From Methanoregula sp. (GTDB taxonomy: Archaea > Halobacteriota > Methanomicrobia > Methanomicrobiales > Methanospirillaceae): DNA of 41,449 bases. How positions within the stretch are numbered: the stretch's first letter is position 1; each line of letters opens with the position of its first letter. The position numbers and the translations under genes were made by a program. Shown one piece after another: positions 1 to 41,449 of this stretch. The DNA lies in contig JAUYTV010000038.1 of the NCBI GenBank assembly GCA_030694985.1, forward strand, positions 1-41,449, given 5' to 3'. The notes under the pieces were generated by a model. It saw only the letters and a list, made by a program, of their open reading frames with translations, had not been told where the DNA came from and searched no databases.

Positions 1-65
1 ACCCTATTGGATTGAATCCGTTTTTCCGGATGACCTGTAATCAATGGGGGCAGACAAAAATGAAG
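1..65. repeat. 65-bp direct repeat, copy 1
   Basis: This stretch is identical over 65 bases to positions 254-318. It begins at the first base of the window, so the repeat may extend further left. It contains a short inverted pair, ATCCG...CGGAT, that could form a small hairpin. It has no coding potential that I can support. The two copies are offset by 253 bp. Confidence 0.95.
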
Positions 66-167
66 GAAACAACCCTTTTGGCATCCTCATAGACCTGCTC
101 CCATCCGGGCTCTATACGGGCTTGGATTCCCCATTTTCATCCTATTTGACCGGCCTTATGGAAGGTT

Positions 168-216
168 TCTGGCGATGATTTTTAAAATACCCCACAATTT
201 CGAATCAATCGCCAGA
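168..216. other. Inverted repeat between the two direct repeats
   Basis: TCTGGCGAT at 168-176 is the perfect complement of ATCGCCAGA at 208-216, giving a 9-bp stem with a 31-nt loop. It lies in the 188 bp separating the two 65-bp repeats. It may be part of a decayed mobile element or a transcript end; neither can be decided from sequence alone. Confidence 0.5.
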
Positions 217-253
217 TGAGAGCATTTTATCAGGATAAAACCGGCCTTAACAA

Positions 254-318
254 ACCCTATTGGATTGAATCCGTTTTTCCGGATGACCTGTAATCAATGG
301 GGGCAGACAAAAATGAAG
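254..318. repeat. 65-bp direct repeat, copy 2
   Basis: Exact copy of bases 1-65. After position 318 the two copies diverge at once, so the right boundary of the repeat is well defined. The 185 bp from here to the phzF-like start hold no other recognisable feature. Confidence 0.95.
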
Positions 319-503
319 TTACTTCCGTTTAATCGTGTTGTTTTAGTCTTTGAATTGTTTCTCAGTTACAAGAACCCGACAGTGTCCCTTAGCAATATTT
401 GTGTAATTTCGCACCTGTACCGTAAGACAAATCAATAAAGGATGCCCATGGTGAAATGAAGAATCTATGAGCGCCCCACTGGTTGTATACGATGAGGTCA
501 GGC

Positions 504-1397
504 ATGCAGCGATACCGTTTTAAAAAAATTGATGCGTTTGTCATGGAACGATCATCGGGCAACCCGGCAGGATGCATCTACCTGCCCAGCGAAGATGCCC
601 TTTCAGCCGAAGGTATGCAGCAGATCGCACGGGAACTTTCTGGATGCGTAAGCGAGGTAGTTTACGTATACCCGGATGAGGGGCATACCGGCCTTAAGTT
701 TTTCTCTTCTGAACGTGAAGTTGCGTTCTGCGGGCACGGGACCATTGCTGCCATGTACGATCTCATAAAAAACGACCCTGTCCTCTCACGCGATCCGGTT
801 ACCCGTATCCATGCAGGTGGGCAGGAGCTGCTTGTAAGAAACGAGATCGCAAAAGCAGATGCGGTCTTCATCAGTGCGCCGCAACCCGTTGAGCAAAAAC
901 TATCGATATCCCGTGACTGTATTGCAGCGGCATTGCGGATCGCACCTGCTGAAATTTCAGAAAAACACCGTATTGCCTGTATCAACGCAGGGCTTGCGAC
1001 ACTCATTGTCCCGTTAGATTCTCTCGACACGCTGCTGTCCATTCATCCGGATCAGCTGCACTTAAAGGAATTCTGCCTGTCTAACGGAATTGAGATCATT
1101 TTGGTTTTTTCAACAGTGACTTCTAAGGCCGGGAACAGTTACCGCACAAGGGTATTTGCTCCCATCTTTGGGTATCTTGAAGATCCTGCAACGGGTTCGG
1201 GCAATGCGGCGCTGGGATATTACCTGCTAAAAGAGGACACCTGGGATGGTCGGATGATTGCCATTGAGCAGGGAAAGAGCAGGGAGCATCCGAATATCAT
1301 CCGTCTTGTGAGTGATGCGTCAAAGGTGCAGCGCAGCGTTTTTTTCGGGGGCAATGCGATTGTACGGATTGAGGGAGAATATCTTCTCTATCCGTGA
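504..1397 (+). CDS. PhzF-family isomerase/epimerase
   Basis: The 297-residue product has the two halves of the PhzF/diaminopimelate-epimerase fold. The N-terminal part carries SGNPAG and the acidic site SGCVSEVV, where the Glu fits the catalytic Glu of PhzF. A GHGTIAA segment follows, and the C-terminal part carries DPATGSGNAA, the hallmark of the family. Members act as cytoplasmic isomerases without cofactor, but most archaeal substrates are unknown and none is proposed here. Upstream in-frame TTG (483) and ATG (492) codons exist. The ATG at 504 is preferred because GAGGT at 494-498 is spaced 5 nt from it. The gene stands alone. Family assignment is firm, substrate unknown. Confidence 0.9.
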   Translation: MQRYRFKKIDAFVMERSSGNPAGCIYLPSEDALSAEGMQQIARELSGCVSEVVYVYPDEGHTGLKFFSSEREVAFCGHGTIAAMYDLIKNDPVLSRDPVTRIHAGGQELLVRNEIAKADAVFISAPQPVEQKLSISRDCIAAALRIAPAEISEKHRIACINAGLATLIVPLDSLDTLLSIHPDQLHLKEFCLSNGIEIILVFSTVTSKAGNSYRTRVFAPIFGYLEDPATGSGNAALGYYLLKEDTWDGRMIAIEQGKSREHPNIIRLVSDASKVQRSVFFGGNAIVRIEGEYLLYP

Positions 1398-2024
1398 GGG
1401 TTACAAGAAATATACAACCACTGTACCTTTTTTAAAAAACCCATACGCACTAAAAAATATTCCGGAAAAATTCCCACAGGATAGTAAAACCGTTCTTCAC
1501 CCGTCATCCCACCCCATCCCCATCCCCCTCCCCATGGATATCCCGGCAACCCCCAGTTAATCGCCATTTATCTCAACTTATAGCGCCCCAATCGCCAAAA
1601 TACCCCCAAATTGAGGCGCATATAATGCATTCTGAGGCCCCTTATAGCGGTTTGGTGACACTTTAATTCTGATCCGCTACCTACCGTTGATTTTAAGATT
1701 CAAAGCGAAAACTCACGCAGCTCCAAAAAAAGGTTAAAATGAACTCATTTTGCGGGTTCCCCCCCCCATATCAGTCCCGATGGAATCCGGGCATTTTTCG
1801 AGGTTTTTCAGAAATGCCCCGTTTGACAAACGGAGCGTTTTGCAGGTTTTTTGGGGTTTCAGCCCTCCCGTTCTCATGACCCCCCGGACTTTTGAGGAAA
1901 AGATCTGGCCCGTTAGTGCTGCTGCATAACGGAGTGAGGGCTCCCTATGATCCGTTTGTGTATGGAGTGTTACAAAATATATTTCATTTTCAATGATCAA
2001 ATACCATGGTAATGAGCCATACGA
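1398..2024. other. Intergenic region, no gene seen
   Basis: About 630 bp without a convincing coding frame on either strand. It includes a C-rich run near 1500-1535 and short AT-rich stretches. Its right half carries a copy (1845-1901) of a diverged repeat that recurs just downstream of vapC. Confidence 0.6.
1845..1901. repeat. Diverged repeat flanking the VapBC pair, left copy
   Basis: This stretch resembles 2693-2753. Shared blocks in the same order are GGTTTT, GGGGTTT, AGCCC, TTC, CATGAC, CCCC and TGA-GAAA. The copies lie in the same orientation on either side of the toxin-antitoxin pair, so the pair may have arrived or duplicated as a cassette. Similarity is partial and was judged by eye. 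Confidence 0.5.
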
Positions 2025-2025
2025 G

Positions 2026-2032
2026 TATAAAA
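2026..2032 (+). promoter_or_regulatory. Candidate TATA box for the VapBC pair
   Basis: TATAAAA lies 22-25 nt upstream of an in-frame GTG at 2051. If this is the functional TATA element, transcription would begin near 2050. The antitoxin would then be read leaderless from the GTG rather than from the ATG at 2036. Confidence 0.4.
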
Positions 2033-2035
2033 GGA

Positions 2036-2185
2036 ATGTTTCAGGAAAATGTGGGATCAGAAAAAGCAAAATCGATTTCTGTTGGTACCAAATTTCCCTC
2101 GAACTCTAAAAAAATACGTGGAATTATTTCTATAACCGATCCAGCGATTATCGAAGAGATCGCCGAAAGTGATCTGCTTGGATAA
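2036..2185 (+). CDS. Putative small antitoxin partner of the PIN toxin
   Basis: A 49-codon frame from ATG 2036 (or 44 codons from GTG 2051) ends with TAA at 2183-2185 and overlaps the PIN-domain gene by 17 nt. The N-terminal part is rich in Lys and Ser. The C-terminal part is acidic and helical (DPAIIEEIAESDLLG). I do not recognise a named antitoxin family. The role is inferred from position, overlap and size, which are typical of VapB-type antitoxins immediately upstream of VapC. The start codon is uncertain. Confidence 0.55.
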   Translation: MFQENVGSEKAKSISVGTKFPSNSKKIRGIISITDPAIIEEIAESDLLG

Positions 2186-2681
2186 ATTTTCTGCTATCCC
2201 TGCCGGAACCTCTCTCATATTCGATACCAATATTTTCGTATACTGGGTACTTGATCACCCGCGGTTCAAGGAGGCATGTGAAAAATTAGTTGAGAGGGTC
2301 AATGATCAGGAGATCGAAGGATTCATCCCATCCGTAGTACGTAACGAACTACTGCACCGCCTTATGATTGCTGAGATCATTGGGAATCAATGGGCAGCAC
2401 ATCCACTTGATGCCATAAAATTGATGAAACATAATCCTGATATCATTCAGCAACTGAAAAAACCGTGGGAAGTCTACGGATCTCTCTCTTCAATGAATTT
2501 TAAAATTATCGAAGAGTTTCCCGGTATCACTCAATCCACATTCAATCTATCTAAAACATATTCCCTGCTTGCCAAAGATGCGGCTATACTCGCGTTTGCG
2601 AAAAAATTTAAGATTTCCTCAATTGCCACCTATGATAACGATTTCACACGGGTTGCCTGGATGTTCTGCTGGAAACCGTGA
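2169..2681 (+). CDS. vapC: PIN-domain ribonuclease (VapC-like toxin)
   Basis: A 170-residue PIN-domain protein with the acidic residues expected for Mg-dependent RNase activity. These are D19 in IFDTNIF, E60 in RNELLHR, D137 in AKDAAILA, and D156/D158 in the YDNDF motif near the C terminus. VapC toxins cleave tRNA or rRNA and are held inactive by a co-transcribed antitoxin, here probably the overlapping small gene at 2036. The GTG start at 2169 lies inside that gene, suggesting translational coupling. It is somewhat longer than a typical VapC (about 130-145 aa), with an insertion between E60 and D137. Function is inferred from the family. Confidence 0.85.
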   Translation: MICLDKFSAIPAGTSLIFDTNIFVYWVLDHPRFKEACEKLVERVNDQEIEGFIPSVVRNELLHRLMIAEIIGNQWAAHPLDAIKLMKHNPDIIQQLKKPWEVYGSLSSMNFKIIEEFPGITQSTFNLSKTYSLLAKDAAILAFAKKFKISSIATYDNDFTRVAWMFCWKP

Positions 2682-2692
2682 TCTGTTTTACT

Positions 2693-2753
2693 GGGTTTTA
2701 GGGGTTTTAGCCCCCACTTCATCATGACTCCCCAGAACCGTCTGATGAAAGGT
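2693..2753. repeat. Diverged repeat flanking the VapBC pair, right copy
   Basis: Starts 11 bp after the vapC stop codon and matches the left copy at 1845-1901 in order and orientation of its conserved blocks. The remaining 150 bp up to the Fic gene are T-rich and show nothing else recognisable. Confidence 0.5.
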
Positions 2754-2901
2754 GGATTATCCTTGGGTGGAACAACAGGAATTGATGAATGAGATTGCGT
2801 GCCGGCCCGGGAATTTTTTTTATTTTTTTTCTAACGGCTCGCTTTCTCTCTAAAGAATTTTCTGGAATCCGGAAAAGAGACTTCACGTTATTTTTTAAGA
2901 G

Positions 2902-3273
2902 TTATCTCCTGACGTTTTTTTTATAATGCGAGCGCAGCCACTCTTCAACATCTTCCTGTTCAACAGTGAAAGATAAAATCCCCCGCACAAGAGCGGTCAT
3001 ATCAGAATCGTTGTCCTGAAGCGTGTAGCCGTTCTTAAAAAGGATCATTTCAGATACAAGATGCGCGGTTCGACTGTTGCCATCGCGAAACGCCGGGTAA
3101 GCAACAAGGGAGAAGAAGGCATGGGCAGCTTGTTTGTAAACGCTCTCAATGCGGTTGACTGAAAAGACCATCTGGTGGAGACTTGCTTCCGAGAGCAGCC
3201 GGTCATCACCGCCATCGGTCTCCATCACTTTTTTGTGGAAGGCAATGACCTGTTCTACCGTGAGCATGTCCAT
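2902..3273 (-). CDS. Fic/Doc-family protein lacking the catalytic His
   Basis: A 123-residue protein with the Doc-like Fic fold. The N-terminal helix resembles the start of Doc, and the core motif reads PAFRDGNSRTA at residues 60-70. In Fic/Doc enzymes this motif begins with the catalytic His (HxFxDGNKR). Here that position is Pro60, preceded by Tyr59, while the nucleotide-binding D64-G-N-x-R68 is kept. AMP transfer or Doc-type kinase activity is therefore doubtful. The start at 3273 was chosen because GAGGT precedes it with normal spacing; a longer frame from 3339 has no such support. No Phd-like antitoxin is seen next to it, so it may be a decayed toxin or a binding-only derivative. Confidence 0.8.
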   Translation of the reverse strand: MDMLTVEQVIAFHKKVMETDGGDDRLLSEASLHQMVFSVNRIESVYKQAAHAFFSLVAYPAFRDGNSRTAHLVSEMILFKNGYTLQDNDSDMTALVRGILSFTVEQEDVEEWLRSHYKKNVRR

Positions 3274-3402
3274 GCGGTTTACCTCTTTTAAAAATGGTAT
3301 GAGTGCGGAGCCATATAAACCCGGGGAATTATCCTGCATTACCTACGGATTGCAACGGGCGAAAGAGAGATGATACCTTACATCCAATAGTGAGAAAAAA
3401 AG

Positions 3403-3825
3403 GTGTTCATCATAGGAATTTTTGACAAGTTAACCGGAAAAACAGCAACGCTCAACCCGAAATCGGCCCTCGTGCTCTCCGCCATTACTGTTATTGCGGC
3501 AGACGGTGTTATCGATCAGGCAGAGATGAACGATCTCGCAAAGATCTGCCGTGGCGACCGTAAATCCATTGATACTGCAATGGAGGTTTTAAAGGCTAAC
3601 AAGTTCCCCGGCGTTATTGATCTGGTGGCAAACGTGCTTGACGAGAAGCAGAAGATTGCAACGCTTGCCATTCTCTGCGACCTTGCAATGTCTGATGGTG
3701 TGCTTGCAGGAGAAGAAAAGGCAATCCTCCAGATGTACATGAACAAGTTTGGCGTACCAGAAGCACAGATGGCCTCCATCATCGAAGCAATTGCAATCAA
3801 GAACGACTTTTCGATCTTTTCGTAA
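3403..3825 (+). CDS. TerB-like (tellurite resistance/DUF533-type) helical protein
   Basis: A 140-residue all-helical protein resembling the TerB domain. Two halves each carry an acidic, potential metal-binding helix turn: AADGVIDQAEM near residues 32-42 and AMSDGVLAGEEKA near 95-107. TerB domains are metal-responsive modules of stress systems, but no other ter gene lies nearby, so no tellurite role is proposed. The start is a GTG at 3403 in an A-rich leader, with AGGTG overlapping it. The gene is followed by a T-tract that could end transcription. Confidence 0.7.
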   Translation: MFIIGIFDKLTGKTATLNPKSALVLSAITVIAADGVIDQAEMNDLAKICRGDRKSIDTAMEVLKANKFPGVIDLVANVLDEKQKIATLAILCDLAMSDGVLAGEEKAILQMYMNKFGVPEAQMASIIEAIAIKNDFSIFS

Positions 3826-3851
3826 ATTATATTTTATCTTTTTTTACCCGG

Positions 3852-4370
3852 TCACACTTTCCGGATCTCGTTGTAGAGCGAGACTACCGATAAGCTCACC
3901 AGATTGAGCGTTGTTGCAGCATGCCAGAGGGGGATCTCAAATGGTGCAAGTGTCGCAATCCATCCTGACCAGAGCATCACGCAGATGATCGAGAACGAAA
4001 GCAGGGTATCGAGCGCGAGAAAGACCATGGGACGGGAAAAGAGACGACCTGCCTGTGCCAGTGTGCAGCACTCATACCGGGTTGGGATGTGCAGGAGGTC
4101 CTGCGCCAGGTACACACTGTTCATTAAGAGGTCAGCAACAGCCCAGAGGATGATCAAAGAGCCCACTGCTGCAAACAATGATCCCCCTGCACGGAGAATG
4201 CTGATCCCAAAGATCATCTTATAGATGCAGAACGGAACGCCGATTGTCAGGCTCAGGAAGAACGGTCGCATGAAAAACCGCTGTATGGTATCTGATTCCC
4301 GGGCATACCTGCATGCAGGTGCATCACCATCGCCAGCCTGCTTACAACCGGGTGAATTGGAGTCTGCCAT
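3852..4370 (-). CDS. Four-helix integral membrane protein, function unknown
   Basis: The 172-residue product has a charged N terminus with two Cys (residues 9 and 20). About four hydrophobic segments follow, near residues 34-55, 60-85, 112-135 and 140-165. I do not recognise a family. It diverges from the YkgJ-like gene that begins about 95 bp to the right. No signal peptide or catalytic motif is visible. The start at ATG 4370 is the first in frame and has no strong ribosome-binding site. Confidence 0.6.
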   Translation of the reverse strand: MADSNSPGCKQAGDGDAPACRYARESDTIQRFFMRPFFLSLTIGVPFCIYKMIFGISILRAGGSLFAAVGSLIILWAVADLLMNSVYLAQDLLHIPTRYECCTLAQAGRLFSRPMVFLALDTLLSFSIICVMLWSGWIATLAPFEIPLWHAATTLNLVSLSVVSLYNEIRKV

Positions 4371-4465
4371 GTGTCAGGGAGAGTATGGTGTGACACGAAT
4401 ATATCTGCTGCTACATGGTGTTTTTTTAAATTGAGTGCTCAATACGATACCGGGGGCCGGGTGCT

Positions 4466-4948
4466 ATCGCGTTTGAATGCCATCAGTGCGGGGAGTGCTG
4501 TTCCCATCTGGGGCTGGTTCATAGCATACGAAAGGATCTTGGCAACTTTCATTTTATTGTGTACAACCAGTACACTTCAGATGAAACCGAAGTTTTTGTG
4601 GATCCCGATAAGCGCGAACTCTTCTTAGACAAGAGCATTTTTAAAAAACTTCCCGAAGCCTGCCCGTTCTTCCGGCATATGCCCGAAAGCGAGATGGCGT
4701 ACTGCACCGTCCACTCCACACGGCCGGATATCTGCCAGGATTTTTCCTGCTGGCGGATGCTTATCCTCAATCATATCGGACGAAGGGTGGGCCGTGTCAT
4801 GTTCCGGCGCTCGCTTGTCACCGAAGATGCCTTCTTAAACCGGATTTGGGAGGAATGCATTGACCCGTTACCCGATAATGATGACACTGTATGGGACAAA
4901 GAAGTGGTCCGTGTTCTCACGCGGGCGGGTTATACGGTGCGGCAATAA
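4466..4948 (+). CDS. YkgJ-family Cys-cluster (Zn/Fe-chelating) protein with unclear start
   Basis: The frame encodes the full YkgJ cysteine pattern. FECHQCGECCSHLG begins at 4472, then come CPFF, CTVH and a C-terminal RPDICQDFSCW. Proteins of this family chelate Zn or an Fe-S cluster through these Cys. The frame is open from 4430 to 4948, but it has no ATG, GTG or TTG before the first Cys motif. The first ATG, at 4559, would delete four essential Cys. Either a non-AUG start is used (ATC at 4466 is a candidate), or one base is missing between the out-of-frame GTG at 4461 and 4471. The start given here is a best guess. Confidence 0.75.
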   Translation: MAFECHQCGECCSHLGLVHSIRKDLGNFHFIVYNQYTSDETEVFVDPDKRELFLDKSIFKKLPEACPFFRHMPESEMAYCTVHSTRPDICQDFSCWRMLILNHIGRRVGRVMFRRSLVTEDAFLNRIWEECIDPLPDNDDTVWDKEVVRVLTRAGYTVRQ

Positions 4949-5073
4949 TTGTGGGATTCAGCAAAGATTTTGCATAGGTAATCCTCTGATACAAATCTCG
5001 TTTAAGTTCTGGTTGCAGAAGTACCTGGAATCAGAACGAAAAAGCAATAACCCAAATACACAAAACGACAAGG

Positions 5074-5346
5074 GTGACTGCTTTTTCCTTTACAGATTTT
5101 TTTCTGGTCCTCTACGCAGTCCTCAATAGTATTGCGTTTTTTCTCTTTGCAAATGATAAGCGCAAAGCAAAGAACAATGCATGGCGGACACCTGAGAACC
5201 TGCTGCTGCTGGTTGCGGCATTTGGCCCCTTTGGTGCCTACGGGGCAATGTTAATCTTCAGGCATAAGACACGGAAACTGAAATTTTATCTTGTGCCTGT
5301 ATTCCTGTTCGTTCATGTTGTAGCAATCCTTTACCTGTTGCGCTGA
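5074..5346 (+). CDS. DUF1294 small membrane protein
   Basis: The 90-residue product has two or three membrane segments (about 5-25, 43-62 and 70-88). The conserved DUF1294 signature lies between them: FANDKRKAKNNAWRTPEN, then GPFGAYGAMLIFRHKTRK. The family is found across bacteria and archaea, sometimes fused to cold-shock domains, and has no established function. The start is GTG 5074, with a weak AAGG just ahead. Confidence 0.8.
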   Translation: MTAFSFTDFFLVLYAVLNSIAFFLFANDKRKAKNNAWRTPENLLLLVAAFGPFGAYGAMLIFRHKTRKLKFYLVPVFLFVHVVAILYLLR

Positions 5347-5476
5347 TTTTCCTGTGCTGCACTGGATCTGTGTGATACTGACGGAATCATCAGCATCTGC
5401 GATAAATCGACACAAAACCGTAGGTAAGTAAAAAAGCGCAACAAAACGATAGCAGAAAATGAAAAAATTTATGAAA

Positions 5477-5665
5477 TTAGAACCGGGGTTTCCGGTGTTT
5501 CGGGAGGCAGTCTCTGCAGTATACAGGCCTGCCCTCGGTTGGCTTAAAAGGTACTTCGCATTCCTTCCCACAGTCTGAACAGGATACTTTTGTCATTTCT
5601 CGTGGGCCTTGATCTCTTGCGCCGCCAAAATTTCTCTGGCCGCCAAATTTATTTTCTCCATACAT
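5477..5665 (-). CDS. CxxC-x17-CxxC zinc-ribbon protein
   Basis: The 62-residue product has a Gly/Asn/Gln-rich N-terminal tail (NKFGGQRNFGG) and one zinc ribbon. The ribbon is made of CSDCGK and, after about 17 residues, YCRDCLPKH. This spacing matches the CxxC-x17-CxxC domain family common in methanogens and candidate phyla. The low-complexity tail suggests RNA or protein binding, but function is unknown. The ATG at 5665 is preferred over the longer frame from 5707 because the family usually begins just before the Gly-rich tail. Confidence 0.75.
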   Translation of the reverse strand: MYGENKFGGQRNFGGARDQGPREMTKVSCSDCGKECEVPFKPTEGRPVYCRDCLPKHRKPRF

Positions 5666-5822
5666 GTTAGTTCTCAAACAGTCATTTGGATAACTGTGCA
5701 ATAACATAGGTTGTCTTGGCTTATAAAAAGTGTTATACTTCTATAATTAACGCCCATCGAAACGGTTGCTGCTTCATGTCAGTAAACAGAAATGTTTGAG
5801 GAAGGCCGGCATTGCCGGTCAC

Positions 5823-5829
5823 TATAAAA
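5823..5829 (+). promoter_or_regulatory. Candidate TATA box for the dCMP deaminase gene
   Basis: TATAAAA centred 43 nt upstream of the ATG at 5869. Transcription would start near 5850, leaving a leader of about 19 nt. The leader contains no strong Shine-Dalgarno site. Confidence 0.45.
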
Positions 5830-5868
5830 CCCCGCACTTTATTACCCCGCCTCCCAAAACTCTTGTAG

Positions 5869-6354
5869 ATGCGAACCAACCGTCACGAATATTTCCTTGA
5901 CCTTGCCCTGCGGTGCGCCCACCAGGGGACCTGCCTCCGCCGCAACTTTGGCGCGATCATTGTGGATGAATACAATACGATCGTCTCGACCGGCTACACG
6001 GGAGCCCCCAGAAAGCAGATGGACTGTACAGAGCTCAACTGCTGCTGGCGAAAGGACCACAACATCCCCTCCGGCTCCAACTATGAGCGGTGCCGGAGCG
6101 TGCACGCTGAGATGAATGCCCTGCTCCAGGCCGGAAAACTGGCCCGGGGATGTACACTCTACCTTGCCGGGTTCGATGTTGAGACCGAAGCGCTCACCCA
6201 GATCTGGCCGTGCTTCCTCTGCTCAAAGATGATCGTGAATTCAGGAATCACCAACGTGATCATGCGGACCAGCGATAAGGAACATCGAGAGATGGACCCG
6301 ATGGTGCTCTACCAGATGCGGAGCCGCGAATCGTTAGGAGAGGACGGGATATAA
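5869..6354 (+). CDS. Deoxycytidylate (dCMP) deaminase family protein
   Basis: The 161-residue zinc deaminase converts dCMP to dUMP in pyrimidine nucleotide metabolism if it follows its family. The zinc site is complete: HAE at residues 79-81, with the catalytic Glu, and PCFLC at 114-118. Upstream lies the TGYTGAPR substrate loop typical of ComEB/dCMP deaminases, and several extra Cys at 53-59 that in this family can bind a second zinc. Length is normal. No thymidylate synthase gene lies next to it. The call is confident at family level; substrate is inferred. Confidence 0.9.
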   Translation: MRTNRHEYFLDLALRCAHQGTCLRRNFGAIIVDEYNTIVSTGYTGAPRKQMDCTELNCCWRKDHNIPSGSNYERCRSVHAEMNALLQAGKLARGCTLYLAGFDVETEALTQIWPCFLCSKMIVNSGITNVIMRTSDKEHREMDPMVLYQMRSRESLGEDGI

Positions 6355-6423
6355 TTTTTTGTAACTGCTACAGGGACAATTACGGCAGAAGCAGTTTTCA
6401 GATCCACCGTCCCGTTTCCTTTT

Positions 6424-6597
6424 TTATTCTGTACCACGTGAAGATTTCTTAATTATTGTTGCTTCATCTGCAACTACACCCGCTGCGATTACGATTGCCG
6501 GGATCATCAGGTACTGTAAACTGATCTATGTTGAGTAATTCCCCCAATGCATATCGAGAACCCCAACGAGTACGACTGCATCGAGTTCCCAGTTCAT
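6424..6597 (-). pseudogene. Small membrane protein interrupted by an amber codon
   Basis: On the minus strand a frame starts with ATG at 6597 and runs to TAA at 6424-6426, 58 codons in all, with one in-frame TAG at 6526-6528 (codon 24). Before it the product reads MNWELDAVVLVGVLDMHWG. After it comes a hydrophobic helix (YLMIPAIVIAAGVVADEA) and a basic tail (IIKKSSRG). The composition on both sides of the TAG looks like one small one- or two-helix membrane protein. It could be a nonsense-mutated gene, a sequencing error or a chance frame. No strong ribosome-binding site precedes the ATG. Confidence 0.4.
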
Positions 6598-7062
6598 TGA
6601 AAGCCAGACCCGCCGGAATGTTTTTTTAAGGAAGATTTCCTGACAAAAATAATCCCTTATCAGGAATAACTATTAAAAATGGGGACCGGGGGGAGGTGTG
6701 TGTGTGTTTACCCCTTCAGTCCCGCTTTTTTGCTGGTACTTAGATGCGCCTGTCACTAAGTGATGACAGGTGCTGGTGAATCATTCTGTATTATACAGAT
6801 TTCGCAGTTTTTTATCAGAAACATATGCACATAACCGCTTGGCGCACGTTTCTTCTGTTCAGCATTGCAAAATTGGCTTGCAGAGTTTATGCACAATCCC
6901 AATGCTGTGCATTAGTGCACAAACACTAAGCACAATATCTATTGTTATCATAGCCTTTAATAAATTAATGGATCAAAGAACGATGCAGTGCTGTGAGTTA
7001 CATAAACTAAAATAAAAAAGTTCTTTTCACTGAGAGAAAATTTTTTTAACGGAGACTGGTGT
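6598..7062. other. Intergenic region and leader of the HTH-PAS gene
   Basis: About 465 bp with no supported gene. It contains a G-rich stretch (6678-6700, with a GTGTGTGTGT run) and an AT-rich second half leading into the next gene. A GGAG at 7051-7054, eight nt before the ATG at 7063, is the likely ribosome-binding site. Confidence 0.5.
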
Positions 7063-8028
7063 ATGGAAGCGGCAGATAATGAAATAATCCGTATCAAGGA
7101 GGTGCTCCGCGAGAACCCCCGGGGAATGAACATCAAGGAGATCTCAGCAGCTGTTGCCATGAGCCGGAATTCCATTGCAAAATATCTTGATGTCCTCACT
7201 GCAGCCGGGCAGCTTGAAGTCAGGTATGTCGGGAATGCCAAACTCTTCTATCTTGCAAAACGCGTTCCCCTTGAATCAATGATGAGCATGAGCCCTGATA
7301 TGATCGCAGTCGTTGACAAGGATATGCGGATTGCGCAAGTGAACTCCCCGTTTGTTGATTTTATCGGGACGCCGAAAGAAAAAATCATTGGTACACGGTT
7401 GTTTGACCTTGCTTCAGCCCTCCTGCCGGTTGAGCAGATGATGGGCTGGCTGCAGCAGGAGAAAGCAGGAGCGGACCCCCGTCACGAGATCCACATAAAA
7501 AAAGACGATAAAGTGATGTATTTCAATGCGCTCTGCATTCCCACCCTGTTTGAGGATGGGGATACCGGTGTGGCCCTGCGGTTTGAGAATATCTCTAATC
7601 TGAAGAATGCCGAACTCTCCCATGAGGAAAGCAAGCGGCTTTTGGAGGCTGTCCTGTCAGCTTCCACTGTCCCGATGTACGTGATTGGAAAGGATCACCA
7701 TATTCTCGCATGGAACCGGGCAATGGAGAAGTTCTCCGGATTAAAATCTTCCGGTATGATGGGAACACAAAGACAGTGGCAGGCATTTTATCCAGAGGAA
7801 CGACCGTGCCTTGCAGATCTGGTTCTCGATGGCTTAACGGACCGGATACGGGAATGGTATCCGGACACTGTCTTACAACAGGTATCCCATGATGGGACTT
7901 TCACTGCAGAAGAAGTGCTGACCGCATCTGGCGGAAAGAGCCGGAGACTCCGGTTCACGGTTACCGCTGTCATGAACAATGAGGGCGACACCATCGCAGC
8001 GGTCGAGACCGTTGAGGAAATCGCATAA
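7063..8028 (+). CDS. Winged-HTH plus double-PAS regulator
   Basis: The 321-residue protein begins with a helix-turn-helix (residues about 5-60; MSRNSIAKYLDVLTAAGQLE is the recognition part). Two PAS domains follow, roughly 75-190 (SPDMIAVVDKDMRIAQVNSP) and 195-315 (PMYVIGKDHHILAWNRAMEKF). No kinase or receiver domain is present. It is therefore probably a one-component, ligand- or redox-sensing transcription regulator or an orphan PAS sensor. HTH-PAS proteins of this build are frequent in Methanomicrobiales; targets are unknown. The ATG start has a GGAG site 8 nt ahead. It converges with the broken GNAT gene to its right. Confidence 0.8.
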   Translation: MEAADNEIIRIKEVLRENPRGMNIKEISAAVAMSRNSIAKYLDVLTAAGQLEVRYVGNAKLFYLAKRVPLESMMSMSPDMIAVVDKDMRIAQVNSPFVDFIGTPKEKIIGTRLFDLASALLPVEQMMGWLQQEKAGADPRHEIHIKKDDKVMYFNALCIPTLFEDGDTGVALRFENISNLKNAELSHEESKRLLEAVLSASTVPMYVIGKDHHILAWNRAMEKFSGLKSSGMMGTQRQWQAFYPEERPCLADLVLDGLTDRIREWYPDTVLQQVSHDGTFTAEEVLTASGGKSRRLRFTVTAVMNNEGDTIAAVETVEEIA

Positions 8029-8042
8029 ATCCTGTAAACCCC

Positions 8043-8510
8043 TCAATCTTTTTTCTGCACCAGGATGGTCATGCGGGCATAAAAACCGAATTTCCGGTAG
8101 AACACCCACGCCTCCTCGTTGCCATCCCCAACCGATACCCGTTTCCTCCGGACACCGCAGGCATCCATGCTGTCAAGCGCCCGGGAAATCAGATTGGAAC
8201 CGATATGGTGCAAACGATAGTCAGGTTCTACAAAGATCGACTCGATCTCACCGGTATTGTCTGGGGAGATCGAACTCACACAATAGCCAACAAAACGGTC
8301 CGTAACCGGATCCCGGGCCAGATCAAGTCGTACGGTTCCGGTGGATGCGTTCTTCTCAAAGTATGCCTTCTGGTCCCCCAAGTTCATCTGTTCATAATGC
8401 AAGCGGAAGTGAGAAACCCGCTCGTGGTGGTGCTCATTGAGCTATACCCAGAGATGCCGGATCTTCTCAAGATCGTGTTCATCTGCAGTGATGTAATCTA
8501 CCCTGACCAT
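8043..8510 (-). pseudogene. GNAT acetyltransferase interrupted by an amber codon
   Basis: From ATG 8510 the frame reads a normal GNAT N terminus (ADEHDLEKIRHLWV), then TAG at 8442-8444. It continues without another stop to 8043, giving 155 residues in total, a usual GNAT length. Downstream of the TAG are the family's LNEHHHERVSHFR segment, the acetyl-CoA loop region (RLHHIGSNLISRAL) and the C-terminal FYRKFGF motif. A Gln or Lys is commonly found where the TAG sits, so a CAG-to-TAG change would explain it. If only the downstream part is translated, from TTG 8402, the first helices of the fold are lost. It is most simply a recent pseudogene or a sequencing error. Confidence 0.75.
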
Positions 8511-8810
8511 GGAGGAACCTTTACTAAAAATTATTGTGAAGTAATGGCATTATAAGCGTAGTGATCGGGATGGTATTTGTTCTAAAAAAATACCTGGCTC
8601 TTTTCATGGATCAACTCCCCCAAAAAAAAGGCACTTGTGCGGTCGGTTTTGTTGTCTTACGGCGTTGTGGTGAATGCCCCCCGTTCATATAAAACCTGGT
8701 AACGAAATCGCTGTGCAGTCGTGAGATTCGGGTAATAGAGTAAAAAAATGGCAATGGTGGTAGTACAGGCCATTTTCCAGCGGATTTTATTTTTTCACCG
8801 TGACACAAAG
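8511..8810. other. Intergenic region upstream of kup
   Basis: Around 300 bp with homopolymer A and T runs and no coding frame that I can support on either strand. A TATA-like CATATAAAA at 8686-8694 is present in addition to the better placed box at 8812. Confidence 0.5.
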
Positions 8811-8811
8811 C

Positions 8812-8818
8812 GTATATA
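8812..8818 (+). promoter_or_regulatory. TATA box of kup, probable leaderless transcript
   Basis: GTATATA is centred 26 nt upstream of the kup ATG at 8841. In archaea transcription starts about 25 nt after the TATA box. The mRNA should then begin at or next to the start codon, which fits the lack of any ribosome-binding site there. Confidence 0.55.
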
Positions 8819-8840
8819 GAATATTTGTTGATGCTGATTT

Positions 8841-10649
8841 ATGACAATTACCGGGTCCAGGATCATCAAATCCCTTGGACTGGTCTTTGGGGATGTTGGC
8901 ACCAGCCCCATCTACACCCTGGGGGCTATCCTTCTCTTTCTCCTTCCCACGGTAAAGAATGTACTTGGCATTCTCTCTTTAATCATCTGGTCGCTCTTCA
9001 TTGTCATCACCGTCCAGTACACCTGGCTTGCCATGCATCTCGGTGTCAAGGGAGAGGGAGGAACTATTGTCTTAAATGGAATCCTCACCTCGTATGTAAA
9101 AAATAACAGTCGTATGTTCTCTTTTGTCTCCCTGCTCACCATCATCGGGGTTGCCCTCTTTATGGGTGACGGGGTCATCACACCCGCCATCAGCATCCTA
9201 TCGGCCGTGGAGGGTATCCAGCTGATCCCGGGTTGTGAAGGGATAGGCAATGGATCGATTCTCCTGATCTCCGTTGCGATTGCCTGCGGGCTTTTCCTTA
9301 TCCAGAAGCGGGGAACCGAGCGGATTGCATGGGCGTTTGGCCCCATCATGCTGGTATGGTTTCTGGCTCTTGTGATCAGCGGCATTCTGTCGATCCTTTC
9401 AGCCCCTGAAGTCCTGCTCGCATTGAGTCCCTTGTCCGCGGTCTCGTTCCTCTGGGAAAATGGTTTTACTTCCTTTTTTGTTCTTTCGGCGGTTGTTCTC
9501 TGCGTGACTGGTGGTGAAGCCCTCTATGCGGATATGGGGCATCTGGGCAAGGAACCGATCATCAACGCATGGTATCTTGTCTTTCCAGCGCTCGTAATCA
9601 GCTATCTCGGGCAGAGTGCATTTGTGCTCACGAACCCGGAGGTTCATTCCGTGCTCTTCAATATGATCAAACATGAATCCGTGGTCTTTTTTGTGCCTTT
9701 CCTCATCCTGAGTATTGCAGCTACGGTCATTGCGTCCCAGGCAATGATCAGCGGGATGTTCTCAATTGTGTACCAGGGGATGACGACCCACCTCCTGCCC
9801 AAGTTGCGGATTGATTTCACCTCCCCGGATCTCCGCTCCCAGATTTACATCGACACGGTAAACTGGCTGCTGCTCTTTGCAGTCATTATCGTGATGGTGG
9901 AATTTGGCACTTCAGAGAACCTCGCATCAGCGTATGGGCTCGCTGTCACCGGGACCATGACCATATCTGCCATCTTAATGACGCTGATTTTCTTCCATAA
10001 AAACGATCTGCTGAAATTGGGGATCTCTCTCTTCCTGATCGGTGTAGACGGGGTGTTTTTGTTTTCGGCGCTCCTGAAGTTTCCCAGTGGGGCGTACTGG
10101 TCGATCTTTGTGGCAGCAATACCCCTGCTGATCATCCTGATCTTTACCAGAGGCCAGGAACGTCTCCATGCCGTATTGAAACCGGTTGAACTCGAGACAT
10201 TCCTTCCCGCGTTCCGGAAAAAATATACCTCGCTTAAGAAAATCGAAGGTACAGCAGTCTTTTTTACCCGGGATCCCCACCATCTCTCGTCCTATATTGA
10301 ACGGACGATGATCAAAGATGAGATCATCTTTGATGATAACATCCTGGTCTCGATCAAAATTTCGGATGCTCCCTTTGGCGTCACCACCGAATTCGATGAG
10401 GGTATTGTACCCGGCCTGCACTCGTTCCGGGTAACAACCGGCTACATGGAATTGATTAACCTGGAGAAGATTTTGCGTAAGTATGAGATCGATGAAACGG
10501 TGATCTTCTATGGGATTGAAAATATCATCAGCAGACAGGCGATCTGGATACTGTATGGTGCAATCAAACGGCTCACCCCCGATTTTGTCCAGTTCTACTC
10601 ACTGCCGGCAGATAAGATCCACGGTGTGATCTCCAGGGTGGAGATGTGA
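8841..10649 (+). CDS. kup: Kup/HAK-type potassium uptake transporter
   Basis: The 602-residue product is a KUP-family K+/H+ symporter. The signature GLVFGDVGTSPIYTLGA is at residues 13-29, and GVKGEGGTIVLNG and GDGVITPAISILSAVEGIQ follow within the membrane core. About 12 hydrophobic segments extend to roughly residue 445, and a C-terminal cytoplasmic domain of about 150 residues completes the protein. It imports potassium across the cytoplasmic membrane, probably for osmoadaptation. It stands alone and is preceded by a TATA box that predicts a leaderless mRNA. The length is close to that of bacterial Kup (about 620). Confidence 0.95.
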   Translation: MTITGSRIIKSLGLVFGDVGTSPIYTLGAILLFLLPTVKNVLGILSLIIWSLFIVITVQYTWLAMHLGVKGEGGTIVLNGILTSYVKNNSRMFSFVSLLTIIGVALFMGDGVITPAISILSAVEGIQLIPGCEGIGNGSILLISVAIACGLFLIQKRGTERIAWAFGPIMLVWFLALVISGILSILSAPEVLLALSPLSAVSFLWENGFTSFFVLSAVVLCVTGGEALYADMGHLGKEPIINAWYLVFPALVISYLGQSAFVLTNPEVHSVLFNMIKHESVVFFVPFLILSIAATVIASQAMISGMFSIVYQGMTTHLLPKLRIDFTSPDLRSQIYIDTVNWLLLFAVIIVMVEFGTSENLASAYGLAVTGTMTISAILMTLIFFHKNDLLKLGISLFLIGVDGVFLFSALLKFPSGAYWSIFVAAIPLLIILIFTRGQERLHAVLKPVELETFLPAFRKKYTSLKKIEGTAVFFTRDPHHLSSYIERTMIKDEIIFDDNILVSIKISDAPFGVTTEFDEGIVPGLHSFRVTTGYMELINLEKILRKYEIDETVIFYGIENIISRQAIWILYGAIKRLTPDFVQFYSLPADKIHGVISRVEM

Positions 10650-10712
10650 ACCGGGCATCGTTGAATTTTGACAGCATACCTTTCACCCGCCCGCGCTTGA
10701 TATGTTCAAACG

Positions 10713-10737
10713 GAGCAGTTAAACCCGCTCTTTTTTT
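10713..10737 (+). terminator. Possible terminator after kup
   Basis: A short GAGC...GCTC stem is followed by a run of seven T. The stem is weak, but T-tracts alone can end transcription in archaea. Confidence 0.3.
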
Positions 10738-10770
10738 ATGCCTGATGGGGTGCACTACCTATAAGGGAAG

Positions 10771-11408
10771 GTGACCGATCATAACCGGATATTTCGATAA
10801 GAGAGCTGTGATCTGGGACAAGGATCCCGGGCGTGTGCAGATGGCAAAGACGATTGCCGATGCAATGAAAAACGCCCTGGCCCCTGATGGGACAGAGCTG
10901 GTGATGGATTACGGTACCGGCACCGGGAACCTCGCACTGGGGATCGCTCCGTATGTAAGGCGGATAATCGCGGTTGATTCAGCAAAAGGCATGCTGCTGG
11001 TGCTCAAAGAAAAACTTGTAACCGTTGGCATCACCACTATCGAGCCGCGGGAATGGAGTATCGGTCAGGATACTGCAGACCTTCCCGTGTTTGACCTGAT
11101 CGTGAGTTCGATGACCATGCATCATGTCAGGGATACTGCAGCTGCGGCACGGACGTTTCATCAACTCCTGCAGCCCGGAGGGAGAATTGCGATTGCTGAT
11201 CTTGATTCCGATAACGGGGAGTTTCATAAAGCCCCCGGCATTGCAGAGCACAATGGCATTGACCGGAAAGATCTGCAACAGGTTTTTTTAGAAAGCCGGG
11301 TTTGATTCTGTCAGGTTTAGTCAGGCTGCCACGATCTACAAGACATCGTCCCACACGGGCAAGCCCCGGAATTTTACCATTTTCCTGATGACAGCAGAGC
11401 GGCGCTGA
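10771..11408 (+). pseudogene. Class I SAM-dependent methyltransferase with two +1 frameshifts
   Basis: Three frames together make one methyltransferase of about 211 residues. From GTG 10771 the first reads MTDHNRIF. An extra base at about 10795 then moves the reading frame, which continues DKRAVIWDKDPGR, the SAM loop DYGTGTGNLALG and VDSAKGML. Near 11292-11294 one extra A makes the frame end at TGA 11303-11305. Dropping that A restores LEAGFDSVRFSQA and a normal C terminus (NFTIFLMTAERR) up to TGA at 11408. A truncated product could start at GTG 10808. Both lesions are single-base insertions in otherwise well-conserved sequence, so this is either a young pseudogene or an assembly error. Confidence 0.8.
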
Positions 11409-12365
11409 ATTTTTTTTAATTACGGTCACCGGAACGATCAGTTCACCTGCGAAGCATAGTCTCCAGGTGTGAAAAAAAGTGGGTCTCTCCATTGAATGAT
11501 ATTCAAACCCACAAACCCATATCATAAACTTCCCGGTAGTTTATCGCCCCGTTTTTAGGAATTTTGCTGCTGTTTTATGTGAGCCTGTGCACATCGGAGG
11601 TCATCAAAGGTAGTTTTTTTTTTGTTCGGCTTTGCGATTTCTGGTTGGTTTTCGATCATTTTTTTTGGGTAGTTAAATTTCAGCACCTTACGGGACTTCT
11701 CGTAAGCCATATGAGTTGAACCGGTCTCATTGGATCACATATCGCCAACCCGTGAAAATATGAAAAAAATGAGCACTTACTGTGGAGAAAAAATCGCTCA
11801 CTTCTTAACGATTTTTTGATTTTGGCGATTCACCATGTGTTTTAGGAAATTCCGGTCAATTAATAGTATTAATATACCCCTTTTCTTCCAGTGGAGCGGG
11901 CGGCATATAAAGCCCCGATTGGCATGGCACGGGTTTATAAACGATAGTGAATGGTGGCTTTTTTCCATTATCCTGCTCCTTTCGCGCGGATAGGAAACCG
12001 TGCTGTACCCATTCTGTGAGTTGATCATTTAACGGTCACAGGTAAGCCCGGAATCGAAATCTAACTGATATGATGGCAGGTCTCCAGAAGAAATGAAGCT
12101 TCAACAACTATTGGGCATGAAAAGGCAGACAAACCACTGCTATGATCAGTGAAAGCATTTGTCCGGTAAAAACCCATTGGATTATCGTGCTGTTCGAATT
12201 GTTAATCTGCTGACACTTGATGTCTGGACCTGCCAGCTGATGAGTCCAACCAGTTCACCGCCATTCTCCCTGTCACCTGCTGGATATTCTGCTACTGGTT
12301 CCTGGCGTTGCAAAGAACAGGAATTGTATTTTTAGTCCATCTCTTTTAATGATAAAACCCCTCGA
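11409..12365. other. Long intergenic region, no supported gene
   Basis: About 950 bp, AT-rich in the middle with several T and A homopolymers (11610-11625, 11661-11668). On the minus strand at about 12170-12330 a stop-bounded frame of some 50 codons with protein-like composition (ENGGELVGLISWQ) is visible. It has no start codon, and I cannot assign it. Nothing else is recognised. Confidence 0.5.
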
Positions 12366-14180
12366 TCAAGTCATACGCAAGGTAAACCGGATTGCCGCGC
12401 CCGATTTACATTCCCCTGTAATCCTGTCATCTGCCCAGACCGTACCCCCATAACTTTCGACGAGCATCTTGACAATATGAAGGCCGAGCCCGTAACTGCC
12501 TCGCGTCTTTTTGTCCTGTGCAAACCGATCAAAGACCAGTGGTTTTTGGGCATCGGAAATTCCCGGTCCGTTATCACTGACTGAAATTTCCAGCAGGCCC
12601 TGAGTTGTATCCCGGGCACTAACCATTATCTCGGTTTTTTCCCCCCCGAATTTTATACTGTTGGAGAAGAGGTTGTCAAAGACTACGCCCAACATTTCAT
12701 TAGCAAGTACTTTCCTGTTACAGTGTTCCATAATGATATTTACGCCCGTGCGGGATTCCATTTCCTTTTTTATGATTGACGCAAGGTCCACACTCCCGAC
12801 ATCAGCAGGATTCTTGTAGATGCGGCTGATGGTTTCGATGTTCCTTATTACATCATCACTCCTCTTTGCTAGCCCAATTATTTTATCAGCCAACTGTTGT
12901 TCTTTTTTTCCTGCGGAAGTCCGGACCAGTTCTGCGTATCCCCGTAGTCCCATAATGGCATTGAGGATTTCATAGGTGATGGCATCAAGATATATATCGA
13001 GATAGAGGTTTGCCTTCCGGTTCAACTCCTCGAGATCCCGGTTACGTTTGTCAAGTTCCTGCCGTGCATCTGTCAGATCGTCCCGTTGCTGTTCGATCTC
13101 TTCGATCAATTCATGCATCTCATTCCGCTGGCGCTGGATCTGATCAAGCATATCGTTAAGGGAGCGGGTGAGTGAGATCACCTCATCATCTCCTGTTTCT
13201 TGCATTCGCCGGGAAAGATCCCCGGATTCACTTATGGATTTCATACCAGAATCGAGATCACTTAGTGGTGCAAGTACAAAGCGCTGGAGGAGAAGCTGAA
13301 CTGCCAGAAGGAAAATGATACTGAGGAGAATGATGATGCCTGCCACGATCGCAATGGAATTTTTGACCTGCTGGTACACGGGGCGAGTGGTCGTAATGGT
13401 AAGTAACAGGAAGGTCGGCTTGTTTTCGATCCCATTAATGATGGCATAACCGTCCAGCTGGTCGTCACTGGAAGGGAGGACAATGATTGCCCCGCCTTTT
13501 GCGGCTTTAAATTCCTGCACGGACAGGGTTTCTTCGCCCGGTTTTGGTGTGTAAGGAATGAGAGCTCCGTCAAGCTGCAGCCTCTGGTTGATGTTGTTTA
13601 TTCTTGTTGTATCAAGGAGCCGGGCCATGACAAGGGTTCCTTTTTTGAGATCCGATCGGTTCCCGTACACTATCGGGTAGGCGGCAAGGATGACCGGATC
13701 GTTGCTGATGGAAGAGATCCCCCTCCTACCGGAAATACTTCCCGACACTCCTTCAATAATAATACTATCACGAACTATGGTATCGAGTCCTTCAGGAACT
13801 GACAGAATAGTTTCCCCGTCATTGGTAATCGTTTCGGAAAAAATACGGTACCCGCTGGCATTGTAGATCATAATATAATCGATATCAAGGTTTTTCATAG
13901 AGAGCGGCTGGAAGAATAGCGATGGATCCTGCATACTGTCGGGTTCTGAAAAAACCATTGCGGTTTCATCGCGGAGAGCCCAGTCACTGCAGGTGACAGC
14001 AACATTTTCTATCTCGTGGTTGATCTGGGATATAAAACGCTGGGCATGGGAGGTTGTCTCCTGCTTCTCAATGATACCAAATGACTGCAGGATCACTGAC
14101 TGGGTTATAATACTCAGCAGGATGAGGAAAATCACCAGAGTGGCAACAAGGATAAGTCGTGAACGGGTCCGTATTTTCAT
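12366..14180 (-). CDS. CHASE4-HAMP histidine-kinase-like sensor lacking the H-box His
   Basis: The 604-residue membrane sensor has TM1 at about 10-33 and an extracellular CHASE4-type domain at about 45-265. TM2 is at 275-297, followed by HAMP at 298-350 and a coiled coil at 350-390. The dimerisation helix reads LDAITYEILNAIMGLRGYAE at 398-417. The HATPase domain has an N box (NLFSNSIKF), a G1 box (DNGPGI) and a G2 box (GSYGLGLHI). In the helix the phosphoacceptor His is replaced by Tyr403 and the following Asp by Glu, while the ATP-binding boxes are intact. Autophosphorylation on His is thus not expected. It may signal allosterically, or phosphorylate elsewhere. Confidence 0.85.
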   Translation of the reverse strand: MKIRTRSRLILVATLVIFLILLSIITQSVILQSFGIIEKQETTSHAQRFISQINHEIENVAVTCSDWALRDETAMVFSEPDSMQDPSLFFQPLSMKNLDIDYIMIYNASGYRIFSETITNDGETILSVPEGLDTIVRDSIIIEGVSGSISGRRGISSISNDPVILAAYPIVYGNRSDLKKGTLVMARLLDTTRINNINQRLQLDGALIPYTPKPGEETLSVQEFKAAKGGAIIVLPSSDDQLDGYAIINGIENKPTFLLLTITTTRPVYQQVKNSIAIVAGIIILLSIIFLLAVQLLLQRFVLAPLSDLDSGMKSISESGDLSRRMQETGDDEVISLTRSLNDMLDQIQRQRNEMHELIEEIEQQRDDLTDARQELDKRNRDLEELNRKANLYLDIYLDAITYEILNAIMGLRGYAELVRTSAGKKEQQLADKIIGLAKRSDDVIRNIETISRIYKNPADVGSVDLASIIKKEMESRTGVNIIMEHCNRKVLANEMLGVVFDNLFSNSIKFGGEKTEIMVSARDTTQGLLEISVSDNGPGISDAQKPLVFDRFAQDKKTRGSYGLGLHIVKMLVESYGGTVWADDRITGECKSGAAIRFTLRMT

Positions 14181-14247
14181 TGAGAAAACTCTTGTATAGT
14201 ATTTATCTGAAATTGCATATCATATCTTTCGCCATAATATCAATATA

Positions 14248-14255
14248 ACTATAGT
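14248..14255. promoter_or_regulatory. ACTATAGT palindrome, 68 bp upstream of the CHASE4 kinase
   Basis: Perfect 8-bp palindrome, one of four copies in the window, all in intergenic DNA (also 19480, 29177 and 32315). It could be an operator. Significance is untested. Confidence 0.3.
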
Positions 14256-14594
14256 GTTGTTTCGGGTTCATAATGAATAAAAAAACGGAACTGGTTTTTT
14301 TGGTAGAATTATTATTGCCATTCCTTGTTGATCCACAAAAAAAACGCCACTCAAATTTTGATCCACCTTAAAGATGAGTCTACCCAATACTGAGATCAAG
14401 TAAGTTTTGATGTGAGGTGAAGAAATTATTCTGTATCTTGTTCATTACGATGGCCGGATCTTGTGTTGGCCCAAGTTATGATCCATGTGACCGCTCAGCA
14501 GGTTGGGGGATTATTACCTTGGGTGAAATGATCACGTCTCCCCATTTATCCTTCATCGGAGACCTCTGGAATCAGGGGGTATGTGTTATGAGAG

Positions 14595-14728
14595 AAAACA
14601 AGCCCAAATCGGGCTCTGTTTGCCGGTTTCCGGTCCGGAAACCCCATCGAAAAACCCCTGGTTGCAGAATGTGAAAATAAGTGCCTGAATCTCGCCCATT
14701 TTGCCAAAATACGGCTATATTTGGCTTT
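14595..14728. repeat. Dispersed intergenic repeat, copy A
   Basis: It starts with AAAACAAGCCCAAATCGGGCT, whose inner part is an inverted repeat, and ends near GGCTTT. It aligns over 134 positions with 31049-31182. The two copies have the same total length, with conserved ends and a middle CCCATTT block. The interior is diverged. Confidence 0.5.
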
Positions 14729-14930
14729 AAAAAGGAGGGTCGCCAAGGCCCTTTAAATCGCGGTTTGTTTTTCCCGGTGTGTTACCTGTTTGAGGGGAGA
14801 TCTGCCCTAAAAAGGGTCGTTATCGAGGTCGGTTTTTCCGGGGGTCCGGATAAATGCCATCTGGTCAACAAGTTAGTCCTCTATTAAGAGAACCGCCAGT
14901 TCTTTTTCGTCCTCGACTTATCCTTGTTCT

Positions 14931-15344
14931 TCATTCAGCTACTTCACTCAACGTCCAGTACATACACATTGCCCGGATCACTTCCATAAACTGCTGGTAA
15001 TCAACGGGTTTGATCATATACCCGGCAACACCCAGATCATAGGACTGGATTTTGTCGTATTCCTCCCGTGATGTGGTTAGGATGACAATAGGGATCCTCT
15101 TTATTGCCTCATCTTTTTTCATAATCGAAAGAAATTCAATCCCACCCATCTTGGGCATGTTGAGGTCAAGGAGAATGATTGTCGGTCTCGGTTTTTCCTT
15201 ATCAGCGAGAAATTCAAGTGCCTCAACGCCATTTTCGACATGATACAAGGGGTTCGTAACATTGATATCCTTAAGTGCCCGTTTGACGGACATCATATCA
15301 ACCATATCATCTTCAACGAGAAGAATCGATTTTAGTGCTGTCAT
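14931..15344 (-). CDS. Rcp1-like single-domain response regulator
   Basis: The 137-residue receiver domain has all key residues. The acidic pair is E11-D12-D13, the phosphoacceptor D60 sits in LLDLNMPKMGG, and T90/T91 and K112 (MIKPV) complete the site. The form with an extended loop after the acidic pair resembles Rcp1 of phytochrome pathways and the receivers that accompany PAS kinases in methanogens. There is no output domain, so it probably acts as a diffusible phosphorelay or binding partner. Its ATG overlaps, as ATGA, the stop codon of a kinase remnant, so it once followed a kinase gene directly. Confidence 0.9.
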   Translation of the reverse strand: MTALKSILLVEDDMVDMMSVKRALKDINVTNPLYHVENGVEALEFLADKEKPRPTIILLDLNMPKMGGIEFLSIMKKDEAIKRIPIVILTTSREEYDKIQSYDLGVAGYMIKPVDYQQFMEVIRAMCMYWTLSEVAE

Positions 15345-15457
15345 GTATTACAACCTCCACTACCCTCAACTTGTGCTGTACCTTGAATGGGAATGGTGAA
15401 ATAAAAATTACTGCCCTTTCCAAGTTCAGATTCGATCCAGATCATTCCATCACGCAT
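15341..15457 (-). pseudogene. 3' remnant of a lost histidine kinase gene
   Basis: A frame between the PAS kinase stop and the receiver gene encodes the typical last strands of a histidine-kinase ATPase domain: GMIWIESELGKGSNFYFTIP, then a short Ser/Gly tail. It ends at TGA 15341-15343, overlapping the receiver ATG. Nothing of the rest of that kinase precedes it. The simplest reading is that the kinase originally coupled to the receiver was lost or recombined, leaving about 38 codons. The neighbouring PAS kinase, which stops at 15459, has its own complete C terminus in a different frame. Confidence 0.75.
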
Positions 15458-15458
15458 C

Positions 15459-16895
15459 TCACACCTTCTCCTTCTGCACATCGGAAAAACGGTACGCTTC
15501 TTTCGGCAATACCATCTCGAACCGTGCCCCCCCTCCCGGCTCACCCGTTTCATGGATATTTATACCCGTGATGGAGAGTATCTCCCGGGATAAGGCTAAA
15601 CCCATCCCGGTGTTCTTGCCAAAACCACGATCAAAGATTCGCTCCTTCTCACCAGCAACAACCCCCTCGCCATCATCTTCACACACGAGGATCTGATCGC
15701 CATTTCGTTCCGTAAACGAAAAGCGGATGGATGAGATCTTCCCGCCATATCGCACCGCATTATCCATCAGGTTATAAAAGACCTTGACAACCAGCGGGTC
15801 GGCAAACACTTCGGCACCAACAGGGAGATCATTTTTTACCGTGACCTGTCCGAGTGTGGCTTGCTTTACCGCAGTGTCTAAAAGTGTGCGGCAGTTCTGC
15901 CAGATAGGGGCATTGACCCCAATCTTCTCATATTCCCCGGTGAACTGGATCATGGCAGAGATCCGCTGCGCAGAGGTTGAAACCGTCTGGAAATATGCAT
16001 CGAGCGTAGGATCATGCTCCTTACTTTCCAGCATATCCATATATCCTAAAATCACTGTCAGCTGATTATTGATGTCGTGCCGGGTGATGCTGGAAAGCAG
16101 AGAAAGTTTCTTATTCGCCGCAGCGAGTGACATTGAAAACATCCTGAGTTCCTGCCCATGGTGCTCCATCTCTTTTTCGAGTTCTTTTTGTTCAGTGATA
16201 TCTGATGAGATAACCGTAACTGCGATCACCTCATTCACCTCCGGATCAATGACCGGGCTGAGTTTCCGTAAGTAATGCCGGCCTTTATGCTCGTACTCAT
16301 CCTGCACCGGGTTTTTTGACGCAAGTATCCGGGCCACATGTCCTGTAAAGATTGCGCTCTCCTCCTGCGAGTGGAAATCTGAAAAGCGTTTCCCTTCATA
16401 CATCCATGGCGAAAGACCACGGCGGGAAAGGTGCCGGGCATTGATCAGGAGATATCGGCAGTCGGGATCAACGGTGTAAATCGAGTCTTCGACCGATTCG
16501 ACAAATGAACGGTACTGCATCTCAGACTGCCGCAGTTTCTCCTCCGCTTCCTGCTGGTGACGGAGTGCAATTATGGTCTTCTGATGCTCAAGGTAGGAGG
16601 ACCGAAGCGGAAAATAGATGATGATTATTGAAATGACACTGGTAAAAACAATAGTGACTGCATGTGATTCCCATATCGTGATTGAGGGATTGAGCATCTG
16701 CTTTGCCAGCTCGTACACGAACATAATGACGAGCATTGAGAGAAAAACCAGAATAAGCGAAGGATACAATGCTTTGATTTCATTCATTCCTGACATGGGA
16801 TTTTGTAGTTCCTTTACTGGCTTTTTAGATAAAAATTGATCGTGTTCTTCTGACAGGGGAGAAGATATTCTGGTTTCACAGTCCAGCATCATCAC
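15459..16895 (-). CDS. Membrane-bound PAS histidine kinase
   Basis: The 478-residue kinase has two membrane segments (about 46-66 and 79-97), so its sensor part is mostly cytoplasmic. It carries a PAS domain at about 127-235, a coiled coil, and a dimerisation helix with the phosphoacceptor H273 in SITRHDINNQLTVILGY. The ATPase domain has the N box NLMDNAVRY, then DDGEGV, and the GMGLALS lid. The HDINNQL version of the H box is characteristic of methanogen kinases. It begins 4 nt inside the preceding REC-PAS gene (ATGA overlap), so the two are one transcript. Partner receivers could be that protein or the single-domain receiver downstream. Confidence 0.9.
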   Translation of the reverse strand: MMMLDCETRISSPLSEEHDQFLSKKPVKELQNPMSGMNEIKALYPSLILVFLSMLVIMFVYELAKQMLNPSITIWESHAVTIVFTSVISIIIIYFPLRSSYLEHQKTIIALRHQQEAEEKLRQSEMQYRSFVESVEDSIYTVDPDCRYLLINARHLSRRGLSPWMYEGKRFSDFHSQEESAIFTGHVARILASKNPVQDEYEHKGRHYLRKLSPVIDPEVNEVIAVTVISSDITEQKELEKEMEHHGQELRMFSMSLAAANKKLSLLSSITRHDINNQLTVILGYMDMLESKEHDPTLDAYFQTVSTSAQRISAMIQFTGEYEKIGVNAPIWQNCRTLLDTAVKQATLGQVTVKNDLPVGAEVFADPLVVKVFYNLMDNAVRYGGKISSIRFSFTERNGDQILVCEDDGEGVVAGEKERIFDRGFGKNTGMGLALSREILSITGINIHETGEPGGGARFEMVLPKEAYRFSDVQKEKV

Positions 16896-17965
16896 ACCTC
16901 TCTTATATTGACTGCCGAGAGGCGTGCAATACGGAATTTTGCGCTGAGTGTGATATGAACCCGAAAGGTGACATGACCCACATTCACGTCCCGGAATATT
17001 GAGCCTGTATCTATCTCATCCATACGGGTAAGGATCTCCATAAGATCTCGTGGGAAAAATTCCTCAAGTGAACCACTGTTCCCATACTGGACCATTGCAT
17101 TGATGGCGGCATCATTGTAATACGTAATTTTCCCGTGCCGGCTCACTTCAATCACCGGGGTCAGTTCAAGATGGGGAATTGCGTTTGGGTTCTTTATGTC
17201 CTTTACCGCTGCCACCTTGCGGGATATATCGGACATAACCACCATATGTCCCAAGTGAAGGTTGCCAGCATCGAGCGGCGCAATATGGATCTCAGCATCA
17301 ATTGCAAAACCGCTCTTATGATTTAACCGCGTGATGATGGTGGACTTCCCAAAATCCTTAAGATCCTGCTGGATACAGCGGCCCATCTCTTCATGAGTCT
17401 GGGCGTTCTCATAAAGGTTTTTCAGATCCAGGCCTTTTAGTTCATCGTGCTGGTAGCCCAGCATAGCTGCAAAGGACTCATTCACCCACTGAACTTTCTG
17501 GGTTCTCACATAGGCGATGCCTTGTGGAGAAGCAGAGAGAATAGCCTGGAGAACCTCGTGCTTTCGTTTCAGATCTGATTCAGCCCGTCGCTGTTCAACC
17601 GATCGCTTCACCTTATGGGCGAGTTCTGCATACTGGGACCCGGGATCCCCGCCTTTCTGCAGGTAATAATCTGCGCCGGAGTTCAGTGCATTGATTACGA
17701 TCTCTTCACGTCCTTTACCCGTGAAGAGTATGAACGGCAGGGTCAGTGAGCGGCCGCGGACTTCTTTTAAAAAAGCAATCCCGTCCATACCTGGCATCTG
17801 GTAGTCAGAGACTATAGCGTCGAATGGTTTTTGTTCAAGTTCTTTAAGGGCTGACTCTGCTGACTCAGAAGTAGTTACCGTGATACCGGGAGTGCGCTCA
17901 AGAAATATCTGACCAATATCCAGGAGTGAGGGTTCATCATCGACAAAAAGGAGTGAGATGGTCAT
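16892..17965 (-). CDS. REC-PAS response regulator
   Basis: The protein starts with a receiver domain of about 120 residues. D9/D10 form the acidic pocket, D54 is the phosphoacceptor in VSDYQMPGMDG, and K is in YYLQKGG. Next come a linker helix, a PAS domain (about 130-240, GIAYVRTQKVQWVNESFAAM) and a second PAS-like segment to residue 357. It has no DNA-binding output and probably relays signals to the overlapping kinase. The ATG at 17965 places the receiver at the very start. An in-frame extension back to 18172 would add 69 residues of low complexity with no recognisable domain, and cannot be excluded. Confidence 0.85.
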   Translation of the reverse strand: MTISLLFVDDEPSLLDIGQIFLERTPGITVTTSESAESALKELEQKPFDAIVSDYQMPGMDGIAFLKEVRGRSLTLPFILFTGKGREEIVINALNSGADYYLQKGGDPGSQYAELAHKVKRSVEQRRAESDLKRKHEVLQAILSASPQGIAYVRTQKVQWVNESFAAMLGYQHDELKGLDLKNLYENAQTHEEMGRCIQQDLKDFGKSTIITRLNHKSGFAIDAEIHIAPLDAGNLHLGHMVVMSDISRKVAAVKDIKNPNAIPHLELTPVIEVSRHGKITYYNDAAINAMVQYGNSGSLEEFFPRDLMEILTRMDEIDTGSIFRDVNVGHVTFRVHITLSAKFRIARLSAVNIREV

Positions 17966-18429
17966 GGGCTGTAAGTCCGCTACGTTTGGAACAATAGCCG
18001 CAGGCATGTTCGTTGTATCGGAAATTATGGCGCAATTCCCCATACCGGATGTGCTGACCGTCTCTCCTCTAACACTGATGAGATCATTGTGCAGGACTGT
18101 GGGTATCATGGTAGTTTTTCCAGGTTTTTTCCCCGCAATTGGGGTAGATCTGCTGACGGGTTGCATGATCATGGTGAGGGTTATTGGATTTTTTATCAGG
18201 GTAACGGGCAGAACGGGAGCTCTTCATTTTTAAGCGTTGTCGGGTGACATGGCTTCTGGTTGAGTTCGGATTGTATGACAGGGTCCTCGTTTGAGTATAT
18301 TTTATTAAGATGCCGGTAAGGTCAGATATACATTTTCGACATACTCTATAGATTAATTAATAATATATAGAGAAAAAGGAAAAAAATGCTATATGTATTA
18401 ATATTTCCGGAAAAATGATTAGCACAATA
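17966..18429. other. Upstream region of the REC-PAS operon
   Basis: About 460 bp. The left 207 bp are open in frame with the REC-PAS gene and may be its N-terminal extension. The rest is AT-rich and includes the inverted repeat at 18344-18372. Confidence 0.5.
18344..18372. promoter_or_regulatory. Inverted repeat, candidate operator
   Basis: CTCTATA at 18344-18350 is the perfect complement of TATAGAG at 18366-18372, with a 15-nt AT-only spacer except for one G. It lies between the convergent end of the PhoU regulator and the upstream side of the REC-PAS operon. Confidence 0.35.
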
Positions 18430-19464
18430 TTACTTACCTGTCTTAGATCGGTAAGGCTCTCCTTCCTTTTCCATCAGCAGATTAATCACAGTCTCAGAGA
18501 TATCACCGGCATACTCGCCAGCCCTCCTTATACTCTCTGCTATATACCCGATGTGGATTGCCACAAGAGTATCCTGCTTGAGTACAAGATTTTCGATATC
18601 CCCGCAGATAGTTTCGAGTGCATGGATCGATTCGATATTCCGGTTTGCATCTTTTATATCGGCATTAAAAAATGAAATGATACTCCTTTCATAGTTTTCA
18701 AGTGACAGGGAACTTGCCTTTTTTACAGCCGCAAGGATCTTTTTGTCGAGTTCCATATCGATAATCTGCGGAGTGTTCTCAGCAATCCTTACTGCATGAT
18801 CTCCAATCCTTTCGATAATCCGGCTCAGCATGTAATAGTGCATTGCCATACTTGTTGTGATCCCCATCTTCCGGGACAGGGATGCGTTCTGCATAATCAT
18901 GTTAGTCTGACGGGCGATCAGCCAGTTGAGCCGGTCCACATCCATGTCGCGGCTGATCACATCATCTGCGAGCGCCTTGTTGCGGGTTTCTAATGCAGTA
19001 ATCGCATCCTCGTGCATGGTTTTAACTATTACAAACATGCGCTTGATGGTATTTTCAAACGGCATCTCTGAAGGGTTGAGGAGATCTTTTATCGCAATTA
19101 CGGATTCGGTCTCTTCAACCACTTCCTGGCCAATCGTCATCTGGGAAAAGTCCCGGACAACCGTGCGGACGAACGGGGAAAAGCGCTGTTTTGTAGAGAG
19201 CCTGATCACCGTGAACCCGGTAATGTACGTCCCGATAAGCAGGCGAAACAGAAATGCAGGATCAGCAATGGTGCTGCAGTCGATCTCCTTGATCCGCTGG
19301 AGTGGTTCTTCGGTAATCTTTGTCGTGACGAGCAGCGTCCCGTCAGATTGGACGATAAGCCCTACCGGATCATTTTTCTTAATTCCCTGCTCTCCTGCCC
19401 AGTCTTTGGGGAGCGTCACTACAAACGATGCGCCCCCGGTTACCTGCACCCGCCGTATTTCCAT
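18430..19464 (-). CDS. AbrB-PhoU fusion, archaeal phosphate uptake regulator
   Basis: The 344-residue protein starts with an AbrB/SpoVT swapped-hairpin DNA-binding domain (residues about 1-48; VTGGASFVVTLPKDWAGEQG). Two PhoU three-helix repeats then run to the end (ERIGDHAVRIAENT and SIRRAGEYAGDISETVINL are the metal-site helices). Archaeal proteins of this build probably bind DNA directly and replace the bacterial PhoR-PhoB pathway. It diverges from pstS, with 132 bp between start codons, so it can control both directions. A second, DNA-binding-free PhoU is encoded in the pst operon. Confidence 0.9.
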   Translation of the reverse strand: MEIRRVQVTGGASFVVTLPKDWAGEQGIKKNDPVGLIVQSDGTLLVTTKITEEPLQRIKEIDCSTIADPAFLFRLLIGTYITGFTVIRLSTKQRFSPFVRTVVRDFSQMTIGQEVVEETESVIAIKDLLNPSEMPFENTIKRMFVIVKTMHEDAITALETRNKALADDVISRDMDVDRLNWLIARQTNMIMQNASLSRKMGITTSMAMHYYMLSRIIERIGDHAVRIAENTPQIIDMELDKKILAAVKKASSLSLENYERSIISFFNADIKDANRNIESIHALETICGDIENLVLKQDTLVAIHIGYIAESIRRAGEYAGDISETVINLLMEKEGEPYRSKTGK

Positions 19465-19478
19465 AACTCACCTCGTAA

Positions 19479-19488
19479 TACTATAGTA
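19479..19488. promoter_or_regulatory. TACTATAGTA palindrome in the divergent phoU-pst promoter region
   Basis: This is a perfect 10-bp palindrome 15 bp upstream of the AbrB-PhoU start, in the 132-bp region shared with pstS. By position it is a candidate autoregulatory operator. TATA-like sequences for both directions lie in the same AT-rich interval. Confidence 0.4.
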
Positions 19489-19596
19489 AACAGATTTCAC
19501 TATGCTACTCTATTGTTATCTTTATGATATATAATTCTGTATAGTCTATGTCGAAAAACAGTATATTAGCCGCGGGTCAATTGTGGATGGAACATC

Positions 19597-20586
19597 ATGA
19601 AAGCAAACTGGAGTTCATCGTTAATCATAACTATTGGCCTTGCCATCCTGCTCGTCGCAGCGATGGCAGTTGCAGGCTGTACTGATACCGCAAACAAGAA
19701 CACCCCGGCTGCTACACCGGTCTCTACTCCGGCAGCAGTTGTTACCGCACAGGGTGCAGCCCCGGCAGCAACAACCGCAGCACCCGCGCAGATAACAGCA
19801 GCGCCTGCGGCACCGAAACAGAAACAGACCATTAAGATCAGCGGTTCGACAACGGTCCTGCCGATTATCCAGAAAGCAGCTGACAAGTACATGAACGCTC
19901 ATCCTGAAGCAGACATCCAGATATCCGGTGGCGGATCCGGTGTAGGTATCCAGATGATCAGTGCAAAGACTGTTGATATTGGTATGGCTTCGCGCGACCT
20001 GACCAAAGCTGAGTTGGCAAAGAACCCGTCATTCGTTGTCACTTCGGTTGCACAGGATGGTATTGCAATCATCGTCAATCCGGCAAACACGATCCCGTAT
20101 ATCACGCTTGATCAGCTCAAGAACATTTACCTTGGCAAGATCACCAAGTGGACCGAGATTACCGGTGCAGGCGTACCTAACACCAACAACCAGATCGTCA
20201 TCGTCGGCCGTGACAGTGCATCCGGAACCCGCGTTTTCTTTGATGAGACCATTCTCTTAAAGGCAACCCCGATTAACAAGATGCTCGAGAAGAACTCCAA
20301 TGGCGCAGTCACCCAGACGGTAGCCCAGACACCCGGTGCGATTGGGTACGTCTCGATTGGTTTTGTCAGCAATGATGTCAAGGCAGTCCCCGTTTGGTAC
20401 GATGGCCAGAGAATTGTTGCCCCAACCCTTGACAATATAAAAACCAAAACTTACCCCATCTCCCGTGACATGTGGATCATCACCAATGGTAATCCCAGCG
20501 GCCTTGCCGGCGATTTCATCAAGTTCATCATGAGCGCTGAAGGCCAGAAGATTGTTGCTGACGAAGGTTTCGTAACCGTCAAATGA
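19597..20586 (+). CDS. pstS: PstS, phosphate-binding lipoprotein of the Pst ABC transporter
   Basis: The 329-residue product has an N-terminal membrane segment ending in the lipobox AVAGC (Cys27). A low-complexity Ala/Pro/Thr linker runs from about residue 30 to 72. The substrate-binding domain starts with IKISGSTTVLPIIQ, whose Ser and Thr bind phosphate, and carries SGGGSGVGIQ and GRDSASGTRVFF. It captures phosphate outside the cell and delivers it to PstCA. The Thr/Ala linker is typical of archaeal surface lipoproteins. It is the first gene of the pst operon, with the permease gene 61 bp downstream. Confidence 0.95.
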   Translation: MKANWSSSLIITIGLAILLVAAMAVAGCTDTANKNTPAATPVSTPAAVVTAQGAAPAATTAAPAQITAAPAAPKQKQTIKISGSTTVLPIIQKAADKYMNAHPEADIQISGGGSGVGIQMISAKTVDIGMASRDLTKAELAKNPSFVVTSVAQDGIAIIVNPANTIPYITLDQLKNIYLGKITKWTEITGAGVPNTNNQIVIVGRDSASGTRVFFDETILLKATPINKMLEKNSNGAVTQTVAQTPGAIGYVSIGFVSNDVKAVPVWYDGQRIVAPTLDNIKTKTYPISRDMWIITNGNPSGLAGDFIKFIMSAEGQKIVADEGFVTVK

Positions 20587-20647
20587 AATGCAATGCAGGA
20601 ACACAAAAACAACAAAATTTTTTTAATTACTTTGGAGGCGCAGAACC

Positions 20648-22603
20648 ATGAAATTTTCAAAAAAAACCGACAGTGCTGTTAATGCCTCCACGGGCACTGC
20701 CCGGTTATCCTTTCTCAAAGAACAATCAATTAAAACCGTATTCTTCTTTGCAGCCTTATTTGCCGTAATCGTAGTCACATTTATCCTGCTCTTCTTGTTA
20801 CGGGACGGTTATCCGATCTTTTCAGAGGTCGGAATACTCAGTTTCCTCCTTGGTCCTGACTGGGCGCCGACAGCGGTAGTTCCATTGTATGGTATCTTCC
20901 CGCTCATTGTCGGAACCCTGTTAGTTACCCTCGGGGCAATGGTCATTGCCGTCCCGCTGTCCATAGGCTGTGCAATTTACATATCTGAGCTGGCATCCCC
21001 GCGTTCAAAAAAAATCCTCAAGCCGGCAGTTGAACTGCTGGCCGGCATCCCATCAGTCGTTTACGGGTTCTTTGGGCTCATTGTTCTTACTAATTTTATC
21101 CGGGTGAGCTTTGATATCTCTTCCGGGGAGACCTGGCTTGCGGCTTCGGTGCTGCTTGGAATCATGGCCCTTCCTACGATCATCAGTGTCTCTGAAGATG
21201 CAATCAGTTCGGTACCCCATGAGTTCAAGGAAGGGTCGCTTGCCATAGGGGCAACCCGCTGGCAGACGATCAGCCGGGTGCTGGTACCTGCAGCCCTGTC
21301 GGGCATTGCAGCTGCTGTCATACTTGGCATCGGACGTGTTGTCGGAGAAACTATGGCAGTCATGATGGTTGCCGGTAACGCAGCAATCATTCCGGACCCT
21401 ATCTGGAATATCCTCTCCCCGCTACGAACCCTCACCGCAACGCTCGGGATCGAGATGGGTGAAGTATCGATCGGCAGTGAGCATTACAGCGCACTGTTTG
21501 GTATTGCTGTTGTCCTGCTGGTAATCACGCTCATCATCAACCTTTCTGCCGTTGCCATCCTGCGCTATCTCAAAGATGGAAGAGCAAAGGGTCCGGTACG
21601 AAAACCATTCATCACTTCTGCAACAAAAGAATCCCTTTTACGGTTAGCTGAGTTCATCGGCGTTGCATTATTATTGATCTTCTTACTCGCCGCCGCACCG
21701 TGGTGGCTTGCAGCTCTTGCCCTGCTCATTATCATAGCATGGTATTTCGGCAGGGACTGGCTCTCACAGAATCATATCCAGACAATCGCCTTTGGTCTGG
21801 TTGGTCTTGCGACTCTCATTGTTATTGCCTTTCTGGTCATCATCCTGCAGGATATTGTCATCAACGGGCTTCCGGCACTCTCGTGGGAATTCTTAACCCA
21901 GCCCCCAAAGGATCTCGGCAGGGCCGGAGGAATCTTTCCGGCCATTGTCGGCACACTCTATCTCGTATTAGGCGCGATTGCAATTGCGCTGCCTCTCGGC
22001 GTTGGAGCTGCCCTTTACCTCGTGGAATACACGCGGGAAGGACGCATTACAAAGATCATCCGGACCGGTGTTGACCTGCTCAACGGCACGCCATCGATCG
22101 TATTTGGCCTCTTTGGGTTTGCCTTTATCGTGATGTACCTCAATATCGGTGTCTCACTGCTGGCCGGGCAGATCACGCTTGCCCTGATGGTGTTGCCAAC
22201 AGTCATCCGCACAACCGAAGAATCGTTAAAAAGTATCCCGCAGTCTTTGCGGGAAGGCAGTCTCGCACTCGGGGCCACTCAATGGCAGACAATCAGCCGG
22301 GTTGTCCTGCCTCCGGCAGTACCGGGAGTTTTGACCGGCGCAATTCTCTCTATTGGGAGGGCCGCAGGAGAGACGGCACCCATCATGTTCACTGCGGTGG
22401 TCTTTTCGTCCCGCTTCCTGCCGACATCAGAATTTCAACCGGTCATGGCACTGCCATACCACCTCTTCATACTGGCAACAAATGTGCCGGGAGCGTCGAC
22501 CAACAAATACGGGACCGCACTTATATTGCTCATACTCGTCATCGGGTTCTACTCGGTTGCGATCTATTTAAGAACACATTTCCAGAACAAGGCACGGGGA
22601 TAA
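20648..22603 (+). CDS. pstCA: PstC-PstA fused phosphate permease
   Basis: This one 651-residue frame holds both permease subunits. The first half (about 25-315) is PstC-like, with the EAA loop EFKEGSLAIGATRWQTI. The second (about 350-645) is PstA-like, with SLREGSLALGATQWQTI and GRAAGETAPIMFT. The halves are joined by two extra hydrophobic segments near 335-375. In most organisms pstC and pstA are separate genes. No stop, frameshift scar or internal ribosome site is visible at the junction. It forms the membrane channel with PstB and PstS. The pstB start follows 3 nt after the stop codon. Confidence 0.92.
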   Translation: MKFSKKTDSAVNASTGTARLSFLKEQSIKTVFFFAALFAVIVVTFILLFLLRDGYPIFSEVGILSFLLGPDWAPTAVVPLYGIFPLIVGTLLVTLGAMVIAVPLSIGCAIYISELASPRSKKILKPAVELLAGIPSVVYGFFGLIVLTNFIRVSFDISSGETWLAASVLLGIMALPTIISVSEDAISSVPHEFKEGSLAIGATRWQTISRVLVPAALSGIAAAVILGIGRVVGETMAVMMVAGNAAIIPDPIWNILSPLRTLTATLGIEMGEVSIGSEHYSALFGIAVVLLVITLIINLSAVAILRYLKDGRAKGPVRKPFITSATKESLLRLAEFIGVALLLIFLLAAAPWWLAALALLIIIAWYFGRDWLSQNHIQTIAFGLVGLATLIVIAFLVIILQDIVINGLPALSWEFLTQPPKDLGRAGGIFPAIVGTLYLVLGAIAIALPLGVGAALYLVEYTREGRITKIIRTGVDLLNGTPSIVFGLFGFAFIVMYLNIGVSLLAGQITLALMVLPTVIRTTEESLKSIPQSLREGSLALGATQWQTISRVVLPPAVPGVLTGAILSIGRAAGETAPIMFTAVVFSSRFLPTSEFQPVMALPYHLFILATNVPGASTNKYGTALILLILVIGFYSVAIYLRTHFQNKARG

Positions 22604-22606
22604 AAA

Positions 22607-23368
22607 ATGTCTGAATCTGCAATTATCACAACGAATAATGTCAACCTCTGGTATAATGAGAAGCATGCACTAGAGTCGGTATCGATACGAGTCCCAAAGA
22701 ACCGGGTAACTGCGCTTATCGGTCCCTCGGGCTGCGGGAAATCAACCCTGCTGCGCTGCTTCAACCGGTTGAACGATCTCATTGACCATGTGAAGATCAC
22801 CGGAGAGATCATGCTCGATGATGAGAACATCCACGCACCATCCACAGATGTGGTGACGCTCAGGAAAAAAGTCGGCATGGTCTTTCAGAAACCCAACCCG
22901 TTCCCGAAAACCATCTATGAAAATGTTGCGTACGGCCCCCGCGTCCATGGTGTCAGGGATAAAGCAGAACTCGACAGGATTGTGGAGGAGAGTCTCCGTC
23001 ACGCTGCGATCTGGGACGAAGTAAAAGAGCGCCTGAATGATTCGGCCCTCGGGCTTTCCGGTGGCCAGCAGCAGCGTCTCTGCATTGCCCGGACGCTTGC
23101 GGTGGAACCCGAAGTGATCTTAATGGATGAGCCCTGTTCATCACTCGATCCGATTGCAACGGCAAAGATTGAGAACCTGATCGAGAGGCTCAAGGAAGAT
23201 TACACCGTCATCATTGTCACCCATAACATGCAGCAGGCAGCCCGTGTGAGCGATTATACAGGTTTTATGTATATCGGCAAATTGATTGAATGCGGAAAGA
23301 CCCGACAGATTTTCGAGCACCCGAAAGAAGAACTCACCGAGAATTATATCACCGGTCGGTTCGGGTAG
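22607..23368 (+). CDS. pstB: PstB, phosphate ABC transporter ATPase
   Basis: The 253-residue ATPase has a Walker A (GPSGCGKST), a Q loop ([10 protein letters not shown], the PstB-specific form), the signature LSGGQQQRL, and a Walker B with Glu ([12 protein letters not shown]). The switch His is in [16 protein letters not shown]. It powers phosphate import through PstCA. It ends at TAG 23366-23368, which matches the normal family C terminus (ENYITGRFG). TAG is therefore used as a real stop in this organism. The phoU gene starts 5 nt later. Confidence 0.97.
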
Positions 23369-23373
23369 GTATC

Positions 23374-24024
23374 ATGGCAGAAAAATTCCACACAGAACTC
23401 AAAAAACTTAAAGCCGATACGCTGAAGATGGCACAACTCGGGCGTTTCATGCTGCGGACAGCAGTCGATGCCCTCATCCGGCAGGATAAGGAACTGGCAG
23501 CATCCGTAGTTGCAAAAAAAGACGAGATTCATGATATGGAAGTGCGGATCGAAGAGCACTGCTACCAGCTCATTGCGCTCAACCAGCCAATGGCAAAGGA
23601 TATGCGGATCATTGCCTGTACTCTCAAAGTGATCACGGCTTCGCTGCGTATCGGGCGTTACGGCAAATCAATTGCAAATACCGTTGTCGACCTTTCCTCA
23701 AAACCCCATATCGCCAACCTGATGAGCATTCCGCACATGGCCGATCTTGTAATTGACATGATCGACGATGCGATCGCTGCGTACGAATCTGATGATCTTC
23801 GCCCTATTGAAGATCTCTCATCAAGGGATGATACGATCGATGCGTTACGGCATTCAATCTTCCGCGAAGGGATCACCTACATGATGGAAGACCCAAAGAA
23901 CATCTCGCGCTGCACACACTATATTATGGTGGCCCGGTATCTCGAACGGTGCGCTGATCATGCCTGCAAGATAGCAGAGAATGTCCAGTATATGGAGACC
24001 GGCGAGCGGGTTGAGATCCACTAA
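23374..24024 (+). CDS. phoU: PhoU, phosphate transport regulator
   Basis: The 216-residue protein has two three-helix PhoU repeats. The metal-site helices are near MEVRIEEHCYQLI and YLERCADHACKIAENVQYM. PhoU couples Pst transport activity to phosphate status and prevents excess uptake. The ATG at 23374 follows a GGTAGGT site; a longer frame from 23290 would run inside pstB and is rejected. It is the fourth gene of the pst operon and the second PhoU of the window. Confidence 0.93.
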   Translation: MAEKFHTELKKLKADTLKMAQLGRFMLRTAVDALIRQDKELAASVVAKKDEIHDMEVRIEEHCYQLIALNQPMAKDMRIIACTLKVITASLRIGRYGKSIANTVVDLSSKPHIANLMSIPHMADLVIDMIDDAIAAYESDDLRPIEDLSSRDDTIDALRHSIFREGITYMMEDPKNISRCTHYIMVARYLERCADHACKIAENVQYMETGERVEIH

Positions 24025-24046
24025 AGGTGGGATGTATGGAGTGGAT

Positions 24047-24463
24047 ATGGAAAAGAAGACCGTGCTCTTTGTCTGCTCATTCAATTCGGCCAGGTCACAG
24101 ATAGCTGAAGGCCTTCTCAATTCCCGCTATCAGGATCGCTACCTTGCATTTTCAGCCGGTATAGCCCCGGCAGGATTGAACCCGTATGCTGTTGCAGTGA
24201 TGAAAGAAGTGGGAATCGACATCTCTTTCCAGAAGTCAAAGAAACTCTCAAACTTCACCGGAACACGGTTTGATTACGTTATCACAATGTGCGATCATGT
24301 GAAACCAGCGGTAGCCGGGTCAATCCCTGAAGGCGTAATCATGATCCACCGGAATTTTTTAAGCCCATCAGAAATCCAGAAAAACAAAGATGAGATCCTC
24401 GCGGATTTCCGTACGCTCAGGGATGATATTGATTTGTGGCTGACCGGGATCTTTCCGGAGTAA
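24047..24463 (+). CDS. Low-molecular-weight phosphatase / ArsC-like protein without the resolving Cys
   Basis: The 138-residue protein has the LMW-PTP/ArsC P-loop VCSFNSARS, a CX5R motif, at the N terminus. Thioredoxin-linked arsenate reductases need two further Cys, spaced C-x6-C. Here the first is present in MCDHVKPAV but the second position is Val, unlike the paralogue at 34003, which has both. An arsenate reductase cycle of the usual type is therefore unlikely; a phosphatase role within the phosphate operon is more plausible. The ATG at 24047 is preferred because GGAG precedes it by 5 nt. It sits between phoU and ppk with 4 nt to ppk. Confidence 0.85.
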   Translation: MEKKTVLFVCSFNSARSQIAEGLLNSRYQDRYLAFSAGIAPAGLNPYAVAVMKEVGIDISFQKSKKLSNFTGTRFDYVITMCDHVKPAVAGSIPEGVIMIHRNFLSPSEIQKNKDEILADFRTLRDDIDLWLTGIFPE

Positions 24464-24467
24464 TTGT

Positions 24468-26570
24468 ATGAATACCGTCCCGACAATCCAACTCGATGAT
24501 CCCGCATGGTATATCAACCGTGAACTGGCCTGGATCCGGTTCAACCGGCATGTGCTGGATGAAGCACTGGACCATTCGCACCCCCTGTTGGAACGGGTAA
24601 AATTTCTCTCCATTTTTGCCAATAACCTCGATGAATTTTTTATGGTCCGGGTATCGGGACTCCAGCGCCAGTTTGCAAAAGGAGTGCGTAAGTTTCCTCC
24701 CGATGGCATGACTCCCGGTCAGCAGCTGGATGGCATACAAGCGGCCTTGTTACCGGAACTGCTCATCCAGTACAACTGCTGGTATGACGATATCCTCCCC
24801 AAACTGGCACAAAATGGTATCCATATACACAACTATAAGGATCTGGATGAACGCCAGACAGCAGTGATGCACCGGCTTTTTGTCGATCAGATCTTCCCGG
24901 TTCTTACGCCTCTTGCTTTTGACAGCTCACACCCGTTTCCCTTTATCTCAAATCTTTCTTTAAATCTTGCAATTGTCGTGCGGGATCCCGAAAAAAAAGA
25001 GATCTTTGCAAGGTTAAAAGTGCCAACCAACCTTTTCTCCCGGCTGGTTCGTATTCCCGATCCCGATGGAAATTGCCGCAATGACCAGAATGCACATTTC
25101 GTTTATCTTGAGGACATCATTGCTGCCCATCTTGACATGCTCTTTTGCGGACTTGAGGTTGTGGCATCATTTCCCTTCCGGATCACCAGGGATGCAGACC
25201 CAGAGATCGAAGTGGATGATGCGTCAGATCTCCTCACCACGGTCGAAGAGATCATGGAACAGCGGGCACATGGAAATCCTATCCGAATTGAGGTAGAGTG
25301 CTCCATGCATGACAGTATCTGCCACATGTTCGAGAAGAAACTGGTTGTCACCTCGGCCATGATCCACCGTGTCAGTCATCCGGTGGGAATGGCAGACCTC
25401 ATGCTGCTCCTCTCTTTGGATCGACCGGATCTCAAAGATACCCCCTTTACCCCTTCATTACCGGCTGAACTTGCCGAGGGCAGGGATATTTTCTCTGCCA
25501 TCCGTCATCATGACATTCTCTTGTACCATCCCTACTACAGTTTTACTCCGGTGGTCAATTTCATCCGGCAGGCTGCTAAAGACCCGGATGTGCTGGCGAT
25601 TAAGATCACCCTCTACCGGGTGGGTCCCAACTCCCCTATAGTAAAAGCCCTTATGGAGGCCCGGGATAATGGCAAGGCAGTTGCTGCGCTTATTGAGCTC
25701 AAGGCAAGGTTTGACGAAGAGAACAATATCGGTTGGGCACGGGCTCTTGAGCATGAAGGGGTGCATGTAGTCTATGGGGTAGTTGGTCTCAAAGTGCATG
25801 CAAAGCTTTGTATGGTGGTACGCCGGGAGAAAGACGGCATCCGCCGGTACATGCACCTGGGCACTGGCAACTACAATGCCACAACCAGCCGCATCTATAC
25901 TGATTTTGGATTTCTTACCTGTGACAAGCAGATCGGTGAGGATGTTGCAAACCTCTTCAACTTCCTGACCGGTTATGCCCGGATTGAGAGTTACCAGAAA
26001 CTTCTTGTTGCTCCGGTTACCCTGCGAAAAGAAATGTTTGCGATGATCGAACGTGAGATTGACAGTCACCTGGAGAAAGGCGGTGGACATCTCATCTTAA
26101 AGATGAATGCGCTGGTTGATCCGTTCTGCATCGCAGCACTCTATCGAGCATCCCAGGCGGGAGTTAAGATCGAACTCCAGGTAAGGGGCATCTGCTGCCT
26201 GCGTCCGGGAATTCCCGGTGTCAGTGAGAATATCGAAGTGACGGCAATTGTTGGCAGGTTTTTAGAGCATGCCCGGATTTATTATTTCCATAATGGTGGA
26301 AACGAAGAAATATACCTGGGAAGTGCCGATCTCATGCCACGGAACCTGGATAAGCGCGTTGAAGTGCTCTTCCCCGTCCAGGATCCGGCAATCCGGAATG
26401 CGATTATTGCAAAAATTATACCCGTCCAGCTCAATGATAACTGCAAACTCAGAGTGCTCCAGAGTGACGGAACCTATCAACGAAGGATTCTTCCTGAAGG
26501 TTCCGGACATCTCAATGCACAGGAATGGTTCTTGGAACATTGCGGGAGCTGGTATCATAGCCTCCATTAA
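24468..26570 (+). CDS. ppk: Polyphosphate kinase 1
   Basis: The 700-residue enzyme makes polyphosphate from ATP reversibly. The N-terminal domain shows YINRELAWIRFNRHVLDEA and FANNLDEFFMVRVSGL. The phospholipase-D-like catalytic halves carry KITLYRVG, LKARFDEENNIGWARALE and the autophosphorylated His444 in LKVHAKL. HLGTGNYN follows, and the second half has LGSADLMPRNLDKRVE. Length is typical (690-720). It follows the phosphatase-like gene by 4 nt and thus belongs to the pst operon, linking phosphate import directly to polyphosphate storage. Confidence 0.96.
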   Translation: MNTVPTIQLDDPAWYINRELAWIRFNRHVLDEALDHSHPLLERVKFLSIFANNLDEFFMVRVSGLQRQFAKGVRKFPPDGMTPGQQLDGIQAALLPELLIQYNCWYDDILPKLAQNGIHIHNYKDLDERQTAVMHRLFVDQIFPVLTPLAFDSSHPFPFISNLSLNLAIVVRDPEKKEIFARLKVPTNLFSRLVRIPDPDGNCRNDQNAHFVYLEDIIAAHLDMLFCGLEVVASFPFRITRDADPEIEVDDASDLLTTVEEIMEQRAHGNPIRIEVECSMHDSICHMFEKKLVVTSAMIHRVSHPVGMADLMLLLSLDRPDLKDTPFTPSLPAELAEGRDIFSAIRHHDILLYHPYYSFTPVVNFIRQAAKDPDVLAIKITLYRVGPNSPIVKALMEARDNGKAVAALIELKARFDEENNIGWARALEHEGVHVVYGVVGLKVHAKLCMVVRREKDGIRRYMHLGTGNYNATTSRIYTDFGFLTCDKQIGEDVANLFNFLTGYARIESYQKLLVAPVTLRKEMFAMIEREIDSHLEKGGGHLILKMNALVDPFCIAALYRASQAGVKIELQVRGICCLRPGIPGVSENIEVTAIVGRFLEHARIYYFHNGGNEEIYLGSADLMPRNLDKRVEVLFPVQDPAIRNAIIAKIIPVQLNDNCKLRVLQSDGTYQRRILPEGSGHLNAQEWFLEHCGSWYHSLH

Positions 26571-26610
26571 AAAGGCCTTTAAAGGTACTGAATAGAAAAG
26601 TCCTGTATGA

Positions 26611-26721
26611 GCAGCCTGCGATGTGATCGCCACATCCGATATTTTCGTTGAGAAAGAACGTGCCCGGGAGAAATCAGAGATCTTTGTGCGGGCATTTGGC
26701 AGGAATCTGGTGATACGGTGA
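26611..26721 (+). other. Short open segment before ppx, possible gene remnant
   Basis: Thirty-six codons open from 26611 to TGA 26719-26721 have protein-like composition, charged and amphipathic (SDIFVEKERAREKSEIFVRA). The stop overlaps the ppx start. There is no ATG, and I recognise no family. It may be the tail of a lost gene that was once translationally coupled to ppx, or a chance frame. Confidence 0.3.
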
Positions 26722-28283
26722 AGATGAAACGACCCGGAAAAAACGGTCGTGTGGTGGCATTTATCGATATCGGAACCAATTCTATCCGCCTGCTCGTTGT
26801 CCGTCTCAATCCGAATCATTCGTATACGATTCTGACCCGTCAGAAACAGCAGGTACGGCTGGGAGAAGGCGAATTTGAAGATGGGGAGATTCTTCCTGAA
26901 GCCGCCGAACGCGCGTTTGTAGTCTGTAAAACGCTCACCGATCTTGCCCGTACGTTCAATTGCGAAGAGTTTGTAGCAGTAGCCACATCCGCCATTCGCG
27001 AAGCGGGAAACCAGCATGAGATCCTTCACCGGCTGCGGCAGGAAGCCCAGCTCGATATCCGTGTGATCTCCGGTCAGGAAGAAGCCCGGCTTATCTATCT
27101 CGGTGTGTCCAGCGGAATGCACCTTGATGGAAAATCTGCATTTTTCATTGATATCGGTGGCGGGAGTACCGAAATTGCGGTCGGTAATGATCGTGACTAC
27201 CAGTTGCTTGAGAGTTTCAAACTAGGGGCAATCCGCCTCTCAAACCTGTATCTGCCCCTGACTGATACCGGTCCCATTTCACCGGAGCGCTACAAAAAGA
27301 TCCAGCAGCATGTAAAAAACAGCATCATCCAGTCGGTCAAGAAGATCCGTAAACTCTCTTTGGACTGTGCGGTAGCCAGTTCCGGAACCGCCATGAACCT
27401 TGCCGAGATTGCCCAGAAAGCCCTCCACCCGAATAACGGTTCTGCGCTTACGCTCAGCTACAAGGACTTAAAGAAAACAATTGACATAATTTGCTCCCTC
27501 CCCCTCGAACAGCGCAGGAGAATCCCCGGCATGAACCCCGAGCGGGCGGATATCATTGTGCCAGGAGCTGCCATCCTTGACACGTTCATGCAGGAACTTT
27601 CCATCGATACTGTCATGATTACCGGCAGGGGGCTGCAGGAAGGACTGTTAGTGGATTATCTCTCCCGTATGGATGAATTTCCCCTCCTGGGCGAACTCTC
27701 GCCACGCCAGCGCAGCGTTCTGCAACTGGGCAGATCCTGCGGCATCAACGAGGTCCATGCCCGTACGGTGACTGCACTTGTCCTTGCCATGTTCGACAGT
27801 GCAAAAGAGCAGAACCTTCATCCCTTTGGGGATGGAGAACGCGAACTCCTGGAATATGCCACATTCCTCCACGATATTGGCTCGTTTATTTCGTATAACA
27901 ATCACCATGCGCACTCCTATTATATTATAAAAAATTCCGAACTGCTGGGTTTTGACTTAAAAGAAGTCACCTTTATGGCCTATCTTGCAAAGTACCATCG
28001 CAAAAAAAGCCCTAAGAAAAAGAATCCCGAGATTGTTGAACTCGATTCGCATGAACGCGAAGCCCTGAGGGTGCTGGCAACTTTCATAAGGCTGGGGGAG
28101 AGTCTTGACCGGAGCCATGCTGCCCTTATTAAGCATGTCCGCTTCACGGCACCAGAGGATGATTCGATACATCTTGAAATTGTTGCCCGTGGTGACTGCC
28201 AGCTCGAGATCTGGGGAATCGAGAGCGAGAAGAAAGCCTTTGAAAAAGTGTTTGGGAAAAGAATTCTCTTTGATATTCTTTAA
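26718..28283 (+). CDS. ppx: Ppx/GppA exopolyphosphatase with C-terminal HD domain
   Basis: The 521-residue enzyme releases phosphate from polyphosphate ends (or hydrolyses pppGpp in some relatives). The actin-like ATPase fold shows FIDIGTNSIRLLVV, the catalytic GQEEARLIYLGV and FIDIGGGSTEIAVG. The C-terminal half contains an HD-type helical domain with FLHDIGSFISYNNHHAHS, as in long bacterial Ppx proteins. The start is GTG 26718 or ATG 26724; a GGTGA site is too close to decide. It lies 147 bp after ppk, in the same direction, so storage and breakdown of polyphosphate are encoded together. Confidence 0.94.
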   Translation: MKMKRPGKNGRVVAFIDIGTNSIRLLVVRLNPNHSYTILTRQKQQVRLGEGEFEDGEILPEAAERAFVVCKTLTDLARTFNCEEFVAVATSAIREAGNQHEILHRLRQEAQLDIRVISGQEEARLIYLGVSSGMHLDGKSAFFIDIGGGSTEIAVGNDRDYQLLESFKLGAIRLSNLYLPLTDTGPISPERYKKIQQHVKNSIIQSVKKIRKLSLDCAVASSGTAMNLAEIAQKALHPNNGSALTLSYKDLKKTIDIICSLPLEQRRRIPGMNPERADIIVPGAAILDTFMQELSIDTVMITGRGLQEGLLVDYLSRMDEFPLLGELSPRQRSVLQLGRSCGINEVHARTVTALVLAMFDSAKEQNLHPFGDGERELLEYATFLHDIGSFISYNNHHAHSYYIIKNSELLGFDLKEVTFMAYLAKYHRKKSPKKKNPEIVELDSHEREALRVLATFIRLGESLDRSHAALIKHVRFTAPEDDSIHLEIVARGDCQLEIWGIESEKKAFEKVFGKRILFDIL

Positions 28284-28378
28284 AAAGAGGGATAACAGAT
28301 ACAAATCCGGCTCATGTTTTTATCTTAGTGCCTTATGTAAAAAAACCCTCATGAAGCCAAAGACTTCGCACCAGAGCA

Positions 28379-28449
28379 ATGAAAATTTTGCTCTACAAAC
28401 TCAATTTCCATTTGTCTGCTCTATAGTCGAAAGATTTCAAAATTTTCAT
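28379..28449. other. Inverted repeat in the ppx-PII intergenic region
   Basis: ATGAAAATTTTG at 28379-28390 is complementary to CAAAATTTTCAT at 28438-28449, with a 47-nt spacer. It lies between two convergent genes (ppx and the PII-like gene). It could fold in either transcript as a termination or processing structure. The remainder of the 300-bp gap shows nothing else. Confidence 0.4.
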
Positions 28450-28583
28450 GACAAAATGAGCGGATTGAGGGATTTTTTCTGCATCAGGAATACAAAAAAT
28501 CATCGGACTGGGGAATCAGCCACAATTTGTGGGGGATACATTTTCACCACAAATGAAATGCCAATGCCCCAGCATCTTTTAGA

Positions 28584-28925
28584 TTAAAAAACGGTATCTC
28601 CCATTTCCTTTGTCTGAATACGGATTGCCGTTTCTACGGGCAATACAAAAATCTTACCGTCTCCCGTGTGGCCAGTACAGGCACAATCACATATAGCATC
28701 TATTATGCTTTGAACTTCGTCGTCTTTTGCAATCAGTTCAATCTTTGCCTTTGGCATGAAGTCATAAAGCGGGGTATTTCCGTCACTGTTATGGCGGTGA
28801 ATTTCATTTTCAGTGCCACGGTACCAGATATCGTAATTAATCATAGTCCTGTGACCAATTTCAACCAGAGTTTTTCTGACATTATTTAGCTGTTCAGGCC
28901 TTACAAATGCTTCAATTTTTTTCAT
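28584..28925 (-). CDS. PII-like signal protein with atypical T-loop
   Basis: This 113-residue member of the PII superfamily has the C-terminal signature TGHTGDGKIFVLPVE and the IRIQT strand, plus the N-terminal MKKIEAFVRPEQL. These parts match GlnB/GlnK. The T-loop (about 36-55) differs: it reads RGTENEIHRHNSDGNTPLYD, without the Tyr modified in bacteria and without the usual RQKG motif. PII proteins bind ATP/ADP and 2-oxoglutarate and control transporters or enzymes. No amt gene is adjacent, so its partner here is unknown. It is convergent with ppx. Confidence 0.88.
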   Translation of the reverse strand: MKKIEAFVRPEQLNNVRKTLVEIGHRTMINYDIWYRGTENEIHRHNSDGNTPLYDFMPKAKIELIAKDDEVQSIIDAICDCACTGHTGDGKIFVLPVETAIRIQTKEMGDTVF

Positions 28926-29473
28926 ATTTATTTATAGAGTTAATAACACAGATATAGTTTTTGTATATAAAATATATATTAATATGTGATTTCGCTCTTT
29001 AATTGGTCTTATGTCCATAACTGAAGAATTTGGATAATACCAGTAGCACCATTACCCCATTGAAAAAAAATTTCAATATTTTTTTTACTTTGTTTTTCTG
29101 ATATAAACTAAAGAATGCAGACCCCTGACATAAAACACCCTCAAAAATACAACAACGGGATCCACGTTCTACACAAACTATAGTTTTAAAAAATTATATA
29201 TAGATATTATGCAAACTCTATTGTGTCGCTTTTTAACAAGTCTGGTGGAATACACCCTGAAAATGTCACGGGGGGTAGCCATTCTCATTCCATTAAAAAA
29301 ACCAGATGTAAAAGATCGTCATCTCTTCTGCACCTGGTACGGACGGGAAGCTTCACGACGCTTCTCGTCAACCCGCTCTGTTTAAGAAAACCCCCCTTGC
29401 ATCTGCATGTACCCGAACCCCTAGAAGAAGACGATCTTCCTTCAGGATCCCATGCCTTTGGGCTGGAGAACAA
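28926..29473. other. AT-rich intergenic region upstream of PHP gene
   Basis: About 550 bp. The left half is very AT-rich and includes ACTATAGT at 29177-29184 and TATATATAG stretches, probably the promoters of the PII and PHP genes. The right half (29223-29470) is less AT-rich and has an imperfect inverted pair around AGATCGTC and GACGATCT. No gene is supported. Confidence 0.5.
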
Positions 29474-30259
29474 ATGAAGGTCGATTTTCATGTCCATACA
29501 AACCGGTCCATTGATGCAGTCCACAGCCCCCGGCTGATGGTGAAGCGAGCAAAGAAAACCGGGCTGGATGGAATCGTTATAACCGATCACAACCGCCTTT
29601 TCCCAAAAAGAGAAGCACAACATCTCACTAAAGAATTTGGCATTCTCGTGATACCTGGAATCGAAGGTGGAAACATTGCAGTTCAGAAACATTGGATAGC
29701 ACTTGGTGTTGAACGACCGATCACGATGTGCCGGATTGATTCAATCCTTTCATTTATCAGGAATGAAGGGGGCCTGTCAATTGCCCCCCACCCCCAAGCC
29801 CGGCTGGGTTATGCAGATTATACTTCGCTTGGGTTTGATGCTGTAGAATCTCTAAATGGGTGCGAACCGGATTCCAACCAGAGAATTAACAATTCCGGTC
29901 ATATACCGGAAGTAGGCGGCAGCGATGCGCATGCCCTCCCAATGCTGGGATTTACCTGGACCAGAATTAATGCGGATGCGACTGTGGAAAGCATCCTTGA
30001 AGCGGTACGAAAGGGATGGTGCAGGCCCGGGGGATCAATCATCCCGTTTTTTGATCGCCTCCGTTTTTACCCACAGTATATCACGCACCGTATTCTCCGT
30101 GAGCCTATGGCTGCATATGCCTCAGCCTGGAAAGTTATGAGGGAAATCCGTCTGGTGAAAACCGGTGAATCATCAAGTACAGCCGTTGAACATAACCGTT
30201 TCCAAGGTGATCAGCATTCAAGACGAAGTATCCCTGTACTCCCGCTGGATTGGCGTTGA
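29474..30259 (+). CDS. PHP-domain phosphoesterase with an altered C-terminal tail
   Basis: The product has the metal ligands of the PHP family. These are H6 and H8 (DFHVHT), D38-H39 (ITDHN), E64 (PGIEGG), H73, H106 (IAPHP), and D151/H153 (GGSDAH). Such proteins hydrolyse phosphoesters, often nucleotides, with two or three metal ions. The ATG follows a GGAG site. The last 30 or so residues (from about residue 231) are read from DNA that in another frame encodes TnpB, so the natural C terminus was probably replaced by the insertion. The catalytic domain is complete. It may still be active. Confidence 0.85.
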   Translation: MKVDFHVHTNRSIDAVHSPRLMVKRAKKTGLDGIVITDHNRLFPKREAQHLTKEFGILVIPGIEGGNIAVQKHWIALGVERPITMCRIDSILSFIRNEGGLSIAPHPQARLGYADYTSLGFDAVESLNGCEPDSNQRINNSGHIPEVGGSDAHALPMLGFTWTRINADATVESILEAVRKGWCRPGGSIIPFFDRLRFYPQYITHRILREPMAAYASAWKVMREIRLVKTGESSSTAVEHNRFQGDQHSRRSIPVLPLDWR

Positions 30260-30971
30260 CTTAAACACGACTGGCCATGCCGTGGTCGCTGCCGATATTC
30301 TAAGTGGGAAGGTCATGAAACTCGGAAAGAAAAGACAGTATGCAAAGACTACATCGACAAGGAACTGCACAAAACTCTACCTTCAGAACAAACTCTGGAA
30401 ACTCAAAAAAGTCAAGACCCGTGAGAAGAAGGAGTTCAAGGCAGCCCTCAATAAAATTGCCCGTCAGATTGTCAGTTTTGCTGAATCTGTCTGTGCGGGA
30501 ATAAAATTTGAAAAACTCTTTTCATCAAGGTACAAACATCACCATGAAGTGGAAGATTCGTTTGAATTTTCTTTTGAGAATGGATCGTTTGTCATGTTGC
30601 TGCATCTGATAGAGAAGCGTGCGCTTAACCGCGGTATACCTGTCGTGTACGTTAATCCTGCCAATACCTCGAAACGGTGCAGCCGGTGCGGTGGGTTCGG
30701 GAGGCGCATACGCAAGCGATTCGAGTGCCCGCAATGCGGCAGGATAATCCACGCTGATGTGAATGCTGCGTTCAACATAGCTGCCACGCCATGCACCTCG
30801 GATAAAACTGAACTCCACCTGGAACGCGCTTCCCGGAAAATGATGAGAAAACTTGCCCGGGCCGGTCGGATACCGTATGAAGGCGGAATTCCTGCGGTCC
30901 CGGATCTATCTTGTCATAGGGAGATTATTTGCCAGTGGGATGATGCACATGATGTAAGGGCTGAGATCTGA
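30165..30971 (+). pseudogene. tnpB: 5'-truncated TnpB (IS200/IS605-type OrfB)
   Basis: The frame encodes the RuvC half of TnpB. D32 is in WIGVDLNTTGHA, the bridge region is KLWKLKKVKTREKKEFK, E116 is in IKFEKLF, the zinc finger has CSRCGG and CPQCGR, and D198 is in IHADVNAAFNIA. All three catalytic acids and four zinc Cys remain. The N-terminal REC/wedge half, about 130-170 residues in normal TnpB, is missing. No TnpA lies nearby. The frame overlaps the PHP gene by 95 bp. It is most likely a dead element remnant; guided nuclease activity is not expected without the RNA- and DNA-binding half. Confidence 0.8.
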
Positions 30972-31048
30972 TAATGAGTGTCGTAAGAGAATTCCCTGCA
31001 TATCCCTTAGAGGAAACAACCGGGATCAGAGGGTGGGGGTCATTGGGT

Positions 31049-31182
31049 AAAACAAGCCCAAATTGGGCTGTCTTTGTGATACTTCATTCCTGGAACTCCT
31101 TAAAACCCCCGGATTGTTTTCGCAACCTGATTTAGCCCATTTGATGCCGGAAACTCTCAACGAATGCAAATATGAGGCTTTT
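31049..31182. repeat. Dispersed intergenic repeat, copy B
   Basis: It aligns with 14595-14728 over the same 134-bp length. It starts with AAAACAAGCCCAAATTGGGCT, an inverted repeat, has a middle CCCATTTGATGCC block and a GAGGCTTTT end. It lies between the TnpB remnant and the SixA gene. The 260-bp gap holds no gene. Confidence 0.5.
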
Positions 31183-31230
31183 TTTTACACAGTGTTCTTA
31201 AAAAAGGGGTTTTAACAAAGAAAGGTGATC

Positions 31231-31725
31231 TCATCTCTTTACTATCATGTGTTTCGGTGTGAGGAGCCATTGGAGATCTCCTGATGGTTCCCGGTCAAAT
31301 GAAAAATTCCTGATCTTTGCAAGGCCCCCCTTCGCGAAACTAACTGAAGTTGTTCCCCCGTGGGATATGATCCTGCTGACCAGTCCAGATAACGCCGGTT
31401 CATGGCCAACGATCAGGATGGATGCGTCATTACCATATTGGGCGGCATGGTAACAGATGGTGTCCAGGTCCTCGCCCGGTGCAAGTTCGTCCCAGACCTC
31501 AAGCTTGTCTTTAAGGTCCAGTATTCGGGCAATAATTCCTGCGGTCTCATTTGCACGCAATAATGGACTCGTTGCTATGATATCGAACCGGAATTTTTCT
31601 TTTCGCATCCACCGTCCGATATCTTTTATTTCTTTTCTTCCTCCATCTGTGAGCGTCCGCGTGTTATCGTTATTCTCTGTTGAAGATTCCCCCGCTTTTC
31701 CGTGTCTGAGTATAAAGAGATCCAT
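31231..31725 (-). CDS. sixA: SixA-family phosphohistidine phosphatase
   Basis: The 164-residue histidine phosphatase starts with the catalytic FILRHGKAG (H8). The second His is in LIVGHEPALSGL, and conserved Arg residues are in SPLLRANETA. SixA removes phosphate from phospho-His in signalling proteins. Archaeal relatives are often found near polyphosphate genes. AAGGAGT lies 7 nt before the ATG. It is convergent with the PHP/TnpB pair and may counteract the His kinases of this window, though no direct partner is shown. Confidence 0.9.
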   Translation of the reverse strand: MDLFILRHGKAGESSTENNDNTRTLTDGGRKEIKDIGRWMRKEKFRFDIIATSPLLRANETAGIIARILDLKDKLEVWDELAPGEDLDTICYHAAQYGNDASILIVGHEPALSGLVSRIISHGGTTSVSFAKGGLAKIRNFSFDREPSGDLQWLLTPKHMIVKR

Positions 31726-31807
31726 CCGTTCAACTCCTTATCATTATTATAAAATAACAGTCGTTCATGTTATCAATATATCGGGATTTCGTGCGGGAAA
31801 TAAAAAA

Positions 31808-31845
31808 GCACCGGGCAATTAAGCCAGAAATAATATGCCTGGTGT
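31808..31845. terminator. Bidirectional-type terminator hairpin
   Basis: GCACCGGGCA (31808-31817) pairs with TGCCTGGTGT (31836-31845) over 10 positions, including two G-U pairs. It is flanked by a T-run on the right and by an A-run on the left. It is downstream of the Mth938-like gene (minus strand) and upstream of SixA, so it likely separates these transcripts. Confidence 0.5.
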
Positions 31846-31893
31846 TTTTCTTTGAAACTCAGTTGTGATTCTCCAACGTTTTCTATTCAATTG

Positions 31894-32241
31894 TCAGCAC
31901 TTCACATGGAGAACCGCGGCAAAGGGGCGATATTCTTCGGTAAGAAATGTCATGATCTCATGTGTTGGACGGATAATTGTCCTGAACTTCGAAAGGATTT
32001 CAAGAGCTTCTTGCGTTATGGGAAGATCATCGAATTGTCCGGTTCCTATGTATACTACGTCAGGTTTTTCTTTCATAAGAAAAATGAGATCACTGTCCGT
32101 GAGAGGGGTGTGGTTGAACAAACCGCGGCGTTTTCTTGATTTTTTCTTGGATCTTTTTTCGACGGTTCTATCCGGATGCATTATAACATCATGATCATAC
32201 CGGACGCCATCGATCTCAACCCATCCATAACATGTTCTCAT
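31894..32241 (-). CDS. Mth938-like (DUF498) protein
   Basis: The 115-residue protein matches the Mth938/NDUFAF3-like family. It has YGWVEIDGVRYDHDVIMHPD at the N terminus, then HTPLTDSDLIFLM, VVYIGTGQFDDLPI and a C-terminal RPTHEIMTFL. The fold is known from structural genomics; in eukaryotes NDUFAF3 assists complex I assembly, but the archaeal role is unknown. It starts at ATG 32241 without a clear ribosome-binding site. An ACTATAGT palindrome lies 74 bp upstream. Confidence 0.85.
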   Translation of the reverse strand: MRTCYGWVEIDGVRYDHDVIMHPDRTVEKRSKKKSRKRRGLFNHTPLTDSDLIFLMKEKPDVVYIGTGQFDDLPITQEALEILSKFRTIIRPTHEIMTFLTEEYRPFAAVLHVKC

Positions 32242-32314
32242 ACTGGCATACTACTTTAATGATAATATATTCGCAGCACATATTTATATATTATGCTTAT
32301 AAAATCAATAGATT

Positions 32315-32322
32315 ACTATAGT
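32315..32322. promoter_or_regulatory. ACTATAGT palindrome upstream of the Mth938-like gene
   Basis: Perfect palindrome 74 bp upstream of the minus-strand start at 32241, in AT-rich DNA. Same motif as at 14248, 19480 and 29177. Confidence 0.3.
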
Positions 32323-32390
32323 TATTTTTTTTTGAAATTTTCACAGCAGTGGGGTCTGGTCATGCCTGGAGTCTTAATGAGGGTAGAATT

Positions 32391-32555
32391 ATGTTTCAGG
32401 CAATTGGTACTCTCGGCCTCACATTGGTTTTTTCCCTCTGGCAGGATCGTGAGTCGCATACCTCTCTTCAATTGTAAAAGAAGGAAAACGCACAGATTCT
32501 GAATCATTTAGAAGAATTAAAAAAAAGAAAAATTAAGATACCTTTTTTGTTATAA
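32391..32555 (+). pseudogene. Possible small membrane protein interrupted by an ochre codon
   Basis: From ATG 32391, with GAGGGT 8 nt ahead, the frame encodes a hydrophobic helix (FQAIGTLGLTLVFSLWQDR), then TAA at 32475-32477. It continues with a coiled-coil-like basic stretch (NAQILNHLEELKKRK) to TAA 32553-32555. The two parts together resemble a one-helix membrane protein with a cytoplasmic coiled coil. Intact, only the first 28 residues would be made. It may be a nonsense-mutated small gene or coincidence. Confidence 0.35.
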
Positions 32556-32954
32556 GATTGTCCCATTTACTGATATGATCTGCATGACGGTCGTGATGCC
32601 CAGTGCCATTCCCAGTGCTATGAACAGCATCACCTCAACCCAGAAAAGGCAGCTGGTTCCCATAAACCGGATCTTGCGGCTCCTGATCTCATGAGCTGTG
32701 AAATATGCATCGATTGCAGACGCTGCAAGGAAGAAGAATCCTGCCGGGGCGAGGAGTATATTTTCCAGGATCAGCAAAAAGACCGTGATCCCTCCACTTA
32801 ACCATAGGAGTCCGCGAAGTGGGTGACCGTTGTAAAACTGTCCGAGAGAAATACCTGTGATGGCGAAGATCGCGGCAAGATTAGGGTCCGGAAATTCATT
32901 TGGATCTTTGATTCTTTCTTTTACAGCCAGTTCCTGGTACTGGAAAAGAGTCAT
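32550..32954 (-). CDS. TM2-like integral membrane protein
   Basis: The 134-residue product has a soluble N terminus (about 1-25) followed by four hydrophobic segments. The first pair resembles a TM2 domain, with AITGISLGQFYNGHPLRGLLW carrying the conserved Gly and Gln/Tyr turn, but it is preceded by no zinc finger. ATG 32954 is chosen because GGAG precedes it and it lies 17 nt after the stop of the upstream zinc-ribbon gene, suggesting coupled translation. An ATG at 32987, which overlaps that gene, is an alternative. It is the last gene of a three-gene leftward operon. Function unknown. Confidence 0.7.
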   Translation of the reverse strand: MTLFQYQELAVKERIKDPNEFPDPNLAAIFAITGISLGQFYNGHPLRGLLWLSGGITVFLLILENILLAPAGFFFLAASAIDAYFTAHEIRSRKIRFMGTSCLFWVEVMLFIALGMALGITTVMQIISVNGTIL

Positions 32955-32970
32955 ATGATTCTGCTCCGCT

Positions 32971-33381
32971 TTACGCTTCTCCAGCATGAGCTGCCTGCAG
33001 AGCAAATGGTTTTTTTGCCAGCTCAGTCTGGATGACTGCCGACCGGCATATCGGGCAACGGGGTTTTCCTGAGAACCGGAAGACGGCACCGCAGATGCAG
33101 GAGCCGGCAAGGTGTTCCACCATGCAGGTATATTTTCGATTATCAATCATTTCCTCCGAAAAAAGTGGCCTGACTGGTTCGGCCAGGCTTTTTATTCCGA
33201 GCATTGGGGTTGTGAGAAGAGAGGCTAACGAACGGAGATAAATGTCTTTGAGATCCGCTGGCCCGATACGTTTGTCCCTGCCACATCTGATACAATGTAG
33301 CAGGTGAGCTTTCTGGCTGGTTTCTTCATTGATGGTGAATGTGTTGTTGCATTTCATACATACAGCCTGACGGGAACGCAT
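32971..33381 (-). CDS. Double zinc-ribbon protein
   Basis: The product of about 136 residues has two Cys clusters. The N-terminal pair CMKC and CIRC is separated by some 20 residues, and a C-terminal pair is CIC followed by CPIC. The middle part is helical (DLKDIYLRSLASLL). It looks like two zinc ribbons joined by a linker, as in adaptor proteins. The family is not recognised. Start options are TTG 33393, GTG 33384 and ATG 33381. The upstream gene stops at 33390, so the genes touch or overlap and are surely co-transcribed. Confidence 0.65.
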   Translation of the reverse strand: MRSRQAVCMKCNNTFTINEETSQKAHLLHCIRCGRDKRIGPADLKDIYLRSLASLLTTPMLGIKSLAEPVRPLFSEEMIDNRKYTCMVEHLAGSCICGAVFRFSGKPRCPICRSAVIQTELAKKPFALQAAHAGEA

Positions 33382-33389
33382 CACCGGTA

Positions 33390-33617
33390 TCAATCCTCAC
33401 AAGGTTGTCTTTGCTCTCTGATACTCCGGTACACTGAACGGGCAATGGTACCGCCTCGGCATGTGTGGCATACCGATTTGCATATTTTGTCCAGAATCAC
33501 CGGGATTTTTACGAAAAAATTACCCCTCGGTAAATCCGTTTCTGTTCTTTGCTGCCCAACCGGGCATTCGCTTTTTTGCATGCACATTATCCCGCCATAC
33601 AGCTGATACATGTCCAT
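33390..33617 (-). CDS. Small Cys-rich protein, first gene of the zinc-ribbon/TM2 operon
   Basis: The 75-residue product carries a Cys pattern C-x6-C near the N terminus and C-x3-C-x2-C (KICKSVCHTCRGG) in the second half, suggesting one zinc site. An excellent site, GAGGTGAT, sits 4 nt before ATG 33617, so this start is well supported; a longer frame from 33659 is not needed. It overlaps or abuts the next gene. The family is not recognised. Confidence 0.6.
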   Translation of the reverse strand: MDMYQLYGGIMCMQKSECPVGQQRTETDLPRGNFFVKIPVILDKICKSVCHTCRGGTIARSVYRSIREQRQPCED

Positions 33618-33749
33618 TCCTATCACCTCTTTCTTACCATTGAGGAATGGATCGTTCATAACTATATATTTTATTGTTTAATTCTATATTCAAAACATAT
33701 AGATATAGATTTTTTTTAATGGGAACTGTGAAAGACTCCGCGATTATAA

Positions 33750-33992
33750 TTGCAATCCTGTGTGGAGCTCGAACGTATGTTGAAATATTCAAAAGTCTTT
33801 GTTTTTTTTAAAAGCCGTTGTTGGGTACTTGGCTCAGAATATCGTAAACCTGAAAAATCTCATCAAGTGAATACTTTCAAATGGATTAACATTTGTTGTG
33901 ATATAAACGAAATATTCAAAAATGAATCAGTCGAGCAGATCTCGATAAGATTTTTTAATATGAAAGAAAATCACGGAATAAAAAAAACTTGA
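33750..33992 (+). CDS. Possible small protein upstream of arsC
   Basis: The frame of 60 to 80 codons is AT-rich and ends 10 bp before the arsenate reductase start. Composition is protein-like in the second half (WINICCDINEIFKNESVEQ) but no domain or good ribosome-binding site is visible. Possible starts are GTG 33762 and ATG 33777. It could equally be a chance frame in AT-rich leader DNA. Confidence 0.3.
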   Translation: MQSCVELERMLKYSKVFVFFKSRCWVLGSEYRKPEKSHQVNTFKWINICCDINEIFKNESVEQISIRFFNMKENHGIKKT

Positions 33993-34002
33993 GAACAATC
34001 CA

Positions 34003-34476
34003 ATGAACGGGATAGATAACATGGTTAAAAGCACGAAACAAAAACCACGGGTACTCTTCATCTGTACCCACAACTCCGCCCGTTCCCAGATGGCAGAGGG
34101 ATACCTGAGGGCGAGGTATGGTGATATCTTTGATGCGGAAAGTGCCGGAACCTATGTGCGGGGAGTGCATCCAATGGCAGTGACCGTGATGGAAGAGATA
34201 GGAATTGATATTTCCGGGCACCGTTCCAAGCTCATCGATGAATTCTTTGGTCGGGGAGCAGATGTTGTTGTAACCGTCTGTGACAGTGCACACAAGGCCT
34301 GTCCGTTTTTCCCGGGTGCTAAAATAACTATTCACGCCGGGTTCCGAGACCCCTCAGCCTGCACTGGCACACCAATCGAGTGCCTTGAGGTTTTTCGCAC
34401 GGTCAGAGACGACATAATCGCATGGATAGATGATTCGTTCGTTCCTTCATACGAAAATAGCACCTTAGTCCCGTGA
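34003..34476 (+). CDS. arsC: Arsenate reductase (thioredoxin-type, LMW-PTP fold)
   Basis: The 157-residue protein has the P-loop ICTHNSARSQMAEG and both further Cys of the arsenate reductase relay in VCDSAHKACPFFPG (C-x6-C). It ends with a conserved RTVRDDIIAWI helix. It would reduce arsenate to arsenite, which is then exported, although no arsB/acr3 or arsR is adjacent. Starts at ATG 34003 or 34021 are both possible; neither has a strong ribosome-binding site. The paralogue in the phosphate operon lacks one of the two relay Cys. Confidence 0.88.
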   Translation: MNGIDNMVKSTKQKPRVLFICTHNSARSQMAEGYLRARYGDIFDAESAGTYVRGVHPMAVTVMEEIGIDISGHRSKLIDEFFGRGADVVVTVCDSAHKACPFFPGAKITIHAGFRDPSACTGTPIECLEVFRTVRDDIIAWIDDSFVPSYENSTLVP

Positions 34477-34607
34477 TGACTAGATCGTCTCTCCAGTTTT
34501 TAGAATTCCTGTTGAAAACTCAAATATAGTTTTTATGTAAAGTATATAGAGAAAATATTTTAAGTATATACTTACAGAATTGAATAGGTAACTGGGTTTT
34601 ACCGTAT

Positions 34608-34638
34608 CCGGGCCCTGTGTCCGGGAGCAAAAGCCCGG
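34608..34638 (+). other. Hairpin in the leader of the 34655 gene
   Basis: CCGGGC (34608-34613) pairs with GCCCGG (34633-34638), and a CCGGG lies in the loop. It precedes the purine-rich ribosome-binding stretch of the next gene and could modulate its translation. TATA-like elements lie at 34541-34550. Confidence 0.3.
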
Positions 34639-34654
34639 CAATGGAGAAGGGAGA

Positions 34655-34993
34655 ATGGAAACTACGCCGCAGAGAGGAGGCACGTCAATCATTGTAACAA
34701 AGACATCCGTACAACAAGGGAGGTCTGAAAACAATGCCATTGAAGCATGCCGGAACCTCACACGTGTCCTTGCAAAAAAGATTGAGGCCTTAACCCATGA
34801 ATGCCCGTTTGAACTCGACAATTCCGTGCATATCCGGTCTATGGGATTAACCCGTGCAACCACGACGGCTCTGGTCAATACGCCCGATAAAGATTTACGG
34901 GCAACGCAGACTTCAGAAATTCTTGTGGATGCCCGTGGGTTTACCTACAAGTCAGTACGGTTCTGTGATCTCGAACGTATCAGCGATAAATGA
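34655..34993 (+). CDS. Conserved-looking hypothetical protein
   Basis: The 112-residue soluble protein is preceded by a purine-rich GGAGAAGGGAGA ribosome site. It contains two Cys (residues about 32 and 50) and no recognised domain. The second half is likely beta-rich (SEILVDARGFTYKSVRF). Its stop codon overlaps the possible first ATG of the next gene, so the two form a unit with the arsC gene possibly upstream. Confidence 0.55.
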   Translation: METTPQRGGTSIIVTKTSVQQGRSENNAIEACRNLTRVLAKKIEALTHECPFELDNSVHIRSMGLTRATTTALVNTPDKDLRATQTSEILVDARGFTYKSVRFCDLERISDK

Positions 34994-35004
34994 TGAGGTG
35001 TATG

Positions 35005-35202
35005 ATGCAGGTTATTCAGGAACGAGAAAACCAAAACTCAGTAGACAGCATGCAAGGATTCGGGAAATATAGCGAAAAGAAATCCATGCACCCGGATGAT
35101 TTCAAGGCACACCTTGCCTGGGTGACGGCAAAGCGGTTTCATGAACTTGTTCTTGAGAAAACCTTTGCAGAGATGCCGGTTTATTACCGGTTCCCCGGTT
35201 AA
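35005..35202 (+). CDS. Small hypothetical protein
   Basis: The 65-residue soluble protein carries a helical HPDDFKAHLAWVTAKRFHEL segment and an acidic/aromatic C terminus. The ATG at 35005 is preferred because GAGGTG lies 4 nt ahead; upstream ATGs at 34990-35002 are in frame. It is paired with the preceding gene. The family is unknown. Confidence 0.5.
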   Translation: MQVIQERENQNSVDSMQGFGKYSEKKSMHPDDFKAHLAWVTAKRFHELVLEKTFAEMPVYYRFPG

Positions 35203-35217
35203 TACCTGTAAGCCTCC

Positions 35218-35904
35218 CTATTTTCTTTTCCCGGTAAACACAACAAACAGCCGGTTCTTGTAAACCAGATCAATCTCGCTAAACCCACAGTCCGCCAACC
35301 ACGTCAGCTGCACTGAGAGTTTCTCGTTCTTGTCAAAAGTGTCCCTGCGGTACAGCATCTGCTTCTTATCTTCAGGCGAAAGCGGGCACGGTAATAAAAA
35401 TTCGTCCCAGTAGTCCATGTAGCGTTGGTTGATAGCCGCAGTTTCGCCCAGTACCTGGTCAGCGTTCAAAAACATGCCGCCGGGATTTAAAGCGTCAAAA
35501 ATCTTTTTGTAGAGCCGGCGCTTATCCTCATGCTCAAGATGGTGGATAGAAAGCGCTGAACAGATCAGGTCATAGCGTCTGCCAAAGTCAACGCAGCTGT
35601 AATCGCCGGTAATGTACTGCACATCGGAGCGATCGGAAAACCTCTCCTTTGCGATGCTGAGCATCGATTCTGAAAGATCAACGAGCGTGAGCTGAGCATC
35701 CGGAAATTTCTGGATCATGAGCGCAGAGAGAAGACCGGTACCTGCGCCTATGTCAAGGATGGCCGGAGCCGGGTTTTTGCACGCCGCAGCCCAGACTGCT
35801 GCGCTGTAATAATCGTCCATCTCCGGGATGATCCATTTCCGCTGGGCATCATACCGGGATGCGGTGGCGTCAAATGCTCGCTTGATCTGCTCCAAAAAGA
35901 TCAC
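35218..35904 (-). CDS. Class I SAM-dependent methyltransferase
   Basis: The 228-residue enzyme carries SAM-binding motif I (ILDIGAGTGLLSAL), the acidic end of strand 2 (TLVDLSESML), motif II/III (ITGDYSCVDF) and LSIHHLEHEDK. These are typical of small-molecule methyltransferases of the type 11/UbiE group. The substrate is unknown. The start is a GTG at 35904; an in-frame TTG at 35892 is also possible. It converges with the small gene at 35005. Unlike the methyltransferase at 10771, it is intact. Confidence 0.85.
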   Translation of the reverse strand: MIFLEQIKRAFDATASRYDAQRKWIIPEMDDYYSAAVWAAACKNPAPAILDIGAGTGLLSALMIQKFPDAQLTLVDLSESMLSIAKERFSDRSDVQYITGDYSCVDFGRRYDLICSALSIHHLEHEDKRRLYKKIFDALNPGGMFLNADQVLGETAAINQRYMDYWDEFLLPCPLSPEDKKQMLYRRDTFDKNEKLSVQLTWLADCGFSEIDLVYKNRLFVVFTGKRK

Positions 35905-36158
35905 GTCCTATCAGGGTTTGTTAACGAATGGTAATCAAACCGGGGGTTCTTGGGATATTCATGAAAGATGGTTGGGGGGAAAAAAACTCCAGGGTCCGTG
36001 GGGAAATCCCGTTCATATCTTTTCTCCCCCCATGAAATCTCCTGCACCATTCTGGTAATACGGCCAACCCCGTCATAATTATTATCCGTAAAGATGAAGT
36101 GAGTATATGAGCATACGCCGGGACCGCATCTGCCGGCATTCCGGAGGATGTAAAAGAA

Positions 36159-37241
36159 ATGCCCCGTAATTATCAGGCCTTGGTTATTGTATCGTGCCTG
36201 GTCCTTCTTCTCCTTGGTGCAGGTTGTACATCCGTGGATCGCTCAATGGCAATCCCCATCACACCCCTAATAATCCCGACCACTGAAGAACTGATGCAGC
36301 AGCTCAGGGCACAGTACCCGGCGCCAGGCGAGCTTGTTGAAGTTGACGGGAACCGTATGCACATCAGGTGCGAGGGAACCGGAAGTCCCACGGTGGTAAT
36401 GGAAGCGGGGTCCGGTGACTGCTCGCTCTCTTGGGCCCTTGTACAGCAGAATGTTTCGGCGTTCAGTCGGGTCTGCACCTACGACCGGCAGGGATATGCA
36501 TGGAGTGATCCGGTCCCGGGCCCGCTCACTGCCAGTAACGTTACCGGCAGGCTGCACACGTTACTGTCCCGGGCAAATGTATCGCCACCGTATGTTCTGG
36601 TCGGGCACTCTCTCGGCGGAGTGTATGTCCGGTATTATACTCACCGTTACCCGGACGAAGTTGCCGGGATGGTACTTGTCGACCCGGGCTCTGAGTGGCA
36701 GATGATCCGTACAGGTGATGATTTTGCCCGGGAGCAGAAGGCAGCGATTGGAATGAAGACTTCCCTCTTGCGTGGTATGGGAAAGGAAGCGGCAAATGGG
36801 ACTTTTGCAAAAAACCTGTCCCTTGTACAGAATTATTGCAATCCTAAGTTACCCGCTTATGAGTACCATGCGTTCCAGGCACTCTGGGCTACAGAACCTT
36901 CGTTCTGGGAAGCTTGCGCAGTTGAAGGAGAAAGCGGTTTTTCCATCTGGGAGGAAGTCTCACGCGAAAATATTACATCCCTTGGAAACATTCCCCTGAT
37001 TGTTATCTCTTCAGGGCAGGATATGGGATTTTCCGCTGATCCTAAAAAGAACCGTTATGCAAACACGGTGTTTAGAACCCTCCAGAAGGAGATGGCAGCG
37101 GAATCGCTGCAGGGAAAATATTTCATCGCTTCAGACAGCAGTCACTACATTCAGATCGATGAGCCGGATCTGGTGACGGGAGCGATCCGTTCGGTTGTAA
37201 ATGCAACCTGGCAGGATTCTCCCCATCAGGTTCAGGCTTAA
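36159..37241 (+). CDS. Secreted alpha/beta-hydrolase lipoprotein
   Basis: The 360-residue product has a signal peptide with lipobox LGAGC (Cys23), so it is exported and lipid-anchored. The alpha/beta-hydrolase domain shows the oxyanion region MEAGSGDCS, the nucleophile S151 in VGHSLGG, the acid Asp probably in ISSGQDMGF, and the catalytic H329 in SDSSHYIQ. The substrate is unknown; esterase or lipase-like activity is expected. The ATG follows GGAGGATG by 8 nt, the strongest ribosome site in this part of the window. Confidence 0.88.
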   Translation: MPRNYQALVIVSCLVLLLLGAGCTSVDRSMAIPITPLIIPTTEELMQQLRAQYPAPGELVEVDGNRMHIRCEGTGSPTVVMEAGSGDCSLSWALVQQNVSAFSRVCTYDRQGYAWSDPVPGPLTASNVTGRLHTLLSRANVSPPYVLVGHSLGGVYVRYYTHRYPDEVAGMVLVDPGSEWQMIRTGDDFAREQKAAIGMKTSLLRGMGKEAANGTFAKNLSLVQNYCNPKLPAYEYHAFQALWATEPSFWEACAVEGESGFSIWEEVSRENITSLGNIPLIVISSGQDMGFSADPKKNRYANTVFRTLQKEMAAESLQGKYFIASDSSHYIQIDEPDLVTGAIRSVVNATWQDSPHQVQA

Positions 37242-37559
37242 TATCTGCCAGGAACACGCCAGTTCTTCCTCTCTTTTTATCGAACTCCGGTTCAACATTT
37301 TTCCCCATTACAAAAGTCCCTATCTCCCCTTTGAGTGTTCAGTGGTCCTCTATAGAAAAAGTGAGTGGGGGTGTGATCTATCCGCACCGTTCTGGCATCA
37401 ATATTATCCCAGAGATCGTATCAAAGCCCCAATCTCAACTGTCTTTCAAACCCCATGAGACTCCATACAAAAAAAAAGGAACCGGCACACTGCACACATT
37501 CCCTTACTTGAAACGCATCAGGACAATTTCTTAAAAAATAATAAAATGGGGGTGTCCCG
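37242..37559. other. Intergenic region, nothing recognised
   Basis: About 320 bp between convergent genes. It contains a run of nine A near 37466 and no frame with protein features. Confidence 0.5.
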
Positions 37560-38048
37560 TTACGGGCGGGTAATCACATGTTCAAAGGAAGGAACGGAAG
37601 TGAGATCCCGGTATTCGACAGAGTTCCCGTCGGGAAACCGGAAGGTGATATAACCCGATTTACCGTCAAGCGTGATCATGTTGCTAAACCAGTACTTATC
37701 AAGTTGTTTTCTTGCATCTGCAAGTGAGAAGGCCGGTGTTTTATAACGGGTAGCGCCCGGGGTTTGGCCTACTGTTACGAGACGCTGGACTGTGAGCTGT
37801 GTCTTATCGGGAGAAACGGAATGGACCTGGATATTTTTTCCTAATGCTCCAAAAAGCAGGGGGACTGCTGCCGGGTAGACGATTGCCTGCTCTGCCCAGT
37901 TCAGGGAATAATCCGCTGCAATCAATGCATCCCCGTTCTCTGCAACGGTGATATCAATATGCCGGATGCTGACTGCTCCTGCCGGGATAACAAGGAGGAG
38001 CATGAGACTTATTGCCACGATAACCGGCATACACTCACGAAGTGTCAT
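37560..38048 (-). CDS. Exported or membrane-anchored protein, function unknown
   Basis: The 162-residue product has a clear N-terminal signal segment (MPVIVAISLMLLLVIPAGA, residues 7-25). A beta-rich domain of about 135 residues follows (IRHIDITVAENGDALIAADY, then GYITFRFPDGNSVEYRDL). No Cys follows the signal, so it is not a lipoprotein. ATG 38048 was chosen since it places the signal sequence at the N terminus; a longer frame to 38135 is unlikely. The family is not recognised. Confidence 0.65.
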   Translation of the reverse strand: MTLRECMPVIVAISLMLLLVIPAGAVSIRHIDITVAENGDALIAADYSLNWAEQAIVYPAAVPLLFGALGKNIQVHSVSPDKTQLTVQRLVTVGQTPGATRYKTPAFSLADARKQLDKYWFSNMITLDGKSGYITFRFPDGNSVEYRDLTSVPSFEHVITRP

Positions 38049-38370
38049 AGTAAGATATGCTTTGGGATTGTTTTCTATAAATAGTAATTGGGAAATCCAA
38101 CCCCCCCACTGATGTGCGGTCCGGCCAAGAGTCATTACAACAATTACAGGCTTACGTTTAATGTGATTTCATAAGATCCATAAGGTCCTTAGTTTGCAGA
38201 ATTCGCCAGGTACGCCACAACTCCCTCCAGTAATCAGTCAGGGCGCTCCAGTGCCCTCTCTCCTGATGTGAGAACAGTATGCTCTGTTAGCAGCACTCGT
38301 ATCGGTTATTTAAATATTGAATCGGGAAAAAATGAAACGATTATTAAGTTTGGTGTGAACTTTAATACTT

Positions 38371-38865
38371 ATGCGAAAACTTGCAATTCTGGCCATTTTT
38401 CTCGCGCTCACGGTTCTCGTGAGTGGATGTACGCAAAGTCTGACTCCTTATACAACAACACCTCCCCATGCACAAGGTAATGAAGCTCTGTATAAGGCAA
38501 CCGCTGAAAAAATCACTGCAGAATCTGCCCAAGCCGAACTATACATAAAGAATTTCAATTCAAAACTCGCCTCAGCAAAACCTGAGGATATTACCGCTAC
38601 ACTGACCAGTGCATCAACCGATTTGCAAGATGCAAAACACCATGTGCAGAACGCCCAGGCCCTTTCACATGATCTCTCTGGTTATGCAACTAATGCCCAG
38701 GAACAAGCAGAAGCCCAGAAAATGCTTACAAATCTCCATAATCTGGAAAATGCCATCAGTTCCTTAAACTCCGCGATCGACGAACTCCAGAAATCTTCAC
38801 CGGATATGACGGTCTTCGAGGCAAAGATTAAGGAATCTTCTGACTGGATTGCAAAAATTAAGTAA
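38371..38865 (+). CDS. Small helical lipoprotein
   Basis: The 164-residue product has a signal peptide ending in the lipobox LVSGC (Cys20) and a Thr/Pro-rich linker. A long Ala/Gln/Lys-rich helical domain (about 40-160) then shows coiled-coil character (NLENAISSLNSAIDELQK). It is presumably anchored outside the cell. Length and composition resemble small surface coiled-coil lipoproteins of Methanomicrobiales, but I cannot name a family. Confidence 0.7.
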   Translation: MRKLAILAIFLALTVLVSGCTQSLTPYTTTPPHAQGNEALYKATAEKITAESAQAELYIKNFNSKLASAKPEDITATLTSASTDLQDAKHHVQNAQALSHDLSGYATNAQEQAEAQKMLTNLHNLENAISSLNSAIDELQKSSPDMTVFEAKIKESSDWIAKIK

Positions 38866-39074
38866 TTTTTTACCTTTTTTTCAAGGATTAGTCCTCATCC
38901 TGTAAGGATCCTATTCCCGGAATCCTCAATGATTCTCCTCTTTTGGATGCCATCACCGCTTGGCTTTAGCCTATTTTTTTGTTCCCTTTTTTCCCCTGTT
39001 GTTCATCCCATGACCTGATACTTCCTTTCTTGTACCGGTATTTGTTTCGGGTATATTTAATGTGAAAAAAGGGG

Positions 39075-39297
39075 TCAGATTGTTTTTTTAGGACTTTGGT
39101 TTTTTCTGTACAGGAATGAAAGACCATCGCTTGCTATCGTGACTCCTGCAAATAAAATGAATGAGGCGAGGGCATACTGGCTGTTATAGCCCAACAGGAA
39201 AACCAGCCAGCCAATGATGACCCAGTGAATGAAATAAATCCCGGTGACATTTTTACTCCATCTCCTGATCGTCTCATCACAAAATCCGGGAATATAT
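39075..39297 (-). pseudogene. 3' fragment of an acyltransferase-like membrane protein
   Basis: Some 74 codons remain: TIRRWSKNVTGIYFIHWVII, a second hydrophobic segment and a basic C-terminal tail. The pattern resembles the last membrane helices of acyltransferase-3/DUF1624-type proteins. The 5' part is cut off exactly at the left end of the IS element (39298). The first ATG in this frame lies inside the IS, so no native start exists. Confidence 0.65.
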
Positions 39298-39314
39298 GAG
39301 GCTGTTGCATAAAA
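39298..39314 (+). repeat. Left terminal inverted repeat of the IS1182-like element
   Basis: GAGGCTGTTGCATAAAA matches, with one mismatch, the reverse complement of 40931-40947. Confidence 0.9.
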
Positions 39315-39367
39315 GCCACACGGCCTGAATGTTAACAAATTTATCTGAGAAAGTAGATAAATAATTA

Positions 39368-40936
39368 ATGCCGCAGCACTACATCACTCGTCCATCAGAT
39401 CAGCAATTTCTTCTCCCAGTAGACATGAGCGAATGGCTTCCGGAAGATGACCTGAGCAAAATCATTCTGGACCTCGTCGATCATAAATTCGATCTCAGCC
39501 AGTTCTATGGGAAATATCGCGAGGATGGTTTAGGCGCTGCATTTTTTGATCCAAAAATTATGGTGGGACTGATTCTATATTCCTACTGCCAGGGAGTCCG
39601 GTCGAGTCGGCAGATCGAACGATTCTGCTATCGTGATGTAGCGTATAGGATAGTAGCTCGGAATCATCAACCGGATCATACCACAATCTCCCGGTTCTGC
39701 AAATCATTCACTTCAGAACTGGAGACATTATTCTTCCAGTTCCTGAAAATACTGCACGAAAACGGGATGGTGAACGTTGGTGTGATCGCTCTTGATGGCA
39801 CAAAAATGAAGGCAAATGCAGCCATGAGGAGGAACCGGATTATCACGCAAACGGAAATTGAGATTAAACAAATGTTTGAAGACTCCCGTCACATTGACGA
39901 AGAAGAAGACAAAATCTACGGAGATAAAGGAAATGCCGACATAGTTCCGGAGACCCTGAAGACCCACAAGAGACGGCAGGAATTGTTTGAAGCAGCAAAG
40001 AAGAAAATGAACGAAGAATCTGCCCGGGAAAATCAGGATTACAATGAACGGATGAAACAGCGTGAAGAAGAAGAGAACGATAATAGTGACGGAAAGAAAC
40101 TCCGTGGTCGAAAGCCAAAACCCCCAGTACCGGATTCACAGCGGACGACGAAGATCAATACTACCGATCCGGATAGCCGCATCATGAAATCCTACCACAA
40201 TGATTATTTTCAGGGATACAATGCTCAGGTTGTAGTCTCGGAGAATCAATACATTATTGCCGCCGATGTCATGAATGATGAGAACGATTCCAATCTTCTC
40301 ATTCCGATGGTAAAACAACTTGAAGACCAAGACTGTTATCCTGTATCGGATTCTGTTTTGCTTACTGATGCCGGATACTGGGGGTATTCAAACTATCTGG
40401 CAATGTGTGACAGTCCCCTGGAACTTCTCTGCGCTACCAGAAAAGAACGAAAATTATCCAAAATCGACCGATCGTCCAGGTTCCTCCTCGATTTGAAGGA
40501 TGTGTGTCGCAACGTTGGTACACCTTTTGCCAATCGAGTTATTCTGGCCAGTGTTGCGGCAGAATTCTATCATACCTTCATTGTGAATGGAAATATTCCA
40601 ACATCACAATCAATTGTGCGTGGAATTATGGAAGCCAAATTCACCTCTGAAAATGCCAAAACTCTTTATTCAAAACGTAAAACAATCGTCGAACCTTTGT
40701 TTGGGTGGACGAAAGAAAATCGGAATTTTAAAAAATTCCAGAGAAGGGGTCTTGGGATCTGTAAAAGTGAATGGAAACTTATCTGTTTGACCCAGAATAT
40801 TTTAAAGTTCTCGGCTGATATGAGAGCCAGAACACTATCTTTGGTCCTAATGGTAATCGAACCGGTCATTGATCTATTGGAGGCTTTCCACCAATTCTTG
40901 ATTTTTCGGTCATTGCCACGAGGAATTTTGTTTTAG
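39368..40936 (+). CDS. IS1182-family DDE transposase
   Basis: The 522-residue transposase has the N-terminal DUF772-like part (VDMSEWLPEDDLSKIILDLV and FDPKIMVGLILYSYCQGVRS). A DDE catalytic core follows: D in VIALDGTKMKANA, D in LLTDAGYWGYSN, and E in IVEPLFGWTKENR. A charged insertion of about 100 residues follows the first Asp, as is usual for IS1182. No frameshift or stop interrupts it, so the element could still be active. The start is ATG 39368, about 70 bp from the left end. Confidence 0.93.
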   Translation: MPQHYITRPSDQQFLLPVDMSEWLPEDDLSKIILDLVDHKFDLSQFYGKYREDGLGAAFFDPKIMVGLILYSYCQGVRSSRQIERFCYRDVAYRIVARNHQPDHTTISRFCKSFTSELETLFFQFLKILHENGMVNVGVIALDGTKMKANAAMRRNRIITQTEIEIKQMFEDSRHIDEEEDKIYGDKGNADIVPETLKTHKRRQELFEAAKKKMNEESARENQDYNERMKQREEEENDNSDGKKLRGRKPKPPVPDSQRTTKINTTDPDSRIMKSYHNDYFQGYNAQVVVSENQYIIAADVMNDENDSNLLIPMVKQLEDQDCYPVSDSVLLTDAGYWGYSNYLAMCDSPLELLCATRKERKLSKIDRSSRFLLDLKDVCRNVGTPFANRVILASVAAEFYHTFIVNGNIPTSQSIVRGIMEAKFTSENAKTLYSKRKTIVEPLFGWTKENRNFKKFQRRGLGICKSEWKLICLTQNILKFSADMRARTLSLVLMVIEPVIDLLEAFHQFLIFRSLPRGILF

Positions 40937-40947
40937 GCAACAGCCTC
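40931..40947 (-). repeat. Right terminal inverted repeat of the IS1182-like element
   Basis: The reverse complement of this stretch is GAGGCTGTTGCCTAAAA, matching the left end except for one base. Confidence 0.9.
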
Positions 40948-40948
40948 T

Positions 40949-41449
40949 AAAGATCCGTTTTTAAAACTAAAGTGTGCATATGGCCTTGAGAATTTATTTT
41001 TTCGATATGATGAATTCGAAGAATCGCTTCGTTTTTGTGAAATATGCCAGGAAAATCTCACTAAAATTCCAAAAGACCGTTTCGATAAAAAAATCGATAA
41101 ATTTTACTTATTAATCGACACAGGAAAAAATCACTATAAAATGGGCAAGGCTGATCTTGCAAAATCCTTATTTTCCCAAGCAAAACGAAGGATTCAGCAG
41201 TTTCAAGATGACTCTCCAATATTAAAAATAAGGATATTGTTGAAACTAGCTGAAGGATACGAAATCTCAAACGATGAAAAAGAGGAGATTGAAATAAGAA
41301 AAAAGATCCTTGATCTTGCAGACAAAAACGGGATGCGCAGGGAATCTCACTCATCTTTAAGGTTAGTTCAATTATTGGGAATCAAAATATCAACAGCCTT
41401 GGATGACAGAGAATTGAGCGATATTATAAAAAACCGGCATGAAACATTT
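40949..41449 (+). pseudogene. 5'-truncated TPR-like helical protein, continuing past the window
   Basis: A frame of 167 codons is open from the IS edge to the window end without a stop. Its sequence is helical and charged, with TPR-like repeats (KCAYGLENLFFRYDEFEESL, then YKMGKADLAKSLFSQAKR). It lacks a start codon before the repeats begin, since the upstream part was removed at the IS junction. AT content is higher than in the neighbouring metabolic genes, as often seen for accessory DNA. The rest of the gene is outside the window. Confidence 0.65.

Follow-up and report, generated by a model that had tools for sequence, protein, structure and literature searches.

An ArsC-fold protein with an altered active site among the phosphate-uptake genes of one methanogen family

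The phosphate-uptake locus

The window, i.e., the whole stretch of 41,449 nucleotides analysed here (Methanoregula sp., contig JAUYTV010000038.1), carries a same-strand run of genes for PstS, PstC-PstA, PstB, PhoU, a small ArsC-fold protein, here called ArsX, Ppk and Ppx (Table 1). Divergent from this run lies a gene whose product joins an AbrB/MazE domain to a PhoU domain, a candidate archaeal Pho regulator, and this gene recurs as a neighbour of ArsX across the sampled loci. The placement of ArsX between phoU and ppk, as given in the initial annotation, is correct: PhoU ends 22 bases upstream of ArsX, and Ppk1 begins 4 bases downstream of it. The permease is encoded by a single ORF of 651 residues, relatives of which occur in 83 of the 108 genomes of the family. 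A SixA-type phosphohistidine phosphatase is encoded a few kb from the pst-ppk run, and another ORF, with a C-terminal zinc ribbon, resembles a TnpB/IS605-type fragment by eye; no defence-system match was found.

Table 1. Positions of the features in the window and the evidence for each.
Feature	Position	Strand	Evidence
AbrB/MazE-PhoU protein, putative regulator	18430..19464	-	PF04014 and PF01895
PstS, phosphate-binding protein	19597..20586	+	TIGR02136, 241.4 bits (cut-off 206.6)
PstC-PstA permease, single ORF	20648..22603	+	ORF listing; relatives in the family
PstB, ATPase	22607..23368	+	Reading of the translation; gene grouped with those for PhoU and PstCA in related genomes
PhoU	23368..24024	+	PF01895, 137.5 bits; TIGR02135, 187 bits (both above cut-off)
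ArsX, ArsC-fold protein	24047..24463	+	ORF calling, PF01451 match, residue alignment, predicted fold; 138 aa
Ppk1, polyphosphate kinase	24468..26570	+	TIGR03705, 856 bits
Ppx/GppA-type exopolyphosphatase	26718..28283	+	PF02541, 211 bits
ORF resembling a TnpB/IS605-type fragment	30165..30971		C-terminal zinc ribbon
SixA-type phosphohistidine phosphatase	31231..31725	-	TIGR00249, 109.7 bits (above cut-off)
Canonical ArsC paralogue, internal control	34003..34476	+	C10/C82/C89 and catalytic Asp

The genome to which the window belongs encodes MCR alpha and is therefore that of a methanogen. In addition to the canonical paralogue in the window, it holds a further ArsC on contig C49 and, on contig C42, an intact ArsC that immediately adjoins the one Acr3-type arsenite exporter of the genome. 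Since the intact copy adjoins the sole exporter, arsenate reduction appears to be covered elsewhere in the genome.

The frame of ArsX is open throughout; its exact start is unsure, as translation could also begin in frame at 24032 or 24041. The protein belongs to the LMWPc superfamily (PF01451, 56.4 bits against a cut-off of 23.2), and an AlphaFold2 model built from the ArsX alignment (pLDDT 89) matches ArsC and LMW-PTP structures with Z 16-21. The nearest solved structures are the ArsC proteins of S. aureus, B. subtilis and D. indicus (Z about 21), and the fold is shared with corynebacterial ArsC, which relies on another thiol donor. For the thioredoxin-type family TIGR02691, ArsX scores 92.5 bits against a cut-off of 174.3, a cut-off that does not separate it from intact archaeal ArsC, since these copies also fall short (about 125). 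The score for the glutaredoxin-type family TIGR02689 (SynArsC) is 74.9 bits, below the cut-off of 157.6.

Active-site residues of the window protein

The thioredoxin-coupled ArsC reaction is carried by three cysteines, C10, C82 and C89 (PMC6193951). In the window protein, the P-loop is intact (C10-S-F-N-S-A-R16-S17), but there are only two cysteines, at positions 10 and 82, and a valine stands at position 89, seven residues past Cys82. Recognised from the outset were an intact CX5R loop, a relay reduced to C-x6-V, and a complete second copy at 34003. This copy is 46% identical to ArsX and carries both Cys82-x6-Cys89 and the catalytic Asp. Absent from the initial annotation was a change in the D-loop, which, judged from the alignment, is more telling than the loss of Cys89: compared with S. 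aureus ArsC and its relatives, the motif 'HxxFxDP' reads 'HRNFLSP', and the catalytic Asp (D105 in S. aureus pI258 numbering) is replaced by Ser106. Further new residues are Glu109 and, in the P-loop, Phe12. Of the features that define a thioredoxin-coupled ArsC, the window protein thus retains Cys10 and Arg16, as do 20 of the 21 members of its clade, and lacks both the Cys82-Cys89 pair and the D-loop Asp. The general-acid Asp in the 'DP' motif of LMW-PTPs is likewise missing ('SP').

Occurrence, descent and conservation of ArsX

Profile searches covered 108 genomes of the methanogen family of the window, 199 of its order, 232 of its class and 393 of its phylum (drawn evenly). They yielded 21 ArsX genes in 19 of the 108 family genomes, and no further member among the genomes of the order, class and phylum. 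Within the class, a gap in score from 185 to 160 bits separates these 21 genes from all canonical ArsC, and the best matches outside the family (L206-L216) keep the Asp and have no pst neighbours. A tree of 80 proteins unites ArsX in one clade (support 99/98), which retains a support of 99 when six diagnostic columns are left out. Between members of this deeply diverged clade, dN/dS amounts to 0.09-0.27, from which it follows that the protein is maintained by purifying selection; together with the conservation across species, this rules out a sequencing or frame artefact or a chance ORF.

Comparison of the 21 ArsX proteins with 132 canonical ArsC reveals which changes are common to the clade. 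The D-loop Asp at position 106 is found in none of the ArsX proteins, which have S/T/A/P/G instead, and in 124 of the canonical ones, the rest of which have Asn or His. All 21 ArsX proteins have Phe or Tyr at P-loop position 12 (0/132 in canonical ArsC) and an acid, Glu or Asp, at position 109, three residues past the lost Asp; as 19 of the 132 canonical proteins also have an acid there, this residue alone is no proof of a moved catalytic acid. Asn13, Arg16 and Ser17 are invariant in both groups (Arg16 and Ser17 in 21/21 ArsX). The redox cysteines are kept less strictly: Cys82 is lost in three ArsX proteins and kept in 18, while Cys89 is lost in 12 and kept in nine (130/132 in canonical ArsC), which implies that the relay is dispensable and the P-loop is not. 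One change each suffices on the tree for the aromatic residue at position 12 and for the loss of Cys82, and Cys89 requires four. What the clade shares is thus the loss of the Asp, and relay loss is secondary and repeated. The missing resolving cysteine, on which the initial annotation had centred, is therefore no defining feature of the group. Cys10 is present in 20/21 members; the ArsX gene of one draft genome (G121, L125:3432-3833) has Ser in place of this nucleophile, due either to a true loss or to an error in the draft assembly, and its product would be inactive.

Linkage to pst and phoU

Twenty of the 21 ArsX genes adjoin a gene for PstS, PstCA, PstB, PhoU or AbrB-PhoU, as against 4/18 canonical ArsC genes in this family; the single exception begins 90 bases away from the end of its contig. 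The position within the operon varies: ArsX follows PhoU in the window and in G188, G173, G175, G101 and others, lies between PstS and PstCA in G166, G227 and G176, and stands next to PstS in G085, G140 and G093, where the permease gene is found elsewhere in the genome. This last arrangement is seen at L115, L116 and L117, and at L117 PstS and ArsX are separated by a short PhoU-like ORF, a layout that looks like an excision of the transporter genes. An intact ArsC comes after ArsX in G188 and G173, and in G176 both are part of one pst operon. The absence of a conserved linkage to pst/ppk had been named at the start as a refuting result. For pst/phoU, the survey shows that the linkage is conserved; it rules out a general linkage to ppk, which directly adjoins ArsX at no more than two of the sampled ArsX loci, those of the window and of G029 (L164). 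A joint frame of 840 residues in L127 (6295-8817) has the appearance of a natural ArsX-PstCA fusion, which we do not claim, because an ambiguous residue lies between the two parts.

Possible functions of ArsX

ArsX is probably something other than a thioredoxin-coupled arsenate reductase. It represents a distinct lineage that arose from the ArsC fold and was apparently recruited to the phosphate-uptake regulon in one methanogen family. Because Cys10 and the acid at 109 are so constant, we lean towards catalysis, and the reading that we favour, with a probability of about 0.4, is that of a cysteine phosphatase whose acid has moved to position 109. The P-loop would grip a phosphoryl group, which a partner protein in its phosphorylated form or a small compound of the acyl-phosphate kind would supply, presumably from the Pst-PhoU-polyphosphate pathway; Cys10 would attack this group, and the invariant Glu/Asp109 would take over as general acid/base. 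The outcome would be a slow, specialised phosphatase that tunes phosphate uptake or storage. Precedents are available for parts of this scheme: phosphatase activity can occur in canonical ArsC (PMC8949286), the active-site crevice of an LMW-PTP is walled by the D-loop residues D, D+2 and D+3 (PMC7948962), and some archaeal PTPs have a backup Glu that can serve as acid (PMC12848742). On the other side, LMW-PTPs use the D-loop Asp as their general acid, and replacing the equivalent Asp of VvWzb by Ala almost abolished activity (PMC7948962), which, by analogy, would count against a phosphatase lacking this residue, as would Ser10 in G121. A phosphate-related phosphatase, possibly acting on a regulator, Ppk or PhoU, had been suggested from the window sequence; this proposal is supported in part, in that the protein lacks hallmarks of a thioredoxin-coupled arsenate reductase and its linkage to pst is conserved, and the association with ppk that was part of it does not extend to the clade. 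More doubtful is a role in archaeal Pst control as a sensor of phosphate inside the cell, or as a phosphatase, which would pass its signal to PhoU or AbrB-PhoU.

A cysteine phosphatase competes with the possibility, which we consider doubtful, that ArsX is a pseudophosphatase whose P-loop binds phosphate or a phosphorylated protein without hydrolysis and might inform PhoU, AbrB-PhoU or the transporter of the phosphate state via protein-protein contact. The tight linkage to pst and phoU would suit such a role, as would the loss of the D-loop Asp in all members next to an invariant Asn13, Arg16 and Ser17, and the stepwise loss of Cys89, Cys82 and, once, Cys10 under purifying selection. Moreover, the ArsC P-loop binds oxyanions, e.g., sulfate (PMC6193951), and an LMW-PTP whose P-loop Cys was mutated to Ala still binds phosphate (PMC7948962). 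However, a pure binder has no obvious need for the nucleophile, kept in 20/21 members, or for the possible substitute acid at 109, present in all.

Continued arsenate reduction is a considerably weaker candidate: ArsX would act on arsenate leaking in via Pst, and another thiol donor, either glutaredoxin-like or in a single-Cys mechanism as with mycothiol, would replace the Cys82-Cys89 relay. Pst can carry arsenate, and pst genes occur within bacterial arsenic islands (PMC3834237); canonical ArsC is found in the pst operons of several bacteria and at four related loci, most ArsX members retain Cys10 and Cys82, and corynebacterial ArsC demonstrates that a different thiol donor is compatible with this fold. 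Yet the catalytic Asp is gone from every member, Cys82 from three and Cys10 from one, an intact ArsC beside Acr3 coexists in the genome of the window, and G188, G173 and G176 hold intact and altered copies in one locus. It is least likely by far that ArsX is a decaying ArsC duplicate on its way to a pseudogene and kept by its operon position alone. A patchy occurrence (19/108 genomes) and the recurrent loss of catalytic residues would fit decay, but the frames are full-length and free of stops, selection has acted on them over deep divergence, Phe/Tyr12 and the acid at 109 are newly invariant, and ArsX is kept beside PstS even where the permease gene lies elsewhere. The conservation seen largely refutes this explanation.

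How archaea sense phosphate and signal its level to the Pst transporter is poorly known, and ArsX offers a small, concrete and testable candidate, a conserved accessory of the pst operon with an oxyanion-binding P-loop. It also provides a natural series under selection, in which every member has lost the acid and some have lost the redox cysteines. If the sensor or phosphatase reading were true, an arsenate-reductase fold would have been repurposed to read or remove phosphoryl groups in archaeal Pst control. The label 'arsenate reductase' that automatic annotation assigns is probably mistaken for the ArsX clade.

Comparison with known systems

The ArsC fold and the placement of arsenic genes together with pst, as in arsenic islands (PMC3834237), are already known; within the part of the openly licensed literature that was covered, we found no description of a separate, acid-shifted ArsC clade dedicated to pst. 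With pI258-type ArsC (S. aureus/B. subtilis, TIGR02691), ArsX shares fold, length, the P-loop C-X-X-N-X-X-R-S and Cys82. It differs from this type in lacking Cys89 in 12/21 members and the D-loop Asp in all, in having an acid at +3 and Phe or Tyr in the P-loop, and, in most members, in one extra residue before the D-loop. LMW-PTPs (PF01451) belong to the same superfamily, have the same P-loop and do not need a redox relay; they require the general-acid D-loop Asp that ArsX lacks, and the ArsX sequence is nearer to ArsC. Another LMW-PTP fold outside arsenic detoxification is mt-SAF26 of the trypanosome mitoribosome (7pua, 6sga), where the likeness is a fold match alone and the setting is unrelated to that of ArsX.

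Other links between the ArsC fold and phosphate uptake occur in bacteria. The metagenome-assembled genomes L046, L055, L070 and L110 encode canonical ArsC with an intact active site inside or beside pst operons, and L112 has an ArsC in a pst operon setting as well. In this Deltaproteobacteria genome (JAHKKJ010000035.1, L112:2625-4976), a PhoR-like histidine kinase (Cache-HAMP-PAS-HisKA-HATPase) carries an intact ArsC-like LMWPc domain as a C-terminal fusion, and its gene is preceded by pst-phoU genes and one for a response regulator; this natural fusion ties the ArsC fold to phosphate signalling. Canonical ArsC in pst operons (e.g., L046, L055, L127, L172) and in bacterial arsenic islands with pst occupies the same genetic place as ArsX, but these pst-operon proteins keep C10, C82, C89 and the Asp, and ArsX stands apart from them as a separate clade.
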